The notes below the pieces were generated by a model. It saw only the letters and a program-made list of their open reading frames with translations, was not told the DNA's origin and ran no database searches. Shown here piece after piece: positions 1 through 64,000 of a stretch of DNA of 64,000 bases. Position 1 is the stretch's first letter, and every line of letters begins with the position of its first letter. The translations under genes and the position numbers were made by a program. This stretch comes from Fimbriimonadaceae bacterium (lineage in GTDB: Bacteria > Armatimonadota > Fimbriimonadia > Fimbriimonadales > Fimbriimonadaceae), in the NCBI GenBank assembly GCA_019638675.1, contig JAHBTE010000001.1:2264605-2328604 (forward strand), given 5' to 3'.

Positions 1-1
1 C

Positions 2-721
2 GATCTTCCCGGTGTCATCAACCGATTGCAAACGACCGGGCAGATTCGGCGAATCCCAACCAATGGGCGGCTAGATCAAGAAAAGTATATCTACACTCTT
101 TGGCAAGATAACCCACTCAAGGGTGCCGAGCCATCGCCGGAAGCACTCCAAGCAGAAATAGCGCATCAATTTTTCCAATGGATCGGGCCAGCGACAATTG
201 ATGAATTCCGGTGGTTCACTGCTCTTCCCGCGGGAAAATCGAAAGCGGCCTTTCAAAACGCAGGCTTGGTTGCAGTTGACGACCTTTACTACGCAAACCC
301 AGAAGATGCCGATGAGTTTGCCACGTTCAAAATCCCATCCGGGCCAGATATCCAAATCCTTGCCAGCCTCGATAATCTCGTCTTGCTCGCAAAGTGCCTG
401 TACGACATAGTGGATGAGTCAGATCATTCTAAGAGTTTCGATGGGATCACGCTTGGCGACACCAAAGGGTTTGGCGATCCGACCTGCCACATGATCGCAG
501 ACCGAGGACGACTCATCGGCTACTGGCTGTACGATCCAGACAATGAGCGGATCGTCTACAAAGCTTGGTCTGGCGATGCAAAAGCGATTGAAAGCGCAAT
601 TCTAAAAGCTCAAAACCGTATTAAAGAAGAGTTAGGAGATTTCCGATCTTTTAGTCTGGATTCCCCAAAATCCCGTCAGCGCAGAATACAATTACTGAGC
701 GACGGAAAACCGATCCAATAG
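2..721 (+). CDS. AlkZ/YcaQ-like winged-helix DNA glycosylase family protein, C-terminal part
   Basis: The frame is open to the window edge, so the start codon lies upstream and only the last 239 or so residues are visible; an internal TTG at 26 is not needed as a start. The segment with FFQWIGPATIDEFRWF is typical of the winged-helix proteins (PF06224) that include the interstrand-crosslink glycosylases YcaQ and AlkZ, which remove alkylated or crosslinked bases. The N-terminal catalytic QxQ or equivalent motif is outside the window, so activity cannot be judged. Seven bases separate it from the next gene, suggesting co-transcription. The family is assigned from memory of the motif pattern. 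Confidence 0.7.
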   Translation, partial: DLPGVINRLQTTGQIRRIPTNGRLDQEKYIYTLWQDNPLKGAEPSPEALQAEIAHQFFQWIGPATIDEFRWFTALPAGKSKAAFQNAGLVAVDDLYYANPEDADEFATFKIPSGPDIQILASLDNLVLLAKCLYDIVDESDHSKSFDGITLGDTKGFGDPTCHMIADRGRLIGYWLYDPDNERIVYKAWSGDAKAIESAILKAQNRIKEELGDFRSFSLDSPKSRQRRIQLLSDGKPIQ

Positions 722-728
722 AACAGCC

Positions 729-1232
729 ATGGCAACCCCGAATTCCCCCTATGCTCCTCAACGAAAAGCTCTACAACTCACAGTGATTTGGTTCCTTATC
801 CCGATGGTTGCCCTCGGGATTGTTGCGCCGTTGGTCGAAAAAAATATTCCTTCCGCCTCTGATTCAATGGTTCTGCCATTATTCGCGCTTGGAGTTGCAA
901 TACTATTCGCCGGAATCGGATATGCGTTCGGTATCAAGCCACTGCAGGATAGTCTTGCTGATCATAAAGAGCTTGATTCCAATCTCAGTAAATCGAAAAT
1001 CATTACAACCGGGGCGCTTTTCGAAATTCCGGCGATCACTGGCGTGATCGCTTGGCTGTTTTTCAAAGTTTGGTGGGTTTACGCTTTCGGGATCGCCGCC
1101 CTTGCGATTGTGGTTTTCTTGGTGCTCATGCCCAGCGTGACTAAACTTTACGACCTGCTTGAACTCATGCTGCAACGCAAAAACGATGGCGGCACCGTTG
1201 CCGTCGCTAAGAAAACTACGTACGAGCTTTAA
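729..1232 (+). CDS. Four-helix membrane protein of unknown function
   Basis: A 167-residue protein with four hydrophobic segments (about residues 17-35, 46-66, 94-110 and 113-133) and a basic C-terminal tail. I do not recognise a family. It follows the AlkZ-like gene by 7 bases on the same strand and overlaps the convergent trkH stop by 4 bases. No signal peptide or catalytic motif is visible. It is probably an integral inner-membrane protein translated with its upstream neighbour. Confidence 0.7.
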   Translation: MATPNSPYAPQRKALQLTVIWFLIPMVALGIVAPLVEKNIPSASDSMVLPLFALGVAILFAGIGYAFGIKPLQDSLADHKELDSNLSKSKIITTGALFEIPAITGVIAWLFFKVWWVYAFGIAALAIVVFLVLMPSVTKLYDLLELMLQRKNDGGTVAVAKKTTYEL

Positions 1233-2569
1233 CCCAGAAGAATCTTCTCTTCCGGATATGAAACTCGGCGTCCAGACTTGGGTCGGGTGAAGGCAAACAA
1301 GATCGTGAGGGCACCTAACCGTCCCCAGAACATCATAAACATAATCACGCCCTGACCGAAGTCGTTGAGTTCTCCAGTTTTGCTTAGCGTAAGGCCGCAA
1401 GTTGCAAATGCGGAAACAACTTCGAATACCGACTCGCCCATTGACCACTCGGGATGGCTCATCATGATCAACCAAGACGATGTGATGACTACGAACAGTG
1501 AAATGGTAAGGACAGCCGCCGCTTTACGCACCATTTCGCCAGGGATTGCCCGTCCATAAACAATTGGCGTGGATTGTCTACGGATGCAAGCCACCATCGC
1601 CAAAAGCATAACGATGAATGTTCCCGTAGTAATTCCGCCGCCCATACTTGCCGGCGCACAACCAATGAACATCAGGGTGATCATCAGTAATTGAGTGGCG
1701 GGATTGCAGCCATCCAGCCCACCCAAAGCAGAAAATCCCGCTGTTCGGCAACTCACAGACTGAAACATCGCCAAACTCGCTTGACGGCCGAAATGCAGGC
1801 CCTCCAGCTTTCCGCCAGGCATGGATTCGCTCAACCAAATTGCAATTCCGCCCCAAAGGATCAAGCCAATAAACGCCATTGCGGTTAGGCGCGTATGCAG
1901 CGAGAACTTCTTTCTCGTGCGGTAAGTCATTACGTCGAACAGCACCGGGATTCCCAGCCCGCCAATGATAATGAGCGATGACATAATCGCCATCGTGCCA
2001 CCGTCAAGCGGAAACTGGTATTTGCCGTTGAACAAGTCAAAACCAGCGTTACAAAATGAACTGACTGAGTGAAACATCGCATAAAAAGCGATATAGCCGG
2101 GGTCGCGGTGCGAAATCGGGCCGACATTGCTCCAGTTGATAAAGAGACAAACCGCACCAACAAATTCAATCGCGAGAACCGTAAAGAACACGCGAATTGA
2201 CAGTTGAACGATCCCCTGTAAATTGATCAATCCAAGCGAATCTTGGAGCGCCATGCGCTCTGTGAGTGAAATACTTCGACCAAGCAGCCGAAAAACCAGG
2301 ATCGCCAAGACCATGTAGCCAATCCCGCCAAATTGGATCAATGCCATGAGCACAACCTTTCCAGTTGGAGATAGATCAACGGCGGGTGTGATTGTGCTGA
2401 GTCCGGTAACCGCTAAAGCTGATACCGATGTGAAAAGCGATTGCTGGAGTGTGAGCGGTGTGCCCATGCTGGAAACAGGCAAACTCAGTAGAAAAGCCCC
2501 GACAAGTACAAAGACCAACAAACCTACAATTAGTCGAACCGCGGCGGGAATATGTCTGCGCTTGCGCAT
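1229..2569 (-). CDS. ktrB: TrkH/KtrB-type potassium transporter, membrane subunit
   Basis: The integral membrane subunit of a Ktr/Trk potassium uptake system. The four pore-loop signatures of the family can be read in order: AVTGLST, SSFCNAGFD, CRTAGFSAL and FATCGLTLS, each with the selectivity-filter glycine. I chose the ATG at 2569 (446 residues) over the upstream start at 2617, because it places the gene 4 bases after the ktrA stop instead of overlapping it by 44. It forms a two-gene operon with the RCK subunit upstream. Whether the ion is K+ alone or K+/Na+ cannot be seen. The 3' end overlaps the convergent membrane gene by 4 bases. Confidence 0.93.
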   Translation of the reverse strand: MRKRRHIPAAVRLIVGLLVFVLVGAFLLSLPVSSMGTPLTLQQSLFTSVSALAVTGLSTITPAVDLSPTGKVVLMALIQFGGIGYMVLAILVFRLLGRSISLTERMALQDSLGLINLQGIVQLSIRVFFTVLAIEFVGAVCLFINWSNVGPISHRDPGYIAFYAMFHSVSSFCNAGFDLFNGKYQFPLDGGTMAIMSSLIIIGGLGIPVLFDVMTYRTRKKFSLHTRLTAMAFIGLILWGGIAIWLSESMPGGKLEGLHFGRQASLAMFQSVSCRTAGFSALGGLDGCNPATQLLMITLMFIGCAPASMGGGITTGTFIVMLLAMVACIRRQSTPIVYGRAIPGEMVRKAAAVLTISLFVVITSSWLIMMSHPEWSMGESVFEVVSAFATCGLTLSKTGELNDFGQGVIMFMMFWGRLGALTILFAFTRPKSGRRVSYPEEKILLG

Positions 2570-2573
2570 CGGG

Positions 2574-3257
2574 TCAGACGTGGGCACTGAGTTTTTGCAC
2601 CGCGTCGTGAGGGCCAATTACAACTAACATATCGCCAGCCCGAAGTATTGTCGACTTTTTGGGATTCGGCATCACAGTTGTGCCGCGCTGAATTGCAACA
2701 ACGCTCAAGTTGAATCGTCCAGGAATGTCAGCATCATCCAGGTTTTTATCAACAAAGGCCTTCGGCACGAGTACTTCGCTGATCCTTGTCCCTGGGCACA
2801 AAACCATCTGCGAGACAACTGTGGGTGAAGTGATCATCATTGCTAGGCGTTCACCAGCTTCAAATTCTGGCAACACGATACGGTCCGCACCAACTCGTTT
2901 GAGAATGTTGCGTTGGATCTCTGTAGTTGCCTTACATACGACCGTCTTGATTCCGAGCGACTTGAGCGCGACCGTGGTCATAAGGTTCGCCTCAAAGTTA
3001 GTACCGATCGCGACAATGACCGTGTCGTAGCTCTGAATATCGATCTCTTTGAGAGCCTCTTCGTCCGTGGAATCTAGTGCTACCGTTTGCGTGATCATGT
3101 GAGAATAACGCTGAACAAGAGAAATGTCGCTATCAATCCCAAGAACTGTGTGACCAGATTCGACCAATGTCTTAGCTACGCTGGTGCCGAACCTCCCAAG
3201 CCCAATCACCGCGAACTCCTGATCTAGTTCCGACTTTTTCTGACCAATTCCACGCAT
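2574..3257 (-). CDS. ktrA: TrkA/KtrA-type potassium uptake regulatory subunit
   Basis: A cytoplasmic RCK protein of 227 residues. It has an N-terminal Rossmann domain with the nucleotide motif GLGRFGTSVA and an acidic residue after the second strand (GIDSD), then a TrkA-C domain (about residues 145-227). RCK subunits bind ATP/ADP or NAD(H) and gate the partner TrkH/KtrB channel. It is the first gene of the pair, with the membrane subunit 4 bases downstream. The length and single RCK unit match KtrA rather than the double-RCK enterobacterial TrkA. Confidence 0.93.
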   Translation of the reverse strand: MRGIGQKKSELDQEFAVIGLGRFGTSVAKTLVESGHTVLGIDSDISLVQRYSHMITQTVALDSTDEEALKEIDIQSYDTVIVAIGTNFEANLMTTVALKSLGIKTVVCKATTEIQRNILKRVGADRIVLPEFEAGERLAMMITSPTVVSQMVLCPGTRISEVLVPKAFVDKNLDDADIPGRFNLSVVAIQRGTTVMPNPKKSTILRAGDMLVVIGPHDAVQKLSAHV

Positions 3258-3321
3258 AAATGAATTCTCGATTCCAACTTACAGTACCTGACCAAGTAGT
3301 TTCTGGATTCAAATCCGCAGG

Positions 3322-3339
3322 TACCATCGTTGGCGCATG
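3322..3339 (+). promoter_or_regulatory. -10 hexamer directly before the start codon (leaderless promoter candidate)
   Basis: TACCAT (3322-3327) lies 9 bases before the ATG at 3337. Transcription would then begin at or next to the start codon. No Shine-Dalgarno sequence is present. Confidence 0.45.
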
Positions 3340-4575
3340 AGTCGCCCCATTATCGTTATTGGAGCCGGGGCAGCCGGAATCATTGCCGCTTGGAAAGCGG
3401 CAAGCGAAGGAGCGACGGTTCTCCTGATCGAAAAAACTGACCGTATCGGTACTAAAATCCTTATTTCTGGCGGTGGCAAATGCAATATCACTCACGCCGG
3501 GTCAATCAACCACGTTTTGAGCGCATTTCGAAAAAACGAAGCGAACTTCATCCGCCCGAGCTGCTACCGGTTTACGAACGAAGACATCATTGATATGCTC
3601 ACCGATCGCGGCTTGCGGGTTTATACGCGGGAAGATGGGCGAATCTTTCCAGTCGATCAAACCGCGAAGGATGTAGTTGCAATTCTGCAAGCGTATCTGA
3701 GAGAAGCCAACGTGCACATCAAATACAATTCTCCGGTTGAAGACATTGTCGCGCCCGGTGGACGCATTCAAGGGGTCAAGGTCGGTGGCGAGATGATCCC
3801 GACCGATAAAGTCATTCTCTGCGCGGGTGGTTCTTCTTATCCCAAATCTGGAACAACCGGGGACGGCTATGTCTGGGCAAAGAACTTAGGCCACACAATT
3901 GTTCCGATTACCGCCGCACTCGCTCCTGTTGAACTGCTCGTGAAGGGCGAGAGAATCAAGGCCGGGCTCGCACTACGCAATATCATTCTCAAAGCAAAGC
4001 TCAATGGTAAAGAGATCGCCCGTTGGCAAAACGATTTGTTATTCACTCACCGGGGCGTTTCGGGCCCTACCGTGCTTGGCATCACCCGCGAAATCGCAGA
4101 GCGTTGGCAAGAGGGCAGCCACACGATTGAAGTTGATTTCTTCCCAAAACAAAACTTTGACCAACTACTTGAATCAGCAAATAAGTTCAAATTATCGAAC
4201 CCAAACCGCCTTTTCCGGCACTTTCTTGATCACGACGTTCCGGCTGCCATCGTTCCTGTGTTGCTTGATTCGGTTGATATCAGTCTAGACACTAAAAACC
4301 AATACGTCAGCAAAAAGCAGATCAATCTTCTGGCTCAGACCCTCAAGGGATGGGAGATTGGTGAAGTGATTGAGGTTCTTTTTGATAAGGGCGAAGTCGT
4401 TGCCGGTGGGGTCAGCCTCGACGAAGTTGATCCTCAAACGATGCGCTCTCATATTGTCCAAGGGCTGTATTTGGCAGGTGAAGTTCTCGATATCGCTGGC
4501 CCAGTTGGTGGATACAACCTGCAAGCGGCTTGGTCAACCGGATTCGTCGCCGGAGAAACCGCCGCACATGACTAA
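3337..4575 (+). CDS. HI0933/YhiN-family FAD-dependent oxidoreductase
   Basis: A 412-residue flavoprotein. The N-terminal dinucleotide motif GAGAAGIIAAW, the family signature IGTKILISGGGKCN near residue 45, and a C-terminal FAD-contact segment ending in GPVGGYNLQAAWSTG identify the HI0933/YhiN/BaiN family. Some members reduce bile-acid intermediates or act on unknown substrates; the substrate here cannot be inferred. The gene is preceded by a -10-like hexamer and no ribosome-binding site. Its last 4 bases overlap the convergent small gene at 4572. Length is normal for the family. Confidence 0.9.
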   Translation: MSRPIIVIGAGAAGIIAAWKAASEGATVLLIEKTDRIGTKILISGGGKCNITHAGSINHVLSAFRKNEANFIRPSCYRFTNEDIIDMLTDRGLRVYTREDGRIFPVDQTAKDVVAILQAYLREANVHIKYNSPVEDIVAPGGRIQGVKVGGEMIPTDKVILCAGGSSYPKSGTTGDGYVWAKNLGHTIVPITAALAPVELLVKGERIKAGLALRNIILKAKLNGKEIARWQNDLLFTHRGVSGPTVLGITREIAERWQEGSHTIEVDFFPKQNFDQLLESANKFKLSNPNRLFRHFLDHDVPAAIVPVLLDSVDISLDTKNQYVSKKQINLLAQTLKGWEIGEVIEVLFDKGEVVAGGVSLDEVDPQTMRSHIVQGLYLAGEVLDIAGPVGGYNLQAAWSTGFVAGETAAHD

Positions 4576-4820
4576 GTTGAAGAGTTCTTTTTTATTTTCT
4601 CTGACAGTTCGCCCCACTTACCGCGGTGCAGCGAGTAATTCGGCGAAACACGAATATCGCTATTTGAAAAATCAAAGATTTGGCCAGTGTGATCGCCCTC
4701 ACGAATAATTACCGAGTAATACGTGTCCATTTCTAATCCGAAGTCTTTGACTAACCACACGTTGCCCCGTCCAAGCGGGGTCATCACATCAAGATAGGTT
4801 TCCGGTTCAAAAATTTTCAT
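4572..4820 (-). CDS. Small soluble protein of unknown function
   Basis: An 82-residue protein with no signal peptide or membrane segment. It looks like a small beta-rich domain (GRGNVWLVKDFGLEMDTYYS) with an acidic/basic mix. I do not recognise a family. It overlaps the convergent flavoprotein gene by 4 bases and sits apart from the next minus-strand gene by 72 bases. Protein-like composition and a clean ATG support it as a gene. Confidence 0.6.
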   Translation of the reverse strand: MKIFEPETYLDVMTPLGRGNVWLVKDFGLEMDTYYSVIIREGDHTGQIFDFSNSDIRVSPNYSLHRGKWGELSEKIKKNSST

Positions 4821-4892
4821 AGTTATTTGGACGCCATGAAAATACGGCGATGCATGTGATTTATGAAGACTTAACGTAAGCGGGCTCTAACT

Positions 4893-5303
4893 TTAGGATT
4901 GGTCGGTTCTAAGAGGATGAATTTTGCTCGCGGCACGCTCGAACGCCGCGAAGTACTTGTCTTCGATTGTCGAGCCCAACTCATCACGGACGGCTTGAAC
5001 GATATCAGATTCGTCTCCCTCCCAAGCCGCATTCCACAACTCACTCATCCTAAAAGCCACCTGAAACTCTTCGTTGTACGCATTCGAGCGCTGTTTCAAA
5101 TCAGGATCAGAAGGCATCATGTCAACACCCAAAAGCATAATCGTTCGCAAACGCCACAAAGTCAAGTCATCTTTTGAGATTGCTAGTTCATCGCCTATGG
5201 CAACAACCATAGTTTGAATACGGACTAACCGTTCTCCGTGGCGTAATTTTAGGCGGTCTGTAAAGAAATTGCATCGACGGCTAAGCTCTAACTGATCAGA
5301 CAT
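4893..5303 (-). CDS. Unknown protein, second of a tandem paralogous pair
   Basis: A 136-residue soluble protein, probably helical. Residues 18-62 resemble the neighbouring 152-residue protein: both contain a VRIxxMVxA segment followed by I.S.(E/K)DDL or MSPEDK and then a P(S/P)DP motif near residue 65. The two genes overlap by 8 bases and lie directly downstream of the SelA homologue. I know no family name. The similarity suggests tandem duplication and a shared function, possibly as a heteromeric pair. Confidence 0.65.
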   Translation of the reverse strand: MSDQLELSRRCNFFTDRLKLRHGERLVRIQTMVVAIGDELAISKDDLTLWRLRTIMLLGVDMMPSDPDLKQRSNAYNEEFQVAFRMSELWNAAWEGDESDIVQAVRDELGSTIEDKYFAAFERAASKIHPLRTDQS

Positions 5304-5754
5304 CTGGTATCTCGGGGATTTCGATCTCAGGTTTCTTTTGCGGGACGACTTCTAACAACGCCGCCATGATTTCATCCGAGAACGGAAGTTCTTCATGCTT
5401 ACCCATGCGGTCGAGAATTTCGTGCGGCTCTAATTTGTCTTGTATCAGTAGGTCATCGTATAGCAAAACCGCCTCGTGAACATCGAGCAGAGTTTCTTGT
5501 CCTTTGCCAAGCCATGAACGCAAAAACACTTTTGCTTCCTGTTCAATATCCAAGTTAGCGGGTTCTGGATCGGGCGGAAAGCCTTCCATCACTAAAACGA
5601 AGGTGTTCCAGCCATTTTTATCCTCCGGCGACATTCCGATGATCGGCCCCATGGCAAGAACCATGTCCCGGATTCGCACATAGCGTGTCCACGCCGGATG
5701 ATCGGAACCAAGCGTTTTTTCTCGCTCTACTTCTGCGCCATTGATGTCAAACAT
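5296..5754 (-). CDS. Unknown protein, first of a tandem paralogous pair
   Basis: A 152-residue soluble protein that overlaps the SelA stop by 8 bases and has an AAAGG ribosome-binding sequence within the end of that gene, so the three genes are probably co-translated. It shares the VRIRDMVLAMG / MSPEDK / PPDPEP pattern with the downstream gene and carries an extra acidic and proline-rich C-terminus (IEIPEIPDV). No catalytic motif or membrane segment is visible and I do not recognise the family. Confidence 0.65.
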   Translation of the reverse strand: MFDINGAEVEREKTLGSDHPAWTRYVRIRDMVLAMGPIIGMSPEDKNGWNTFVLVMEGFPPDPEPANLDIEQEAKVFLRSWLGKGQETLLDVHEAVLLYDDLLIQDKLEPHEILDRMGKHEELPFSDEIMAALLEVVPQKKPEIEIPEIPDV

Positions 5755-7069
5755 TTCTCAATCCTTTTAATACTCCGCAGGTCTCCTTAACTTCGTCCGG
5801 AGTTGCCGTTCTTGGGTCTAGCCAAATCTGACCTGATTCAATTCTGCCGATCACTCCCGATTGGCGAAGGTTCTTCATTAAGTTTAAATCATCTCTGCCT
5901 AACCCAAACCGCCAAGTCTTCACCCCGTCTCCTGGGAATGAGCCGCCACCCAATTCCGTAATTCCCGGTTCAACAGTTCCGGTTCCCCACGCTTTTTTCA
6001 ATTTGAAGCAACCCTGTTTCACTTCAGTCAAGCTCTTCGCACAGTCTCGCCAAACCGGAATATCTTCGGCTCGATTCTCAAAATACATACGAAGCGTTGC
6101 TTCAAGGCCAGCCAGAGAAAGCTTATCGATCCTCATCGCTCTGGTCATTGGGTGGGTTTTAAGTGCCGCCATCACCGCCGATTTGCCGACGATGATTCCC
6201 GCTTGAGTGCCGCCCAGAAGCTTATCTCCACTAAACATAGCAATGTCGGCACCATCGGCGATAGCTTCACGAACCGTGCGCTCTTTACTCAGTCCGTACT
6301 GAGTCGTGTCAACCAAACACCCGCTTCCTAAGTCATCGATCATCAGCCAACCTTGGCTATGAGCGAGTTCAGCTAGTTCGCGCGGATGAGGCTGGCTCAC
6401 AAATCCCACTTGGGCGAAATTACTTTGGTGGCATCGCAGAATTACGCCAGTTTCGGCATCCATCTGGCTTGCAAAATCGGAAAGGTGCGTTTTATTCGTG
6501 CATCCGACTTCAACTAAAGAGCAACCGCTGAGTTCGATGATGTCCGGCATTCGGAACTGCCCGCCAATCTCCACCACCTGCCCCCGACTCAGAAGCACCA
6601 CTTGCCCTCGGCCTTGAGCAGAAAGTGCGAGCATTACCGCCGCCGCACAGTTATTGACGACCAGGGCATCTTCGGCTCCGGTGAGTTCTTGCAAAAGCCA
6701 GCGAACGTGTTCCTGACGATCACCCCTTGAGCCAGAATCAAGATCGAATTCTACAGAAGCGTGGCTATCAGCGACTTCCGTGATTGCATAGACGGCTTCA
6801 TCCGACAGTCGTGCTCGACCAAGGCCCGTATGAAGGATCACTCCGCTCATGTTGATCAAGGGCTTGATCGTTCCGTTTGAGTAGTGAGCAAACCGCTCCG
6901 ATGCGGCTGTTTGCCATTGCTCGCCTGTCGCTACCGCTTCTCTCGCCGCTTTGATGGCGTACGGGTGTTCTTCGGCGTTAGAAGTTAATTCTCGGGCGAT
7001 TGCATCTACACTTGGGGGATGCTGACGACTTTGCGAACTTTGAGAACCTCCCTTCAAATGCAACCTCAC
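5747..7069 (-). CDS. selA: SelA-like PLP enzyme (L-seryl-tRNA(Sec) selenium transferase family)
   Basis: A fold-type I PLP-dependent protein of 440 residues. The SelA signature GVILHTGLGRA, the conserved VNNCAAAV segment, the aspartate run in IDDLGSGC, and FSGDKLLGG with the Schiff-base lysine at about residue 283 are all visible. SelA converts seryl-tRNA(Sec) to selenocysteinyl-tRNA(Sec). No selB, selD or tRNA-Sec is visible in this window, so it may instead be one of the SelA-like paralogues of other function. The GTG start is the only reasonable one. The gene is divergent from the 7099 gene, with overlapping promoter elements. Confidence 0.85.
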   Translation of the reverse strand: MRLHLKGGSQSSQSRQHPPSVDAIARELTSNAEEHPYAIKAAREAVATGEQWQTAASERFAHYSNGTIKPLINMSGVILHTGLGRARLSDEAVYAITEVADSHASVEFDLDSGSRGDRQEHVRWLLQELTGAEDALVVNNCAAAVMLALSAQGRGQVVLLSRGQVVEIGGQFRMPDIIELSGCSLVEVGCTNKTHLSDFASQMDAETGVILRCHQSNFAQVGFVSQPHPRELAELAHSQGWLMIDDLGSGCLVDTTQYGLSKERTVREAIADGADIAMFSGDKLLGGTQAGIIVGKSAVMAALKTHPMTRAMRIDKLSLAGLEATLRMYFENRAEDIPVWRDCAKSLTEVKQGCFKLKKAWGTGTVEPGITELGGGSFPGDGVKTWRFGLGRDDLNLMKNLRQSGVIGRIESGQIWLDPRTATPDEVKETCGVLKGLRNV

Positions 7070-7084
7070 TCTAACCTGCGGCGG

Positions 7085-7101
7085 TATTATCTGTTAGCAT
7101 G
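7085..7101 (+). promoter_or_regulatory. -10 hexamer close to the start codon, overlapping a divergent -10
   Basis: TATTAT (7085-7090) lies 8 bases before the ATG at 7099. On the other strand GATAAT (complement of 7087-7092) lies 17 bases before the selA GTG. The two -10 elements overlap by 4 bases, so divergent initiation would be mutually exclusive. Confidence 0.45.
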
Positions 7102-7743
7102 ACATACACACCTCCTCCTTATGGCGAAGCCCCAAGAAAGAAAGGCACTAACCCGCTCGTTTGGATTTTTGTTGCCTTGGGAGCTTTTTGTTGCATTGCA
7201 ATCATCGCGTTCGTTGGAATGGGTGCGGCAGTATTTAATCAGGGTAAGGATATGTTTCCTTGCATATTTACAATTTCTACTCTGAACAAAAGCATGAAAG
7301 AATATGTTCAGGATAAGGGCAAATTTCCTGATGCCGATAAGTGGCAGTCTGAGCTAGCCCCTTATTACAACAAGTCATCCAAATCATTTAAGGATGAAAT
7401 GAAAGATGCACCTGGTCCACTCAAGGGTATGGGTGATGTTGCGGATATTTCCATGCCAGTGGCCTGTAACACCTCTGGCACTAAAACTTTTATCTCATAC
7501 AATAGCGAAATTGCAGGAAAGGAGATGAAGGACATCACCGACAAAGATGACACGGCGATGTTCTACGAAGATTTGGTTGAGAAAATCAACGCTTCCGCTC
7601 CATTCAAACCAAAAGATTTCAAAGACTCACCTCGAATGATGGGGCAACCTCGTGGTTGGTATGTGGTTGTGGTCAGCGGCGAAATGCAGACTGTTGACGA
7701 AAAAGGCAAGAAACGAAACGTCGATATTAGCACTGGCAACTAG
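7099..7743 (+). CDS. Membrane-anchored protein of unknown function
   Basis: A 214-residue protein with a proline-rich N-terminus (residues 1-17), one hydrophobic helix (about 20-45) and a large C-terminal domain with several glycine, lysine and aspartate-rich stretches, probably outside the cytoplasm. I do not recognise a family. It has an apparently leaderless start and is followed by a strong hairpin. Proteins with a proline/glycine-rich N-terminus followed by a single helix occur in several phyla as envelope proteins; the function is unknown. Confidence 0.75.
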   Translation: MTYTPPPYGEAPRKKGTNPLVWIFVALGAFCCIAIIAFVGMGAAVFNQGKDMFPCIFTISTLNKSMKEYVQDKGKFPDADKWQSELAPYYNKSSKSFKDEMKDAPGPLKGMGDVADISMPVACNTSGTKTFISYNSEIAGKEMKDITDKDDTAMFYEDLVEKINASAPFKPKDFKDSPRMMGQPRGWYVVVVSGEMQTVDEKGKKRNVDISTGN

Positions 7744-7759
7744 GCATTAGGCCAAATTC

Positions 7760-7790
7760 AACAGGGCCGGGAGAACTTCCCGGCCCTGTT
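7760..7790 (+). terminator. Long GC-rich hairpin after the 7099 gene
   Basis: A perfect 13-base stem (7760-7772 with 7778-7790) and a 5-base loop. There is no T-tract, so it may act as a processing or attenuation structure rather than a simple terminator. A competing hairpin (7785-7791 with 7802-7808) uses its 3' arm. Confidence 0.55.
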
Positions 7791-7817
7791 ACCGTCAAGA
7801 TTAACAGGGAATCGCCG

Positions 7818-7823
7818 TATAAT
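7818..7823 (+). promoter_or_regulatory. tatA promoter -10
   Basis: TATAAT at 7818-7823, with a weak TCAAGA 17 bases upstream. It would give a leader of about 30 bases before the ATG at 7861, unlike the leaderless starts elsewhere in the window. Confidence 0.45.
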
Positions 7824-7860
7824 AGAAATACAGTGCGGTGAATTCCGCCCGAGCAACAAA

Positions 7861-8070
7861 ATGAACCTCATCCTCAACAGCATCGCATTCCTTGGCACCC
7901 AAGAACTGCTCATTGTCGGCGTGATTATTCTTGTTTTGTTCGGTGGAGCAAAAATCCCAACCCTCATGCGTGGCCTCGGGCGCGGTATGGGTGAATTCCA
8001 AAAAGGAATCAACGAAGGCAAAAAAGGCTTTGAAGATATGGCTAAGGAAGCCGAAGACAAAGACGCCTGA
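7861..8070 (+). CDS. tatA: Sec-independent protein translocase subunit TatA/TatE
   Basis: A 69-residue protein with the TatA architecture: a short N-terminal transmembrane helix (about residues 14-28), an FGGAKIPTLMRGLG hinge and amphipathic helix, and a charged C-terminal tail. TatA oligomerises with TatBC to move folded proteins bearing twin-arginine signals across the membrane. No tatC is present in the window, so this copy stands alone. A rho-independent terminator follows 21 bases after the stop. Start and length are as usual for the family. Confidence 0.93.
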   Translation: MNLILNSIAFLGTQELLIVGVIILVLFGGAKIPTLMRGLGRGMGEFQKGINEGKKGFEDMAKEAEDKDA

Positions 8071-8091
8071 ACTAAAAAACGACTTTAACTA

Positions 8092-8125
8092 AACCACTGA
8101 TTCAGGAACGAGTCAGTGGTTTTTT
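8092..8125 (+). terminator. Rho-independent terminator after tatA
   Basis: A 9-base perfect stem (8092-8100 with 8113-8121), a 12-base loop, and a T-run at 8120-8125. It overlaps the farthest upstream possible start (8129) of the next gene, which argues for the downstream start chosen there. Confidence 0.8.
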
Positions 8126-8185
8126 GTTTTGAAACGAATAGCTGGAACTTGCAAGCCGCGCAATCCAGTGTTTACCTGCGGCAAA

Positions 8186-10876
8186 ATGAAATTTACACCG
8201 ATGCGACAACTTACCCTCGTCCTCGCTCTCGCGGCAGTCGTCTCCACTGCCATTCCTGCCTATGCTCAAGAAACCAAGCCAGTAACTGCGACGGCAAAAG
8301 ATAAGCAAGAAGAAAAAACCCAGGAGCAAAAAGACGCTGAAGCATATGCAGAGGCAATAAAGGATCTCAAGAAGTTCACGGGCGACTTTATTCTTTATCA
8401 GCGCAAGAATGAAATCTTGCTAGAACTCCCAGAATCACAATTAGGGAAACTCTTTTGCGTTCAAGCAACCGTTTCCATGGGCGTCGGTTCCGACGGTATT
8501 CAGGCTGGCGACCCGATCAACCAAGGGGCACTCGATGTTTATGCATTTGAGCGCGGAACCGACGACATCCGCCTCACCAAACCAAATTTGAACTTCCGAT
8601 GGCTCGGCGATGATCCTCTGGCGCTTGCCAGTCAACGGTCTTTCCCGCAAGCGATCCTGGACAACTACAAAATTGAAGCGAAAGATCCAGAGCATAAGTT
8701 GCTGCTTGTGAATATCACAGAGCTGTTCTATGGGGACATCCTAGGCGTTCCTCAAGCGATTAGCGGTGCGATTGGAGGCGGATACACTCCGGATCGAGCG
8801 AACTTTTCGGTTAACAGCATTTTCAGCTACCCGGAGAATTCCGTTGTTCGCTACAACCTCCATTACCGTAAGGCAGGTGGCGGCGATGATGATGGATTTG
8901 CGGCTTTGCTCGCAGCGTTGCTCGGAATCGGTAAGTCACCACTCGCCGATTCGCGAAGTCTGCCACTCACAATCAGCTTCAACATGTGGAATCGTCGGGA
9001 TACTGGTTATCAACCCCGTTACGCCGACCCACGGATTGGCTATTTCACTAATGATTATTTTGATGTCGCCAAACTCAAGCGAACTGATCGCACAGTGCGG
9101 CTGATTCAACGTTTTAACTTGCAAAAGAAAGACCCCAAGGCAGATATCAGTGAGCCGGTCAAGCCGATAGTCTGGTACCTGGACAACACAATCCCCGAAG
9201 AATACAAACAAGCAGTTAGGGATGGAATCCTGTTCTGGAATAAAGCTTACGAAGCGATTGGTTTCAAAAATGCGCTTGTCGTAAAAGATGCTCCTCAAGA
9301 CAAAAATTACGATCACGCCGACGGACGCTACAACGTCATCCGATGGACGATGACCGAGAATTCCCCTTATGCAGTAGCTTGGTTCCGCCCAGACCCAATT
9401 AGCGGCGAAATCATGAATGCCGCCGTCACGGTTGACGCCAACTACCCCGCAAGTGCGTTTACCGAATTCCAAGAACAGGTGATGGGTGCTACAAGCCGAA
9501 CTCCTTGGCTCGATGATGAAGGCAAGCAAACCATCCTTCAAGAGTTAGTTGATAAACCATTTGCCAAGCAAGGATTCAAAAGAATTGGATGCGATCACGC
9601 TCACGGGTTTGCCGACGAAGCTTCCTACGCTTACAACGTGATGATGGCAAAGGGATTGCCAGTTGATGTGAAGGAATACACACGCATAATGCTTGCCGAC
9701 CTCATCGCGCATGAAGTCGGACACTGTCTTGGACTGCGGCACAACTTCGCCGCTTCCACCTTGCACACCAACGCTGAATTGGCTGATTTCAACCGAGTTG
9801 AAAGCCAAGCGGTTGCCTCTAGTGTGATGGACTACACTCCGCTGAACCTCAACGCGGTTCTTGCCGGAAACAAAGGCTACTACAACCCCATCATTGGTGC
9901 TTACGATCTGTGGGCGATTGAATATGGCTATTCACAGTTCGGAATCAAAAATACCGACGAAGAACGATACGATCTTGACCAGATAGCCAAGAAAAGCGGC
10001 TTGCGAGGTCACTTGTTCCTCACCGACGAAGACGCAGACGGAGAAAACCCACTCAGCGTCCGTTGGGACTTGGGCTCAGATACAGTCGGTTACCTTAATG
10101 TCCGAAGCAAGACTGATGCCTTGCTCCGCAACTACGCGTTGACTCAGGCAACGAAAGACGGAGAATCTTATGCTCGCAGAAACTCGCTCCTCCTTCGTTC
10201 AATCCGTGGAAAGTTCAGCGCAAGTATCTTCGCCGCACGGATGATCGGTGGATTTGAATTCCGTCGCCAGCTCAAAGGCGACGTGAACGAACAACCTACT
10301 CTGCGTCCGGTTTCAGCGGCTGATCAACGAACGGCAATGAAATACATTGTCAACAATGTTCTCAGCGAAGTCGCGCTTGATCTGCCTCAAGACGTTCTGT
10401 TCGGCATGAGCCAAGACCCTAGCCAAGGAAACAACGACTACAACGCTCCTTTCCGTGATTACCTCGGCCGGCAACAACGGTTGATTTTGGCGAGTATCTC
10501 TAACCCGACCAAACTTGATGCAATCGCGGAAAATGCTTTCAAAACAAAGGATGTAAGCCAACGCTACACCTTGGAAGAACACCTGGGCGCGTTGTATGAA
10601 GCTGTTTTTGGCGACATTGGAAACGGTAAGGCAATCTCTCCACTCCGACGCGATCTTCAACGGTATTACTCCACGGTTCTCATAGGTCAATCCATGATGA
10701 ATAACGGCGGAGTGGTAACCGACGCTCAGATTTTGGGAACCTACCACGTCAAAAAACTTTCGGCAAAAATCAAAGCGGCTCTGAAATCAATCGAAAAAGC
10801 GGATATGCTGACAACGCTTCATTTGACGGAAATGAATGAGGAAATTGACCGATTCCTGAAACGGCAATCTAAGTAA
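8186..10876 (+). CDS. Secreted zinc-dependent metalloprotease (DUF5117/DUF5118/DUF4953 type)
   Basis: An 896-residue exported protein. Residues 6-30 form a signal peptide ending near AYA. The zinc site HEVGHCLGLRH (His509, Glu510, His513, His519) is the metzincin HExxHxxGxxH motif and is followed by a VMDYTP segment acting as the Met-turn. The domain order (DUF5118-like, DUF5117, then the protease) matches large zinc proteases widespread in Bacteroidota and related phyla, with peptidase activity inferred. I chose the ATG at 8186 because the longer frame would start inside the tatA terminator and bury the signal peptide. No operon partner: the next gene begins 22 bases later. Confidence 0.88.
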   Translation: MKFTPMRQLTLVLALAAVVSTAIPAYAQETKPVTATAKDKQEEKTQEQKDAEAYAEAIKDLKKFTGDFILYQRKNEILLELPESQLGKLFCVQATVSMGVGSDGIQAGDPINQGALDVYAFERGTDDIRLTKPNLNFRWLGDDPLALASQRSFPQAILDNYKIEAKDPEHKLLLVNITELFYGDILGVPQAISGAIGGGYTPDRANFSVNSIFSYPENSVVRYNLHYRKAGGGDDDGFAALLAALLGIGKSPLADSRSLPLTISFNMWNRRDTGYQPRYADPRIGYFTNDYFDVAKLKRTDRTVRLIQRFNLQKKDPKADISEPVKPIVWYLDNTIPEEYKQAVRDGILFWNKAYEAIGFKNALVVKDAPQDKNYDHADGRYNVIRWTMTENSPYAVAWFRPDPISGEIMNAAVTVDANYPASAFTEFQEQVMGATSRTPWLDDEGKQTILQELVDKPFAKQGFKRIGCDHAHGFADEASYAYNVMMAKGLPVDVKEYTRIMLADLIAHEVGHCLGLRHNFAASTLHTNAELADFNRVESQAVASSVMDYTPLNLNAVLAGNKGYYNPIIGAYDLWAIEYGYSQFGIKNTDEERYDLDQIAKKSGLRGHLFLTDEDADGENPLSVRWDLGSDTVGYLNVRSKTDALLRNYALTQATKDGESYARRNSLLLRSIRGKFSASIFAARMIGGFEFRRQLKGDVNEQPTLRPVSAADQRTAMKYIVNNVLSEVALDLPQDVLFGMSQDPSQGNNDYNAPFRDYLGRQQRLILASISNPTKLDAIAENAFKTKDVSQRYTLEEHLGALYEAVFGDIGNGKAISPLRRDLQRYYSTVLIGQSMMNNGGVVTDAQILGTYHVKKLSAKIKAALKSIEKADMLTTLHLTEMNEEIDRFLKRQSK

Positions 10877-10898
10877 TCGCTGAATAGATAGATAGCAC

Positions 10899-11885
10899 AT
10901 GAACGCTACGGCTAACGAAATCCTCGCTGGTGTCAATGATGCCATTCAACGCGGCTTCAATGAAGCTGGCGGGGATTCCACGGCAATCAACCCTGGTCAC
11001 CGAGTGAGTTTTCACTGGCCGCCTCATGCAGTTAGCCGCGATTACCACGTCACTCAAGATTGCTGGCAGGATGAATCGGAGCACGAAATACGCGGCGAGA
11101 TTTACACGATTCAGTGGGCATCCACGGAGCATGGAGTTTTTGGGCGAATCATTGACCTCTGGAACGAAGCCAAAGGTGAATCACGCGAAGAAGTGCTGTC
11201 GTTACTAGCAGAAGGTGCCGACCCTTGGTTCGACCGCATGGATGCGATCAGCAAATCCATTGGATTGCCTAGCCGGTTCCACGGTCAGCTTGTTGAGCTT
11301 TCCTCTCCAGATATTGCCAAGTTACTTTTTTGCTCAGATAGGGATGTAGCAAGTGCCGCCGTAGTCGAAATAGAAAAGCGCGCCAGCACGGCCGAATTCC
11401 TGCCAAGCTTTATCGCTATTCTCCGCGATGGACAGCATCCGAACCGAAGAACCGCTCAGTGGTGCGTGCTTGATATGCTGGAAGATTATTCGGCTTTTTG
11501 CAAAACCGATACAGAAATGCAGGAGGTTGTAGATGCTATCGAGTTCTTGATGGCAACAACCCACGACGATTACGCCCGGGCAATCTACAAAGCCGGAGTG
11601 GTTCTAGGTGGTCACTTCTGTAACGAGCCAGCCGCAAATGCCCTTATCAATTGCCTTACGGCTCCTAGCAAGATTGGACGGCGGAGCGCGATGCATGCAG
11701 TATTCCATCTAGTAGAGTGGTTGCCGGCTGAGCGTACTCGCGTTATTACTGCGCTTCAAGAGGCCGCAAAACAAGAGAGCGAACCCTTACTTAAAGAGTT
11801 CGCTCTGAGCCAAGCTCGGGATATTTCATCCGGAGCGACCGATCACATGGAAGAACCAGTTTTCGCCGAAGAACTTTCAGCCTGA
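10899..11885 (+). CDS. HEAT-like repeat protein of unknown function
   Basis: A 328-residue soluble protein. The C-terminal two thirds (about residues 125-310) consist of paired helices with HEAT-like spacing (DVASAAVVEIEKRAS, AANALINCLTAP). The N-terminal 110 residues contain aromatic-rich segments (VSFHWPPHAVSRDYHV) I do not recognise. There is no signal peptide. It starts 22 bases after the metalloprotease stop and its 3' end overlaps the convergent S9 peptidase by 9 bases. It may be a scaffold or binding protein. Confidence 0.75.
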   Translation: MNATANEILAGVNDAIQRGFNEAGGDSTAINPGHRVSFHWPPHAVSRDYHVTQDCWQDESEHEIRGEIYTIQWASTEHGVFGRIIDLWNEAKGESREEVLSLLAEGADPWFDRMDAISKSIGLPSRFHGQLVELSSPDIAKLLFCSDRDVASAAVVEIEKRASTAEFLPSFIAILRDGQHPNRRTAQWCVLDMLEDYSAFCKTDTEMQEVVDAIEFLMATTHDDYARAIYKAGVVLGGHFCNEPAANALINCLTAPSKIGRRSAMHAVFHLVEWLPAERTRVITALQEAAKQESEPLLKEFALSQARDISSGATDHMEEPVFAEELSA

Positions 11886-14390
11886 AAAATCAACCTTCGC
11901 GGCAAACGGTGGAACTTCTCCACCGTCTTTCTTTTCTTCCTTCTTATCAGATTCCGGATTCTTAACCCATTTATCTAGCCATGCCTCCCATCTCGCCCAC
12001 ATATCCAGTCGAGTTTCTTTGCCAATTTGGCCGTGATCTTCAAACGGATACATGTAGAGAGCCGCAGGTTTACCAAGTGCTTCCAAAACTTGGAATAATC
12101 GTTCGGAGTTAATCGGGTCAGTACCCAGGTTTTGGTCTTCCATGCCGTGGTACATGAGATACGCACCGGTCATTTTTTCGGCGTTCCACAAAGCAGATAC
12201 ATCTTGGTAGACCTCACGCGCTCCCCAGAGCAACCGAGGTTCCGATTGGAACCCAAACGGGGTAAGCGACCGGTTATAGTTCCCGTCTCCACCAATTCCC
12301 GCCTTAAAGAACGGAGTGTGGATTAGCGCATTTGCAGCACTGAACGCTCCATAACTGTGCCCGCCGATGCCAAGGCGATTACGGTCTACCCAGCCCTGAT
12401 CAGCAAGAGCGTCAATAGTTGCGCTGAGATTCATCCGCAGCTGATGAACATAGAGGTTGTTTGCATCACTAACGGTGGCGCCAACGATCGGGCAATCGGG
12501 ATCAACTACCACATATCCAGCGCGAACTAAGATATCCGCCGATGAAGATCGCACGACCGGGAAACGGTTCTTGTTGTAAGTTCGCTGACCTTCGTCGTAA
12601 TTCTTTTGATCGGTGAACTCATCTGGGTAGAACCAGAAAAACGCAGGAAGCTTACTGAAGCTGGTTGTGTACTTAGGCAAGGTTGCCGTCACCCAGAATT
12701 CAAATCCATCTGCCCGTTTCACACGAATTCGTTTTCGTTCGGCTTGCGTAATGTCAGAGGCGTAATCTTTGTTTTGAGTGATTTGAGTTTCTTTGTCACC
12801 CATTTTGTTGAAGAGTTGAGGAATCTCGGTTGAACTTTGCCGGGTGATGAGCAGATTCTTTCCATCCGTGTCCAAAATCTCGGCGTCTTCAAACTTCTCA
12901 GCCGAACTCATGAAAATCCTGTTCGGTTTCATTTCTCCGTCGAGTTTTAGTTCATCAATAAATGGACGAGGGGCATTTTCTTCCGGTTTCTTATCGTATT
13001 GCGTGCCACTGAGGAAGACTGAACTCCCATCGCCTGACATTTTGACTACTCGCCCAAATCCTGGTTTAGTGTCAAAAACCAGAGTTCCTGGTCGCTTGTA
13101 AAAATCTGTATCGGAACTCGTTTCCCAGACTTTCTTTGGTTCCGCGTTTGAGCCCATCTTGAGAACGCTCAAGATCGTCTTCTTATCTTCCGTTGTGTTA
13201 ATGAATAAGGTTTGACCATCTTGCCCGTACCCGGCAAGGGAGAATGCTTCGGCCTGGTACACCACGGATGCATCGTCCTCCCCAAAGGGAGCTTTCCAAA
13301 GCATCAGCTGCTTTTTCGGTTTATCCTTTGAATCTTTGGGGAGCTTTTCATCTTGCATGAAGCTCAAACCCGCTCCATCTGGGCGCCAGCTGAGGCCTTG
13401 TCGTTGGGGCGGGCGAGCCTCGGCTTTGATCTGCACTTTGCGCTGACCGGAATAACTGAGAACAGCAACTTCTTTTCCTTCCGCGTTCCACAGGGTTTGC
13501 TTTCGCGCACCGCTTCCCGCCGGATTAAGGTACGTAAACTCACCCTCGAATTCCTGGACGATGTAGCCCGTACCGCTTGGATCAGGATCAAAGCTGGAGA
13601 GCATTTTGGGTTCTCCAACGCGTTTGACTTGCCCGTTCTTAGTATCTACAACACCAATTTGCACTGTCAGCAGATAACGAAGCAAATCCATATCCTCAGG
13701 GGTTTGGAGCAACCCTGCATAGGTACGCAATGAATCTGGTTTATCATCGCTTGTTCGCACTTTTGGCCCCATTGGGAGCGCATTCGTCTTCGGAGCACTC
13801 ACTCCTTGTGGAGTGACCGGAACCGCAACCCGAGCGGAATCTCCAAACCATTGCACGGAAGTGATTTCCGTCATCTTGAGTTCTTTGGTGAGCTTTCGCA
13901 GATTCTCGCTTGCCACATCGTAAACGAATAATGCCGTTTCGGTATCGGTCATGCCGACAAAAGCGATCTTTGTGCCATCTGGACTCCAGCTTGCTCCCCA
14001 AACTCGAGTGTTGGCGGGCAATGAAATTGACTTGCGCGATCCATCGCTAAGCTTCATAATGTCTAGCCCAACCGTTCCACGCATTGTCATATTTCGATCG
14101 CGCATGGCAACAGAATCAACTTGGATTCCCCCAAGGTTGTAGTGCGGAGCACCGAGCCAAGCGAGGGGAGTTAGCCCGCCGCTCACGTTCACAATCATCC
14201 ACTCATTGCTGGCATTCTTCGATCCACCCGTCACGTTTAGATGCCAGGGAGCAAGAGCGGCTTCTTCAATAAGCGATGAAGGCCGGATGTACCCTTCGGC
14301 TTTGAGGACATCATCATTGGAAAGTCCAGCCGCGAAGCCAGCACTCATTAAGGCGGTAATCGCAACTAATGCGGTTGCACGAACACTCAT
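11877..14390 (-). CDS. Secreted S9 family (prolyl oligopeptidase-like, S9D-type) peptidase
   Basis: An 837-residue exported serine peptidase with a signal peptide (residues 1-22), a seven-bladed beta-propeller region (about 90-560) and a C-terminal alpha/beta hydrolase domain. The catalytic triad is visible: Ser679 in GGHSYGAF, Asp752 in YHGMEDQNLG and His786 in PFEDHGQ. The arrangement resembles the plant chloroplast glutamyl endopeptidase group (S9D). The C-terminus is lysine/glutamate-rich. It lies downstream of carA on the same strand (39-base gap). The cleavage preference for Glu is inferred from the family only. Confidence 0.88.
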   Translation of the reverse strand: MSVRATALVAITALMSAGFAAGLSNDDVLKAEGYIRPSSLIEEAALAPWHLNVTGGSKNASNEWMIVNVSGGLTPLAWLGAPHYNLGGIQVDSVAMRDRNMTMRGTVGLDIMKLSDGSRKSISLPANTRVWGASWSPDGTKIAFVGMTDTETALFVYDVASENLRKLTKELKMTEITSVQWFGDSARVAVPVTPQGVSAPKTNALPMGPKVRTSDDKPDSLRTYAGLLQTPEDMDLLRYLLTVQIGVVDTKNGQVKRVGEPKMLSSFDPDPSGTGYIVQEFEGEFTYLNPAGSGARKQTLWNAEGKEVAVLSYSGQRKVQIKAEARPPQRQGLSWRPDGAGLSFMQDEKLPKDSKDKPKKQLMLWKAPFGEDDASVVYQAEAFSLAGYGQDGQTLFINTTEDKKTILSVLKMGSNAEPKKVWETSSDTDFYKRPGTLVFDTKPGFGRVVKMSGDGSSVFLSGTQYDKKPEENAPRPFIDELKLDGEMKPNRIFMSSAEKFEDAEILDTDGKNLLITRQSSTEIPQLFNKMGDKETQITQNKDYASDITQAERKRIRVKRADGFEFWVTATLPKYTTSFSKLPAFFWFYPDEFTDQKNYDEGQRTYNKNRFPVVRSSSADILVRAGYVVVDPDCPIVGATVSDANNLYVHQLRMNLSATIDALADQGWVDRNRLGIGGHSYGAFSAANALIHTPFFKAGIGGDGNYNRSLTPFGFQSEPRLLWGAREVYQDVSALWNAEKMTGAYLMYHGMEDQNLGTDPINSERLFQVLEALGKPAALYMYPFEDHGQIGKETRLDMWARWEAWLDKWVKNPESDKKEEKKDGGEVPPFAAKVDFSG

Positions 14391-14429
14391 GCATTTGAAC
14401 TTACCCTCAGTTCATTGCTATTTCAAACT

Positions 14430-15533
14430 TTATTTTGCGCTGAGCATTTGGTCAACAAATCGAACAAAGTATTTGCGGGAATCCCAAGGCCCGGGTGCAG
14501 CTTCTGGGTGGTACTGGATACTGCTGGCATCCGCACCTTTGATGCGAATACCTTCGACAGTTCCGTCGTTGACATTGAGTTGAGTCACCACTGCTTTCGA
14601 TTCATCCAGCGATTCTGGATCAACCGCATAGCCATGGTTTTGACTTGTCATTGTGACCGTGCCATCTTCCAAATCTTTAACCGGGTGATTTGAACCACGA
14701 TGCCCAAACTTGAGTTTATAGGTGGAACCCCCGACCGCTTGGCAAAGAATCTGGTTACCCAAGCAAATTCCAAAAATCGGACGCTGACCAAGTAACTTTT
14801 GGGCTGTGTTCACCACGCCACCCAACTTAGCCGGATCGCCCGGTCCAGGGCTGAGAAGAATCCCGTTAGGGTTGATGCTCAGAATTTCTTCCGCACTTGC
14901 AGTGCATGGAAAAACCTTGCTTTGGATACCGAGCGCGGCAAACCTACGGAGGATATTGAACTTTAAGCCGCAATCCAATACGGCGAGCGTGCCTTTGTAG
15001 CCGTCGGCTGTCTCGTTGAAATCTTCACGTCCCGAAAAACCCCAGCCATACGCTTCGCGGGTCGAAACTTCCCCAACAAACTCGCGATCATCGTAGCTCG
15101 GCGCATCTGCAAGCTTTTGGGATTGTCCCGAGGGATTATCGCTTACTATGCCCATTGTGACCCCCGCTGAACGAATTCGTTTTGTTAATGCACGGGTGTC
15201 AATGCCTTCGATTGCAGGGATTCCAAGTTCTTCAAGAAGTTGGTGGATTGTTTTGCGGCTCCGCCAATTGCTTGGATCTTTGCAAGCTTCCCGAACGACG
15301 ATTCCCGCAACTTGAATCCGCTCTGACTCAAAATCGTCTTCATTGATTCCATAGTTACCAATGAGGGGGTAAGTGAAAACAACTATTTGACCTGCATAAC
15401 TCGGGTCTGTGAGAATTTCTTGGTAACCGGTCATCCCGGTATTAAAAACTACTTCGCCAATTGCATCGCCTTGAGAACCCAAACGGCGTCCTAAAAGTTC
15501 TGTGCCGTCACTCAATACTAGTCGCGATTCCAT
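14430..15533 (-). CDS. carA: Carbamoyl-phosphate synthase small (glutaminase) subunit
   Basis: A 367-residue protein with an N-terminal CPSase small-subunit domain (LVLSDGTELLGRRLG onward) and a C-terminal class I glutamine amidotransferase domain. The nucleophile Cys257 sits in GICLGNQ, and the His-Glu pair in YHPEAAPGPWD. It hydrolyses glutamine to feed ammonia to CarB for pyrimidine and arginine synthesis. carB is not in the window. mqnC precedes it on the same strand (50-base gap). A candidate TTATCT element lies 8 bases before the ATG, but an AGGAA ribosome-binding site is equally plausible. Confidence 0.95.
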   Translation of the reverse strand: MESRLVLSDGTELLGRRLGSQGDAIGEVVFNTGMTGYQEILTDPSYAGQIVVFTYPLIGNYGINEDDFESERIQVAGIVVREACKDPSNWRSRKTIHQLLEELGIPAIEGIDTRALTKRIRSAGVTMGIVSDNPSGQSQKLADAPSYDDREFVGEVSTREAYGWGFSGREDFNETADGYKGTLAVLDCGLKFNILRRFAALGIQSKVFPCTASAEEILSINPNGILLSPGPGDPAKLGGVVNTAQKLLGQRPIFGICLGNQILCQAVGGSTYKLKFGHRGSNHPVKDLEDGTVTMTSQNHGYAVDPESLDESKAVVTQLNVNDGTVEGIRIKGADASSIQYHPEAAPGPWDSRKYFVRFVDQMLSAK

Positions 15534-15583
15534 GCGTTCCTAGATAATCACTTTACCCACGCACTCGCAAGTGGAACTGGGAT

Positions 15584-16732
15584 TTAGGCAGGCAAAATTT
15601 CGTAACGGGTATTCCGCCGCTTTGGCGTGTATCCCGCGTCTACGATTAGCCGCTCAAATTCTTCCGAACTAAGAATGAATTTGTTCCCCGCCGCGCTCAC
15701 AACATTTTCTTCGATCATTGTTGACCCGAAATCGTTCGCGCCATATCCAAGAGCCAACTGAGCAACTTTTGGGCCCTGGGTGAGAATTGAAAGCTGGAGG
15801 TTCGCAAAATTATCAAGGAAGATTCGACTCACTGCAACCGTGCGAAGATAATCGAAACTGCTGGCCTTGCGGTCAATCGGGAGGTTTGTGTCTTCTGGCT
15901 GGAAGTTCCAAGTCACAAATGCTCGGAACGGCTCACATTCATCTTGTAGGTCTCGGATTCGACCAAGATGCTCGACCCGGTCTTCCAGAGTTTCTACGTG
16001 ACCAAACATCATACTAGCCGTGCTCTTGATGCCAAGCCGACTTGCGGTGCGCATGCACTCCAACCATTCGTCTGTCGTATCTTTGTAGGGTGCGATGATT
16101 TTGCGAACCCGGTCTACGAGAATTTCGCCACCCGCACCAGGAATGGAATGCAATCCTGCCGCTTTAAGCCGCGTGAGGCACTCTTCCAGGGTGAGTTTGC
16201 TGATGTGCGCAATGTAGATGATTTCCGCGGGGCTGAGAGCATGGAGAATGACTTGCGGGAATTTGTCCAAAATCATTCTAAAAGTTTCTTCGTAGTAGTC
16301 AATCTTGAGTTTGGGGTTCAGTCCACCTTGGAAAAGAATCTCTACTCCGCCTTTTTCTACTGTATCTTGAACCTTGCTAAGAATCTCTTCGTTCGTGAGC
16401 GTGTAGCCTTCTGCGTGGTTAGGCACTCGGTAGAACGCACAGAACTTACACCGCACCCAGCAAACGTTGGTGTAGTTGAGAATACGGCCGATAATGTAGC
16501 TCACGACTTTCGGGTCGGTTGATTGCTCGCGGCGGTAGTTCGCTAAAGTCGCGAGGTCAATAAGATTCTCGTGATGGAATAAAAACAGTGCGTCTTCTGG
16601 CGTGATCCTTTCGTTTGCGTAAACCTTTGCCGCAATCGTATCAATCGTAATGTCCGGAGAAACCGTCGCTGCCATCTGCTCCATTCTACTCCGAGCAGTT
16701 TTCTGAGTTTTCAATTTAGGCTGAAAGTTCAT
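15584..16732 (-). CDS. mqnC: Cyclic dehypoxanthinyl futalosine synthase
   Basis: A radical SAM enzyme of 382 residues with the cluster motif CWVRCKFC (CxxxCxxC), followed by the MqnC/CofH-type pattern EILFQGGLNPKLK and HSIPGAGGEI. It converts dehypoxanthine futalosine to its cyclic form in the futalosine route to menaquinone. Related CofH would need F420 genes nearby, and none is seen. The ATG at 16732 has a CATTAT hexamer 9 bases upstream; ATGs at residues 17 and 20 are alternatives, since the first 20 residues are poorly conserved-looking and basic. Divergent from the glycosyltransferase. Confidence 0.93.
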   Translation of the reverse strand: MNFQPKLKTQKTARSRMEQMAATVSPDITIDTIAAKVYANERITPEDALFLFHHENLIDLATLANYRREQSTDPKVVSYIIGRILNYTNVCWVRCKFCAFYRVPNHAEGYTLTNEEILSKVQDTVEKGGVEILFQGGLNPKLKIDYYEETFRMILDKFPQVILHALSPAEIIYIAHISKLTLEECLTRLKAAGLHSIPGAGGEILVDRVRKIIAPYKDTTDEWLECMRTASRLGIKSTASMMFGHVETLEDRVEHLGRIRDLQDECEPFRAFVTWNFQPEDTNLPIDRKASSFDYLRTVAVSRIFLDNFANLQLSILTQGPKVAQLALGYGANDFGSTMIEENVVSAAGNKFILSSEEFERLIVDAGYTPKRRNTRYEILPA

Positions 16733-16755
16733 TTTCCGCCTATAATGGGGGCGTG
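16730..16755. promoter_or_regulatory. Overlapping divergent -10 elements (mqnC / glycosyltransferase)
   Basis: TATAAT (16741-16746, plus strand) is 6 bases before the GTG at 16753. CATTAT (complement of 16742-16747) is 9 bases before the mqnC ATG at 16732. Both starts would be leaderless and share one nearly symmetric -10 segment, so only one direction can be melted at a time. Confidence 0.5.
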
Positions 16756-17655
16756 CTTCGGGTTTCGGTCATCGTTGTCAGCTATAACACCCGAGAGCTA
16801 CTGCGCGCCGCGCTCACTGCTCTGAAAAGCGAAGCTGTACATGAAATCATTGTCGTTGATAATGCCAGCCAAGATGGTTCAACGGAAATGGTGGAAGGAG
16901 AATTTCCGGAAGTCCAACTCGTCAAAAATTCACGCAATAAGGGTTTTGGGGCGGCAAACAACCAAGGAATCTCCGCCATGACTGGCGATGTCGCTCTACT
17001 TTTGAATTCGGATGCCCGACCAAAACCCGGCGCGATCGCAAAGCTTGCATCAGTTTTTCAAGATGAGTCTGTTGTTGCGGCGGGCGGAAAGCTATTGCAT
17101 CCCGATGGAACTTTGCAACAATCAGCTTGTTCTCGGTTGACTCTATGGGCAGTGTTTTGCGAACAGTTCTGGTTAGAAAAGCTCCTACCGAATTCCAAGA
17201 TGTTTAGCCCGTATTGGCAATCGACGAGATTAATCGCAAAAGGAAGCGGCCCGCACGAAGTCAGCCAAGTCATGGGAGCATGCCTGATGTTTCGCCCAAT
17301 CACTACCTTTGACGAGCGCTTTTTCCTCTACTGTGAGGACACAGAACTCTGCGCAAGATTAGCCACTCGCGGAAAGATTCTCTACGTTCCCGAGGCTGAC
17401 TTTATTCATGAACTCGGGGCAAGTACAAGCGAGAACCGTTGGTGGTCCATCGCCATGTACAACCGCGGGAAGGAACTATTTTTCCGATTCCGAAAAGGCA
17501 GCATCGCGCAGTTCGCCTGTTGGAGCATGAACCGCAAAGGCGCATTCTTCCGAATGCTTATCTATGGATTGATGTTCAAAAAAATGCAGGTCAAGCTTTG
17601 GTGGAAGGTGTTGACCGCGCCGATCAAAGGGCCACAGCTACCGTACGACGCTTAA
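16753..17655 (+). CDS. Family 2 glycosyltransferase, rhamnosyltransferase-like
   Basis: A 300-residue GT-A fold glycosyltransferase starting at GTG. Visible motifs are VIVVSYNTRELL, the nucleotide-binding VVDNASQDGST, the DxD-like region LLNSDARPKPG, and FFLYCEDTELCARL, all typical of the WbbL/rhamnosyltransferase subgroup that builds cell-surface polysaccharide. The C-terminus carries a basic amphipathic segment that may contact the membrane. It converges on the wzt/wzm exporter genes and probably works with them in surface glycan synthesis. The sugar donor cannot be told from sequence. Confidence 0.9.
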   Translation: MLRVSVIVVSYNTRELLRAALTALKSEAVHEIIVVDNASQDGSTEMVEGEFPEVQLVKNSRNKGFGAANNQGISAMTGDVALLLNSDARPKPGAIAKLASVFQDESVVAAGGKLLHPDGTLQQSACSRLTLWAVFCEQFWLEKLLPNSKMFSPYWQSTRLIAKGSGPHEVSQVMGACLMFRPITTFDERFFLYCEDTELCARLATRGKILYVPEADFIHELGASTSENRWWSIAMYNRGKELFFRFRKGSIAQFACWSMNRKGAFFRMLIYGLMFKKMQVKLWWKVLTAPIKGPQLPYDA

Positions 17656-18389
17656 CGTTCATCGCCTGCCGCTTGATATGCGGTCAAAACATCCTCAACC
17701 AGACCATCCATCTTGACCTCGCCCGCGGCCAACCAAATACAGCGATCCGCCACTTTACGCACTGAATCCGGGTTGTGGCTCACAAAAAGAATCGTTCCGC
17801 CTTTCGCCCGGAAGTCGGCAATGTAATCGTAACACTTCTTTTCAAAGGCGTAGTCACCCACCGCCAAGACTTCGTCAACAATCAGGATGTCTGCATCAAC
17901 ATGAACGGCAATAGCAAAGCCCAGACGAGCTTGCATCCCGCTAGAATAGGTGCGTACAGGCGAATCAATATGGTTGTGCAACTCGGCAAAATCTACGATT
18001 GCCGGAGTTCGCTCCATGACTTCCTTTCGGGTCAGCCCCAAAATCATCCCATTGAATAGGATATTTTCCAACCCAGTGAGGTCAGGGTGAAAGCCCGCGC
18101 CAAGTTCAAGAAGCGGTGCGATCTTTCCATCAATCTCAATTGATCCGCTGGTTGGCTTGTAAATATTCGATAGCAGACTCAGTAGGGTGCTCTTCCCAGC
18201 GCCGTTTCTTCCCACTAAAGCAACGCACTCACCGTGACTGACATCAAACGAAACTCCGCGAAGCACTTCTAACTTTTCAATTCGTTTCTTCTTCCACCAA
18301 AGCAAAGCGGTCTTAAGTGAGGCCGCTCCCGAATGGCTGAGCGCGAACGATTTTTTGATTTCGCGCACCGAAATCGCGACCTTGCTCAT
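17652..18389 (-). CDS. ABC exporter ATPase for polysaccharide/O-antigen (Wzt/TagH type)
   Basis: A 245-residue ATPase with Walker A GRNGAGKST, signature YSSGMQARLGFA and Walker B ILIVDEVLAVGD, the set typical of Wzt/TagH. It powers export of lipid-linked glycan through the permease encoded just upstream. I chose the ATG at 18389, which overlaps the permease stop as ATGA, rather than 18410. It lacks the extra C-terminal carbohydrate-binding domain of some Wzt proteins, so substrate recognition is probably not chain-terminus dependent. It converges on the glycosyltransferase with a 4-base overlap. Confidence 0.92.
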   Translation of the reverse strand: MSKVAISVREIKKSFALSHSGAASLKTALLWWKKKRIEKLEVLRGVSFDVSHGECVALVGRNGAGKSTLLSLLSNIYKPTSGSIEIDGKIAPLLELGAGFHPDLTGLENILFNGMILGLTRKEVMERTPAIVDFAELHNHIDSPVRTYSSGMQARLGFAIAVHVDADILIVDEVLAVGDYAFEKKCYDYIADFRAKGGTILFVSHNPDSVRKVADRCIWLAAGEVKMDGLVEDVLTAYQAAGDER

Positions 18390-19258
18390 GGACGTTCTAC
18401 AAACCTCCACTTCATTCTGTTAAAGGTGTGATAGCCATAGAACAGTAGCGCGAACGAAGCCACTACCGTCACCGCAAATAGTCCGTAATCAAACGGACGT
18501 GGCCCGATCATTGTTGAAACACCGTTATCAATCACTTCGATCTTGCCAGGCGGCACCAACGCTTTGCGGAATGCCGTAGACATCATCGAAACCGGGTTCA
18601 AGTGATACAGAGTGTAAATCAGTTGCCCGTTGGGACGATTCTTCAGTGCGTAATAGACCGTTTCGCTGAAGTACATAATCGGCGTGACAAAGAACAGCAA
18701 ATACAACGCCACACTGAGAATGTATTTCACATCCTCGTAGAACACGTTATAGGCGCTGATCAGCAAAGCGAGGCCAGTCACCAACGCTAAGTAAGGAATC
18801 AGGAGCAATGGTAAATAGGCGATCTTCCAAGTAAACGGAGCTACTTGAAACCCGGTAGTTGCCCACACCGCAAACAAAAATACAAAAAATACGACTAGAG
18901 CCAAACACAGGTGGATGAAGTTTGCGATTACCGCTGAAAGGGGCAAAATCTCGCGCGGGAAATATACTTTTTTCACCACTGGGAGCGAGGCGATCACAGA
19001 CTGTGCTGAATCCATGAGTGACATATTAAAAAACATAAACGGCAAATACGCCGCCAAAATATACGCACTGTAGTTGTCAGTTTGATTGCCCAGCAAAAAC
19101 CGAAATACGAACCACATCACTGCAACTGTGACGAGCGGATTGAGAAGACTCCACAAAAAACCGAGAGAACTATTTTTGTAGCGAATGCGAAGCTCACGCT
19201 CCACCATTGCAAACAGCAACTCGCGGAAACGCCAAAGTTCTTTGAAGTTCTCGCGCAT
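18386..19258 (-). CDS. ABC-2 type polysaccharide/polyol-phosphate exporter permease (Wzm/TagG type)
   Basis: A 290-residue ABC-2 permease with six hydrophobic segments. The N-terminal ELRIRYKNSSLGFLWSLLNP is characteristic of Wzm/TagG permeases. It forms the transport channel with the following ATPase, with which it overlaps by 4 bases. The start has TAAGAT 7 bases upstream, a probable leaderless promoter, so this is the first gene of the pair. Probable cargo is an undecaprenyl-linked surface polysaccharide, in keeping with the adjacent glycosyltransferase. Confidence 0.92.
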   Translation of the reverse strand: MRENFKELWRFRELLFAMVERELRIRYKNSSLGFLWSLLNPLVTVAVMWFVFRFLLGNQTDNYSAYILAAYLPFMFFNMSLMDSAQSVIASLPVVKKVYFPREILPLSAVIANFIHLCLALVVFFVFLFAVWATTGFQVAPFTWKIAYLPLLLIPYLALVTGLALLISAYNVFYEDVKYILSVALYLLFFVTPIMYFSETVYYALKNRPNGQLIYTLYHLNPVSMMSTAFRKALVPPGKIEVIDNGVSTMIGPRPFDYGLFAVTVVASFALLFYGYHTFNRMKWRFVERP

Positions 19259-19271
19259 CGGGTTTATCTTA
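19256..19271 (-). promoter_or_regulatory. Leaderless promoter candidate for the ABC exporter
   Basis: TAAGAT (complement of 19266-19271) followed by 7 bases and the ATG at 19258. The same hexamer and spacing occur before purL. Confidence 0.5.
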
Positions 19272-19275
19272 CTGC

Positions 19276-19692
19276 CTAAGGGGCAATCCTTGAAATCTCA
19301 ATCAAGGTGACTTCCATCGTAAGATCGCCTTTCACCAGAGGCCAACGGCTGAGGAACTCTTCACCGAGGGATGTGCCTTGGATCACGGCTTTGCGGTATC
19401 CGCCGCGTTGTAGCCCATTTACCGCAAGTTCAAACACGTCTGGAACTTCACCTTGTCCAATAGTAAACGTAAACTGAACTCCCAACCGTTCCGAATCCAT
19501 GAAAATGACATTGCCTTGACGGAATCGGTAATGAACCGTGACTCTATCGCCAATTTGCGCTTGAATTCCCGCCGTTCTGCGCACCTCAATGGTCTCCATT
19601 ACAGAGCGTTTTTGCGAAACCACAGTCTGTAACTGAGTACGCATAGGTTCCATTTTAGTGGGCGGCATGAGCACTAAAAGCCAAGGCAACAT
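19276..19692 (-). CDS. FKBP-type peptidyl-prolyl isomerase-like protein
   Basis: A 138-residue protein whose residues 45-135 read as an FKBP domain: GDRVTVHYRF, then a G-rich loop FTIGQGEVPDVFELAVNGL and a final MEVTLIEI strand. The active-site aromatic residues seem only partly kept (the usual VIxGWxxGL is VPDVFELAV), so isomerase activity is uncertain. The ATG at 19692 follows the phoU stop by 44 bases; the longer frame overlaps phoU in a different frame and is unlikely. A short hydrophobic N-terminus (PWLLVLM) may be a weak membrane or export signal. Confidence 0.75.
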   Translation of the reverse strand: MLPWLLVLMPPTKMEPMRTQLQTVVSQKRSVMETIEVRRTAGIQAQIGDRVTVHYRFRQGNVIFMDSERLGVQFTFTIGQGEVPDVFELAVNGLQRGGYRKAVIQGTSLGEEFLSRWPLVKGDLTMEVTLIEISRIAP

Positions 19693-19736
19693 GATTATCG
19701 TTCTAAGACGAACTGTTGCACGTAAGTGACTCTCAG

Positions 19737-20426
19737 TTATCCACGTTCCAGGTCGTCCGGGACTATTTGCCGCAGTTCTCCGGTAACCATAAATACAACC
19801 CGTTCTGCCATATTCAGCGCGTGGTCGGCTACCCGTTCCATGTGATGCACAGCCAATAGCATCCAACTGGCCGCAACAACCTGGTCTGGGTTAGAAACCA
19901 TGTAAGCATGAACTTGATTGCGGAAGTCTCGGTACATACCGTCAACTTGGTCTTCTAATTCTGCAATTAGCGGAAGGTGGGTCGCATCTTTGCGGACAAA
20001 TGCCTGGGCTGATTCACTCAGCATTTTAGAAACTGTCGAAGCCATGCGAGGGAGATCAATATAATCGGATCGCCCCATTTCCTTTTCAATTTTAAGCGTG
20101 ATCTTGGCGATGTCTACACTAAGGTCGCCAACACGTTCAATATCGGTAATGATTTTGAGGACAGTGCCAATCTCGCGCAAGTCTGAACCCATAGGCTGTT
20201 GAAGAGCAAGCAGGTCTAGGCACCGCTCTTCAATCTCCATATTAAGGCGGTCTATTTCGTCATCCGCCCGCATGGCCTGTTTAGCGAGGTCACGATCAAG
20301 AGTATTGAGAGAACGTACAGCGAGGTCGAACATTGCCAAGGCCTTGTTCACCATCTCGAGAATTTCTAATTCAAGTGCCTCTTTCTCGACAGTGAGCACC
20401 TTACGTGGTTGAATCCCCTCGGACAT
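19737..20426 (-). CDS. phoU: Phosphate signalling/transport regulator PhoU
   Basis: A 229-residue all-helical protein with two PhoU repeats, each with the metal-binding E/DxxxD signature (IERVGDLSVDIA at about 118 and MERVADHALNMAE at about 196). PhoU represses phosphate uptake through Pst and PhoR when phosphate is plentiful. No pst or phoR genes are in the window, so it is separated from its usual partners. The FKBP-like gene follows on the same strand. Length and motif spacing are normal. Confidence 0.93.
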   Translation of the reverse strand: MSEGIQPRKVLTVEKEALELEILEMVNKALAMFDLAVRSLNTLDRDLAKQAMRADDEIDRLNMEIEERCLDLLALQQPMGSDLREIGTVLKIITDIERVGDLSVDIAKITLKIEKEMGRSDYIDLPRMASTVSKMLSESAQAFVRKDATHLPLIAELEDQVDGMYRDFRNQVHAYMVSNPDQVVAASWMLLAVHHMERVADHALNMAERVVFMVTGELRQIVPDDLERG

Positions 20427-20496
20427 TTTTTGTTAAGACGTTCAGACTACCAGTTATGGTTGGGACAATCTGAGTATAGGGCGATTGGCAAATCGC

Positions 20497-21408
20497 TTAG
20501 TTGAGTGGGAAGTGGCACAGGGCGGAATGGTCGCCTTTCATATCGTTTGGTGGCGGAGTCTGGCAAGTAGGCTGCGCGGCAGGGCAACGGCTTGCAAACT
20601 TGCATCCAGGGATATGGCTGGTGGGATCAGGAATCTCGCCCAGTGGAGCAGATGGAACGTGCCCCAAAGCCGCCAGGTTCGGGGAGGATTCTAAGAGAGC
20701 TTTTGTGTAGTGGTGCCGAGGCGATTCAAAAACATCCTCTGTCTTCCCTAACTCCACAATCTGGCCCATGTACATCACGGCGACCCGATCCGCCAAGTAT
20801 CGAACAGTTTGCAAGTCGTGAGTGATGTATAGGAATGAGCACCCAGTTTCCGCCTTCAAGTCTTTAAGAAGGTTGAGTATTTGAGCTTGGATACTCAAAT
20901 CCAGCGCGGCGGTTGGTTCGTCGCAGATCACCAATGGGGGCTGTAAGGCGATTGCACGGGCAATAGCGGCCCTCTGACGCTGACCACCGCTCAGTTCGTG
21001 GGGGTAGCGATCCAACAGCGAAATGGATAACCCCACTTGCTCAACGAGCGGCTCGATCGGGCGCTTTTCTCCGGCCAACCGAAGTGGTTCTTCGATGATT
21101 TTCCGCATCGTCCATTTCGGCTGGATGCTGGCAAATGGATCTTGCCAAACCATTCCGATGCGCTTACCTTGGCCAGATAAATCGTGCCCGACTTCTCCGC
21201 CCGCCACTTCAATTCGACCAGAAACGAATGGCTGAAGTCCGAGCACGGCTCTTGCAAGCGTCGTTTTGCCGCAACCAGACTCTCCAACAACCGCAACTGC
21301 CTCGCCCGGCAAAACGGAAAGACTGACTTCGTCAACGGCGGAAATCACACCCGAAGGCACAGAAAACTGGACGGTCAGGTCATGAACATCCAGCGCGTTT
21401 TTGGTCAT
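20497..21408 (-). CDS. Oligopeptide/dipeptide ABC transporter ATPase (OppF/DppF type)
   Basis: A 303-residue ATPase with Walker A GESGCGKTT, Q-loop WQDPF, signature LSGGQRQRAAIARA, Walker B LVICDEPTAALD and H-loop THD. The C-terminal oligopeptide-type extension contains the cysteine pattern CKFASRCPAAQPTC. I placed the start at the ATG that overlaps the NAD kinase stop (TGATG) rather than the upstream codon at 21432. The permeases and a second ATPase are not in the window. The peptide-binding lipoprotein at 29036 could be a partner, but it is not linked. Confidence 0.88.
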   Translation of the reverse strand: MTKNALDVHDLTVQFSVPSGVISAVDEVSLSVLPGEAVAVVGESGCGKTTLARAVLGLQPFVSGRIEVAGGEVGHDLSGQGKRIGMVWQDPFASIQPKWTMRKIIEEPLRLAGEKRPIEPLVEQVGLSISLLDRYPHELSGGQRQRAAIARAIALQPPLVICDEPTAALDLSIQAQILNLLKDLKAETGCSFLYITHDLQTVRYLADRVAVMYMGQIVELGKTEDVFESPRHHYTKALLESSPNLAALGHVPSAPLGEIPDPTSHIPGCKFASRCPAAQPTCQTPPPNDMKGDHSALCHFPLN

Positions 21409-22259
21409 CACAGGCGTGAGCTTTTGCTCCATTGGAATCTATTCGCCAGCTTACTCAGAAAATCGTGCTGATCAACACTGAGCAACCGAGTCATTCGAGG
21501 GCTTTTTGTGATGCGTACGGAGTCGCCGCTCAGCAGGTGAAGCCGGCTTTGCCCATCACAGCTCAAAACAGCGTCGCCCCGAGTTTCGATTTGAATATCA
21601 ATCACTGCATCATCCCGTACAACCAATGGTCGAGCAGAAAGAGTGTGCGGCATGATTGCCGTTAGCAGTAGTCCGTTGATCGCGGGATCAATCACGGGGC
21701 CGCCTGCACTCAGGCTATATGCCGTTGAACCAGTTGGAGTAGAAACCATCACGCCGTCAGCGGGATAGCGGCTCAAACGCTTGCCGTCAACCTTTACATC
21801 AAAGGTTAGGATTCTCGTCGTTGCAGAACGTTGAACAACCGCCTCGTTCAGCGAATGCAGACTGGCCACCGTCCGCCCTTCACGGATCAGGTCGGTTTGC
21901 ACCATCATCCGTTCTTCGATTTGCGCTTGTCCATCCAAAAACGAACTGATCGCAGCTCCGACTTCGGACGGCATACACTGGGTGACAAATCCAAACCGAC
22001 CAAAATAGACTCCCAGAATAGGGGTGCCCGATTCACTGCAGAGGTGCGCGGCGCGAATCAATGTACCGTCACCGCCAAACGTGATCATTAAATCAGCTTT
22101 GCCAAGTTCATCAGCGGCAACGGCAGGAATTCCTAAAGCAACGGCGGAGTCACGATCCGCCCCGATAGTAACGTTTCGAGCCCGGAGGCTGTCGAAGGCT
22201 TCCTTAGCCGATTCGACCGCATCCGGGCGGAATAGATTGACGATTGTATGAATGCGCAC
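21408..22259 (-). CDS. nadK: NAD kinase
   Basis: A 283-residue ATP/polyphosphate-dependent NAD kinase, which makes NADP from NAD. The GGDGT nucleotide motif (in ITFGGDGTLIRAA), NEAVVQR and the glycine-rich segment GSTAYSLSAGGPVIDP are visible. It starts at GTG right after the TPR gene stop (2-base gap) and overlaps the ABC ATPase start by one base, so translation of the three genes is probably coupled. Length is normal. Confidence 0.94.
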   Translation of the reverse strand: MRIHTIVNLFRPDAVESAKEAFDSLRARNVTIGADRDSAVALGIPAVAADELGKADLMITFGGDGTLIRAAHLCSESGTPILGVYFGRFGFVTQCMPSEVGAAISSFLDGQAQIEERMMVQTDLIREGRTVASLHSLNEAVVQRSATTRILTFDVKVDGKRLSRYPADGVMVSTPTGSTAYSLSAGGPVIDPAINGLLLTAIMPHTLSARPLVVRDDAVIDIQIETRGDAVLSCDGQSRLHLLSGDSVRITKSPRMTRLLSVDQHDFLSKLANRFQWSKSSRL

Positions 22260-22261
22260 GC

Positions 22262-24274
22262 TTAGCGGGATTTTAGCCGCGAAAGCTGTTGTTGCACACC
22301 GTCATTTTCCTTATCAACTGCAAGAGCAGCTTCCAAAACCTTAATTGCTTCGCTGACTTTGTTCTGTCGCTCAAGCACAATCGCAAGATTTTGGTAGGCA
22401 GGAATGAACTTTCGGTCGTTGTTCAAAGACTGGCGGAACAGACTTGCCGCTTCGTCGTGTTGAGTTTGGAGCAACGCCCACATTCCCAATCCGTTCAGCG
22501 CTCGTGAATTGTTCGGTTGTTCCTTGTTGACGTAAGCGTAGTGGAACCGCGCACCTGGTGTGTCACCGAGATTCCAAAGCCCATCGGCAAGGTCAAGTCG
22601 CACATCCATTCGCTTCGGATTTGACCGAACAACGCCTCGCCAGATTTCAACTGCTTCGTTAAGTTGGCCAAGCTTCACGTGAGCCGATGCGACGTTCAAA
22701 GTTGCTTCGACATTCTTAGGATCAAGCGCGGACTGTCGCTTGAAGCAATCCAAAGCGCCTTCGTATTCGCCCTTATTCCAAAGGAGAACGCCGAGGTTGT
22801 TGACTACGGCCGCATTATTAGAATCGATTGAAAGACTTTGTCGATAAGCGGCTTCTGCTTCCGCAGTTTGACCAGCTTGATCGTGAGCTCGAGCGACGTT
22901 GAACCAATAGTTCGCGTCGTTCTTCTTCATTTCCCGAACCTCTGGCGACATCCAAATGACCATCGCATCATCGTGCTTACCCGTATTGGTATAAGCGGTA
23001 GCGAGGTTCACTCTGATTTCTGCGTTTCCGTTCAGCTTGTTCGCTCGTTCCAGGTAAGGAATCGCGCTTGCTGGTTGATTCAACCGCATGTAAGCGAATC
23101 CTGCGTTGCTTGCGAAAGTATCTACGTCTGGTCGGAGGTCGCTAGCTTTTGCATAGTTGCTTGCGGCTTCTTTATCTTCCTTTAAGCCTTCGCAGGCTCG
23201 ACCAAGGTTGTTGAGCGCGTAAGGATCATTGCTCCGTGCCGCACGAGCCAAGAATGGCTTGGCCTTTGCGTATTCGCCTCGGTTGAGGTAGAGACTGCCG
23301 ATGTTGTAATCCGCAACTGCGTTGCCCGACTGCATTCCGGCGAGCTTTTCGTACAGGGCGACTGCTTTTGCTTCGTCGCCGCTCTTGCCTCGGCTGAGGT
23401 AAGCGTTTGCAAGGTTGTTGACAACGACTTCGTTAGTGCCGTCCAAGGCAAGGCTTCGCTCAAGAGAATCAATTGCTGAATCGTAGGCTTTGTTTTGAAG
23501 GTAAACATAGCCCATCCAACCGAGTTGGACAGCGGTGAGTTCAGAATCTCCGCGAAGGGTGTCGAAAACGCCCATCGCTTCCTTAGTTCGACCCGTTCGG
23601 TGGTAGCTGATCGCAAGGTCAACCAAAACGTTTCGGCGCGAATCCATGTCGTCGCCAAGCAGATCAAGTGCTCGGTTCAGCGGATCAATTGCCTTTTCGT
23701 AATCTTTGCTGAGAACGTAGCAACTTCCCAACAGGGAAAGCGTGGTTGCGTTTCCTGGAGCCGCCATATCCAGAGCGGTGAATGCTTCAGCTGCCTTTCC
23801 GTATGCTTGAGTTGCGTAGAGCGAACCAGCCAAATTCTTGAGGTTCATCACATTGACATCAGCATTTGCGCTTTTGCCACGGATTGATTCGAGAACTTCA
23901 ATAGCCCGGGCGTGATTGCCTGTTACCGAAGAGAGGTAACCGATCCAAGTCATAACCGAGAGGTTCAGTTTATCGGTTTGGTGAAGTGTTTCAAACTTCT
24001 CCAGAGCAACGGATGCAGCACCCATCAGGTCGGTAGCTTCTTGCTCCTTGAATTCTTTGATAATTACAGCGGCTTGGTCTTGAGTCTTGGAATTGACCTT
24101 GCTACCGTCGACGTTTTCTGCTGGAAGCTTTTCTAACTGGGAGTCTTGAGCAACCACCAAAAGGTGTGGCACTGCGGAAACCAGATTTGACCCAACAGAT
24201 ATAGAGCTGGCGTGAGCGGCGGCAGGTGCCACGGCTGATACCAGAACGAATGACCAAAACTGAGTGCGTTTCAT
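22262..24274 (-). CDS. Exported tetratricopeptide repeat protein
   Basis: A 670-residue protein with a signal peptide (residues 1-23, cut near AHA) and at least fourteen TPR-like helical pairs from about residue 75 to the end (for example YEKAIDPLNRALDLLGD and GEYEGALDCFKRQSALDP). TPR arrays mediate protein-protein contacts; its partner is unknown. It is 75 bases downstream of purL and 2 bases upstream of nadK. The hydrophobic start and AHAS cut site point to the periplasm or an outer-surface location. Confidence 0.85.
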   Translation of the reverse strand: MKRTQFWSFVLVSAVAPAAAHASSISVGSNLVSAVPHLLVVAQDSQLEKLPAENVDGSKVNSKTQDQAAVIIKEFKEQEATDLMGAASVALEKFETLHQTDKLNLSVMTWIGYLSSVTGNHARAIEVLESIRGKSANADVNVMNLKNLAGSLYATQAYGKAAEAFTALDMAAPGNATTLSLLGSCYVLSKDYEKAIDPLNRALDLLGDDMDSRRNVLVDLAISYHRTGRTKEAMGVFDTLRGDSELTAVQLGWMGYVYLQNKAYDSAIDSLERSLALDGTNEVVVNNLANAYLSRGKSGDEAKAVALYEKLAGMQSGNAVADYNIGSLYLNRGEYAKAKPFLARAARSNDPYALNNLGRACEGLKEDKEAASNYAKASDLRPDVDTFASNAGFAYMRLNQPASAIPYLERANKLNGNAEIRVNLATAYTNTGKHDDAMVIWMSPEVREMKKNDANYWFNVARAHDQAGQTAEAEAAYRQSLSIDSNNAAVVNNLGVLLWNKGEYEGALDCFKRQSALDPKNVEATLNVASAHVKLGQLNEAVEIWRGVVRSNPKRMDVRLDLADGLWNLGDTPGARFHYAYVNKEQPNNSRALNGLGMWALLQTQHDEAASLFRQSLNNDRKFIPAYQNLAIVLERQNKVSEAIKVLEAALAVDKENDGVQQQLSRLKSR

Positions 24275-24349
24275 ACCGAAATTTCCCTTTTACTTTGAAG
24301 GAGCGAGGTTTCGGCAAACTCATTTACCGACCCGGTCAGCATCCTCCAG

Positions 24350-26608
24350 CTAATCTAGAACCTTCTCCAAGCAAGAAGTGTGCCAGTGCCACCATTCAGT
24401 TGCCGAGACAACCGCAACAGCTTCTCCATTGTAGCGGAATTTGACCTGATCCCCTAACCCGAGTGAGCCTAGCTTGCGTAGGTTCAGGCCACTGGGAATG
24501 TGACTTTGAATCTGATTCGACTGTTCCTTTGTTGTTGCAACAACTACAAATCCGGCAAATTCACCGAATAGCCTTGCGTCGTTTCTCGCGACATGAGGCG
24601 TATCCGGCAGATCAATCTCTGCACTTCGTTTACTGGCGGCAACCATTTCTAACAGACAGTGAGCTAATCCGCCTTCGCTTACATCGTGTGCGGCGCTGAT
24701 AGCTCCTTGATCAACCAGCTTGGCAAGAGTTGAACAGAGCAGTTTTTCGCTTGCCATATCAGGAGGAATTGGAATTCCATCTTCTATCCCATGAATCTCG
24801 GTGAGGTAAGCACTCGCGCCTAATCCTTGTTGAGGAACTTCAGCGTGATCATAACTCAATAGCCATAGATCATCGGCTCCTTGGGGAATCATGAATCCGA
24901 TGTGCTTTTCTGCTGATTCCAGAATCCCAAGCATCCCGATCATCGGAGTTGGCAGAACTTCGCCCAAATCTCCGTGATTGTAGAAGCTCACGTTTCCGCT
25001 GATGACTGGAGTTGCCATCGCCTCGCAAGCATCGGCAATCCCCCTAACGCTCTCATCAAATGTCCAATAGATGCCAGGATCTTCGGGACTACCGTAGTTC
25101 AATCCGTCGGTTGCGGCTACTGGAAGTCCGCCGGTGCAGGCTACATTTCGGGCGGCTTCAGCTACAGCAAGTTGTCCACCTACGTATGGGCTTTGCCGAA
25201 CCCATAGACCATTACCATCAATTTTTACTGCTAGCCCTTTTTGTGTGCCACGCGGTGCCAATACTGCCGCATCGCCCTGACCGGGGAGCAGGCAGGTTTG
25301 GGTCTGGACTTGCTGGTCGTACTGTCCGTAAACCCAAGCTTTGCTTGCGAGATTCGGAGAACCTGCCAATTTAAGAATGGCTTGGCTTAAGTCGGATCGT
25401 TCAGGAACAGAATTGATATCGAATTTCTTTGCCCGGGTGCAGTGTTCAGGTTCGACTCCTTCCGTGCGATAAGTTGGGCAAGTGTCGGCAAGGTGTTTAG
25501 CTCTGACTTCTGCTACAACTTCGCCGTGACGAGTAACTCGCACGACGCCAGTATCGGTGACATAGCCAATGATTTCCGCGTGGACGCCCCATTTGTGGAA
25601 CACGTCAATGACTTCCTGCTCGCGGCCTTTGTGCGCCACCGCTAACATTCGCTCCTGACTTTCGCTCAGCATGAGTTCGTAGCCAGTCATGTGGCTTTCG
25701 CGCATTGGAACTTTGTCAAGGTCAATTTCCATCCCGACATTGCCCTTTGCGCTCATTTCGATTGTTGAACATGTCAATCCCGCTGCGCCCATATCTTGAA
25801 TCGAATGAACCGCTCCGGTCTCTAGAGCTTCCAGAGTTGCTTCGATGAGTTGCTTTTCTGCAAAGGGATCGCCAATCTGCACGTTCGGGCGCTTGGAATC
25901 ATTCTCGTCTTCTAGTTCTTCACTAGCGAATGTTGCGCCATGGATTCCATCTTTGCCCGTTGCAGAACCTAAATAAATGACTGGGTTCCCAACCCCGCCT
26001 GCTCCCGCTGTGGCTACTTTATTGACATCAAGAATGCCAACGCACATCGCATTTACCAGCGGTCTGCCGCTAAATCTCGGATGGAAACTGACCTCTCCCG
26101 CAACGGTAGGAACACCTACGCAGTTTCCGTATCCGCCAATGCCACGAACAACCCCATCAACAAGAAATCGGTTGCGACGTACGATTTCATCACGGGCTTC
26201 TCCATCTCGGATTGGGCCAAACCTGAGTGAGTTCAGGCTGGCGATAGGGCGAGCCCCCATTGTGAAAATATCGCGGATAATCCCACCAACTCCAGTCGCG
26301 GCCCCCTGATACGGTTCAACTGCGCTCGGATGGTTGTGGCTTTCTACTTTCATTGCCACGCCTAAACCATCGCCGATATCCACGATGCCTGCGTTTTCTA
26401 ATCCTTCACCTTCGATAGCTTCTTTGTATTGTTTGAAGTAATTCAGGATCGGTCGGGAGTATTTATAACCGCAGTGTTCGCTCCACATCACAGCAAACAT
26501 TCCGACTTCGGTCAGGCTTGGTTCACGTCCTATCAGTTGAACGATTTGCTCGAATTCGGAATCTCGCAATCCCATTGAGCGATATACTTCAGGAGCCATC
26601 GTGACCAT
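24350..26608 (-). CDS. purL: Phosphoribosylformylglycinamidine synthase subunit PurL
   Basis: A 752-residue small-type PurL, which turns FGAR into FGAM with ATP and ammonia supplied by PurQ/PurS. Visible family features are MWSEHCGYKYSRPIL, GVAMKVESHNHPSAVEPYQGAATGVGG, and DMGAAGLTCSTIEMS. I chose the ATG at 26608 (MVTMAPEVYRS), which has TAAGAT 7 bases upstream. The longer frame to 26668 extends far beyond the usual N-terminus; an ATG at 26599 is the alternative. With 26608 the first codons overlap the start of the divergent lipoprotein gene. purQ and purS are not in the window. Confidence 0.94.
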   Translation of the reverse strand: MVTMAPEVYRSMGLRDSEFEQIVQLIGREPSLTEVGMFAVMWSEHCGYKYSRPILNYFKQYKEAIEGEGLENAGIVDIGDGLGVAMKVESHNHPSAVEPYQGAATGVGGIIRDIFTMGARPIASLNSLRFGPIRDGEARDEIVRRNRFLVDGVVRGIGGYGNCVGVPTVAGEVSFHPRFSGRPLVNAMCVGILDVNKVATAGAGGVGNPVIYLGSATGKDGIHGATFASEELEDENDSKRPNVQIGDPFAEKQLIEATLEALETGAVHSIQDMGAAGLTCSTIEMSAKGNVGMEIDLDKVPMRESHMTGYELMLSESQERMLAVAHKGREQEVIDVFHKWGVHAEIIGYVTDTGVVRVTRHGEVVAEVRAKHLADTCPTYRTEGVEPEHCTRAKKFDINSVPERSDLSQAILKLAGSPNLASKAWVYGQYDQQVQTQTCLLPGQGDAAVLAPRGTQKGLAVKIDGNGLWVRQSPYVGGQLAVAEAARNVACTGGLPVAATDGLNYGSPEDPGIYWTFDESVRGIADACEAMATPVISGNVSFYNHGDLGEVLPTPMIGMLGILESAEKHIGFMIPQGADDLWLLSYDHAEVPQQGLGASAYLTEIHGIEDGIPIPPDMASEKLLCSTLAKLVDQGAISAAHDVSEGGLAHCLLEMVAASKRSAEIDLPDTPHVARNDARLFGEFAGFVVVATTKEQSNQIQSHIPSGLNLRKLGSLGLGDQVKFRYNGEAVAVVSATEWWHWHTSCLEKVLD
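26583..26603 (+). promoter_or_regulatory. -10 hexamer and ribosome-binding site before the 26601 gene
   Basis: TATACT (26583-26588) and AGGAG (26591-26595), 5 bases before the GTG at 26601. Both lie within the first codons of purL on the other strand. Confidence 0.4.
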
Positions 26609-27032
26609 ACTCCGAATCTTACCGTTGACCCTCCTCATTCTCGGGTCGGTCGGCTGCTCAAATGACAATCATAAATGGGTCGGAACCTGGAAAGGCAGCA
26701 ACACTGACCTAGTGAACGACGAAGTTGCCAAGCTTGACCCGGTCACTGCAGAAAGTTTGCGGTTGGTCATCCTCAAAATTAATCCAGATTCCACGTTTAT
26801 GCTTTCGCGCGCTGGATTCCCCACCACAGGAACATTTATTTTTGGTTCACAAAAATCCACGCTGAAAATCGAAAAAATCCTTGATCAGCCGATTGAACGA
26901 GCCAACCAAAGCACCAAGAATCAGAACCCTAATATCACCGTTGAATGGGTGAACAAAGACACGATCCGTTTAGTGGATCCAGAAGACTTCGGAAGGCCGC
27001 CCGTTATCTTGACGAAAGAGCGCAACCCTTAA
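26601..27032 (+). CDS. Small lipoprotein of unknown function
   Basis: A 143-residue protein beginning at GTG with a lipoprotein signal: a charged arginine at residue 5, a hydrophobic core, and a lipobox ending GSVGC at residue 19. The mature part resembles small exported domains with WVGTWKGS near the N-terminus, a lipocalin-like or META-like start, but I would not assign a family. The GTG is supported by AGGAG 5 bases upstream and by the positive charge it supplies to the signal. It is head-to-head with purL and 33 bases before lemA. Confidence 0.7.
   Translation: MTILRILPLTLLILGSVGCSNDNHKWVGTWKGSNTDLVNDEVAKLDPVTAESLRLVILKINPDSTFMLSRAGFPTTGTFIFGSQKSTLKIEKILDQPIERANQSTKNQNPNITVEWVNKDTIRLVDPEDFGRPPVILTKERNP
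26606..26621 (-). promoter_or_regulatory. Leaderless promoter candidate for purL
   Basis: TAAGAT (complement of 26616-26621), then 7 bases, then the ATG at 26608. It lies inside the coding region of the divergent lipoprotein gene. Confidence 0.5.
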
Positions 27033-27065
27033 ACCATTCATCTCGTCTTTAGTGGTTGAACGGCA

Positions 27066-27620
27066 ATGGGATACTTAGTCGGCGCATTCGTCATTTTGGT
27101 CATCGGCGTGATTTGGTTCATTGCCATGTACAACCGCCTCGTTGCTTCACGTCAACTCACCATGAATGCTTGGTCGCAGATTGACGTTCAAACTAAACGA
27201 CGCTACGACTTGATTCCTAACCTCGTTGAAACCGTTAAAGGAATGATGGCGCACGAAAAAGACACCTTGGAGCGGGTGATCGCGGCCAGAAACCAAGCGG
27301 TCGGGGCGCATGGGGTTGCCGAAAAAGGTCGCGCAGAAGGCGTACTAACCGCCGCACTTGGCGGATTTTTTGGGTTAGTCGAAAACTATCCCGACTTAAA
27401 AGCAAATACGAATATGCTGGAGTTACAGGAAGAACTCCGTGAAACGGAGTCGAAAATCACGTTCGCCCGCCAGTACTACAACGACGTGGTGACGAGCTAC
27501 AACACAATGCTTGAAACTTTCCCGAGTAGCTTAGTGGCAGGCGTTGGCTCGTTCAAATCGCGCGAGCTTTTTGAAATCGAAAATCCCGCCGAACGAGAAG
27601 CCGTTAAAGTTCAGTTTTAA
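27066..27620 (+). CDS. lemA: LemA family protein
   Basis: A 184-residue protein with an N-terminal transmembrane helix (residues 4-22) followed by the long LemA coiled coil, recognised by MNAWSQIDVQTKRRYDLIPNLVETV and ARQYYNDVVTSYN. LemA proteins are membrane-anchored helical proteins of unclear function that usually sit beside a TPM-domain or HtpX protein; neither is present here, so this copy is solitary. Its stop codon overlaps the stop of a small minus-strand gene. Confidence 0.92.
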   Translation: MGYLVGAFVILVIGVIWFIAMYNRLVASRQLTMNAWSQIDVQTKRRYDLIPNLVETVKGMMAHEKDTLERVIAARNQAVGAHGVAEKGRAEGVLTAALGGFFGLVENYPDLKANTNMLELQEELRETESKITFARQYYNDVVTSYNTMLETFPSSLVAGVGSFKSRELFEIENPAEREAVKVQF

Positions 27621-27760
27621 GCCGCGCGCCGCATTTCGTCTGAATCTACTCCTGATTCCAAGAGCGTTAGTTCAAACTGAGGCTTTGCAGTTTTCGCGGC
27701 CACCGTATAGAACGCGGCTGCGCTGATAATGTAGAGTGCGCCGATTGCAAACCAGATCAT
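27617..27760 (-). CDS. 47-residue single-helix membrane protein
   Basis: A short frame that begins MIWFAIGALYIISAA and ends DEMRRAA. It has one hydrophobic helix (residues 2-21) followed by a charged tail, a good small-membrane-protein profile. It starts with ATG at 27760 and its stop overlaps the convergent lemA stop by 3 bases. It is 55 bases after the araC stop on the same strand and could be the last gene of that operon. No family is known to me. Confidence 0.5.
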   Translation of the reverse strand: MIWFAIGALYIISAAAFYTVAAKTAKPQFELTLLESGVDSDEMRRAA

Positions 27761-27815
27761 TACTGATGATGTTCGGCTGCTTTTGAAATCTAATTACCCC
27801 GCAAGTGTGCGAGAA

Positions 27816-29030
27816 CTAGATTCTTGCTTTTTCTGCGCCTTGGCGCAAGGTGCTCGGCGATATTCCGAACCGTTGCAAAAATGCCCGACTGAAGTGAGCT
27901 GAACTCACAAATCCCATGCCGGATGAAATTTCTTGAATTGGCAAATCGCTTGCAATAATCTGTTGACGAGCTTTTTCTAACCGCAAATGCAGAACGTACT
28001 TATGAAATGGTTCGCCTGTGCGCTCGCGGAACAAGTGCCGGAAGTGGCTGGTGCTCATTCCCACTCGACCAGCGATATCATCATCGCGGACTGATTTTGC
28101 GAAATTCGATTCAATCATCCGCAGAGCCTTTTCAATAGCCGCTTGGCTTGGCGAGCGATCGGAACTCATCACGTCCATCGTGAGGAATTCGAATAGGCTG
28201 GTCGCAACTTCGCAGATTTCTTCCCTGGTTGAGATTTGGTCAAGCTTTCGTGCGGCGTCCAGTTGGAATCTGTGGAGTTTGCGTTCCACTCCAAAATCGA
28301 GCAAAGCCGCGCTCAGAACCGCAAGAAAAGTCAGCACGGAGCCTTTTGCCTCGTCCAGTTCCTTACTGATCAGAATTCCTTCTTTAAGCTGAGCTAAGGC
28401 TTGTTCAAGTTTTGGCCAATCGCGCAATCGAACCAAAGAACCGATTTCGCCCAAAGAAATCTTATCGCCATAACCCCGGAACGGGCAAACTGCTTTGCTT
28501 TCTGTTTCAAATTCTGCTTCAAAGATCACAAAACTTGCGGGAGTTCCAAGGTCACGGAATTCGATAGAAGCAATCGGCAATTGGTGACCAAGATCAATAG
28601 TCAGTTCATCAACCCGGCACGGAGTACCTTCCACATCAACTGTGCCAACAGAAAGCAAACGTGAACCGTCACCATTCATTCGGTCGAGGCTTACACCGTC
28701 GGTTGCATCACCATAATGGCGACCGTTGATGAGAGTGAAGTTAGAGAGTACCGAGCCATCGCTGCCAAGAAAATTAAGCGATGCCCCGATCGCCCCCACT
28801 GGCTCATGGCTGAGTTGAGCGTACAAGGCAAAGATGCCCCGCAAAACGACTTTAGAGACCCTTTGCGCGCCTTCTGGTACTTGAATCACTAATCTCTGCG
28901 GAAATGCACGAGCAGGGTGTAATCGTGCCCCACCGCCATGACTTTGCCAGCCAGAAACAGAGGCACCATTCTTCACCCATCGCGGAGCAATGGGTGAAGA
29001 ATTAATCTTGCCGGGCAGAAGAACGGACAC
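27816..29030 (-). CDS. AraC-family transcriptional regulator with an unusual N-terminal domain
   Basis: A 404-residue regulator. The C-terminal 100 residues form the two helix-turn-helix units of AraC/XylS proteins (MSTSHFRHLFRERTGEPFHK and ISSGMGFVSSAHFSRAFLQR). The N-terminal 190 residues look like a beta-sandwich of the NPCBM/galactose-binding kind (IDLGHQLPIASIEFRDLG), joined by a helical linker; this is not the usual AraC cupin. It starts 5 bases after the stop of the peptide-binding lipoprotein gene, so it may regulate that transporter, perhaps sensing a sugar. Starts at GTG. Confidence 0.85.
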   Translation of the reverse strand: MSVLLPGKINSSPIAPRWVKNGASVSGWQSHGGGARLHPARAFPQRLVIQVPEGAQRVSKVVLRGIFALYAQLSHEPVGAIGASLNFLGSDGSVLSNFTLINGRHYGDATDGVSLDRMNGDGSRLLSVGTVDVEGTPCRVDELTIDLGHQLPIASIEFRDLGTPASFVIFEAEFETESKAVCPFRGYGDKISLGEIGSLVRLRDWPKLEQALAQLKEGILISKELDEAKGSVLTFLAVLSAALLDFGVERKLHRFQLDAARKLDQISTREEICEVATSLFEFLTMDVMSSDRSPSQAAIEKALRMIESNFAKSVRDDDIAGRVGMSTSHFRHLFRERTGEPFHKYVLHLRLEKARQQIIASDLPIQEISSGMGFVSSAHFSRAFLQRFGISPSTLRQGAEKARI

Positions 29031-29035
29031 TAGCT

Positions 29036-30655
29036 TTACTTTTCGCGGCTAACCGAAGTTGTTGTGTGCGGCAGGTGACCGAATAGCGATTCTCGCATTC
29101 CCGTCACGCCCTTGCGATGGAGCTCAATATCCTTTTGGAAGTAGAGAGGGATCCACGCAACGTCTTGAAGAGCCACGTCTTCTGCTTCCTGGTAAAGCGG
29201 AATTCGCTCATCCATGTCCACTAGCTTGTCAGCCTTTGAAGTGAGCATGTCGAACTCAGGGCTAGAGTAGTAGAACTTATTTTCCGGCCCGTTGGTTGCC
29301 AGCATGTGACTCAGGAAGTTTTGAGGATCAAGGTAATCGGCCGCCCATCGCATGTGATAGAACACCTGCTCCTTGTTGTTGTAGACCTCAAGATACTTTT
29401 GCCATTCCATCGGAAGCACCCGGACTTCAACACCGAGGTTCTTTTTGATCTGGCCAGCAACTGCTTCCGCTACGGTTTTGATGTCTGGATAACCTTCGCG
29501 GTGGGTGAGCTCAAGCGCAGGCATACCTTTTCCACCTGGGTAACCAGCTTCAGCCAGTAGCTTCTTAGCCGCTTCTGGGTTGTAATCGTAGCCTTTGCCC
29601 TTTTCGCGATGCCCTGGCACGCCTGGAGGGACGATTGTGAAAGCAGGCGTGTTGACTCCACCTAGCAGGTCGTTGACGATGGAATCTCGATCAATTGCCA
29701 TCGCAAAAGCTTGTCGCACCCGCTTATCACCAAACGGTTTGTAGATTTTTTGGTTCATCCCGACGTACCAAATGGATGGTCGTTGGAAGTACTTCACCAA
29801 ATCCTTCAAAGCAGGGTCTTCGAGGACGCCTTTCAAATCTTGGCGCTGAAGTTGGATCACGTCCAATTCGCCGTTCTTGAATTTTGTCAAACGAGTGTCA
29901 GCGTTGAGAATGACTGGTCGTTCAATTCGTGTGAGTTTTGGCTTACCTCCCCAATAATCTGGGTTAGCTTCTAAGATGGCAAGTTGCTTGTCATCGAAGC
30001 GAGCCATTTTGTAAGGGCCGGTTCCGACCATTTCTTCAGCTTTGTTGATTTCGCGATCAGAAGGAACCGATTCCTTTGGCAGGATTGCGGAAACGAGGTA
30101 AGTGAGCTTTCCAAGGAAGTAAGGAGTCGGCTGTTTGAGCTTGAATTTGACGGTCATGTCGTCAACAACTTCGATTCCCGGCACGGAATCAGTCGTGCCG
30201 GCTCGCATTTCGCTCAACCCAATTATATCGCTGAGGTAAGCATCAACGGTTTGAGATTTCAAACCTGCATTGCAAGCACGTTCGATGCTCCACTTCACGT
30301 CTTCGGCTTTTACTTCGCGGCCGTTGTGGAACTTCACGCCTGGGCGGATTTTGAACGTCACTTCGGTGGCATCGTCGGAAAACTCCCAACTTTCAGCAAC
30401 AAGACCAACAACATTGTTGTTTTCGTCCCAGCCAACCAAACCTTCGTAAACCTGCTGGAGCATGTCTAGCGTGTCGCCATCTTGGACAACCGCCGAATCA
30501 AGGCTAGTGGGGTTGTTAGGAATCGCATACCGCAAAACATTTTCTTCTGCTTTGCCGCCACGTTCGCTGAAGTTGCCGGGGCTACAGCCGTTGAGGACTG
30601 CTAACGCCGAAAATGCTATGGCAATAACTGCCGTTGAGAGAAAACTCACCCGCAT
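29036..30655 (-). CDS. Peptide/oligopeptide ABC transporter substrate-binding lipoprotein (SBP_bac_5)
   Basis: A 539-residue extracytoplasmic binding protein of the DppA/OppA family. A signal peptide with lipobox LNGC puts the lipid-anchored cysteine near residue 24. Family landmarks include the signature region VTFKIRPGVKFHNGREVKAEDV and GTGPYKMARFDDKQ. No permease or ATPase genes are adjacent, only the AraC regulator 5 bases downstream. The start has TAAAAT 7 bases upstream (leaderless candidate). The ligand (peptide, nickel or oligosaccharide) cannot be told. Confidence 0.93.
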   Translation of the reverse strand: MRVSFLSTAVIAIAFSALAVLNGCSPGNFSERGGKAEENVLRYAIPNNPTSLDSAVVQDGDTLDMLQQVYEGLVGWDENNNVVGLVAESWEFSDDATEVTFKIRPGVKFHNGREVKAEDVKWSIERACNAGLKSQTVDAYLSDIIGLSEMRAGTTDSVPGIEVVDDMTVKFKLKQPTPYFLGKLTYLVSAILPKESVPSDREINKAEEMVGTGPYKMARFDDKQLAILEANPDYWGGKPKLTRIERPVILNADTRLTKFKNGELDVIQLQRQDLKGVLEDPALKDLVKYFQRPSIWYVGMNQKIYKPFGDKRVRQAFAMAIDRDSIVNDLLGGVNTPAFTIVPPGVPGHREKGKGYDYNPEAAKKLLAEAGYPGGKGMPALELTHREGYPDIKTVAEAVAGQIKKNLGVEVRVLPMEWQKYLEVYNNKEQVFYHMRWAADYLDPQNFLSHMLATNGPENKFYYSSPEFDMLTSKADKLVDMDERIPLYQEAEDVALQDVAWIPLYFQKDIELHRKGVTGMRESLFGHLPHTTTSVSREK

Positions 30656-30668
30656 GTTAACTATTTTA
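30653..30668 (-). promoter_or_regulatory. Leaderless promoter candidate for the substrate-binding lipoprotein
   Basis: TAAAAT (complement of 30663-30668), 7 bases, then the ATG at 30655. It overlaps the end of recO (stop at 30670). Confidence 0.5.
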
Positions 30669-30669
30669 C

Positions 30670-31422
30670 TCAGGGTGTGAGTGAACTGGTAGCCGCGCCG
30701 TCATTTCGAGCCTCTTGAATCAATCGCCCCAGGGCCACCATGCGCTTATCTGCATGGTATTCCATGATTTCTTTTAGGAGGTACGCAGTCTCAACTGCTC
30801 TTCTAAACTTAGGTGGAGGTTCATCAACTTCAGATAGTTTGCTTAAGCCTAAGAGAACCTCGATATCTACCCAAATGACTTGGCCGCCTATCGTGTCAGC
30901 GTCATCAACTGGGCCACCAACTGCAAGATCGAACGGAACTGGTGTTTTAGTAAGCTTTTCACCCGTTGTCATGCAGATCAACCATTCTGGGGCAAGACCT
31001 TCTTCTTGCAAAAGCTTATTGAGTCCCCATACCAAAACGGGCCAAATATCTTCAGCGGACTCTAATCCTCGCATGACTTGAACCGAGAGTTCAAATATTT
31101 CTGGGGCAGGAGCTCCGAACGGAACAAAACTGCGGATCGTATCGCACCAAGCAATTCCCGCCATCATGCTTTCGTAATTAGTGCGAAGACCAGGAAAGCT
31201 GGTGATTGGGGCGCAGTGCTTCAAAAAACTTCGATGCCGACCCGCTTCCCAGGTGAACTTAGCGTAAACCATAAGCTCGCTCGCACCTGCGAGGCGGCTT
31301 CCCCCTTTTCGGGAGCCTTTAGCAACGACATCCACCAATCCTAGGGTATCGGATAAAAGAATCAGACGCCGATCATTTTCACCGGCGTCTGAACGATGCA
31401 CTACAAGTGCGGGAGCAGTTAT
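30670..31422 (-). CDS. recO: DNA repair protein RecO
   Basis: A RecO homologue. The N-terminal OB-fold signature VVHRSDAGENDRRLILLSD and AKGSRKGG are followed by a helical domain. RecO loads RecA on single-stranded DNA with RecF and RecR. The first strand of the OB fold (TAPALVVHRS) lies upstream of the only ordinary start, a GTG at 31401, and no ATG, GTG or TTG exists upstream in frame as far as I read (to 31440). An ATA at 31422 sits where the start should be, so I give that as the likely end; the GTG at 31401 is the conservative option. The Cys4 zinc site of many RecO proteins is absent. Confidence 0.8.
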   Translation of the reverse strand: MTAPALVVHRSDAGENDRRLILLSDTLGLVDVVAKGSRKGGSRLAGASELMVYAKFTWEAGRHRSFLKHCAPITSFPGLRTNYESMMAGIAWCDTIRSFVPFGAPAPEIFELSVQVMRGLESAEDIWPVLVWGLNKLLQEEGLAPEWLICMTTGEKLTKTPVPFDLAVGGPVDDADTIGGQVIWVDIEVLLGLSKLSEVDEPPPKFRRAVETAYLLKEIMEYHADKRMVALGRLIQEARNDGAATSSLTP

Positions 31423-31435
31423 CTCTGCCGTGGCT

Positions 31436-32221
31436 TTACACCCTCTGCGTGAGGGTTTGCACCCACTCGTTCACGATAAAGCTCATTCGGTCGATAACCA
31501 ACGCAAACCGTGCCATAACCGTGCTTCCGAAGATTGCACCGAAACCAACCATCAGCATCCAGCGGCCAAGCTTGTTCACGCCAAGCATGAACTTGTTCTT
31601 AAGTTCAAAGCTGAATATGAAGTAGCTAAACGCAGAGATAAACGTGACAACAAAGATCAAGTTCGTCAACGCTTGGGTTGGGTAGAGGTTGTTGGCTAAC
31701 TGTTGCTGAACACTGGCAAGTTGAGCTGGATCAGCAATGGTTTGCACCTGACCGTTAGCAACCTCAAGAGTTGATGGTCGCGACATTGGTGAAAATGTCG
31801 TCGGAATCACCGGCTGCATTGAGCTATAGACCTGCGGACCCCACGTTTGCCACCAAACTTGAACCTGTTGACCAGACCACAACCCGAGGATGATTCCGAT
31901 TGGAATCTTGCTCATCCAGTTATGTTTTTTGCTGAACACCATGTAGCCCATGATCCCAATCGGGAGCAGAGCCGCCCAAATCCAGTGACCGGGGGTAGCA
32001 GGAGCGGTTGGAGTCGCTGCCATACCAAAGGTGTACACCCACCAGTCGGTATAAAGGGTGTCCTTCCAAGCGGCAACCACGCCGTACCCAGCTGCGAGTC
32101 CAAGGAACAAGTGCTCCCAGAATCGGTAGAACTTGGTTTCCTTGTACAGCACGCTGTAAAGGCCAATGGTGGCTAAAACCCCAGCCGAGATTTTAATGAT
32201 CGCAAATGTCTGCGGATTCAT
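31436..32221 (-). CDS. Multi-pass membrane protein, last of the six-gene unknown operon
   Basis: A 261-residue integral membrane protein with about six hydrophobic segments (roughly 9-25, 35-51, 81-98, 103-120, 183-203 and 215-240) and a polar extracytoplasmic loop between the fourth and fifth (residues 125-180). The start overlaps the previous stop by one base (TAATG). I do not recognise a family. It is followed after a short gap by recO. Its place at the end of an overlapping run suggests a membrane subunit of one complex. Confidence 0.85.
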   Translation of the reverse strand: MNPQTFAIIKISAGVLATIGLYSVLYKETKFYRFWEHLFLGLAAGYGVVAAWKDTLYTDWWVYTFGMAATPTAPATPGHWIWAALLPIGIMGYMVFSKKHNWMSKIPIGIILGLWSGQQVQVWWQTWGPQVYSSMQPVIPTTFSPMSRPSTLEVANGQVQTIADPAQLASVQQQLANNLYPTQALTNLIFVVTFISAFSYFIFSFELKNKFMLGVNKLGRWMLMVGFGAIFGSTVMARFALVIDRMSFIVNEWVQTLTQRV

Positions 32222-33174
32222 TATTCACCCCCCTTGCGAGTCGCTCTTCGGCTCATAAACATTCCAACGTTTCCGAGAATGACGGCGAGTATGAGGAGCA
32301 CAAGCGCAACGTGTAGTGTTCCGTAGTATTGATTTCCACGGGCAAATGTTTTGCCTTCTGCAACTTTGTCAACGCTCGAAGTCTTGGCCCAAGTTACTTT
32401 CGGCCGCTCGTCTCCATTAGAGATGTTGATTCCGTTCGCCATGAGGTACTCGGTGTCGTAAACGCCTTTCAATCCAATGGCAATTCCCTTGACTTGACCA
32501 GATTGATAGAACGGCAGAACGCCAGGGCCTGTAACCCCGGTGACCATTGCCGTGATCGGTACCTTGTTGGCAAGTCGCTGAATAGCGATATCAATTGATG
32601 CAGAAGCGGTGACGACAACCATCATCTTGCAGTCGCCAATCTTTCTAATGTCTTTCAATACATCGGTCTTGAAGATGTCAACTTCCCCGCCTTCTGGAAC
32701 CTTTGAAGTTCGGTTTGCCCAAGCTTGACGGAGGTCGGTTCCCATGTTGGTGTTGGTTGCCTCTGCGTTTGCAAAGTAACCAAGGTCAAGGTAATCCTTG
32801 CCAACTTGGTAAACGTAGAGCCCTTCAGCTTTCCGTTCAGCATTGATACGTGTGATAACCGTTCGCGCAACTTGCGGAGCGACTGGGTCAGCGGCTGAGT
32901 AGAACACAAACTTGAGTTTTTGGCTCATTAGCAGACGCATGAGGTTTTCGAAGTGCCCCATGCTTTCGCCGCGTGTACTATTCGTCCAGTCTGTTTGGAC
33001 AAGCACGGTACTACCTTCGGGAATCGCCATGACAGTTGCGTAAAAGTCTTTACTGCTTGGATCAGGCTCAACCGGAATCTTAACGGGGATGAATAATCCC
33101 GTACAAACGAACACGACCAGAATCACATAAAGAATGCGACGGTCTACTTTTTGCATCTTGTCCCAGAATGTCAC
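32221..33174 (-). CDS. Membrane-anchored alpha/beta protein of the six-gene unknown operon
   Basis: A 317-residue protein with hydrophobic helices at both ends (about residues 13-32 and 287-306). The intervening 250 residues alternate predicted strands and helices like a Rossmann-type domain (KLKFVFYSAADPVAPQVAR, KMMVVVTASASIDIAIQRL), presumably outside the cytoplasm. It begins at GTG, overlapping the upstream stop, with a strong AAGGAGG site 9 bases before it. I know no family for it. Its layout resembles a tethered solute-binding or sensor module. Confidence 0.85.
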   Translation of the reverse strand: MTFWDKMQKVDRRILYVILVVFVCTGLFIPVKIPVEPDPSSKDFYATVMAIPEGSTVLVQTDWTNSTRGESMGHFENLMRLLMSQKLKFVFYSAADPVAPQVARTVITRINAERKAEGLYVYQVGKDYLDLGYFANAEATNTNMGTDLRQAWANRTSKVPEGGEVDIFKTDVLKDIRKIGDCKMMVVVTASASIDIAIQRLANKVPITAMVTGVTGPGVLPFYQSGQVKGIAIGLKGVYDTEYLMANGINISNGDERPKVTWAKTSSVDKVAEGKTFARGNQYYGTLHVALVLLILAVILGNVGMFMSRRATRKGGE

Positions 33175-34097
33175 GACGATACTCCTCCTTTTTCTAATCC
33201 GAGCCAGAGCCGCAAGCCCATGGCAAGTGCGCCTAAGAAGACTCCAAAGTCAATTGCACGGATTGCAGGAATCTGCATTGTGCTTCGTAGCCAGTCGGCC
33301 ATTACGTTGAGCTTAAAGTTCATGAAGAACGGATTACCAGTCTGTACGACCAAGCTTTCTATGCCAGTTCCCCAAGCGTAAGTCAATGCCCCCATCAGGT
33401 TCAGCATCAGGATGAGAGCTGACGCCATCATAACCGTTGCTTCTACACTGCGGATGCGGAATGCTCGGTAGGCGGCAGATAGAATGAAGAACGCGATCAT
33501 GGAGAACATCGCGGAGTCCATCTGCTGGTACATCCCTTCAAACATCAAGTCGTTTGCGTATTGGAAGAATCCCCAGTTGCTTGGTTCGTTCAGCAATCCG
33601 TTGTCATCCATGAACTTGCGTTGTCGCCAGTCCATAAATCCGACAGTGGTCATCAACGCAAAGCAAACCAATAGAACTGTGCTGAATCCCCAGTTTTCCG
33701 ACTTGCGACGGACTTTAGTGATGTGAACTCGGACGAGTGAGAAGATTCCGACCCCGAGCAGAAACGCTTGAAGAACGTTTGTAATCTTCCCGACCGGGTC
33801 AATCGCCTGGTTAATCGTAAACCCGATTTGCTCCGACAGGTTCCGCGGAACGTCGTTCTGCAAATCAGCCCCAATGGGTTTTGGCCAGAGATAAGCCAAA
33901 ACGTAAGGCAAACCAGCTAAAAACGTGAATCCAACGATGATCCATCGCCGAAGGTTGGATGGTACTTGGGTGAAGGCAAACAGCAGGGCTATCCCGAGCA
34001 AGAGCCCGATAACAACCCAGATCACCAACCCTTGACCGGGAAGTTTTCGCCAAAAGTTTTCTGTATTTTGGGCTAGCAGAAAAATAGTATTGTTCAT
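33171..34097 (-). CDS. Multi-pass membrane protein of the six-gene unknown operon
   Basis: A 308-residue protein with about seven hydrophobic helices (including VIWVVIGLLLGIALLFAF and TVLLVCFALMTTVGFMDW) separated by a basic cytoplasmic loop (VHITKVRRKSE). ATGA overlap with the upstream gene and GTGA overlap with the downstream one indicate translational coupling. No transporter signature is recognisable. It is probably the core membrane component of the complex. Confidence 0.85.
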   Translation of the reverse strand: MNNTIFLLAQNTENFWRKLPGQGLVIWVVIGLLLGIALLFAFTQVPSNLRRWIIVGFTFLAGLPYVLAYLWPKPIGADLQNDVPRNLSEQIGFTINQAIDPVGKITNVLQAFLLGVGIFSLVRVHITKVRRKSENWGFSTVLLVCFALMTTVGFMDWRQRKFMDDNGLLNEPSNWGFFQYANDLMFEGMYQQMDSAMFSMIAFFILSAAYRAFRIRSVEATVMMASALILMLNLMGALTYAWGTGIESLVVQTGNPFFMNFKLNVMADWLRSTMQIPAIRAIDFGVFLGALAMGLRLWLGLEKGGVSS

Positions 34098-35077
34098 TCT
34101 CCACCACCTCCAGTTTCAGCTTCTGGCTCTGCCGGTTTCTTTTCACGTTCAATTGTCACTAATTCTTCTGGAGTGTAAGGGTTAAAGAAGCGATTGACCA
34201 TCGTATCGCTTTTCTTGACCCGTTCCGGAGTAACCGTTCCATCTGGGCCAGCTTCAACTGGAGTCATCGAACTCACGCCTTGGTTGTCGGTTCGGTGTTC
34301 GGTGGTCATTCCAGTCATTTCGTAAGAGCCAAAAAGGGTTCCGAAAATAACCATTCCAGCGATCACGATTTTTGCCCAATCTTGACCGACCAACGATCCA
34401 ACCAGAACCGGTTGTCGTGTGAGATATGCAGATGCGGCATAGAATTCGTCACCAATCAAAACGTAGTCGCAGGCGGCGATAAAGAACGGTGTTTGGGTGG
34501 ACTGGGTTGAACCAGCCACCTGAATCGCGCCAATAGCGTTTGATGTTTCTGCAAAAATCAGCGATTCTGCGTAAAACGCACCAAGCAGGAAGGTCGCCGC
34601 GACTTTTTCGCGGTGGATGATCCCGCTGACCCCGGCCGCAAACGCAAACTGTTGGTCAGAAATAAATTGAACTGTTTCTGGAGTGAACTTATCCCCGACA
34701 CCCTGTTGAGTGTAAACGTCTCGGATGACTTCTTGCGCAACTGCGAAAACCGGAGCATTAGCACAGCAAATGCGAACCGGAGTTGCAAACTGAGCGGCAG
34801 TCTTAGTGACTTGGGCAAAGATGTTAATCGCCTGCACGGAAATCGCATCCAAAACCCCGATACCGGGAACCATCAAAACCGGGCGCCCCATTTCGGTTGC
34901 CCGACCAATTGCATCGTCAATTGCGTTCAAACCCGAAATACGGCGGATAAACAGCGAGTCAGCATTTTTGTTTGCCCGGCGGATATTGACCAGAATAAAC
35001 GTAACCACCATGAGCGTTACGGCTATCCCGATCCAGCCGGTGTCAAGATACTGTTCGCCCTGCAACCAGTTAAACAT
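34094..35077 (-). CDS. DUF6754-like membrane protein of the six-gene unknown operon
   Basis: A 327-residue protein with an N-terminal helix (residues 13-30), an alpha/beta domain starting GLNAIDDAIGRATEMGRPVL and a second hydrophobic helix near residues 236-256, then an acidic, low-complexity tail ending EAETGGGGE. The ..IDDAIGRATEMGRP.L pattern resembles, from memory, the DUF6754 family; this is not verified. The gene shares one base with the preceding stop (TGATG). The likely role is a structural or substrate-facing subunit of the same complex. Confidence 0.8.
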   Translation of the reverse strand: MFNWLQGEQYLDTGWIGIAVTLMVVTFILVNIRRANKNADSLFIRRISGLNAIDDAIGRATEMGRPVLMVPGIGVLDAISVQAINIFAQVTKTAAQFATPVRICCANAPVFAVAQEVIRDVYTQQGVGDKFTPETVQFISDQQFAFAAGVSGIIHREKVAATFLLGAFYAESLIFAETSNAIGAIQVAGSTQSTQTPFFIAACDYVLIGDEFYAASAYLTRQPVLVGSLVGQDWAKIVIAGMVIFGTLFGSYEMTGMTTEHRTDNQGVSSMTPVEAGPDGTVTPERVKKSDTMVNRFFNPYTPEELVTIEREKKPAEPEAETGGGGE

Positions 35078-35436
35078 CAGTTTGATTCCTCGTCATCATT
35101 ACTTGTCACTTCGGAACTATCGTTCCTTAAACTTTTCTGTTCATCAGGCTTGATTGGCTCAGTCGGATCCTCTAGTGAGCGAATCAGCTTTTCAACTGAT
35201 TTCATGTTCCCAAATAGTCGCCCGTAATCTTGCCAATTGCCCAACCCCACCAAAGATCCAAAAAACGGCGTCGTGGCGATCGCTGCATTCCCAGCAATCC
35301 CCGCCAGAGGTTTGTGCATCTCCAGAAAGAAGACGACCGGAACCTCCAGTTTTCGTCGCTTAACTTCGTATGTCAGTTTCGCGATCAACCGATCCTCCTC
35401 TTCAGGAGTGAGTTTCTCTGCCCACGTCGCTTCCAT
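35077..35436 (-). CDS. Small protein with a conserved LEMHKPL motif, six-gene unknown operon
   Basis: A 119-residue protein. A charged N-terminal helix is followed by VPVVFFLEMHKPLAGIAGNA, a moderately hydrophobic stretch that could be a peripheral membrane helix, then a segment ending SVEKLIRSLED and an acidic tail. I chose the ATG at 35436 (GAGGA upstream) rather than the TTG at 35445; both overlap the upstream gene. I do not know a family name. It may be a cytoplasmic adaptor. Confidence 0.7.
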   Translation of the reverse strand: MEATWAEKLTPEEEDRLIAKLTYEVKRRKLEVPVVFFLEMHKPLAGIAGNAAIATTPFFGSLVGLGNWQDYGRLFGNMKSVEKLIRSLEDPTEPIKPDEQKSLRNDSSEVTSNDDEESN

Positions 35437-35917
35437 ATTCCTCAATGAGTTCGGCTATTTTGCCCAATACTTCGTCTCGGTTGCCACTAAATCTCAAGTA
35501 AACGCCCCGAAATGCGTCTAAACGGGAGTTTTTCTCTAACGGAGAAAGCCGAACCCCGTCTGGCATATCAATCAGACGCTTAACATTATCCCAACGAATC
35601 GCTGTGACATTAAAACCGCAGTGGGAGCGGGCTTCCTCGTTATTTAACTGATAATTCACAGGCATAAACAGCTCGGCGGTAGAAGCTACCATAACAACAA
35701 CGCCGACTAATGCTCCGAGAATTCCGCCAATAAACATATATCCCACAACCGCCACGATCATCGTGATTATCGCTACAGCTAAGCGTTTTTGCGGCATTTG
35801 GCTGCCGATGTTCACTTTCCAGCTCAGCGGCTCGATAGCCGCTGAAGCAGTTTCCTGAGTGGGTTCGTCTGCCAAACCGTTATCGCCAGTCGTTGAAGAG
35901 GCTGCTAATGGATTCAT
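35402..35917 (-). CDS. Two-helix membrane protein with a PH-like C-terminal domain, six-gene unknown operon
   Basis: A 171-residue protein with a polar, S/T/A-rich N-terminus (1-40), two hydrophobic helices (about 45-63 and 65-84) and a C-terminal domain containing WDNVKRLIDMPDGVRLSPL and RLDAFRGVYLRF, which looks like a bacterial PH-like fold. The assigned ATG overlaps the end of prs by 38 bases; a GTG at 35815 is a shorter alternative. It is the first of six overlapping membrane-associated genes. Confidence 0.7.
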   Translation of the reverse strand: MNPLAASSTTGDNGLADEPTQETASAAIEPLSWKVNIGSQMPQKRLAVAIITMIVAVVGYMFIGGILGALVGVVVMVASTAELFMPVNYQLNNEEARSHCGFNVTAIRWDNVKRLIDMPDGVRLSPLEKNSRLDAFRGVYLRFSGNRDEVLGKIAELIEEYGSDVGRETHS

Positions 35918-36845
35918 TTAAGTGAATCCGGCGGATTGCTTCGCCCAGCAATGGAGCACTTGGCAAAACGGTCAGCTTTGGAAACTGCTTTTCACTGCCG
36001 AGCGGAATAGTATCCATCGTCACAACCTTGCTGACTACGGAATCTTGCAATCGTTGAGCCGCGTTACCGCTGAACACCGGGTGGGTGCAGCAACACATAA
36101 CTTCAGTTGCGCCTCGTTTCATGAGTTGTTCTGCACCCATGATGATTGAGCCGCCTGTATCAATCATGTCGTCAATCATGATGCAGCGCTTGCCTTCGAC
36201 ATCGCCGATGATTTCAACGATGTCCACCTTGTTTGGTTCAGGTCGCCGTTTGGCGATGATCGCAATAGGCGCTTTCAGCATTTCAGCCAAGCTACGGGCG
36301 CGAGGCACCCCGGCAACGTCTGGGCTGACAACCACAACGTCATCCATTTCCGCAAAGCCCTCGCCTTGGAAGTACCGACCAAGAATCGGCCCGCCATAAA
36401 GGTGATCAACTGGAAGATCAAAGAAACCTTGGATTTGCTCAGCGTGCAGATCAACGCAAACCACCCGGTGCGCGCCTGCGGTACCGATCAAATCTGCAAC
36501 CAATCGCGCGGTGACAGGTTCGCGTGGCTTGATCTTCTTATCCTGGCGAGCGTAGCCGTAGTACGGCATGACAACCGTCAGTCGGCGGGCGCTGGCTCGG
36601 CGGAATGCATCCAGCATGATCAACAGTTCCATTAAAGAATCGTTGACCGGAGCGCAGGTGGGCTGAATAATAAATACGTCGTTGCCGCGAGAGCTCACCT
36701 CAACCATTAGCCGGATTTCGCCATCACTGAATCGGGTGGAAGTCAGGCCGCTGAGTTCGATTCCCAGGTAATCGGCGACTTTCTGACCAAGCTCTTTGTG
36801 AGAGTTACCCGCAAACAGTTTCATTCCACTCAAATCTGAACTCAT
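35880..36845 (-). CDS. prs: Ribose-phosphate pyrophosphokinase (PRPP synthetase)
   Basis: A 321-residue class I PRPP synthetase that makes PRPP from ribose-5-phosphate and ATP. The metal-binding VCVDLHAEQIQGFFDLPVDH, flexible-loop KRRPEPN and PRPP loop IMIDDMIDTGGS are intact. I placed the start at the ATG (36845) that overlaps the glmU stop as ATGA; the longer frame runs 14 codons into glmU. It sits between glmU and the unknown membrane operon, all on the same strand with overlaps. Confidence 0.95.
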   Translation of the reverse strand: MSSDLSGMKLFAGNSHKELGQKVADYLGIELSGLTSTRFSDGEIRLMVEVSSRGNDVFIIQPTCAPVNDSLMELLIMLDAFRRASARRLTVVMPYYGYARQDKKIKPREPVTARLVADLIGTAGAHRVVCVDLHAEQIQGFFDLPVDHLYGGPILGRYFQGEGFAEMDDVVVVSPDVAGVPRARSLAEMLKAPIAIIAKRRPEPNKVDIVEIIGDVEGKRCIMIDDMIDTGGSIIMGAEQLMKRGATEVMCCCTHPVFSGNAAQRLQDSVVSKVVTMDTIPLGSEKQFPKLTVLPSAPLLGEAIRRIHLNESISSLFNDWR

Positions 36846-38230
36846 TTTTTCTCCGATCCCTTCGCTGCGCGCCAAACTGTGTACCACTGCTCTTTATTCT
36901 CCTGCCTGCCACGACCGATTGCCATTGCTCCGCTGGGAACGCCTTTTGTGATCACGCTTCCAGCGGCTACAAACGAACCGTCCTCTATCTTAACAGGTGC
37001 AACCAGCGTAGAGTTTGATCCCACAAAACAATCACTCCCAATTTCTGTGTGAAACTTGTGGAAACCATCGTAATTGCAGGTAATCACGCCCGCACCGATA
37101 TTTGTGTTGGAGCCAATGCTCGCATCACCAATGTAGGTCAGGTGGCTGATGCTTGTGTTTGGCCCAATGGCGGCGTTCTTGATTTCAACGAAATTGCCAA
37201 TCTTCGTACTTGGCTTGAGGTGAGCTTGGGGCCGGAGATTTGCGAACGGGCCACAACGAGAACCTTCCTCCATTGTTGCTTGATCCAGGTGACTCATAAA
37301 TGCTCGGCATCGGTTGCCAATAGTTGAACTCTTCACCCAAGTATTCGGACCGATCTCACTGTTCGCTCCAATCGTGGTTTTGCCTTCCAAGACAGTATTA
37401 GGGTGAATCACCGAGTCTTGACCAATTGTCACATCAGGGCCGATCGAGATAGAACCTGGGTCAATAATCGTGACGCCGTTTTGGGAATGCCGCTGAAGAA
37501 TGCGCTCCCTTACAATTTGCCCGGCCTGAGAGAGTTGCCACCGGTCATTGATTCCTCTAAATTCATCCGCGTCTTTGCTCGTGAAACTCGAAATCTTGCC
37601 GCCTTCGTTCGCAACCATTTCGATCAAATCGGGAAGATAGTATTCGCCTTGCGCGTTGTTGTTTTTGACCTGAGGAAGAAGCTCGAATAACTTGGGGCCG
37701 CTGAAACAGTAAACGGCAGGATTGATTTCTTTAATGCTTAGTTGCTCAGGCGAGCAATCTTTGTGTTCTCGGTTACCAATAATCGCGCCTGATTCGTTTC
37801 GCAGTATTCGCCCATAACCAGTCGGGTCATCCAGTGTGCAAGTGGCAAGCGTGAGTTCAGCTGAATCGCCTTCATGGATTTTAAGAATTGAACTGATTGT
37901 TTCCGTGCTGAGCATCGGCACATCACCCGCTAGAACCATCACTGGGCCTGACCAATCTTTCAGCGCTGATTCTGCTGACCGAACAGCATGAGCGGTTCCG
38001 AGTTGTTCGCTTTGCACCGCGTATTCAACAAAATCGCCAAGAACTGCGCGAACGTGATCAGCTCCGTGTCCGACCACAACAACGATTCGCTCGACTCCAG
38101 CTTCTACCAAGGCGCGGCGCACCCATTCCACCATCGGAACTCCACAAACAGAATGGACAACTTTCGGCAGGTCGCTTTTCATGCGAGTTCCCTGCCCGGC
38201 GGCCAAAATTATTGCGGCTGGCTTATTCAT
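36842..38230 (-). CDS. glmU: Bifunctional GlmU: N-acetylglucosamine-1-phosphate uridyltransferase / glucosamine-1-phosphate acetyltransferase
   Basis: A 462-residue enzyme making UDP-GlcNAc for peptidoglycan and lipopolysaccharide. The N-terminal pyrophosphorylase signature LAAGQGTRMKSDLPKVVH and the C-terminal left-handed beta-helix hexapeptide repeats (VTIGQDSVIHPNTVLEG) are clear. I chose the ATG at 38230 (MNKPAAIILAAG) rather than a TTG 6 bases upstream. It is divergent from upp and is followed by prs, a pairing common in Firmicutes and other phyla. Confidence 0.95.
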   Translation of the reverse strand: MNKPAAIILAAGQGTRMKSDLPKVVHSVCGVPMVEWVRRALVEAGVERIVVVVGHGADHVRAVLGDFVEYAVQSEQLGTAHAVRSAESALKDWSGPVMVLAGDVPMLSTETISSILKIHEGDSAELTLATCTLDDPTGYGRILRNESGAIIGNREHKDCSPEQLSIKEINPAVYCFSGPKLFELLPQVKNNNAQGEYYLPDLIEMVANEGGKISSFTSKDADEFRGINDRWQLSQAGQIVRERILQRHSQNGVTIIDPGSISIGPDVTIGQDSVIHPNTVLEGKTTIGANSEIGPNTWVKSSTIGNRCRAFMSHLDQATMEEGSRCGPFANLRPQAHLKPSTKIGNFVEIKNAAIGPNTSISHLTYIGDASIGSNTNIGAGVITCNYDGFHKFHTEIGSDCFVGSNSTLVAPVKIEDGSFVAAGSVITKGVPSGAMAIGRGRQENKEQWYTVWRAAKGSEKK

Positions 38231-38267
38231 CGGCAAGGAAGACGATACCCAACACGCTCAGATCGTG

Positions 38268-38284
38268 TAGCATTCTGAACTATG
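38268..38284 (+). promoter_or_regulatory. Leaderless promoter candidate for upp
   Basis: TAGCAT (38268-38273), 8 bases, then the ATG at 38282. No Shine-Dalgarno sequence. Confidence 0.45.
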
Positions 38285-38902
38285 CCGATCCACGTCTCGA
38301 CCCACCCGCTTTCTGCGCATCTGCTTGCAAACCTCCGAGACACGGGCACCGATCCTCAGACATTCCGGCGTTCGGCAAAAATTCTTTCCACCATCCTTGC
38401 CCTCGAAAGCACTCAGCACCTGCCCGTTGCCGAAGGTGAAGTGCAGACTCCGCTCGAAAAAACGCAGGCTACGAAACTCGGTGCGCCCCTTGCCGTAATA
38501 CCAATTCTGAGAGCAGGACTATCCATGCTAGAACCGTTCCTAGAACTTTTCCCCGACGTCGCAGTGGGATACGTGGGGTTAGAGCGAGACGAAAAAACCG
38601 CCAAGGCAAGTTCTTACTACTGCAAACTGCCAAATCTGGCGGGAAAAGTCGCAATCGTGGTTGACCCAATGCTCGCGACTGGTGGCTCGGCTTCTCAGGC
38701 GATCAAGTTGGTCAAAGCCGAATCACCCCATTCTGTAATCCTCGTCACGGTAGTTGCGGCTCCAGAAGGCGTCGCCAAGATGGAAGAAGATCATCCAGAG
38801 ATTCCGGTCTATACCGCCGCACTCGACCGCGAGCTTAACGACAAAAAGTACATCTTGCCCGGGCTAGGCGACTACGGCGACCGATTGTTCGGAACGCTCT
38901 AA
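38282..38902 (+). CDS. upp: Uracil phosphoribosyltransferase
   Basis: A 206-residue salvage enzyme that makes UMP from uracil and PRPP. The PRPP-binding VDPMLATGGSAS, the RAGLSM segment and the C-terminal uracil-binding YILPGLGDYGDRLFGT are intact. It is divergent from glmU. The convergent NTF2-like gene overlaps its stop by 4 bases. Normal length and no anomalies. Confidence 0.95.
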   Translation: MPIHVSTHPLSAHLLANLRDTGTDPQTFRRSAKILSTILALESTQHLPVAEGEVQTPLEKTQATKLGAPLAVIPILRAGLSMLEPFLELFPDVAVGYVGLERDEKTAKASSYYCKLPNLAGKVAIVVDPMLATGGSASQAIKLVKAESPHSVILVTVVAAPEGVAKMEEDHPEIPVYTAALDRELNDKKYILPGLGDYGDRLFGTL

Positions 38903-39294
38903 CTGATCGCCTGAATCCAACCCTTCAGACTGTAGTAGCTAGTGACACGGCTCAGTTTGCCGTTCGATTCTTCAAAAAAAGCCGCCGCACGGATTGCGTA
39001 TTTTTGGCCAGTTGCTTCCGGAAGTCCGCTATCGGTTTTGATGTACTCGCCCTCGCAAATAAATTCAATGGCCCCGCGATTGCCGTTTGCAAAATAAACC
39101 ACTTCGTTTAGTTGCTCGCGATAACACTCATCCATGTGAGCCTTAAACTTACGAAACTGATCAAGGCCGATTTGAGTTTCGCCTTCGTTGATTTCATGAA
39201 CGACATCATCGGCGAGCGTTGCAAGCATTCCCTCCGCATCGTGGCGATTGAACGCCTCCACATATCCACGCATCAACTCCTCAATCGTATTCAC
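38899..39294 (-). CDS. SnoaL/NTF2-like protein
   Basis: A 131-residue single-domain cone-shaped protein with the SnoaL-type opening MRGYVEAFNRHDAEGMLATLADDVVHEI. Members act as small-molecule cyclases, isomerases or binding proteins; the ligand is not predictable. It begins at GTG with TATTCT 6 bases upstream (leaderless candidate). It lies in the gap between upp and gpmA and runs convergent to upp. Confidence 0.8.
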   Translation of the reverse strand: MNTIEELMRGYVEAFNRHDAEGMLATLADDVVHEINEGETQIGLDQFRKFKAHMDECYREQLNEVVYFANGNRGAIEFICEGEYIKTDSGLPEATGQKYAIRAAAFFEESNGKLSRVTSYYSLKGWIQAIS

Positions 39295-39306
39295 TGTCTC
39301 AGAATA
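39292..39306 (-). promoter_or_regulatory. Leaderless promoter candidate for the SnoaL-like gene
   Basis: TATTCT (complement of 39301-39306), 6 bases, then the GTG at 39294. Confidence 0.45.
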
Positions 39307-39341
39307 CGCCCGGCGTTGCCCAAGACCCCCAACCTCAGAGG

Positions 39342-39356
39342 TAACCTAATCTTATG
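39342..39356 (+). promoter_or_regulatory. Leaderless promoter candidate for gpmA
   Basis: TAACCT (39342-39347), 6 bases, then the ATG at 39354. No Shine-Dalgarno sequence. Confidence 0.4.
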
Positions 39357-39962
39357 CCGCAACTGATTCTTGTTCGCCACGGTCAATCGCTTTGGAATCT
39401 CGAAAACCGCTTTACCGGATGGGTGGACGTTCCGCTCACCGAACAAGGAATCGAAGAAGCTCGCCGCGCAGGAGAATTGCTCAAACCCACTCTGATTGAT
39501 GTGGCGTACACCTCTGGTTTGCGACGCGCCCAAGAGACACTCGCGCATATTTTAGAAACTAGTGGCAAGAGCTACGTCCCGGTCATCCGCGACCAAGCCC
39601 TCAATGAACGAGACTACGGCGATCTCAGCGGGCTTAACAAAGACGATATGCGGGAAAAATATGGCGAAGAGCAAGTCCATATTTGGCGCCGCTCGTATGA
39701 TGTTGCTCCACCTAACGGCGAATCGCTCAAAGACACTCGCGCCCGAACGCTTCCGTTTTTTGAGCGAGCCATTCTCGGCGACATTAAGCAAGGAAAAAAT
39801 GTTCTGGTAGTCGCTCACGGAAACAGCAACCGGAGCATCGTCATGGCGCTCGAAAATCTCACGCCCGACGAGATCCTTGCCAAAGAACTCGCCACCGGCG
39901 TACCGCTCGCTTATGAACTAGAAACCAACGGGAAAATGATTTCCGTTTCTGTTCTCGGCTAA
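39354..39962 (+). CDS. gpmA: 2,3-bisphosphoglycerate-dependent phosphoglycerate mutase
   Basis: A 202-residue histidine-phosphatase fold enzyme that interconverts 3- and 2-phosphoglycerate. The RHGQSLWN catalytic histidine motif at residue 8, [23 protein letters not shown] and VVAHGNSNR are all present. It is shorter than E. coli GpmA (250 residues), as in the compact form seen in many bacteria. It is followed by a strong bidirectional terminator. Confidence 0.92.
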
Positions 39963-39974
39963 TCAGATATACAT

Positions 39975-40012
39975 GGCTTGAACCGCCCACGGTTCAAGCC
40001 ACCCACATTTTT
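39975..40012. terminator. Bidirectional terminator between gpmA and the 80-residue gene
   Basis: A perfect 11-base stem (39975-39985 with 39990-40000), a 4-base loop, and a T-rich tract at about 40007-40012. The stem overlaps the stop region of the convergent minus-strand gene. Confidence 0.75.
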
Positions 40013-40236
40013 GTTTTCTGCCGAATGAGTTCGTACCGGTTGTTCCCAATTGCTCGCATCAGATATCCGAGCTTGGCGATTTCCATGCGTAGCATCTTGC
40101 GGCGGGCTTCTCCAACCTCGCTCATGTCGAGATCAATTCCCATTTCCGATTCACGAACTGCAGTCGCGGCGGCTTCTTTTGCCCATTCCAAAACCTGCGC
40201 AAAGCTGCCAGATGATAGAAACTTGTCTACATTCAT
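39994..40236 (-). CDS. Small helical protein of unknown function
   Basis: An 80-residue soluble protein of charged helices (MGIDLDMSEVGEARRKMLRMEIAKLG). I chose the ATG at 40236 because the longer frame to 40323 would run through the terminator hairpin of the upstream gene, and its extra 29 residues are unlike a domain. No family is recognised. It ends inside the gpmA terminator stem. Confidence 0.6.
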   Translation of the reverse strand: MNVDKFLSSGSFAQVLEWAKEAAATAVRESEMGIDLDMSEVGEARRKMLRMEIAKLGYLMRAIGNNRYELIRQKTKMWVA

Positions 40237-40290
40237 AATTACATAGACGTTTTTAGTAGACAAATGATTCCTTCGTTCTAAATTAGCTTC

Positions 40291-40330
40291 AAAAAAAGTA
40301 GGACGCCGTGCCATCCGTGGCACGACGCCC
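40291..40330 (-). terminator. Rho-independent terminator for the helical-protein operon
   Basis: A 13-base stem (40318-40330 with 40301-40313, two G-U pairs in the minus-strand RNA), a 4-base loop, and a run of seven T on the minus strand (40291-40297). It lies 44 bases past the stop at 40375. Confidence 0.85.
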
Positions 40331-40374
40331 TATATTTACCCTTCAGCCCAAGGGTGTTTCCCTATTCGCCTTCC

Positions 40375-41169
40375 TTAGCGTGGTGTGTGGTCGTTTGCCA
40401 AGTCCATCAGACCAGCAACCGTGTTTTGAGCTTGTTCTTGAGTGGGAAGGCCCATTGCATCCTTGTGCTCGCTGACAGTGTTGAACAGGCAAGCAATCGC
40501 GCGTCGGGTTTTCTTTTCCACTGCATCAAGGTCTTTGGCGTATGCCAATCGGTGAGTCTTCTTTTGGATTTCGTGCAAGGAGATCAAAGCTTGATCCAAC
40601 TTGTACTGAATTGACTCATCTTCACCATGGTTTTCGGTCAAGTAGACCAAGAACATATCGCGCATTGCTGCAGCTACTTCGTCCGTGGTTTCCTTATCTT
40701 GTCCGGCCAGGATGATAGTTTTGAACTCATCTTGCTTTTCGATCAAGAAGCTATCCAAAGCTTGATCGAGGCTGCCACTTGTTTCGTGAGCGAGCTTTTC
40801 GATTTCAGCTTCGATATTGACTTCCAAATCCTCGCGGATGATTGGCATTTGTTCTTTAGCAAATTCTGGAACTTGCTTGATGAAGCTTGGAATCTCTTGC
40901 TTCAAGTAAGAACTCAACTGTGGTTGAGCTTCTTCTAATCGTTGAACAACCAGCCCTTTGGTGATCTTTGCGGCTTCCTTTGGTTCAAGGTTGGTCGCAA
41001 ATCCGTTGGCGATGGAGAACAAGAAGCACATTACACCGAACACGAATGCTGATCCGAAGATCTGAGTGTTCTGAAGGTTCTTCTTGACTGATGCCAATTC
41101 GTTTTCTACGAATTGCTGAGCGGTGGACTGCTCAACTGTTTCTTCAATGTTTGTTTCTTCGTGGCTCAC
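40375..41169 (-). CDS. Membrane-anchored helical protein, second of a paralogous pair
   Basis: A 264-residue protein with one transmembrane helix (about 37-58) and a long acidic helical region (60-170), probably outside the cytoplasm. It starts at GTG with a textbook AAAGGAGG ribosome-binding site 6 bases upstream and overlaps the upstream gene by 4 bases. Its architecture and spacing mirror that gene. I do not recognise a family. The pair may form a helical assembly at the membrane. Confidence 0.75.
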   Translation of the reverse strand: MSHEETNIEETVEQSTAQQFVENELASVKKNLQNTQIFGSAFVFGVMCFLFSIANGFATNLEPKEAAKITKGLVVQRLEEAQPQLSSYLKQEIPSFIKQVPEFAKEQMPIIREDLEVNIEAEIEKLAHETSGSLDQALDSFLIEKQDEFKTIILAGQDKETTDEVAAAMRDMFLVYLTENHGEDESIQYKLDQALISLHEIQKKTHRLAYAKDLDAVEKKTRRAIACLFNTVSEHKDAMGLPTQEQAQNTVAGLMDLANDHTPR

Positions 41170-41933
41170 TTCTTTCCTCCTTTGTTGGAAATCACTTTTT
41201 GTGCGGATGAGAATTCATCAGCCTTCTTAGCCATCACCGCAGACTTGTCTGGGCGATTGCGTTCCAGGTCTTCGCGGAAAATATCCATGACAAGCAGACC
41301 CATTTCCCATGAAGGATCAACACCAGCAAGGGATGGAGCTTCTTTTTCGCCCATCGCTGCAATGTGCTTATGGATCGCCATCAGCGCATCGTGATGTTTG
41401 CCGAACAGTTCAACTGCTGCGCCTTCTGCTTCTTTGCTTGCGCTTTCTGCAAGATTGGTCAACAGTCGGTCGATTTGCTCTTCCGTTGCTTCTGGGAACA
41501 TTTTTTGAAGATCTTCTTCTTTCTTTTGCAGCATAGCGACAAAAGCTTCTCGGAGAACCTTTTCACCGCGAACTGGCAGATTGGTTTGAAGTTGATCTAG
41601 TTCTGCCAAAGCGTTTTGTGCAAGAACCGGCATTTGCGCATTGACTTCATCCACAGCCTTGTTGATTTCAGGTTGAACCTCTGAAATCGTTTGTTTTGCC
41701 ATGTCTTCAATCAAAGGCTTCACATCGTTGTTCATCTCATCTGTGAGGTGCTTTACGAACTTATCTTGCGTCGGCCCTTTATCTACCAAACCGCGGAACG
41801 ACGAGTTCACCGTTCCGATGGCAGTGATGGCGACGAGTACGCTCACCCCTGTGAGACCCCAGCGCCAGCCCAGAAGCTGACCCTTGAGTTCTTTAATTTC
41901 TTGAATTTGTTTCTCTTCCTTGCCCAAGTCCAT
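41166..41933 (-). CDS. Membrane-anchored helical protein, first of a paralogous pair
   Basis: A 255-residue protein with a charged N-terminus, a transmembrane helix (about 24-43) and a long helical domain (60-230) rich in Glu, Gln and Ala. It is preceded by a GGAGGG ribosome-binding site 4 bases before the ATG. Its layout parallels the downstream protein, and similarity is weak but visible in the region following the helix (VQPEINKAVDEVNAQMPVL against EIPSFIKQVPEFAKEQMPI). No family known to me. Confidence 0.75.
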   Translation of the reverse strand: MDLGKEEKQIQEIKELKGQLLGWRWGLTGVSVLVAITAIGTVNSSFRGLVDKGPTQDKFVKHLTDEMNNDVKPLIEDMAKQTISEVQPEINKAVDEVNAQMPVLAQNALAELDQLQTNLPVRGEKVLREAFVAMLQKKEEDLQKMFPEATEEQIDRLLTNLAESASKEAEGAAVELFGKHHDALMAIHKHIAAMGEKEAPSLAGVDPSWEMGLLVMDIFREDLERNRPDKSAVMAKKADEFSSAQKVISNKGGKK

Positions 41934-42160
41934 CAGGACCCTCCATGGTCGAAATCAACATCTAGCAGCAACACCCGATGTCCCTTCACCCGTGAAACAT
42001 ATCGGCTAGCAGAGATGCTGGTCAGCAGGGTTACGGGGAAAACCTAGTAATAGTCACAGCATCCAAAATGGGCCTGCAATACTCAGCGACGTTTCATCCC
42101 AATTAAGTTGAAAATTTGATTTAGTTAGCGGTGCTAACACAAAGGGATAATAAATCATAT
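41934..42160. other. Intergenic region with an operator-like inverted repeat
   Basis: About 230 bases without a convincing gene. It separates the helical-protein operon from the AT-rich accessory genes. At 42124-42138 a 6-base inverted repeat (GTTAGC, 3-base spacer, GCTAAC) lies just upstream of GATAAT (42146-42151), which is 9 bases before the ATG at 42161. This could be an operator and -10 for the accessory genes. No T-tract terminator was seen. Confidence 0.35.
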
Positions 42161-42604
42161 ATGGCGGCCATCTATACGCACCAGGAGCCGATTTGGCGCG
42201 ACAGATCTGATTTTGTTATCGCAGCGAAAGTTGACGAAGCTAGTTATGAGCAATTATTTGCGAAACGAATTGAAGCACACACTTTTATGATTTGCTGTAT
42301 TCCCTTTTTTGTGTACGACCTCAACTTAGGTGACATTGTGGAGACAGACGATGCCTACTTTATTCAGCGTCGCATCGAAAATTCCGGGCGATACGTTTTT
42401 CGAGTCATGTTTCAGTCAGATAATTCACTGAATCGCATTCCGATAGCTGAGCGACTACTTGAAATAGGATGTTTGCTCGAACAATCTTCTGAAAATTTCT
42501 TTGCAGTTGACGCAGTCAATCAAGAGTGCGCCCAAAACGCTTCTAATTTCCTGTTTGAAATGGAAGGAAAGGGCATCTTAGAGTATGAAACAGGAGCGAT
42601 CTAA
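42161..42604 (+). CDS. DUF4265-like protein
   Basis: A 147-residue protein. The segment CIPFFVYDLNLGDIVETDDAYF followed by ENSGRYVFRVMF matches the DUF4265 pattern (PFFaxglxxGDvV, then a strand with SGxxxxRV). Function is unknown; such domains are often found among polymorphic-toxin immunity genes. I chose ATG 42161 over GTG 42131, since the latter lies in the inverted repeat. Codon use is visibly AT-richer than that of flanking housekeeping genes, suggesting recent acquisition. It overlaps the next gene by 20 bases. Confidence 0.75.
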   Translation: MAAIYTHQEPIWRDRSDFVIAAKVDEASYEQLFAKRIEAHTFMICCIPFFVYDLNLGDIVETDDAYFIQRRIENSGRYVFRVMFQSDNSLNRIPIAERLLEIGCLLEQSSENFFAVDAVNQECAQNASNFLFEMEGKGILEYETGAI

Positions 42605-42866
42605 GGTTTGGCTGGTGTCCTGTCTCCCGCGCCAAGAAAATAGACCCGATAATCAACAGCATGGTTGCCACAAGCTGGTTGATAAGTCAGCAACTGCCGA
42701 TTTGAACGACTTACAAGTAAGATTGTGGATAGAACAAGCTGACCAGACTTGGCTCGTTGACTTGAAAGGGAGTGTATTGACGCCGAATTCTGAGACGGAA
42801 CAGCTTTCAAGCGGAGATACTGCTACGATTAAGAGACTTATTTTTCAGTCATGTCCAGTAAATTAG
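42585..42866 (+). CDS. Small protein of unknown function in the AT-rich patch
   Basis: A 93-residue frame that overlaps the DUF4265-like gene by 20 bases and the next gene by 16. The second half (LQVRLWIEQADQTWLVDLK) has the alternation of a small beta domain, whereas the first 40 residues look less protein-like. Coding potential is uncertain and the start may lie further downstream. No family recognised. Confidence 0.4.
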   Translation: MKQERSKVWLVSCLPRQENRPDNQQHGCHKLVDKSATADLNDLQVRLWIEQADQTWLVDLKGSVLTPNSETEQLSSGDTATIKRLIFQSCPVN

Positions 42867-43762
42867 AATTAGGTTATTACGAATTGGACTTTAGAAAGAT
42901 CATTCACGACAAGCTCCGCGAGCTTGGTTTCCGCAAGAAAGGCATTGTATACATCCGAGAAGGGTCGCCAATCCAATCGCTTGCTTACATTTCCAAATCA
43001 AGGTTTGCAGATATCTACATGGTGGATGTTGGGGTCAGCCACCTCGATTTGCCAATAGAGAGTCCGCCACACCCTATCATGTGGCACTGGCACAATAGAT
43101 TAGAGGATATTGTTCCAAACCGTAAGGTTGTTGACGAGACACTAAATATGGAAAAGGTAATGCCGGACTTAGTTCGTATTGATAATATACGAACTGCTCT
43201 AGACTTCGCAGATAACGTGCTCCGGGAAAAGTGGTCGACTGAAGATTGGCTGTTCGAAGAAGCAGTGACAAGTAATTGTTATATTGGCAAGGCATTCAGA
43301 AAGTTTGCTCATGCCAGGCTACTGAAGCAAGGATGTGATGTTGATCTTGAGAAAATTTATACAGATAGTGACGGACAGGCTGTTATCGACAGTGTTAGTG
43401 CAAAGCGTTCCGTTAAAATCGAGCAGATAATTCAACCGCAATTTTTGATCTTCAATATTTTTCGAACCGATACATGGTTTCGCATATCTGTTCGGTATGA
43501 ACTCAGGAGCCTTGCGTGGTCGGTTCAGTTTTCGGTTTTAGCCGACATACTGCCAGCCTGGCATTTCACTACAGAAGGTATGGGTGAAGCCATTTCAAGA
43601 GATTTTGGGTCATTGTCAAAAAATAGCCCGCCAGTATTGAGTATTGTTAATCACATCAATCGAAGTAGAAGCATTTGCATAGATTTTTCTTCTTTGCAGC
43701 AAGTTCTTGAAAACGGATGCAACCTTTTAGAATTACTCGAAAAGGATAATTCTATACGATAG
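42851..43762 (+). CDS. DUF4304-like protein
   Basis: A 303-residue protein. The N-terminal [18 protein letters not shown] followed by a beta strand [19 protein letters not shown] matches the start of DUF4304 domains; the C-terminal 200 residues are not recognised. DUF4304 proteins are common in accessory regions and sometimes act as immunity proteins; the role here is unknown. The gene is AT-rich and in the same direction as the DUF4265-like gene. It ends 78 bases before the glyA start. Confidence 0.65.
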
Positions 43763-43825
43763 GCTGACCTTGGTCACTAAATCCGGTCAAAGCACGGATA
43801 CAGGCGAATTCACGGCTGAGGCGAC

Positions 43826-43841
43826 TATAATGAACTGTATG
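43826..43841 (+). promoter_or_regulatory. Leaderless promoter candidate for glyA
   Basis: A consensus TATAAT (43826-43831), 7 bases, then the ATG at 43839. This is the clearest case in the window and decides the glyA start. Confidence 0.6.
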
Positions 43842-45101
43842 GCAACCGCGCCGATGACTCACCCACACCGCAAACCTCTCAATCAAGTTGACCCAACCAT
43901 TGCGGAGTTGATTTCCGAAGAAGAGCATCGGCAAGAAGACAACCTCGAACTCATCGCTAGCGAAAATATTGCGTCTCTCGCGGTTCGTCAAACCATGGCC
44001 TCGGTGTTCACTGATAAATACGCCGAAGGCTATCCCGGCAAGCGGTACTACGGTGGATGCGATGTGGTTGACAAAGTCGAGCAACTTGCCATTGACCGAG
44101 TCTGCGAACTGTACGGAGCGGAAGCGGCGAATGTCCAGCCCCACAGTGGCGCCAGTGCGAACATGGCGGTTTATTTCACATTCATGAAGCCGGGCGACAC
44201 CCTGATGGCGATGAACCTGGCCCACGGTGGGCACCTCACTCACGGCTCGCCTGTGAACTTCAGTGGTCAACTTTACAATGTGGCGGCTTACGGCGTGGAC
44301 GATTCGGAATTCATCAATTACGATGAAATGCATCGCATCGCCGTGGAAACAAAGCCGAAAATCATTGTTTCTGGTGCAACCGCTTATTCCAGAGAGTTCG
44401 ACTTCGCTCGCATCAAGTCAATCGCCGATGAAGTCGGCGCGATGCATATGTGCGATATGTCGCATTACAGCGGATTGATCGCAGCGGGCGAATACGCCAA
44501 CCCAGTTCCTTATTGCGAAGTCGTGACCAGCACGACCCATAAGTCAATTCGTGGCCCACGCGGAGGAATGATTCTTGGCACTGCCGATGCCATCAAGAAA
44601 ATCAACAAGACTGTCTTCCCTGGCTTGCAAGGTGGCCCACTTTGCCATGTGATCGCCGGAAAAGCGGTTGCATTCCTAGAAGCCTCTCAGCCCGAGTTCA
44701 AAACCTACGCTCACCAAATCAAGCTTAACGCTCATGCGCTGGCCGAGGCGCTCATCGCCGAGGGTTTCCGCATCGTAAGCGGTGGGACAGATTCGCATAT
44801 GATGCTTGTTGATCTTCGTCCGTTTGGCGTCACTGGCAAAATCGCTCAGGAAGTTTTGGAACACGCAAACATCACAACGAATAAGAATTCAATCCCCAAC
44901 GATCCAGAATCACCGTTCGTGACTAGCGGTATCCGACTCGGAACACCAGCCGTTACCACTCGAGGCATGAAGGAAGCGGAAATGAAGCAGATTGCCTCGT
45001 TTATTGCTCAAGTGCTCAAGAACTACGAAAACGAGTCAGAAATCGCCCGGATCAAAGCTGAAGTTACGGCCCTTTGCCATAGCTATTCGATCCACAGCTA
45101 G
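43839..45101 (+). CDS. glyA: Serine hydroxymethyltransferase
   Basis: A 420-residue PLP enzyme that interconverts serine and glycine with tetrahydrofolate. The active-site lysine segment [15 protein letters not shown] and the N-terminal [14 protein letters not shown] are intact. A longer frame to 43770 exists, but its extra residues are unlike the family, and the TATAAT 7 bases before the ATG at 43839 supports the shorter start. Nothing unusual in length. Confidence 0.95.
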
Positions 45102-45178
45102 ACTTAATTACGTTCATTCCAAATCACCACAAAAGCTAGGATTGCGCTGATAACCATCAAAATCCTGCTATTTCTTAC

Positions 45179-45219
45179 ACTTGTACATCTAACAGGTTTC
45201 TGATATATTGCGTACAAGT
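45179..45219 (+). promoter_or_regulatory. Promoter bracketed by an inverted repeat
   Basis: TTGTAC (45181-45186) and TATATT (45204-45209) are separated by 17 bases. The element is flanked by ACTTGTAC (45179-45186) and GTACAAGT (45212-45219), an 8-base inverted repeat spanning the whole promoter, which looks like a repressor-type operator. Confidence 0.5.
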
Positions 45220-45255
45220 TATGCCACGAAAAGCTGGCTTTTACTTGGAACGATC

Positions 45256-46482
45256 ATGAACTCTCCAACCTCATCCGTCATCTACCGAAGTACTGCCATC
45301 CTGGCGGCTTGCTTAGTCATTCCGCAAGCATTTGCGGTTGAGGTTTATCTTGATTTCTCCGGAGCCGACTCATTGCTCCACGGTTCGTGGGTTGATGGCG
45401 GCTATGGCGACGGCGAGCCATTTTCATGGACTGCCTCTGACTTTTTGACAACCCAGCACGCAGTGAAAGAAAAAATGGAAGCGATATTCGCTCCATTCAC
45501 TTCCGTATCTTTTCACAATTTTGACGACGTGCCAGGGGGAGTTCACCCGACACTCAGCTTTGGCGCAACTGGTGGCTCTCCCGGCTTACTCGGTCTAAGT
45601 AGCACGCTTGATTGGCGCAATTCAATGATTGGGGATGGAGCCGTGATCTACTCGGGCAAATTTGGTAGTACATTTATGGCAGGCACGACCGTTGAAGATA
45701 AAGTAGCAAATTTGGATCGTTTGGCCAACGCACTCACAAATATCGCCGCTCACGAACTAGGGCACACATTTGGACTGCAGCATTACGACGCATACGGAAT
45801 TCCTGAGTTTAAAGCTCCTGGATACGCCGGAATAACCGGGCAACAGAACAGCCATATTATGTCCAGCGGCCCAAGCGGAGCAAGCACATTTGCATTAGGG
45901 GACTCTTTAAAAACGTTCAGCGAACTATCCATTAACAAACTTGAATTTGCCGCGGGAGTAGTTCCGACCGTTGGAAAAACAGTAACCGAAGTTGCGGGAA
46001 GTAAATCCACGCTCGCAACTGCTCAAGCTGTCACCCTGGAGAATCTGGCAATGAGCGGAAAACCTGCAATCAATATCGTGGGGGATTCTGATTCGCCAGG
46101 CGAGCTCGACCTCTATAAATTTGACGCGATGGAAGGAAATCTGATAACGCTGAATACCTTTTCCGACCTTATCCTTCCCGACACTGTCAATACAACTCTG
46201 GCGTTGTTCGATAGCACAGGGACACTCATTGCCTCAAATCTTGATATCAGCTACGCGGGAAATGCGTTCATGACCGGGGCAGGAATTTATAGCACCGATT
46301 CACTCATTCTTAATTTCGAAGCTTCATATACGGGCGTATATTACGCGGGCGTGGCGTCGGTTGCTTCCACTGGTGACTACAATCTCTTGATTACAGGCGC
46401 GGTGCCAGAGCCTTCGATGATGATCCTTGGCGGTATTACTGCCGTCGTACTTCTCCGAAAGCGAAATATCAATAAAAGCTAA
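45256..46482 (+). CDS. PEP-CTERM sorted metzincin-type metalloprotease
   Basis: A 408-residue exported protein. A signal peptide (about residues 8-26, VIPQAFA cut) is followed by a zinc-protease domain with HELGHTFGLQH (His166, His170, His176 and Glu167), the HExxHxxGxxH metzincin motif. A pre-peptidase-like beta domain (about 270-385) precedes a VPEPS motif, hydrophobic helix and basic RKRN tail: the PEP-CTERM signal recognised by exosortase. No exosortase is in the window. ATG 45256 is chosen over a TTG at 45208. Confidence 0.88.
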   Translation: MNSPTSSVIYRSTAILAACLVIPQAFAVEVYLDFSGADSLLHGSWVDGGYGDGEPFSWTASDFLTTQHAVKEKMEAIFAPFTSVSFHNFDDVPGGVHPTLSFGATGGSPGLLGLSSTLDWRNSMIGDGAVIYSGKFGSTFMAGTTVEDKVANLDRLANALTNIAAHELGHTFGLQHYDAYGIPEFKAPGYAGITGQQNSHIMSSGPSGASTFALGDSLKTFSELSINKLEFAAGVVPTVGKTVTEVAGSKSTLATAQAVTLENLAMSGKPAINIVGDSDSPGELDLYKFDAMEGNLITLNTFSDLILPDTVNTTLALFDSTGTLIASNLDISYAGNAFMTGAGIYSTDSLILNFEASYTGVYYAGVASVASTGDYNLLITGAVPEPSMMILGGITAVVLLRKRNINKS

Positions 46483-46499
46483 AACTGACAGACAGTTTT
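46481..46499 (+). terminator. Weak hairpin after the PEP-CTERM gene
   Basis: A 7-base perfect stem (AAAACTG with CAGTTTT, 46481-46487 and 46493-46499) with a 5-base loop. It is AT-rich with TTCTAGC following, so at best a weak terminator. Confidence 0.4.
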
Positions 46500-46529
46500 C
46501 TAGCTAGACAGCATGAAAGTTTGCAGCGG

Positions 46530-46546
46530 TACTATTCGACACCATG
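46530..46546 (+). promoter_or_regulatory. Leaderless promoter candidate for the prepilin-like gene
   Basis: TACTAT (46530-46535), 8 bases, then the ATG at 46544. Confidence 0.45.
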
Positions 46547-47431
46547 CATACTTTCATGCGAAATTGTAGAAATAATCATTTACCTGCAGGCTTTACTCTA
46601 ATAGAGCTCCTGGTAGTTATTGCGATCATCGCGATTCTTGCCGCAATACTGTTTCCCGTTTTTGTCCGTGCGAAAACTGCGGCCAAGCGCACGGTTGACC
46701 TCGCACACATTAAACAAATAGGCACGGCAAGCCTCGTTTATGTCGCCGATAACGATAGTACATTTTTGAGTTTTCCTTATGCAGATTCCTGGTCTAGTCC
46801 AGCCTATTCAGCTCGGCAAAAGGGGCCGTTTTGGACAGATCGACTAATGGGCTATGTCAAAAATCGCGACATCTTTGCAAACAGTTCCAACACCGACCCC
46901 GCGTTTTATCCTCGAGGCTATTGGGTTCCAGGGGGTCAATCGTCGACCGACACCATGCAATCCTCAGGTTTTTATCGGGTGACGTTTGCAATGAACCACT
47001 TAATTTCGCATGCGGATCGTGACCCAGATCGCCCTGGAGCAGCAAGCGAATCAGCAATTGACCGCGTCGGCGAAATTGCTCTCATTGGCCCACAGCAACA
47101 GGCATTCACCTTTTCGAGCTGCCAGCCAGATTCACCAGGTTCGCAAACCATGAACTTTATGTGGAATATCAGTGATCCCGTCGCTGGATATGGTTTTGAG
47201 CTTTGGGGCAATCAAAAACTGAAAGGCGGATTTTTCGGAGGAGCGAACTTCAGTTTTGTTGACGGGCATGCACGATTTGCCAGAGCAGAAGATCGCGGAA
47301 CGGCCCCCGGAGATTTGATCGGAACGCAAAGCCGCCTTCTATTCTTAGGCACTTTCCAGGGTGTTCTCACAAGAGCAGAAGTTTCGACCAATGGGACCTG
47401 TCCCGGATTCCGTGGCGACATGGCATTTTAG
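46544..47431 (+). CDS. Prepilin-type N-terminal cleavage/methylation protein
   Basis: A 295-residue type IV pilin-like protein. The prepilin signal GFTLIELLVVIAIIAILAA begins at about residue 16, with cleavage after the glycine and a glutamate at +5. The C-terminal part contains FSFVDGHARFAR, the H-x9-DG type motif seen in many planctomycetal and armatimonadotal pseudopilins. Such proteins are processed by PilD and assembled or exported by a type II/IV machine; no such genes are in the window. The ATG at 46544 has a -10 8 bases upstream. Confidence 0.9.
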   Translation: MHTFMRNCRNNHLPAGFTLIELLVVIAIIAILAAILFPVFVRAKTAAKRTVDLAHIKQIGTASLVYVADNDSTFLSFPYADSWSSPAYSARQKGPFWTDRLMGYVKNRDIFANSSNTDPAFYPRGYWVPGGQSSTDTMQSSGFYRVTFAMNHLISHADRDPDRPGAASESAIDRVGEIALIGPQQQAFTFSSCQPDSPGSQTMNFMWNISDPVAGYGFELWGNQKLKGGFFGGANFSFVDGHARFARAEDRGTAPGDLIGTQSRLLFLGTFQGVLTRAEVSTNGTCPGFRGDMAF

Positions 47432-47467
47432 GTTCAAAACACCTAGATTCAGCCTAAGTAAATCAGC

Positions 47468-47508
47468 TAAAATAGGGACTGTGCTTATTGCGGTTTGAAA
47501 CGCAATAA
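47468..47508 (+). promoter_or_regulatory. Promoter and 5' hairpin leader of the caspase gene
   Basis: TAAAAT (47468-47473) would place initiation near 47480. The leader then forms an 8-base stem (TTATTGCG 47485-47492 with CGCAATAA 47501-47508) and an 8-base loop right at the transcript start, about 60 bases before the ATG at 47570. AAGGGG precedes that ATG by about 8 bases. Confidence 0.45.
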
Positions 47509-47569
47509 TTAGCCGTTCGTCCACCTCTCAGTAACAAAAACACTTTGGGGTTACTCAAGGGGAAACAAA

Positions 47570-48490
47570 ATGAAGAAATTACTCACAATTGCCGCACTAT
47601 GTTTGGTTTCTGTCGCTGCTTACGCAGAAACTTATGCTCTTTCCATGGGGATCAACGACTATCTCCCTGGAAAAGATGAATCTGGAAAAGAAGTTGATTT
47701 CGATTTAAAAGGCTGTGTAAACGACGCTAAAGTAATGCGCGGATTTTTCATCGATAAGTACGGTGTTAAAGCCAGCAATGCTCGAATGCTACTTGACAAA
47801 GATGCTAACGCTGACAAATTCCTGGATGCCGTGCGATGGCTCATTTCAACCGCTAAACCTGGCGATCAGGTTGTTTTTTCCTACTCAGGACACGGCGGAC
47901 AGGTTGAAGATGAAGATGAAGAAGACGGCATTGAAGAAGTAATCGTTCTTGCTGACGACATGCTGGTTCCTGGCGACCTTTTTAACGAAATCGCCAACAC
48001 GCTCAAACTTAATGGCGTGAACTGCACTTTCATTTTCGACAGTTGCTTCAGTGGAGGAATGTCCCGAAACATTGACGGCAAAGTTCGCATTTCAAATAAA
48101 AGCATGGGCATGCTCAAGCCTAAGTCTGCGACTGCGGCCACCAAAGTCAAAAACGGCTTTATGCAGATCAAGAGCCGACAAATGGCTCCTGGCACCAAAA
48201 CAAAAGCTGAATCAGTGTTCTTATTTGCCAGTAAAGAAGACAAACCGAGCAAAGACATCAGCGGTCTCGAAGGAATTGAGGCTCATGGACTTTTCACTCT
48301 CTTGCTAATGGATATGATCAATGAAGACAAAAACGCTCCGATCAAATCAATCTATGAGTATATGGATGAAGCGCTGAAGGAAATCAATCAGTCATTTAAA
48401 GATAACGGCATGGAAACTCAGTTCGATCAAGGGCCAAACTTTGAGGCTTCATCCGGTGACCGAGCTAACAAGCCAATCATCCTTCCATAA
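47570..48490 (+). CDS. Secreted caspase-like (metacaspase/orthocaspase) protease
   Basis: A 306-residue exported protease of the C14 family. Signal peptide 1-19 (cut after AYA), then the catalytic dyad: His108 in YSGHGGQ and Cys159 in DSCFSGG. Acidic residues follow the histidine (EDEDEEDG). In bacteria these proteases cleave after Arg/Lys or act in regulated death and degradation; the substrate is unknown. The gene has a good ribosome-binding site and a hairpin leader, and is followed 27 bases later by a second, larger caspase gene. Confidence 0.9.
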   Translation: MKKLLTIAALCLVSVAAYAETYALSMGINDYLPGKDESGKEVDFDLKGCVNDAKVMRGFFIDKYGVKASNARMLLDKDANADKFLDAVRWLISTAKPGDQVVFSYSGHGGQVEDEDEEDGIEEVIVLADDMLVPGDLFNEIANTLKLNGVNCTFIFDSCFSGGMSRNIDGKVRISNKSMGMLKPKSATAATKVKNGFMQIKSRQMAPGTKTKAESVFLFASKEDKPSKDISGLEGIEAHGLFTLLLMDMINEDKNAPIKSIYEYMDEALKEINQSFKDNGMETQFDQGPNFEASSGDRANKPIILP

Positions 48491-48517
48491 GCTAATTAGA
48501 ACAAAGAGGTAACCCCA

Positions 48518-51500
48518 ATGCGCCATCGCTCCATAAATTCGAATCTCAGATTCATTCTCGGAGCGGTGGCGCTCTTTATTGCTAGCCAACTTCCCGCTCA
48601 GGCTCCTCAAAGCCGACTCCGCCTGATTCCAATCGTCAGTGACCAGCGGTTAGAAGATATACAAGAGTCACCAGACCACACGCGGCTCTTAACCCACGAC
48701 CGAGGCTACGCGCCTCGACTTTGGGAGCCTAAGTCTATGCGGCTTCTGGGAGTGCTTCCCCACTCTTTTTCCGCCGTCAGTCAAGCGCTGATGTCTGATT
48801 CAGGCAAGCTGATCGCCACTCTTTCAAATGAGGAAGTCCGCATTTGGAATTCTGCAACCGCAACAATTATCGGAAGTCTTCAGTTCAACGGTTCAGAAAC
48901 TTTCAGCCGTGTTGTGATTTCCCCCGACGACCAAACTGTAGTTATTGGCGGGTCAAAAGGTTCGCTTTGGATACTCAGAGCACCTCTATTCAAATGGGAA
49001 AAGCTTGCTGGACTGAAAAACGAAATTGCGGTTCGTGATCTTGCAATTTCCGCTGATTCCACGTTGCTTGCAGTTTGTTCGCTCACCGAGCAGATCATTA
49101 CCCTTGATCTCAAATCCAAAGCGACTCAGCTTATTCAAGGCCCTAAAGAAGGAACTGCGTGGATAGATATCAGCCATGACAACATGCAACTTCTGGGTAC
49201 GGGGTTAGACAACCGGGCGCATCTTTACATTTTGCCGAGTGGCAAAAAGGCAAAAAGCTGGGAGCACGTTATTGGCGATAAAGGAACTGCGCCTCAGACC
49301 TTAATGGCGGCTCTATTTGTTGGTAAATCTTTCGACGAAATTTTGGTTGCGGGTGCCACCGGCACGATGACGATATACGACCGCACAACTTTTGCTGAAC
49401 TTCGGCAACTGAAAGGATATTCAAACGCAATCAGGGAAATCCGCCGCTCTCGTGACGGCCTGAAAGTCGCGACCTACGAAGACTATGAAGGTGTTGAATA
49501 CGACCCTCTCAAAATCTGGAATGTAGAAACCACCCAGGAGTATCCATTCACGCGGGCGGGTGGGCCGACAGCAGGAGCTTTTAATCCAGAAGGAACTGTT
49601 TTCTGGGTTGGCTACCAAAGCGGAGATATTGTCCAGCACAAACTTGCTGACGGCACTTTTGCTTCCCAAACGATATCTGCTGTTTCTCCACTTTCGATTA
49701 TTCAGTTCTTTGCTGATACTGGCAGGGTTGCCATCTTGCCGAAGTATGCAAATAACACTCATATTGTTTGCGACTCGCGCAAGGTTGACCTCACTAACCA
49801 ATATTCTGCTCGTGCAGAAACAATCAAAACTTCTGCATCGGGAGAATTTGCGATCTCTCCCGGTTATATCACTCAGGAAGACGGATCCCAAAAGGTGATG
49901 CAGGCGGTCTGGACGCTTGCGACAGACAAGGTTCGCTTCGGATTCTGGGATGCTTGCGAAGGTGCCGTTTGGGCTGATCAATCAAACCTTATTGCCTGGG
50001 ATGTAGATTCAGTTCACCTGTTCGATATGTCGCTTGATCCGGATAATGCGTACCGAGCAGAACTCTTGAGCGAAGAGGGCAAAGTCAACTGGGCGGTAGC
50101 TTCTGATGATGGCGCAATCGCAGTTGTTTACCTCGATGGTGCCGACGATGACGATGAACCTTACTACCAAATCATAGATATAACAGAACGGAAACTGCTC
50201 GGCAAATTCAGCCTTGAAGGCTATTTCCGCCCCGATAATATTCTAATTTCCAAGCGAAATCCTCTAATCGTTCACACGCCAACGGCTTTGGTAGCGATTA
50301 AGTTGGAAGATGGGTCAACAGCTTGGGAATATCAATTCCCCACCGTTGAAACACAGTATGGAGACAACTCTCCAAGAAAGACTCCCATTCAATATAAGAG
50401 CAGTTTTAATAAATCAGGTGATCTGATTGCTCTTGCCAATGAAACCCACTTTGCTACGCTCAATCCGGCTACTGGCCAAATCGTCAAACGAACCGAGCTT
50501 GGGCCAGATCAGAACTTTTATCTAAGTACAAGCTGGAACTTGGATGATGACATCTGTGCGATGATGCTCGGTCGCCAGGTCGTATTCCTTCGCATCTCCA
50601 CCGCTGAACCCATCAGACAGCTAACTTTCAACGGTTTAGTCGAATCGGTTTCCTTCATTCCCTCAAAATCGCGGGTCATTGTTGTTGACGAGAGCGATCA
50701 GGCGACCATTTGGGACATGAATGAAATCGCCAATCAAGAAGAACCAACCGCTCTTGGCACCTTTGTTTTGATGCAAGGAGAAAAATGGCTGGTGATGGAT
50801 CGCGAGGGTCGGTTCGATGCCCTAGACCCCAACAATGTCACCGGAGCCTCTTATGTTCTTGAATGGGACGAAGGCTTGGAGCCTATTGATGTTTCTCAGT
50901 TCAAGGCACTATTCTACGAACCTGGCCTATTTGGGAAACTGACTGGTTTTGATCCCGAGCCGCGCCGTGCAGTACCTGCTCGAAAAGAAATTCGCCTCTT
51001 CCCCACAATTAAAGTCGAACGTAGCGAGCGATCCCCGAACCGTATTAACGTCACCTTAGAAGAACGAGACAACGGCGGAATCGGAAAGATCAGAGTTTTG
51101 CTCAATGGCAAGGTTGTTGAAACGCGGGATGGCTCTGGCTTCTTCAGTATCAACGTAGACGACTACAAGTCATTCTTGCTTCCTGCCAGCCAACTGCCTG
51201 CAGGTCGCGGAAATGAAATTGCCGTTGTAGCCTCTAATAAAAAGGGTGACCTTTCATCGTTACCCGTAACTGTTGACATCGGCATTCCCGATGACCTCAC
51301 CACGCCGCAGGTCAATATGTACGCTTTGTTTGTTGGAGTCGGTGACTACGTGGGCAACCGACGAGATCTTTCTGCCCCGCCTATGGATGCCATTGAACTC
51401 GAACATGCCATCTCCAAATCGGGAGAACGACTTCTTCCTGGTCGAGTCCATACCACCGTTTTAACCACTGACAAAGAGCACGTACAGCCAGGCAGAAAAG

Positions 51501-52489
51501 AAATCCTCGCCTGGTTTGAGCAAACATCGAAAGTCGCGACTTCAAGCGACATCATCATGGTCTTCTTTGCCGGGCATGGCACGAGTGCCATCGGCGACGC
51601 AAGAGGATATTTCTTCCTAACCAACGGGGCTGATCCTGGAGAAATAACACCTGCAGTTTTGGGTGTGCACACAATTTCTGCGGAGGAAATGCAGGTTGCT
51701 CTCGCAAAAATTCCCGCGAACAAGCAGGTGATTATTTTGGATACTTGCCACAGCGGTGCGGCGGCAAGCGACATCATTTCCGATCGTAGCGTGAGTTCCG
51801 ACTACGTTCGTGCATACGAAAGCATTAAAGACTCAGCTGGTACTTGGCTCCTTGCCGGTGCCGCCGCCGACCAACTCAGCTACGAGGCCAGACAAGTAGA
51901 CCACGGACTGCTCACATACTCCCTACTTGAAGCAATTGATAGAGTCTCGCCCGAAGGATTACGTGCGACTCCAAGCGGAGAATTATTCCTTGACGTTCAA
52001 CAATGGCTGACCTACGCCGCAACCCGTGTGGAATCTCTACGCAACGAAGTTGGTGTGCCGGGAGTTCAGAAACCGGAACTCAAACGATCTAACTCTAACC
52101 GGAGCTTTGATATCGGGGTTACCCGCGAAGCATTCCGGGGAGAAATTGGTCTCAAACCACCTAAGCCGATTGTCTTGATCGGAACCTTCGATGAAGACGA
52201 AGTGGATAGCCTTGGATTGGAGCCACTTGTTGGCAAGGCACTTGATGATTCGCCCAACTTTAAGATTTGGCTGAATGTTAGCAAACACCCCAACGTGTTT
52301 CGCGTTGCGGGAAGCTACATCGTCGAAGGCGAAAAAATCACACTTCGGCTGTACATCCAAAAGTTTGATGCATCGCAAAAGCGATCGAACTTATCGGTTG
52401 TGACTCTCACTGGCGAAAAGAAAGATTTACCCGGTCTTGTGCAACGCATCCGTCAGACAGTTGATGCAGAGATCGTTAAGCTAAAGTAG
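48518..52489 (+). CDS. Secreted WD40-repeat/caspase fusion protein
   Basis: A 1323-residue exported protein. Signal peptide about 1-29 (cut near LPAQA), WD40-type beta-propeller blades over about residues 35-780 (for example LIATLSNEEVRIWNSATAT, SRVIVVDESDQATIWDMNE), an immunoglobulin-like region (about 830-925), and a C14 caspase domain (about 932-1215) with His1020 in FFAGHGT and Cys1077 in LDTCHSG. A C-terminal domain of about 110 residues follows. An AGAGGT ribosome-binding site precedes the ATG. The design is sensor propeller plus protease, on the outer face of the cytoplasmic membrane. Confidence 0.9.
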   Translation: MRHRSINSNLRFILGAVALFIASQLPAQAPQSRLRLIPIVSDQRLEDIQESPDHTRLLTHDRGYAPRLWEPKSMRLLGVLPHSFSAVSQALMSDSGKLIATLSNEEVRIWNSATATIIGSLQFNGSETFSRVVISPDDQTVVIGGSKGSLWILRAPLFKWEKLAGLKNEIAVRDLAISADSTLLAVCSLTEQIITLDLKSKATQLIQGPKEGTAWIDISHDNMQLLGTGLDNRAHLYILPSGKKAKSWEHVIGDKGTAPQTLMAALFVGKSFDEILVAGATGTMTIYDRTTFAELRQLKGYSNAIREIRRSRDGLKVATYEDYEGVEYDPLKIWNVETTQEYPFTRAGGPTAGAFNPEGTVFWVGYQSGDIVQHKLADGTFASQTISAVSPLSIIQFFADTGRVAILPKYANNTHIVCDSRKVDLTNQYSARAETIKTSASGEFAISPGYITQEDGSQKVMQAVWTLATDKVRFGFWDACEGAVWADQSNLIAWDVDSVHLFDMSLDPDNAYRAELLSEEGKVNWAVASDDGAIAVVYLDGADDDDEPYYQIIDITERKLLGKFSLEGYFRPDNILISKRNPLIVHTPTALVAIKLEDGSTAWEYQFPTVETQYGDNSPRKTPIQYKSSFNKSGDLIALANETHFATLNPATGQIVKRTELGPDQNFYLSTSWNLDDDICAMMLGRQVVFLRISTAEPIRQLTFNGLVESVSFIPSKSRVIVVDESDQATIWDMNEIANQEEPTALGTFVLMQGEKWLVMDREGRFDALDPNNVTGASYVLEWDEGLEPIDVSQFKALFYEPGLFGKLTGFDPEPRRAVPARKEIRLFPTIKVERSERSPNRINVTLEERDNGGIGKIRVLLNGKVVETRDGSGFFSINVDDYKSFLLPASQLPAGRGNEIAVVASNKKGDLSSLPVTVDIGIPDDLTTPQVNMYALFVGVGDYVGNRRDLSAPPMDAIELEHAISKSGERLLPGRVHTTVLTTDKEHVQPGRKEILAWFEQTSKVATSSDIIMVFFAGHGTSAIGDARGYFFLTNGADPGEITPAVLGVHTISAEEMQVALAKIPANKQVIILDTCHSGAAASDIISDRSVSSDYVRAYESIKDSAGTWLLAGAAADQLSYEARQVDHGLLTYSLLEAIDRVSPEGLRATPSGELFLDVQQWLTYAATRVESLRNEVGVPGVQKPELKRSNSNRSFDIGVTREAFRGEIGLKPPKPIVLIGTFDEDEVDSLGLEPLVGKALDDSPNFKIWLNVSKHPNVFRVAGSYIVEGEKITLRLYIQKFDASQKRSNLSVVTLTGEKKDLPGLVQRIRQTVDAEIVKLK

Positions 52490-52552
52490 ACCAATTTTCT
52501 TGCAACCGTCAGCCGTGACTCACTGTAATTCCTGCCAACGACAGGTTGAGTA

Positions 52553-55003
52553 ATGGCAGATGACCATCTAAGGGAAATTATTACCCGTCTGGAGATTATC
52601 GAGGCGCGAATTACAAATTTAGAATCACGCGTAAACTCTAGTGAGGGTCAAACTACGCGCGTCGTTCCTCCGCCGGTTGTAGAAAATATATTACGTCCGT
52701 TGTCGGAAAAGCCCCAGCAAGACGTAGCCGAGCGTCAGGCCACACAGAAGGTCGTTTATGTCCGTCAATCTCCAGAACAACTAGCAAGGGGGGAGCAAAT
52801 CTTGGCAGAACAAAACGCCAAAGCTTCTGCGGATGCCGAATACAATATCGGGGCAAGGGTTCTACCGTGGGTTGGCGCGGCTGTCCTGATTCTCTCCATT
52901 ATTTTTGGCGTTTCAATCGCTTACGAAAAAGGTTGGATCACTCCTACGATCATCTTTGCTGGAGGCGTGGCTCTTTGTTGCGGATTTATCGGAGTTGGTC
53001 AGTGGCTCCGCGACGAACGTGAACAGTTCGGGCAAATTCTCACGGGTATCGGATCATGCGGGCTCTATTGCACCTTTGCCGCCGGTCACATTGCGCAGAA
53101 CCTCTTCGATGGCAAAACACTTACGATTCTCTTTCTAGGATTAAGTCTGATCAACCTCGGCTACTGCTATTGGCGTTCGAGTACTGCTTTCCTGACCATA
53201 GGCGTTCTTGGTGGATTTATCGGCGCACTTATGCCCTTGCAAGAACGCAATGTGCCGCTTCACCTTGCTCTACACGCACTGATTTTGGTGCCAAGCGCAA
53301 TCATTATTGCCAGGCGAAAATGGTTTATGTTCGCATGTTTACTCTATCCACTCGCGATGGCGGTTCTCGCTACCGCTCAGTGGATGAACCAGGATCACTG
53401 GCTCAAAGTAGGTTCCCTCTACTTCACAGCCTTAGTTTGTGCCACCGCCTATGGCAAAGCGTTTAAGGAATCTGAGTGGGATTTAAGAAGCCTGCATCTT
53501 CTGTTTTCTTTTACAGGAACAGCTTGGATCGCGTTCGAAGTGCGCGATGGTTACCCTGGGTCGGCGCACATTATTGGATTCGGCATCCTGATCTACCTCC
53601 TATCGCTACTTAAGTGGGATGAGACTGTTAAATCACGCCTCCAGCTAGCTGCCGCTGGAATTCCGTTGGTGCTAGCTCCGTGGGGCGGGACAAAAATTGA
53701 AGCGAGCTTTATCCTTGCCGCCTTGTCATTACTGCTCGCCGGAATTTCACAAGTACGATTTGCCAAAACCGCATCGTTATTCTCCGCTCTGCTTGCGGGA
53801 CTCTCAGTCACTGCTTACTTGACCGCCCACGCTCAAGGCTCAATGACTAGCCAAGTTGAATTTATATTGTTGCCCGTGCTCCTTCTTGTTTCCGGGGTTG
53901 CCATATACGTTTTGAACAAGCAAGTCCAGGTGACCAATCAGATACTGCTTGGCGGTGCGTTAGTAATGGTTCCGCTCCTCAACCGCTTGGTGTTGCTCAC
54001 GCTGATGCAGTCTCCAGCTCAACTGCCATGGGAAGACTCATTTCTTTGGGGATTGCTGGCTGGTATATACGCGCTAGCAGTTATTGGAAAACGTTTAAGC
54101 GTTAAGGGGCCAGTCACGTTTGCGATCTGCCTAGTAGCAACGGCCCTTGTTTTCTGGGGATTCACACTTTATCAAGAATCTCTAACGAGATTCCAATTCG
54201 AGCTGCCACTTTTAATTGGTCTGGCTGGCGCAGTGCTCCTGACAACTTGGTCTCAAAGCAAAGTTGGCACGGACGATCATGTCACTTTGCGAGCCATAGC
54301 CGCCTGGCCAATTGGGCTGTTGTTCGTTAGATTTGGTACGCTCACGCTGAGCCCATTCGTGCCAACTCATTTCGCGGCTTATCTTTCTGCCATCACGGGC
54401 GTAGCCGTGCTTTGTATATTAACGATTAGGAAAAGGACTCCGGAATTCTGGTCGGCTACCTACATGTTATGGCTAATTGCCATTTTTATAATGTTCAGTT
54501 GGTATCCACCCAGAGAACGTTTTGCTATCGCGCAACACGGACTCCAATTTGGAGCCTTAATTCTTAGTGCTATTGCCTACGATCGATTCCTATCCACACC
54601 AGCCGCAATCCGAGTGATGCAATCCATCGTCGGACTCTTTTTCTTCACCAATCTCAGTATTCATATCTTTACGTTGCATTCCATTGGAGCTTTGGAAGGG
54701 CCGGTGATCACCGTAGCTTGGGCGGTTTATGCCACAGCTCTACTTATTCTTGGGTTTGCGATCCGAGCATCAGAATTACGGTACAGCGGGCTCCTGTTGA
54801 TCGCGGTCACAACTTTTAAGTTGCTCACGACGGATCTTGCCACCACTCCCGACGGGCCAAGATTCCTGATAACGCTTGCGGTTGGACTTGCGATGATTGG
54901 CGGCAGTTATCTCTATATCCGGCTTCAAAATCGGCTTCTTGGTGAACCTGCGTCAGAAGCCTCACGCCCGCAGGACGAGCGTCCCACTGTTCCAGAAATT
55001 TAG
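52553..55003 (+). CDS. DUF2339 multi-pass membrane protein
   Basis: An 816-residue integral membrane protein with more than 20 hydrophobic helices. The N-terminal part is a coiled coil (IITRLEIIEARITNLESRVNS, residues 8-28) and the DUF2339 signature region VLPWVGAAVLILSIIFGVSI starts at about 103. Members have no established function and no clear transporter signature. It lies 63 bases downstream of the WD40-caspase in the same direction and may be the membrane partner of that operon. Confidence 0.85.
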   Translation: MADDHLREIITRLEIIEARITNLESRVNSSEGQTTRVVPPPVVENILRPLSEKPQQDVAERQATQKVVYVRQSPEQLARGEQILAEQNAKASADAEYNIGARVLPWVGAAVLILSIIFGVSIAYEKGWITPTIIFAGGVALCCGFIGVGQWLRDEREQFGQILTGIGSCGLYCTFAAGHIAQNLFDGKTLTILFLGLSLINLGYCYWRSSTAFLTIGVLGGFIGALMPLQERNVPLHLALHALILVPSAIIIARRKWFMFACLLYPLAMAVLATAQWMNQDHWLKVGSLYFTALVCATAYGKAFKESEWDLRSLHLLFSFTGTAWIAFEVRDGYPGSAHIIGFGILIYLLSLLKWDETVKSRLQLAAAGIPLVLAPWGGTKIEASFILAALSLLLAGISQVRFAKTASLFSALLAGLSVTAYLTAHAQGSMTSQVEFILLPVLLLVSGVAIYVLNKQVQVTNQILLGGALVMVPLLNRLVLLTLMQSPAQLPWEDSFLWGLLAGIYALAVIGKRLSVKGPVTFAICLVATALVFWGFTLYQESLTRFQFELPLLIGLAGAVLLTTWSQSKVGTDDHVTLRAIAAWPIGLLFVRFGTLTLSPFVPTHFAAYLSAITGVAVLCILTIRKRTPEFWSATYMLWLIAIFIMFSWYPPRERFAIAQHGLQFGALILSAIAYDRFLSTPAAIRVMQSIVGLFFFTNLSIHIFTLHSIGALEGPVITVAWAVYATALLILGFAIRASELRYSGLLLIAVTTFKLLTTDLATTPDGPRFLITLAVGLAMIGGSYLYIRLQNRLLGEPASEASRPQDERPTVPEI

Positions 55004-55087
55004 CAGTCTCACTGGTACACTGCTAACACATCTTGGGTCTAGTTCTAGCAACTTTCACCCAAATTATTTGGAGCATATCGGACAAAA

Positions 55088-57012
<1,925 letters not shown>

Positions 57013-57037
57013 GGTCGGTTAGATCGTAAAGCGTACC

Positions 57038-57069
57038 CCCTATCTTCCATCTGGAAGGTAGGGTTTTCT
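57038..57069 (+). terminator. groEL terminator (repeat family d)
   Basis: An 11-base stem (57038-57048 with 57053-57063, one G-U pair), a 4-base loop and TTTTCT. A near-identical hairpin without a gene before it occurs at 57191-57218, so the terminator may derive from, or belong to, the repeat. Confidence 0.8.
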
Positions 57070-57090
57070 ATTTCTGAAGGGCTGAAAGCA

Positions 57091-57140
57091 CTCCCGCCCC
57101 AAGTTGGGGAGGGTGGTCACGAAGTGACCGGGATGGGTTG
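57091..57140 (+). repeat. Palindromic repeat family a, copy 1 (with second hairpin)
   Basis: A pyrimidine/purine stem (CTCCCGCCCC with GGGGAGGG) followed by a second hairpin GGTCAC-GAA-GTGACC (57115-57129) and a GGGATGGGTTG end. Four G-tracts are possible, with the second hairpin in a loop. Confidence 0.75.
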
Positions 57141-57190
57141 AACTGTTCATATACAAACCACTCTGTCAATCTCTGCCAGCGTGAATCGTG

Positions 57191-57218
57191 CCCCTATCTT
57201 CCATGTGGAAGGTAGGGG
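57191..57218 (+). repeat. Palindromic repeat family d, copy 2
   Basis: A 12-base stem (57191-57202 with 57207-57218, one G-U pair), loop ATGT, followed by TTCTC. Almost identical to the groEL terminator hairpin. Confidence 0.7.
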
Positions 57219-57253
57219 TTCTCAGATTTAAGGAGGATGGATATACCATCTTC

Positions 57254-57283
57254 TCCCTGCCATTCTCACTAAAGGCAGGGGCA
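57254..57283 (+). repeat. Palindromic repeat family c/e, stem variant CCCTGCC/GGCAGGG
   Basis: CCCTGCC (57255-57261) pairs with GGCAGGG (57274-57280), then GCA. Compared with family c (CCCTACC/GGTAGGG), both arms have changed so that pairing is kept. Confidence 0.55.
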
Positions 57284-57305
57284 CTAAAACTTCGGTAATT
57301 GGATT

Positions 57306-57341
57306 CCCTCCCCAAGCCTGGGGAGGGTTAGGGTGGGGTTG
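57306..57341 (+). repeat. Palindromic repeat family a, copy 2 (G-quadruplex motif)
   Basis: Stem CCCTCCCC/GGGGAGGG and a tail TTAGGGTGGGGTTG. The 3' half reads GGGG-A-GGG-TTA-GGG-T-GGGG, a four-tract G-quadruplex pattern with short loops. Confidence 0.75.
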
Positions 57342-57353
57342 ATCAAGCATATT

Positions 57354-57382
57354 CCCTACCTTTTAAGTCAAAGGTAGGGGCA
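57354..57382 (+). repeat. Palindromic repeat family c, copy 1
   Basis: CCCTACCTTT pairs with AAAGGTAGGG (57354-57363 with 57370-57379) over a short loop, then GGCA. Another copy is at 59916. Confidence 0.7.
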
Positions 57383-57402
57383 CAAATGTTGATATCTTAT
57401 TT

Positions 57403-57437
57403 CCCTCCCCAAGTCTGGGGAGGGTTGGGTGGGGTTG
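57403..57437 (+). repeat. Palindromic repeat family a, copy 3 (G-quadruplex motif)
   Basis: CCCTCCCC/GGGGAGGG stem and tail TTGGGTGGGGTTG; four G-tracts (GGGG, GGG, GGG, GGGG). Confidence 0.75.
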
Positions 57438-57460
57438 TCTACCAGGCCTCCTCAATCCGA

Positions 57461-57500
57461 CAACCCACCTCCATCCTCCTCCCAAACTTGGGAGGAGAAC
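57461..57500 (+). repeat. Palindromic repeat family b, copy 1
   Basis: CAACCCACC, a spacer, then CTCCTCCC-AAACTT-GGGAGGAG and AAC. In reverse complement it has the same plan as family a (stem plus a tail ending GGGTTG). Confidence 0.7.
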
Positions 57501-57510
57501 TCTGTTCCCA

Positions 57511-57546
57511 AAGATAGCGAGAGCACAGGTTTCACCCGAGGCACCC
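57511..57546 (+). repeat. Palindromic repeat family f, copy 1
   Basis: AAGATAGCGAGAGCACAGG then TTTCACCCGAGGCACCCA. It is related to the better-paired copies at 59653 and 59821, and sits between family b and family a exactly as at 59770-59903. Confidence 0.55.
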
Positions 57547-57558
57547 ATGTTAGAATTT

Positions 57559-57594
57559 CCCTCCCCAGGTCTGGGGAGGGTGAGGGTGGTGTTG
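57559..57594 (+). repeat. Palindromic repeat family a, copy 4
   Basis: CCCTCCCC/GGGGAGGG stem and tail TGAGGGTGGTGTTG. Three full G-tracts plus GG, so quadruplex formation is weaker. Confidence 0.65.
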
Positions 57595-57666
57595 AAAGGG
57601 GCAACGATCACTAATTCGCCTATCCCGAACCCAATTCCACCCAAAAAGTAAACTCAGCACCTTCAC

Positions 57667-59577
57667 ATGAGCGAAGATCGATCTATCCGCGAAATACGCC
57701 TCGAAAAGCTCCAGCAGCTTCGTGACCTCGGTTTTGACCCGTACGCAACCGAGAAATTCAAGATTGATCATTCCGTTAAACACCTGCTCAACGAATTTGA
57801 CCAACTCGCTGACTTGAGCGAATCTGGCAAAGAAGACAAGCCGATCCTTTCGATCGCGGGGCGAGTTGTAGCCCTGCGCGAAATGGGCAAAGCCGCATTC
57901 GCCCACCTCAGCGATGGCGAAGACCGCATCCAACTCTACATCCGCAAAAACGACTTGGATGAATGGAATGAAAACGCCTGGCCCGCCTTCAAGCTAGTTG
58001 ACATCGGCGACCACCTTGGCGTAACCGGGCACCTGTTCACCACCAAAACCGGAGAGAAATCGCTGTACGTGCACACGCTGACCCCGCTCAGCAAGGCATT
58101 ACACAACCTGCCGCTTGGTAAGGAAAAAGACGGCGAGCAGTGGTATGGCCTCACCGACGTTGACCAGCGATACCGCCATCGGCACCTCGACCTCATCTGC
58201 AACCACGAGGCCCGCGAGCAACTGCTTAACCGCTCCCGCATTGTGAGCGAAGTCCGGCGGTTTTTTGATAACCGCGGCTACCTCGAAGTTGAAACTCCCC
58301 TGCTCCAACTTGAAGCGGGTGGTGCGGCCGCGCGCCCGTTCCTCACCCACTACAACGCCTACGATATCCAGGTCAAGCTTCGGATTTCGCTAGAGCTTTA
58401 TCTCAAGCGCATCATTTGCGGCGACGTCCCCAAGGTGTACGAAATCGGCCGCGTCTTCCGCAACGAAGGCGTCTCTAACCGCCACAACCCCGAGTTCACT
58501 TTGCTCGAATGGTATGAAGCGTACGCCAACTTGGAGGACATGATGGAGTGTGTCGAGGATTTGTTCCGGCATGTAGTAACAGCCTGTGTCAATGTTTATG
58601 GGCAAGTATTAACGCCCGGTCAACGGAGAATGTTTAATCGATCAAACAGATGGATGACAATAGTTTCAGGTCTAAATCCTATTGAGCCCCGCTTGCCAGG
58701 AGCCGACCTTTATTTCATGTCTCAACTTGGTTCAGATGTTATTGAGTCAACCCTAAGCCTGCTCTCAACGGGAAATGAGATACAGTTTTATTCCGCAAAC
58801 TTGGAATACCTTTCCGGCGAAGCCTCGATCCTTGATCAAGATGAACGAGGTGGGCGTTTAATTTGCCTTTCGACTACAAGATTTAGGCACTCAGATGGAT
58901 TATTGTTAACACTTGAACCTGGCATCTACACATTTATGTCTTCAGTCTATGGTTGGGCAAGTAGCAACACTTCAAATGATTTAGCTACTATTCTTGATTT
59001 CACTAAACCCTGGCACCGCGTAGACCTCATGACTGCCATTGAAGAACGATCCGGCATCAAACAAAGCGAACTTACCAATCTGATCGATGCCAAGGCCGCG
59101 ATGAAGCGCGTCGGCCTCCCCACCGAAAAAGAAAACAACCTCGGCGGCATTATCGAGAAACTGCTCGAACACTTCGTCGAGCCGCATCTTCAAGAACCCA
59201 CGTTCATCGTTGGCTACCCAATTGAAACAAGTCCGCTCGCCAAAAAAGACCCTAACCGCCCCGGATTCACCCGCCGGTTCGAAGGGTATGTGCTCGGTCG
59301 CGAAGTCTGCAACGCCTTCAGCGAAATCAACGACCCTATCGACCAGCGCGAGCGGTTTGAACAACAGATGGGCGAGCGCGATAAAGGCGACGACGAAGCG
59401 CACCCGATGGACGAGCAGTTCATTTACGCCCTCGAAAGCGGAATGCCTCCCACTGGAGGCTGTGGCATCGGAATCGACCGGCTGGTGATGCTTCTCACTG
59501 GAGCCGAGCATCTGCGGGAGATTCTTCTCTTCCCGATGATGCGTCCCGAACTCAGCCACGATAATCCTGAGGACTAA
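57667..59577 (+). CDS. lysS: Lysyl-tRNA synthetase (class II) with a large in-frame insertion
   Basis: The enzyme charges tRNA-Lys with lysine. The N-terminal anticodon-binding domain and the class II catalytic core are normal: motif 2 FRNEGVSNRHNPEFTLLEWY and motif 3 GIGIDRLVMLLTG. At 636 residues it is about 130 longer than usual. The excess is one block, about residues 314-442 (58606-58993), between the segment after motif 2 (LFRHVVTAC) and the strand DFTKPWHRVDL. Its codons are AT-rich, unlike those on both sides. The frame is kept, so the gene may still be active; a hybrid or inactive product cannot be excluded. Confidence 0.9.
   Translation: MSEDRSIREIRLEKLQQLRDLGFDPYATEKFKIDHSVKHLLNEFDQLADLSESGKEDKPILSIAGRVVALREMGKAAFAHLSDGEDRIQLYIRKNDLDEWNENAWPAFKLVDIGDHLGVTGHLFTTKTGEKSLYVHTLTPLSKALHNLPLGKEKDGEQWYGLTDVDQRYRHRHLDLICNHEAREQLLNRSRIVSEVRRFFDNRGYLEVETPLLQLEAGGAAARPFLTHYNAYDIQVKLRISLELYLKRIICGDVPKVYEIGRVFRNEGVSNRHNPEFTLLEWYEAYANLEDMMECVEDLFRHVVTACVNVYGQVLTPGQRRMFNRSNRWMTIVSGLNPIEPRLPGADLYFMSQLGSDVIESTLSLLSTGNEIQFYSANLEYLSGEASILDQDERGGRLICLSTTRFRHSDGLLLTLEPGIYTFMSSVYGWASSNTSNDLATILDFTKPWHRVDLMTAIEERSGIKQSELTNLIDAKAAMKRVGLPTEKENNLGGIIEKLLEHFVEPHLQEPTFIVGYPIETSPLAKKDPNRPGFTRRFEGYVLGREVCNAFSEINDPIDQRERFEQQMGERDKGDDEAHPMDEQFIYALESGMPPTGGCGIGIDRLVMLLTGAEHLREILLFPMMRPELSHDNPED
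58606..58993 (+). other. In-frame AT-rich insertion in lysS
   Basis: A stretch encoding about 129 extra residues within the LysRS catalytic domain, including SGLNPIEPRLPGADLYF and LTLEPGIYTFMSSVYGW. Codon choice shifts to A/T-ending at about 58570-58610 and back at about 59000. It does not start and end with intein features and shows no terminal inverted repeats that I could see. Origin unknown. Confidence 0.7.
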
Positions 59578-59587
59578 CTTGCGATTT

Positions 59588-59636
59588 CCCTCCCCGAGTG
59601 TGGGGAGGGTGGTCGCTGTGCGACCGAGTGGGGTTG
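59588..59636 (+). repeat. Palindromic repeat family a, copy 5 (with second hairpin)
   Basis: CCCTCCCC/GGGGAGGG stem, then GGTCGC-TGT-GCGACC (59611-59625) and GAGTGGGGTTG. The second hairpin corresponds to GGTCAC-GAA-GTGACC of copy 1, with paired base changes. Confidence 0.75.
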
Positions 59637-59652
59637 ACAATAACATCTGATT

Positions 59653-59678
59653 AGCACGGGTTTCACCCCGTGGCACAC
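59653..59678 (+). repeat. Palindromic repeat family f, copy 2
   Basis: A CACGGG-TTTCA-CCCCGTG hairpin followed by GCACAC. Confidence 0.6.
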
Positions 59679-59690
59679 AATTCAAGGTTT

Positions 59691-59726
59691 CCTTCCTCAA
59701 GCCAGGGGAGGGTCAGGGCGGGGTTG
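59691..59726 (+). repeat. Palindromic repeat family a, copy 6 (G-quadruplex motif)
   Basis: A degraded left arm (CCTTCCTC) and a right arm GGGGAGGG with tail TCAGGGCGGGGTTG; four G-tracts remain. Confidence 0.65.
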
Positions 59727-59738
59727 TCGGTACATAAT

Positions 59739-59769
59739 CCTAACCTTTTGAGGGCCAGAGGTCGAGGCA
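59739..59769 (+). repeat. Degenerate copy related to family c
   Basis: TAACCTTTTGAGGGCCAGAG then GTCGAGGCA. The spacing and the ends resemble family c but both arms carry several changes. Confidence 0.35.
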
Positions 59770-59810
59770 CAACCCACCTCTTAGTCTCCTCCCAAACTTG
59801 GGAGGAGAAC
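59770..59810 (+). repeat. Palindromic repeat family b, copy 2
   Basis: CAACCCACC, spacer, CTCCTCCC-AAACTT-GGGAGGAG, AAC. The hairpin is identical to copy 1. Confidence 0.7.
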
Positions 59811-59820
59811 TTTTTTCCAA

Positions 59821-59855
59821 AAATAGCGGTAACACGGGTTTCACCCGTGGCACCC
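59821..59855 (+). repeat. Palindromic repeat family f, copy 3
   Basis: AAATAGCGGTAACACGGG then TTTCACCCGTGGCACCC, with a perfect CACGGGT-TTC-ACCCGTG hairpin (59833-59849). Confidence 0.65.
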
Positions 59856-59867
59856 AATTCAAGGTTT

Positions 59868-59903
59868 CCCTCCCTAAGTCTGGGGAGGGTTGGGGAGGGG
59901 TTG
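59868..59903 (+). repeat. Palindromic repeat family a, copy 7 (G-quadruplex motif)
   Basis: CCCTCCCT/GGGGAGGG stem and tail TTGGGGAGGGGTTG; four G-tracts of at least three. Confidence 0.7.
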
Positions 59904-59915
59904 AACAAACAATTT

Positions 59916-59942
59916 CCCTACCTTTGTAAAAAGGTAGGGGCA
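59916..59942 (+). repeat. Palindromic repeat family c, copy 2
   Basis: CCCTACCTTT, a short loop, AAAGGTAGGG, GCA; the stem is the same as at 57354. Confidence 0.7.
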
Positions 59943-59971
59943 AGAACCCAATGCCACGTATGCCAGCTAAT

Positions 59972-60003
59972 AAAAAAGCTCCCCCAACTAAAGTTGGAGG
60001 AGC
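59972..60003 (-). terminator. Terminator of the E2 gene
   Basis: An 11-base stem (59978-59988 with 59993-60003, one G-U pair in the minus-strand RNA), a 4-base loop, and a T-rich run on the minus strand (59972-59977). Confidence 0.85.
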
Positions 60004-60020
60004 CTTCCGTTCCTGACCTC

Positions 60021-61364
60021 TTACTTAAAGAAGTCCATAGATTCAAGCTTCTGCTTGAACTGTTGCAAGAACCGACCGGCGGTTAGACCATCCACCAGGC
60101 GGTGATCGTAGGTGAGAACCACGTTCATGACCGACCGAATGGCGATCATGCCGTTGATGATGACTGGGATTTGTTTGATCCCGTAGACACCCGCGATTCC
60201 GCTTTGAGGAGCGTTGATCATCGGAGTTCCGAGAACCGCGCCGTAGCTTCCTGGGTTCGTGAGCGTAAACGTTCCACCTTGCACATCCGGCACGCCAAGC
60301 TGATTGCTTCGCGCTTTAGCCGCTATTTCATCCAAATCTCGAGCGATCTGCACCAGAGTTTTGGTGTGGCAATCTCGAATAACCGGAACGATGAGCCCGC
60401 CGGAGCCATCGGCTCCTAGGCTGACCGCAACGCCCATCTGAACACCCTTATTCATGATGATCTTGCCATCTTGAAGGCTGGCGTTGAGCATCGGGAAGGC
60501 TTGCAGAGTTTCAGCAAGTGCCTTGATAAAGAACGGGGTGTAAGTGAGTTTGACTCCGTGGCTCGCCACAAAGACATCTTTATTGACCGCTCGGTATTCC
60601 ACCAGCGGAGTGACGTCCACATCAATCAAAGTGCTGACAACCGGAACCTGGGAACTGCGTTCCATAGCTTCGGCGATCATTTTTCGCATTCCCGCGAGAG
60701 GCACGATTTCTTGATCTGGGCCAGCTTCTACCGGAGCGGAAGGAGCTTTGAATTCTTTGCTTGGCGCGGCGGGAGTTGATGGAGCCGCAACCGGAGCCGA
60801 TGATTGAGCGGCGGCAGGTGCAGCTGGTGCTTTTCCTCGGTTAGCAAGGAACTGCTCAACGTCGGTTTTTGTGACCCGTCCGCCTTGGCCCGAACCTGCG
60901 ATTCCGGCAAGGTCGGCTTCGGTTAATCCGTTTTGTTTGGCTATCGCGCGGACGACCGGCGTGTAGAACCTTCGTTCGCCGTCGCTTGCGGCGAGTGCAG
61001 CCGCCGGAGTTTCTGCAGCAGGAGCAGGAGCGGCTTCTTCTTTAGCAGCGGGTGCTTCTGCAGTTGGTGCCGCGGGAGCGGATTCAGCGACCCCGTTTCC
61101 ACCGATCATTTCTTTCGCTTTGGCTTCATCTGGTTCGATGACGCCCATCTCTGCGAAAACTTCTACGAGTTCACCTTCAGGAATGGTGATTTTGACGAGG
61201 ATTCCACTTGCCGGTGCACCGAGTTCTGTATTGACCTTGTCGGTCATAATCTCGACGACTGGTTCGTCTTCCTTGACGAAGTCACCCACTTGCTTCAGCC
61301 AGCGGCTGACCGTTCCTTCATGAACAGATTCGCCCAATTCGGGCATCAGAATCTCTACGGCCAT
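60021..61364 (-). CDS. Dihydrolipoamide acyltransferase (E2) of a 2-oxoacid dehydrogenase complex
   Basis: A 447-residue E2 with an N-terminal lipoyl domain (lipoylated Lys43 in MTDKVNTELGAP), an alanine/proline-rich flexible linker (about 88-125 and 175-215), a peripheral subunit-binding domain (VRAIAKQNGLTEADLAGIAG) and a catalytic domain with the active-site HRLVDGLTAGRF. Sequence alone does not separate pyruvate, 2-oxoglutarate and branched-chain types. E1 and E3 genes are not adjacent. CATAAT lies 6 bases before the ATG (leaderless candidate). It is divergent from purF. Confidence 0.93.
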   Translation of the reverse strand: MAVEILMPELGESVHEGTVSRWLKQVGDFVKEDEPVVEIMTDKVNTELGAPASGILVKITIPEGELVEVFAEMGVIEPDEAKAKEMIGGNGVAESAPAAPTAEAPAAKEEAAPAPAAETPAAALAASDGERRFYTPVVRAIAKQNGLTEADLAGIAGSGQGGRVTKTDVEQFLANRGKAPAAPAAAQSSAPVAAPSTPAAPSKEFKAPSAPVEAGPDQEIVPLAGMRKMIAEAMERSSQVPVVSTLIDVDVTPLVEYRAVNKDVFVASHGVKLTYTPFFIKALAETLQAFPMLNASLQDGKIIMNKGVQMGVAVSLGADGSGGLIVPVIRDCHTKTLVQIARDLDEIAAKARSNQLGVPDVQGGTFTLTNPGSYGAVLGTPMINAPQSGIAGVYGIKQIPVIINGMIAIRSVMNVVLTYDHRLVDGLTAGRFLQQFKQKLESMDFFK

Positions 61365-61376
61365 GCTTCAATTATG
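61362..61376 (-). promoter_or_regulatory. Leaderless promoter candidate for the E2 gene
   Basis: CATAAT (complement of 61371-61376), 6 bases, then the ATG at 61364. Confidence 0.4.
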
Positions 61377-61448
61377 GCTAATTAGTCACCGGGCCTAGTG
61401 ACGCTAAATAAAGATTAGTCAATCCTAATTTAACTCCCACTTGATGAG

Positions 61449-61465
61449 TATTATGAGAATGGATG
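61449..61465 (+). promoter_or_regulatory. Leaderless promoter candidate for purF
   Basis: TATTAT (61449-61454), 8 bases, then the ATG at 61463. Confidence 0.5.
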
Positions 61466-62938
61466 AGCCACCACGATCTTTGGCATAAAGACCGAGTTAA
61501 GGACGAATGCGGAGTTGTAGGTTTTTACGTACCTGGCGAAGAAGTCGCTCGTCTCGCCTTTTTTGCAATGTTCGCCCTCCAGCATCGCGGGCAAGAATCT
61601 GCCGGAATCGCCGTTAGCGATGGTTCTCAGGTTCGGATGCACAAAGATGTTGGCCTAGTCAGTAAGGTTTTTAACGAAGAAATCCTAGCCACTCTCCCGG
61701 GGCACCTTGCAGTTGGTCATACACGGTACAGCACCACAGGAGCCAGCGAAAAGCGCAATGCAGGCCCAATGGTTTGCGTCACGGTTATTGGCGAAATGGC
61801 GGTGGCCCACAACGGCAACCTGATCAACACAAAGCAGTTAGTGGATGAACTCCACGCCGAGGGTGAAAAATTTGAAACCACCTCGGATAGCGAACTACTT
61901 GCCGTGCTCCTGATGAAGTACATGCACCTGGGGATTGACGAAGCGATTCGCAAAACTATGCAACGAGCCAAGGGAGCTTATTCCGTGACGGTCTGTATGC
62001 CTGATCGGCTCATCGGTTTCCGCGATCCCAACGGAATCCGCCCGCTGTCACTCGGACAAATCGGCGAAGGTTGGATGCTTGCCAGCGAATCGTGCGCGTT
62101 TGAACCAGTAGCCGCGCATTTTGTTCGCGATATTGAACCAGGCGAAGTCGTCGTTATTGACAGCAATGGCATGCACTCGTTTCAAGCGATCGAATCTACG
62201 AAAGGCAATATGTGTCTGTTCGAATTCATCTATTTTGCCCGGCCCGATAGTGTGATGTACGGCACTTCTCTTTACCAAGCCCGCCAGCGCATGGGCATGA
62301 AGCTCGCACAAGAATTTCCCGTTGAAGCCGACTTGGTTGTTCCGGTTCCGGATAGCGGCATCCCCGCCGCAATTGGATACGCGATTGAAAGCGGAATTCC
62401 GTTTGGTGAAGGCATGGTTAAAAGCCGCTACATCCATCGCACGTTTATCCAACCAGACCAACGAATGAGAGAACTCGGGGTTCGGATGAAACTCTCGCCT
62501 TTGCGCCAGAACATTGAAGGCAAGCGGCTCGTGCTGGTGGACGATTCTATCGTGCGGGGCACTACAACCGACCAAATCGTGCGGATGCTGATGGAAAACG
62601 GCGCGCGTGAAGTTCATGTGCGCATCACCGCTCCGCCGATCATGCACCCTTGCTTCTATGGAATTGATATGGCGAGCCGTGGGCAACTCATCGCGGCTAA
62701 TAAATCTATCGAAGAAATCCGTCAACACCTCGGCGCAACTTCGCTCGGATATCTCAGCGTGAATGGGGCGATGAACGCAGTAGGCGAAGGCGAGCGGCGG
62801 TTCTGTAACGCCTGCTTTACGGGCGACTATCCGATTCCGGTTTCGTTTGATCAAGATAAAGATGCGATGATCGAAGCGCAGGCGGTCGGTGAAATGGCTA
62901 CAGTCAGTGCTGGTCAGATGCTTCTGGATGTCGAGTAA
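61463..62938 (+). CDS. purF: Amidophosphoribosyltransferase
   Basis: A 491-residue enzyme that catalyses the first step of purine synthesis (PRPP plus glutamine to phosphoribosylamine). The N-terminal 15-residue propeptide precedes the catalytic Cys16 in CGVVGFY. The glutaminase HRGQESAG and the phosphoribosyltransferase loop VLVDDSIVRGTTT are intact, with C-terminal cysteines (FCNACF) like those of the Fe-S type. It is far from purL (35 kb away), so purine genes are scattered. Confidence 0.95.
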   Translation: MSHHDLWHKDRVKDECGVVGFYVPGEEVARLAFFAMFALQHRGQESAGIAVSDGSQVRMHKDVGLVSKVFNEEILATLPGHLAVGHTRYSTTGASEKRNAGPMVCVTVIGEMAVAHNGNLINTKQLVDELHAEGEKFETTSDSELLAVLLMKYMHLGIDEAIRKTMQRAKGAYSVTVCMPDRLIGFRDPNGIRPLSLGQIGEGWMLASESCAFEPVAAHFVRDIEPGEVVVIDSNGMHSFQAIESTKGNMCLFEFIYFARPDSVMYGTSLYQARQRMGMKLAQEFPVEADLVVPVPDSGIPAAIGYAIESGIPFGEGMVKSRYIHRTFIQPDQRMRELGVRMKLSPLRQNIEGKRLVLVDDSIVRGTTTDQIVRMLMENGAREVHVRITAPPIMHPCFYGIDMASRGQLIAANKSIEEIRQHLGATSLGYLSVNGAMNAVGEGERRFCNACFTGDYPIPVSFDQDKDAMIEAQAVGEMATVSAGQMLLDVE

Positions 62939-62998
62939 AACTCAATTTCTGGATGATACTAATCTTTACTAGTGCTACGGCATCACTTTGGAACTGAG

Positions 62999-63038
62999 TT
63001 CTCCTCCCGAGTTTGGGAGGAGATTAAGAGGAGGGTTG
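62999..63038 (-). repeat. Palindromic repeat family b, copy 3 (inverted)
   Basis: A reverse-complement copy of family b with stem CTCCTCCC-GAGTTT-GGGAGGAG and a GGGTTG end. It sits 60 bases after purF. Confidence 0.7.
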
Positions 63039-63050
63039 CAATTTGAGAAT

Positions 63051-63086
63051 CACCCCCGCCCTAACCCTCCCCAAGCTTGGGGAGGG
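63051..63086 (-). repeat. Palindromic repeat family a, copy 8 (inverted, G-quadruplex motif)
   Basis: On the minus strand: CCCTCCCC/GGGGAGGG stem with tail TTAGGGCGGGGGTG; four G-tracts on the minus strand. Confidence 0.7.
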
Positions 63087-63124
63087 AAACTCAGAAACAC
63101 ATTATTCTCAGTGCCTGAATCGAT

Positions 63125-63319
63125 TCAATCGGTCTTGTTCTTCCGTCGCCGGGTTATCTCTAGGATGGTTAAAACCAAAACCGGAACTCCTAACCCCACG
63201 AATATAGATATCTCCCAGAAATGCCCGATAAGAAATCCAACATACATAGACATATACGACCATACGCAAAATCCCCCCAGAACAATAACCCGAATCCAAC
63301 TAAATTTAGTTTTCTTCAT
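63125..63319 (-). CDS. 64-residue two-helix membrane protein
   Basis: Opens with MKKTKFSWIRVIVLGGF and ends ITRRRKNKTD. Two hydrophobic stretches (about 10-31 and 37-55) are flanked by basic residues at both ends, the expected profile of a small inner-membrane protein with both ends inside. TATTTT lies 9 bases before the ATG at 63319. No family known to me. Confidence 0.6.
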   Translation of the reverse strand: MKKTKFSWIRVIVLGGFCVWSYMSMYVGFLIGHFWEISIFVGLGVPVLVLTILEITRRRKNKTD

Positions 63320-63334
63320 ATTTACTCAAAAATA
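63317..63334 (-). promoter_or_regulatory. Leaderless promoter candidate for the 64-residue protein
   Basis: TATTTT (complement of 63329-63334), 9 bases, then the ATG at 63319. It overlaps the T-run of the upstream terminator. Confidence 0.35.
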
Positions 63335-63372
63335 ATGTTGCTGGCATGTTCAAAGCTGAGACACGCCAGCAA
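63328..63372 (-). terminator. Terminator of the Gfo/Idh/MocA gene
   Basis: An 8-base perfect stem (TTGCTGGC with GCCAGCAA, 63338-63345 and 63365-63372), a 19-base loop and a T-run on the minus strand at 63328-63334. Confidence 0.6.
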
Positions 63373-63380
63373 TACGAATC

Positions 63381-64000
63381 CTAGTAGCTTAAGTCAATCT
63401 TCTCTTCAACGCCAGTATCTGTACTTTTATACAAAGCATCGAAAATCGCGTTGAGGATCAGACCATGCTCGCCCGGAACTTTGGATTTGCCGCCTTCTTG
63501 AATAGTAGCAACAAACTCCTGAACTTCCTTGACGTGGGATGATTTGATATCGGGGATGTTCACCGGGCGCTCGTTGAATACCTGGCGATCCCGCTCGCTG
63601 AAAATCACGATTGGATCGTTGCTGAACCCTGGGCAAACTTCTGCGCCAGATTTGGTTCCCATGAGCGTGGTTTTAAAGAACTCCTGCTCGATGTTCGCCA
63701 TAAAGCTGGATTCCAGCGTTACGACCTGACCATCCTCGAACCGGATGAAACCAACCGCCATGTCTTCGACCGTAAACTTGTCGCGGTCGAAATCACCCAT
63801 AAAGTTGGTGAGGTTCGGGTTCTTACCCAAGATGTCCCAGGTTTTGCCACTTGCGCTCACCGGTTTTGGATAACCCATAAGGAACAAAGTGAAGTCCAGA
63901 ATGTGCACACCTATATCAATGAGCGGACCGCCGCCTTGCTTTTCTTTGTTAGTGAATACACCCCAACCAGGAACGCCGCGTCGGCGTAGAGCTTGCGCGC
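63381..64000 (-). CDS. Gfo/Idh/MocA-family oxidoreductase, C-terminal part
   Basis: Read on the minus strand, the frame runs off the window edge (start not visible). The segment GGGPLIDIGVHILDF, read from the codons upstream of the GTG at 63908, is the substrate-binding-domain signature of the family. These enzymes oxidise or reduce sugars or inositols with NAD(P). The N-terminal Rossmann domain lies outside the window. The GTG at 63908 is internal, not a start. Confidence 0.88.
   Translation of the reverse strand, partial: AQALRRRGVPGWGVFTNKEKQGGGPLIDIGVHILDFTLFLMGYPKPVSASGKTWDILGKNPNLTNFMGDFDRDKFTVEDMAVGFIRFEDGQVVTLESSFMANIEQEFFKTTLMGTKSGAEVCPGFSNDPIVIFSERDRQVFNERPVNIPDIKSSHVKEVQEFVATIQEGGKSKVPGEHGLILNAIFDALYKSTDTGVEEKIDLSY

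Follow-up and report, generated by a model that had tools for sequence, protein, structure and literature searches.

Closest described systems

The ASKHA ATPase discussed below has named relatives that serve as accessory proteins, either to amino-acid mutases or in ornithine degradation, namely the GlmL/MutL protein of glutamate mutase (PF13941, TIGR01319, NF040745) and ornithine Or-4 (NF040744). GlmL is thought to repair a cofactor enzyme or to load it. No transporter is known to be driven by an ASKHA ATPase. The literature searched, which covers neither most subscription papers nor any bioRxiv preprints, mentions neither PF13941 nor the membrane-protein family DUF6754 (PF20539), and an earlier description is possible. 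In a Fimbriimonadaceae genome and across several little-studied phyla, both families belong to a shared unit of eight protein families, six of which are encoded by a single cassette in that genome.

The locus and its gene products

The window, a stretch of 64,000 nucleotides to which positions refer unless a contig is given, carries six successive overlapping genes on the minus strand (31436-35917), flanked on the same strand by prs (35880..36887, ribose-phosphate diphosphokinase, E=2e-133) and recO (30670..31401, TIGR00613, E=1e-17). The cassette is embedded in a housekeeping string, glmU-prs-...-recO. Upstream, the chain of overlaps goes on, with 46 nt shared by glmU and prs and 38 nt by prs and A1; recO lies downstream of F6 after a gap of 34 nt. 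Within the cassette the overlaps are 35 nt (A1/B2), 1 nt (B2/C3, TGATG), 4 nt (C3/D4, ATGA), 4 nt (D4/E5, GTGA) and 1 nt (E5/F6, TAATG), with B2 starting at the ATG at 35436 or possibly at an alternative TTG at 35445. The reading frames and the 1-35 nt overlaps are thus as described in an earlier, sequence-only reading of this DNA. However, that reading took the coupling to imply stoichiometric assembly, which overlaps by themselves do not show.

Among the six genes, only C3 (34094..35077, 327 aa) has a named family. It was first described as DUF6754-like and is in fact a clear member of PF20539 (E=3.6e-89, 298.7 bits against a cut-off of 27). C3 consists of a Rossmann-like alpha/beta domain between two transmembrane helices. 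This domain is cytoplasmic because C3 relatives have a signal peptide and an FN3-like external domain ahead of the first helix; in the relative from genome L104, the fn3 match before TM1 scores 27.6 bits (cut-off 25). The assignment of topology to the membrane proteins also follows the positive-inside rule. E5 (32221..33174, 317 aa), which has no known family and conserves an SDWTxSTRGES motif, likewise holds a Rossmann-like domain between two helices, and of the C3 and E5 domains only that of E5 is external, which corrects the earlier proposal of two external alpha/beta subunits. The AF2 models have a pLDDT of 87 for C3 and of 95.3 for E5 (pTM 0.91). In the C3 model the invariant residues are located at the C-terminal ends of beta4-beta6, and C-terminal strand ends are the usual ligand edge of Rossmann-like folds. 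Profile comparison of C3 with E5 gives a homology probability of 7.8 %, and both models match the same PDB entries.

D4 (33171..34097, 308 aa) and F6 (31436..32221, 261 aa) are membrane proteins without known family, predicted to have seven and six helices, respectively. Invariant residues are R211, F213, R214 and G285 in D4 and E36, Y200 and R238 in F6. Homology between the two was considered and rejected, with a profile-comparison probability of 1.5 %. D4 of the window reads TTVGFMD, one D4 member weakly matched Ion_trans_2, and the fold of C3 is RCK-like; a K+ channel with an RCK gate was nevertheless dropped as a candidate, the filter motif not being conserved across the D4 family. A1 (35402..35917, 171 aa) is predicted to form a two-helix hairpin with a cytoplasmic, bacterial PH-like C-terminal domain; bPH_6 was matched weakly in 5 of 66 family members (best E 0.0011). 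B2 (35077..35436, 119 aa), which carries a LEMHKPL motif, is probably a peripheral or partly membrane-embedded protein. These predictions agree with the helices read at first sight in A1, D4, E5 and F6, and with the PH-like tail of A1.

As that reading had also anticipated, Pfam, NCBIfam, PADLOC, PDB sequences and the literature searched name no known complex for the six genes. When profiles of C3, D4, E5 and F6 were run against PDB sequences, they returned only chance matches or nothing, and the C3 and E5 models had no Foldseek match at E<=0.001. A defence system was dropped from consideration, since none of the eight proteins (0/8) matched a PADLOC anti-phage model at E<=0.01.

An eight-family unit conserved across phyla

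The locus was originally taken for an undescribed six-gene membrane complex. An undescribed operon of membrane proteins it is, but the unit comprises eight families, two of which are encoded outside the window and away from the cassette in this genome: MutL, a GlmL/MutL-type ASKHA ATPase (G000:C1:2641584-2643056, plus strand), and U387, an unnamed barrel-sandwich protein (G000:C1:449668-450783, minus strand). MutL falls into the PF13941 superfamily (E=1e-127, 427 bits against a cut-off of 27) with its ATP motifs intact (DCGSTTTK, DIGGATTD and GSGG). D-x-GSTTTK and D-[IM]-GGATTD were present in 18/18 MutL proteins checked and the GxGG motif in 17/18. It is nearest to GlmL (E=3e-67) and Or-4 (E=5e-63), both under their equivalog cut-offs; the three NCBIfam thresholds were all missed (227.3/475, 213.2/600 and 185.1/204.05 bits).

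Elsewhere, the eight genes stand together. The operon A1-B2-MutL-U387-C3-D4-E5-F6 occurs in Armatimonadota (L104, L105, L106, L107) and in Fermentibacterota (L076, L078), and a permuted version, A1-B2-C3-D4-E5-F6-MutL-U387, in L109 and L110. Of the 80 closest relatives, most preserve the six-gene order, and the C3-D4-E5-F6 block extends to Coatesbacteria and Poribacteria, with blocks of this kind in L079, L081 and L141. In Poribacteria, A1-B2-MutL-U387 (L138, L139) and U387-C3-D4-E5-F6 (L141) also form blocks. Moreover, MutL and U387 are a single polypeptide in four Fermentibacterota genomes (L115, L143, L144, L145). No copy of the cassette turned up on plasmids or viral contigs, and its families co-occur across phyla, in keeping with the earlier view that it is old rather than a recent import.

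Co-retention is equally marked where the genes are scattered. In Poribacteria they are mostly dispersed yet kept: DUF6754 in 40/40 genomes, U387 and MutL each in 38/40, A1 in 19/20 and B2 in 18/20. Among 201 Armatimonadota genomes, DUF6754 is found in 173 and U387 in 182, while 17 have neither and 13 are discordant; the two thus agree in 188 (Fisher p=1.6e-15, a value that ignores phylogeny). Restricting the count to good genomes leaves 128 with both and 10 with neither, with discordant counts of 3 and 0. Eleven genomes have U387 without DUF6754, 8 of which are less than 90 % complete. Absences are spread over several families (f1/g15, f6, f9, f11, f14, f20, f24). In a MutL scan of 61 genomes, 6 gave no match at all, and in these DUF6754 and U387 are both missing too. 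DUF6754 is present in more than one copy in most sampled Fermentibacterota and absent from all 14 well-known control genomes. The shared eight-family unit is well supported, and the Poribacteria counts and Fermentibacterota operons place it, co-retained, outside Armatimonadota as well.

Nearly all sampled members of Armatimonadota, Fermentibacterota and Poribacteria have this gene set, for which no function has been described. This suggests a core process of the envelope that model bacteria either do without or accomplish differently. Its definition as eight families renders the module testable.

Possible functions of the module

The explanation that we favour, with somewhat better than even confidence, is an inner-membrane complex of eight components linked to an ATPase, with the six genes supplying its membrane half; its most likely role is that of a transporter or flippase. 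We infer that the eight products physically assemble and that MutL powers the complex. Transport or flipping as its task is a guess from the architecture, as no component matched a known transporter in family and sequence searches. MutL and U387 would form the cytoplasmic half, D4 and F6 the membrane core, and the cytoplasmic domain of C3 would be a natural dock for U387/MutL; E5 with its external domain, A1 with its PH-like tail and the small B2 would complete the membrane half. In such a machine, MutL would bind and hydrolyse ATP, and U387 would relay the resulting change to C3. E5 would recognise a substrate at the outer face, and C3, D4 and F6 would carry it across the inner membrane or extract it from there. 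We more tentatively suggest, as a minority view, that this is a new class of primary active membrane machine, a housekeeping transporter or flippase of several little-known phyla, in which an ASKHA-type (actin/Hsp70-like) ATPase acts through a barrel-sandwich linker on a membrane core that bears Rossmann-like domains inside and outside. If MutL does power the complex, ASKHA ATPases would gain a role not known for them.

The Rossmann-like domains on the two faces would also suit an envelope sensing or scaffolding complex without transport, in which E5 reads a signal or ligand outside and relays to C3, U387 and MutL inside; RCK gating domains of channels are among the many structures that the C3 domain resembles (Z about 10). 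However, a pure sensor would not usually include two polytopic proteins totalling 13 helices, and the operons compared have no additional gene family regularly in common. We regard this reading as unlikely. A membrane-bound chaperone or reactivase, in which MutL, acting like GlmL, repairs a cofactor enzyme or loads it and is itself anchored or sensed by the membrane components, would fit the closeness of MutL to GlmL and Or-4. Yet no B12 mutase subunit is found among annotated neighbours, the seven operon loci and the window contain no cobalamin riboswitch or any other Rfam family, and four conserved membrane proteins exceed the needs of an anchor, which makes such an activity improbable. An Rnf/Nqr-like, redox-driven ion pump, with U387 as NqrA/RnfC and D4 and F6 as membrane subunits, is suggested by the NqrA_N/RnfC_N/Biotin_lipoyl barrel-sandwich signal in U387 or the fusion (27.6 bits for NqrA_N in the L143 fusion, cut-off 25) and by a loosely similar number of membrane subunits and helices. 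It is very unlikely, however: the six families show no cluster-binding cysteine pattern, C203 of C3 being the only cysteine conserved at >=85 %; D4, E5 and F6 have no Pfam, NCBIfam or PDB-sequence match to Rnf/Nqr subunits (for the D4 and F6 families, with 75 and 71 members, none in Pfam to RnfA/D/E or NqrB/D/E); and such a pump has no need for an ATPase. Finally, that unrelated genes share an operon by chance in Armatimonadota, as their housekeeping surroundings here might suggest, is refuted by the same families standing in order in other phyla, by their co-retention even when scattered and by the MutL-U387 fusion.

Comparison with known systems

MutL shares its superfamily and ASKHA ATP motifs with GlmL and Or-4 but is longer (about 590-650 aa), has its own C-terminal part, and is partnered by membrane proteins and U387 rather than by B12 mutases. 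With Na+-NQR and Rnf (NqrA and the RnfC N-terminal domain), U387 and MutL::U387 have the barrel-sandwich hybrid domain in common, whereas no flavin/Fe-S residue pattern was seen in the six families screened and no homologous membrane subunits were found. The C3 and E5 domains align with DHS-like NAD/FAD-binding and RCK folds at Z about 7-11, but at an identity of 2-14 %, a generic likeness at the level of the fold only; aligned PDB chains include 1kjn, 9c0q/9c0r, 1ma3, 2aef and 1pno, and the folds compared include the CODH epsilon subunit, transhydrogenase domain III, Sir2 and the MthK RCK domain. To DUF6754, a family without described function, the present analysis adds partners and a topology.

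A conserved gene cluster between prs and recO

The sequence-only reading had placed six overlapping minus-strand genes, here A1, B2, C3, D4, E5 and F6, between prs and recO (window positions 31436-35917) of a genome from the family Fimbriimonadaceae (Armatimonadota), and both the ORF calls and a check of the junctions bear this out. They belong to a near-continuous chain, glmU-prs-A1-B2-C3-D4-E5-F6-recO, with overlaps at all junctions except the last. C3, 96 % identical to its counterpart in CP075366.1, is a member of DUF6754, the sole named family among the six. Profile searches of Pfam, NCBIfam, PADLOC and PDB sequences gave no convincing match for A1, B2, D4, E5 or F6, in agreement with the claim that the genes match no known system.

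Among the 80 relatives in genome contigs that are closest to C3, most of the nearer ones (Fimbriimonadia) have the order prs-A1-B2-C3-D4-E5-F6-recO, often with all eight genes; most of the other Armatimonadota among the 80 have A1 to F6, but prs and recO do not adjoin. The C3-D4-E5-F6 block is intact in Fermentibacterota (here records titled Fermentibacteria, Aegiribacteria or Hyd24-12), Coatesbacteria and Poribacteria; for these four genes the anticipated co-occurrence in order extends beyond close relatives. DUF6754 is found in 173 of 201 Armatimonadota genomes, in 40/40 Poribacteria and in 40/40 Fermentibacterota (1-4 matches per genome), and in none of 14 well-known control genomes.

A 16.9 kb stretch in a record titled Methanoregulaceae archaeon (L035, JADZEW010000008.1) has the Fimbriimonadaceae order Prs-A1-B2-C3-D4-E5-F6-RecO with gene coordinates nearly the same as those of L033, and is probably a mis-binned bacterial contig. 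L108 carries two tandem E5-type genes (10807-12648) between D4 and F6, possibly encoding a heterodimer of external subunits. In L053, L054 and L055, the open frames of C3 (about 580 codons) and D4 (about 400) are far longer than those of other Armatimonadota; C3 of L053 matches DUF6754 from near residue 300, and the part ahead of this has no Pfam match. Directly 3' of F6, L076, L078 and L069 have a TonB-dependent receptor-like gene (Pfam match in L076) or an ORF of similar size, and in L076 gcvPA and gcvPB lie directly upstream of A1.

Two further components

In Fermentibacterota, two extra genes lie between B2 and C3: a GlmL-type PF13941 ATPase, "MutL", and U387, an unnamed protein about 372 residues long. 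The same order, A1-B2-MutL-U387-C3-D4-E5-F6, occurs in four Armatimonadota loci (L104, L105, L106 and L107; in L106 two additional ORFs separate B2 from MutL), and A1-B2-C3-D4-E5-F6-MutL-U387 in two others (L109, L110). By match coordinates, U387 lies within about 5 kb of DUF6754 on the same contig in roughly 30 Armatimonadota genomes from about ten families. The window's own genome encodes U387 at G000:C1:449668-450783 (minus strand) and MutL at G000:C1:2641584-2643056 (plus strand). Since other Armatimonadota have both genes inside the operon, the Fimbriimonadia arrangement in the window appears to derive from an eight-gene unit that was split secondarily. The six genes of the proposed operon are present, but the unit comprises eight families.

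All 18 MutL proteins checked have an intact phosphate-1 motif (D-x-GSTTTK) and an intact phosphate-2 motif (D-[IM]-GGATTD), and 17 of them have a GxGG motif. NCBIfam scores below the cut-offs of GlmL (glutamate mutase accessory protein) and Or-4 (ornithine degradation) mark a separate GlmL-like subfamily. U387 contains a barrel-sandwich domain (Biotin_lipoyl; the own-genome copy scores 29.1 bits against a cut-off of 22.1); the conserved middle and C-terminal part of the protein carries GVAITGxE, TEGFG and NGATQIRAGVxRPE, and its final segment VPRANVE.

In four Fermentibacterota genomes (L115, L143, L144, L145), MutL and U387 are fused in a single open frame of 920-938 codons at a second, diverged locus. 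The fused protein has both the ATP motifs of MutL and RAGVxRP, the hallmark of U387. This fusion points to direct contact between the two proteins. Second, diverged C3-D4-E5-F6 operons in Fermentibacterota (L115, L116, L142-L149) suggest paralogous complexes with another role; that of L115 adjoins transketolase halves and a D-2-hydroxyacid dehydrogenase, and L115, L116 and L142-L147 have an additional lone C3 paralogue a few kb off.

Co-retention of the components

Of the 201 Armatimonadota genomes, 171 have DUF6754 together with U387, 17 have neither and 13 are discordant (Fisher p=1.6e-15, not corrected for phylogeny). In good genomes (completeness >=90 %, contamination <=5 %), the figures are 128 both, 10 neither, and 3 and 0 discordant. 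The absences are spread over several families, which makes more than one loss likely. Six of 61 genomes scanned for MutL have no match, and all six also lack DUF6754 and U387. In most Poribacteria the genes of the module lie at separate places, yet they are retained (DUF6754 40/40, U387 38/40, MutL 38/40 above cut-off, A1 19/20, B2 18/20); partial operons persist as A1-B2-MutL-U387 (L138, L139) and U387-C3-D4-E5-F6 (L141). As evidence for a shared function, this retention after dispersal outweighs the gene overlaps. Two 1.5 Mb genomes from one genus of the window's family (G181, G185), 97 % complete, lack DUF6754 and U387; such natural knock-outs are useful for finding the role of the module.

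Topology and predicted structure

Family-averaged hydropathy gives two transmembrane segments for A1, seven for D4, six for F6, and a TM-domain-TM layout for C3 and E5; weak extra segments of C3 fall within its folded domain in the AlphaFold2 model. Two external alpha/beta subunits had been proposed. The domain of E5, where basic residues precede TM1 and follow TM2, is indeed external, but the DUF6754 domain of C3 is cytoplasmic, as indicated by strongly basic residues after TM1 and, in relatives from other phyla and classes, by a signal peptide (recognised by eye) and a domain of the fn3 type, which in L104 exceeds the Pfam cut-off, ahead of TM1.

Both domains are modelled as Rossmann-like (pLDDT 95.3 for E5, 87.1 for C3). 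Their best PDB neighbours (1kjn, CODH epsilon, Sir2, MthK RCK) are alike at the level of the generic fold, with no Foldseek E-value <=0.001. The invariant C3 residues (G166, A170, E171; Q186, Q195; D204, Y205, E211) map to the C-terminal ends of strands 4-6 or just beyond, where folds of this kind bind ligands; in E5, strand 1 is followed by a loop and helix with conserved residues (SDWTxSTRGES), and others surround strands 5 and 6. Both clusters are putative binding sites.

Possible role and relation to known systems

What is observed comprises the eight families, the order of their genes, co-retention, the MutL-U387 fusion, the ATP motifs and the topology. Beyond this, we propose that the eight proteins form one complex, in which MutL would use ATP and U387 would couple it to C3. 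Because of the 13 core helices, the domains on both faces and the ATPase, our guess for its work is transport or flipping. An envelope sensor and a membrane-bound reactivase are rival readings; an Rnf/Nqr-like pump is disfavoured, since the six families have no conserved cysteines apart from C203 of C3.

No paper found names DUF6754 or PF13941, although coverage of the literature was incomplete and a published description is possible. The eight-part assembly matched no system in this analysis, and we know of none that corresponds to it. Its named components belong to known superfamilies (ASKHA ATPase, barrel-sandwich, Rossmann-like and bacterial PH); what is new is their combination and the membrane core.
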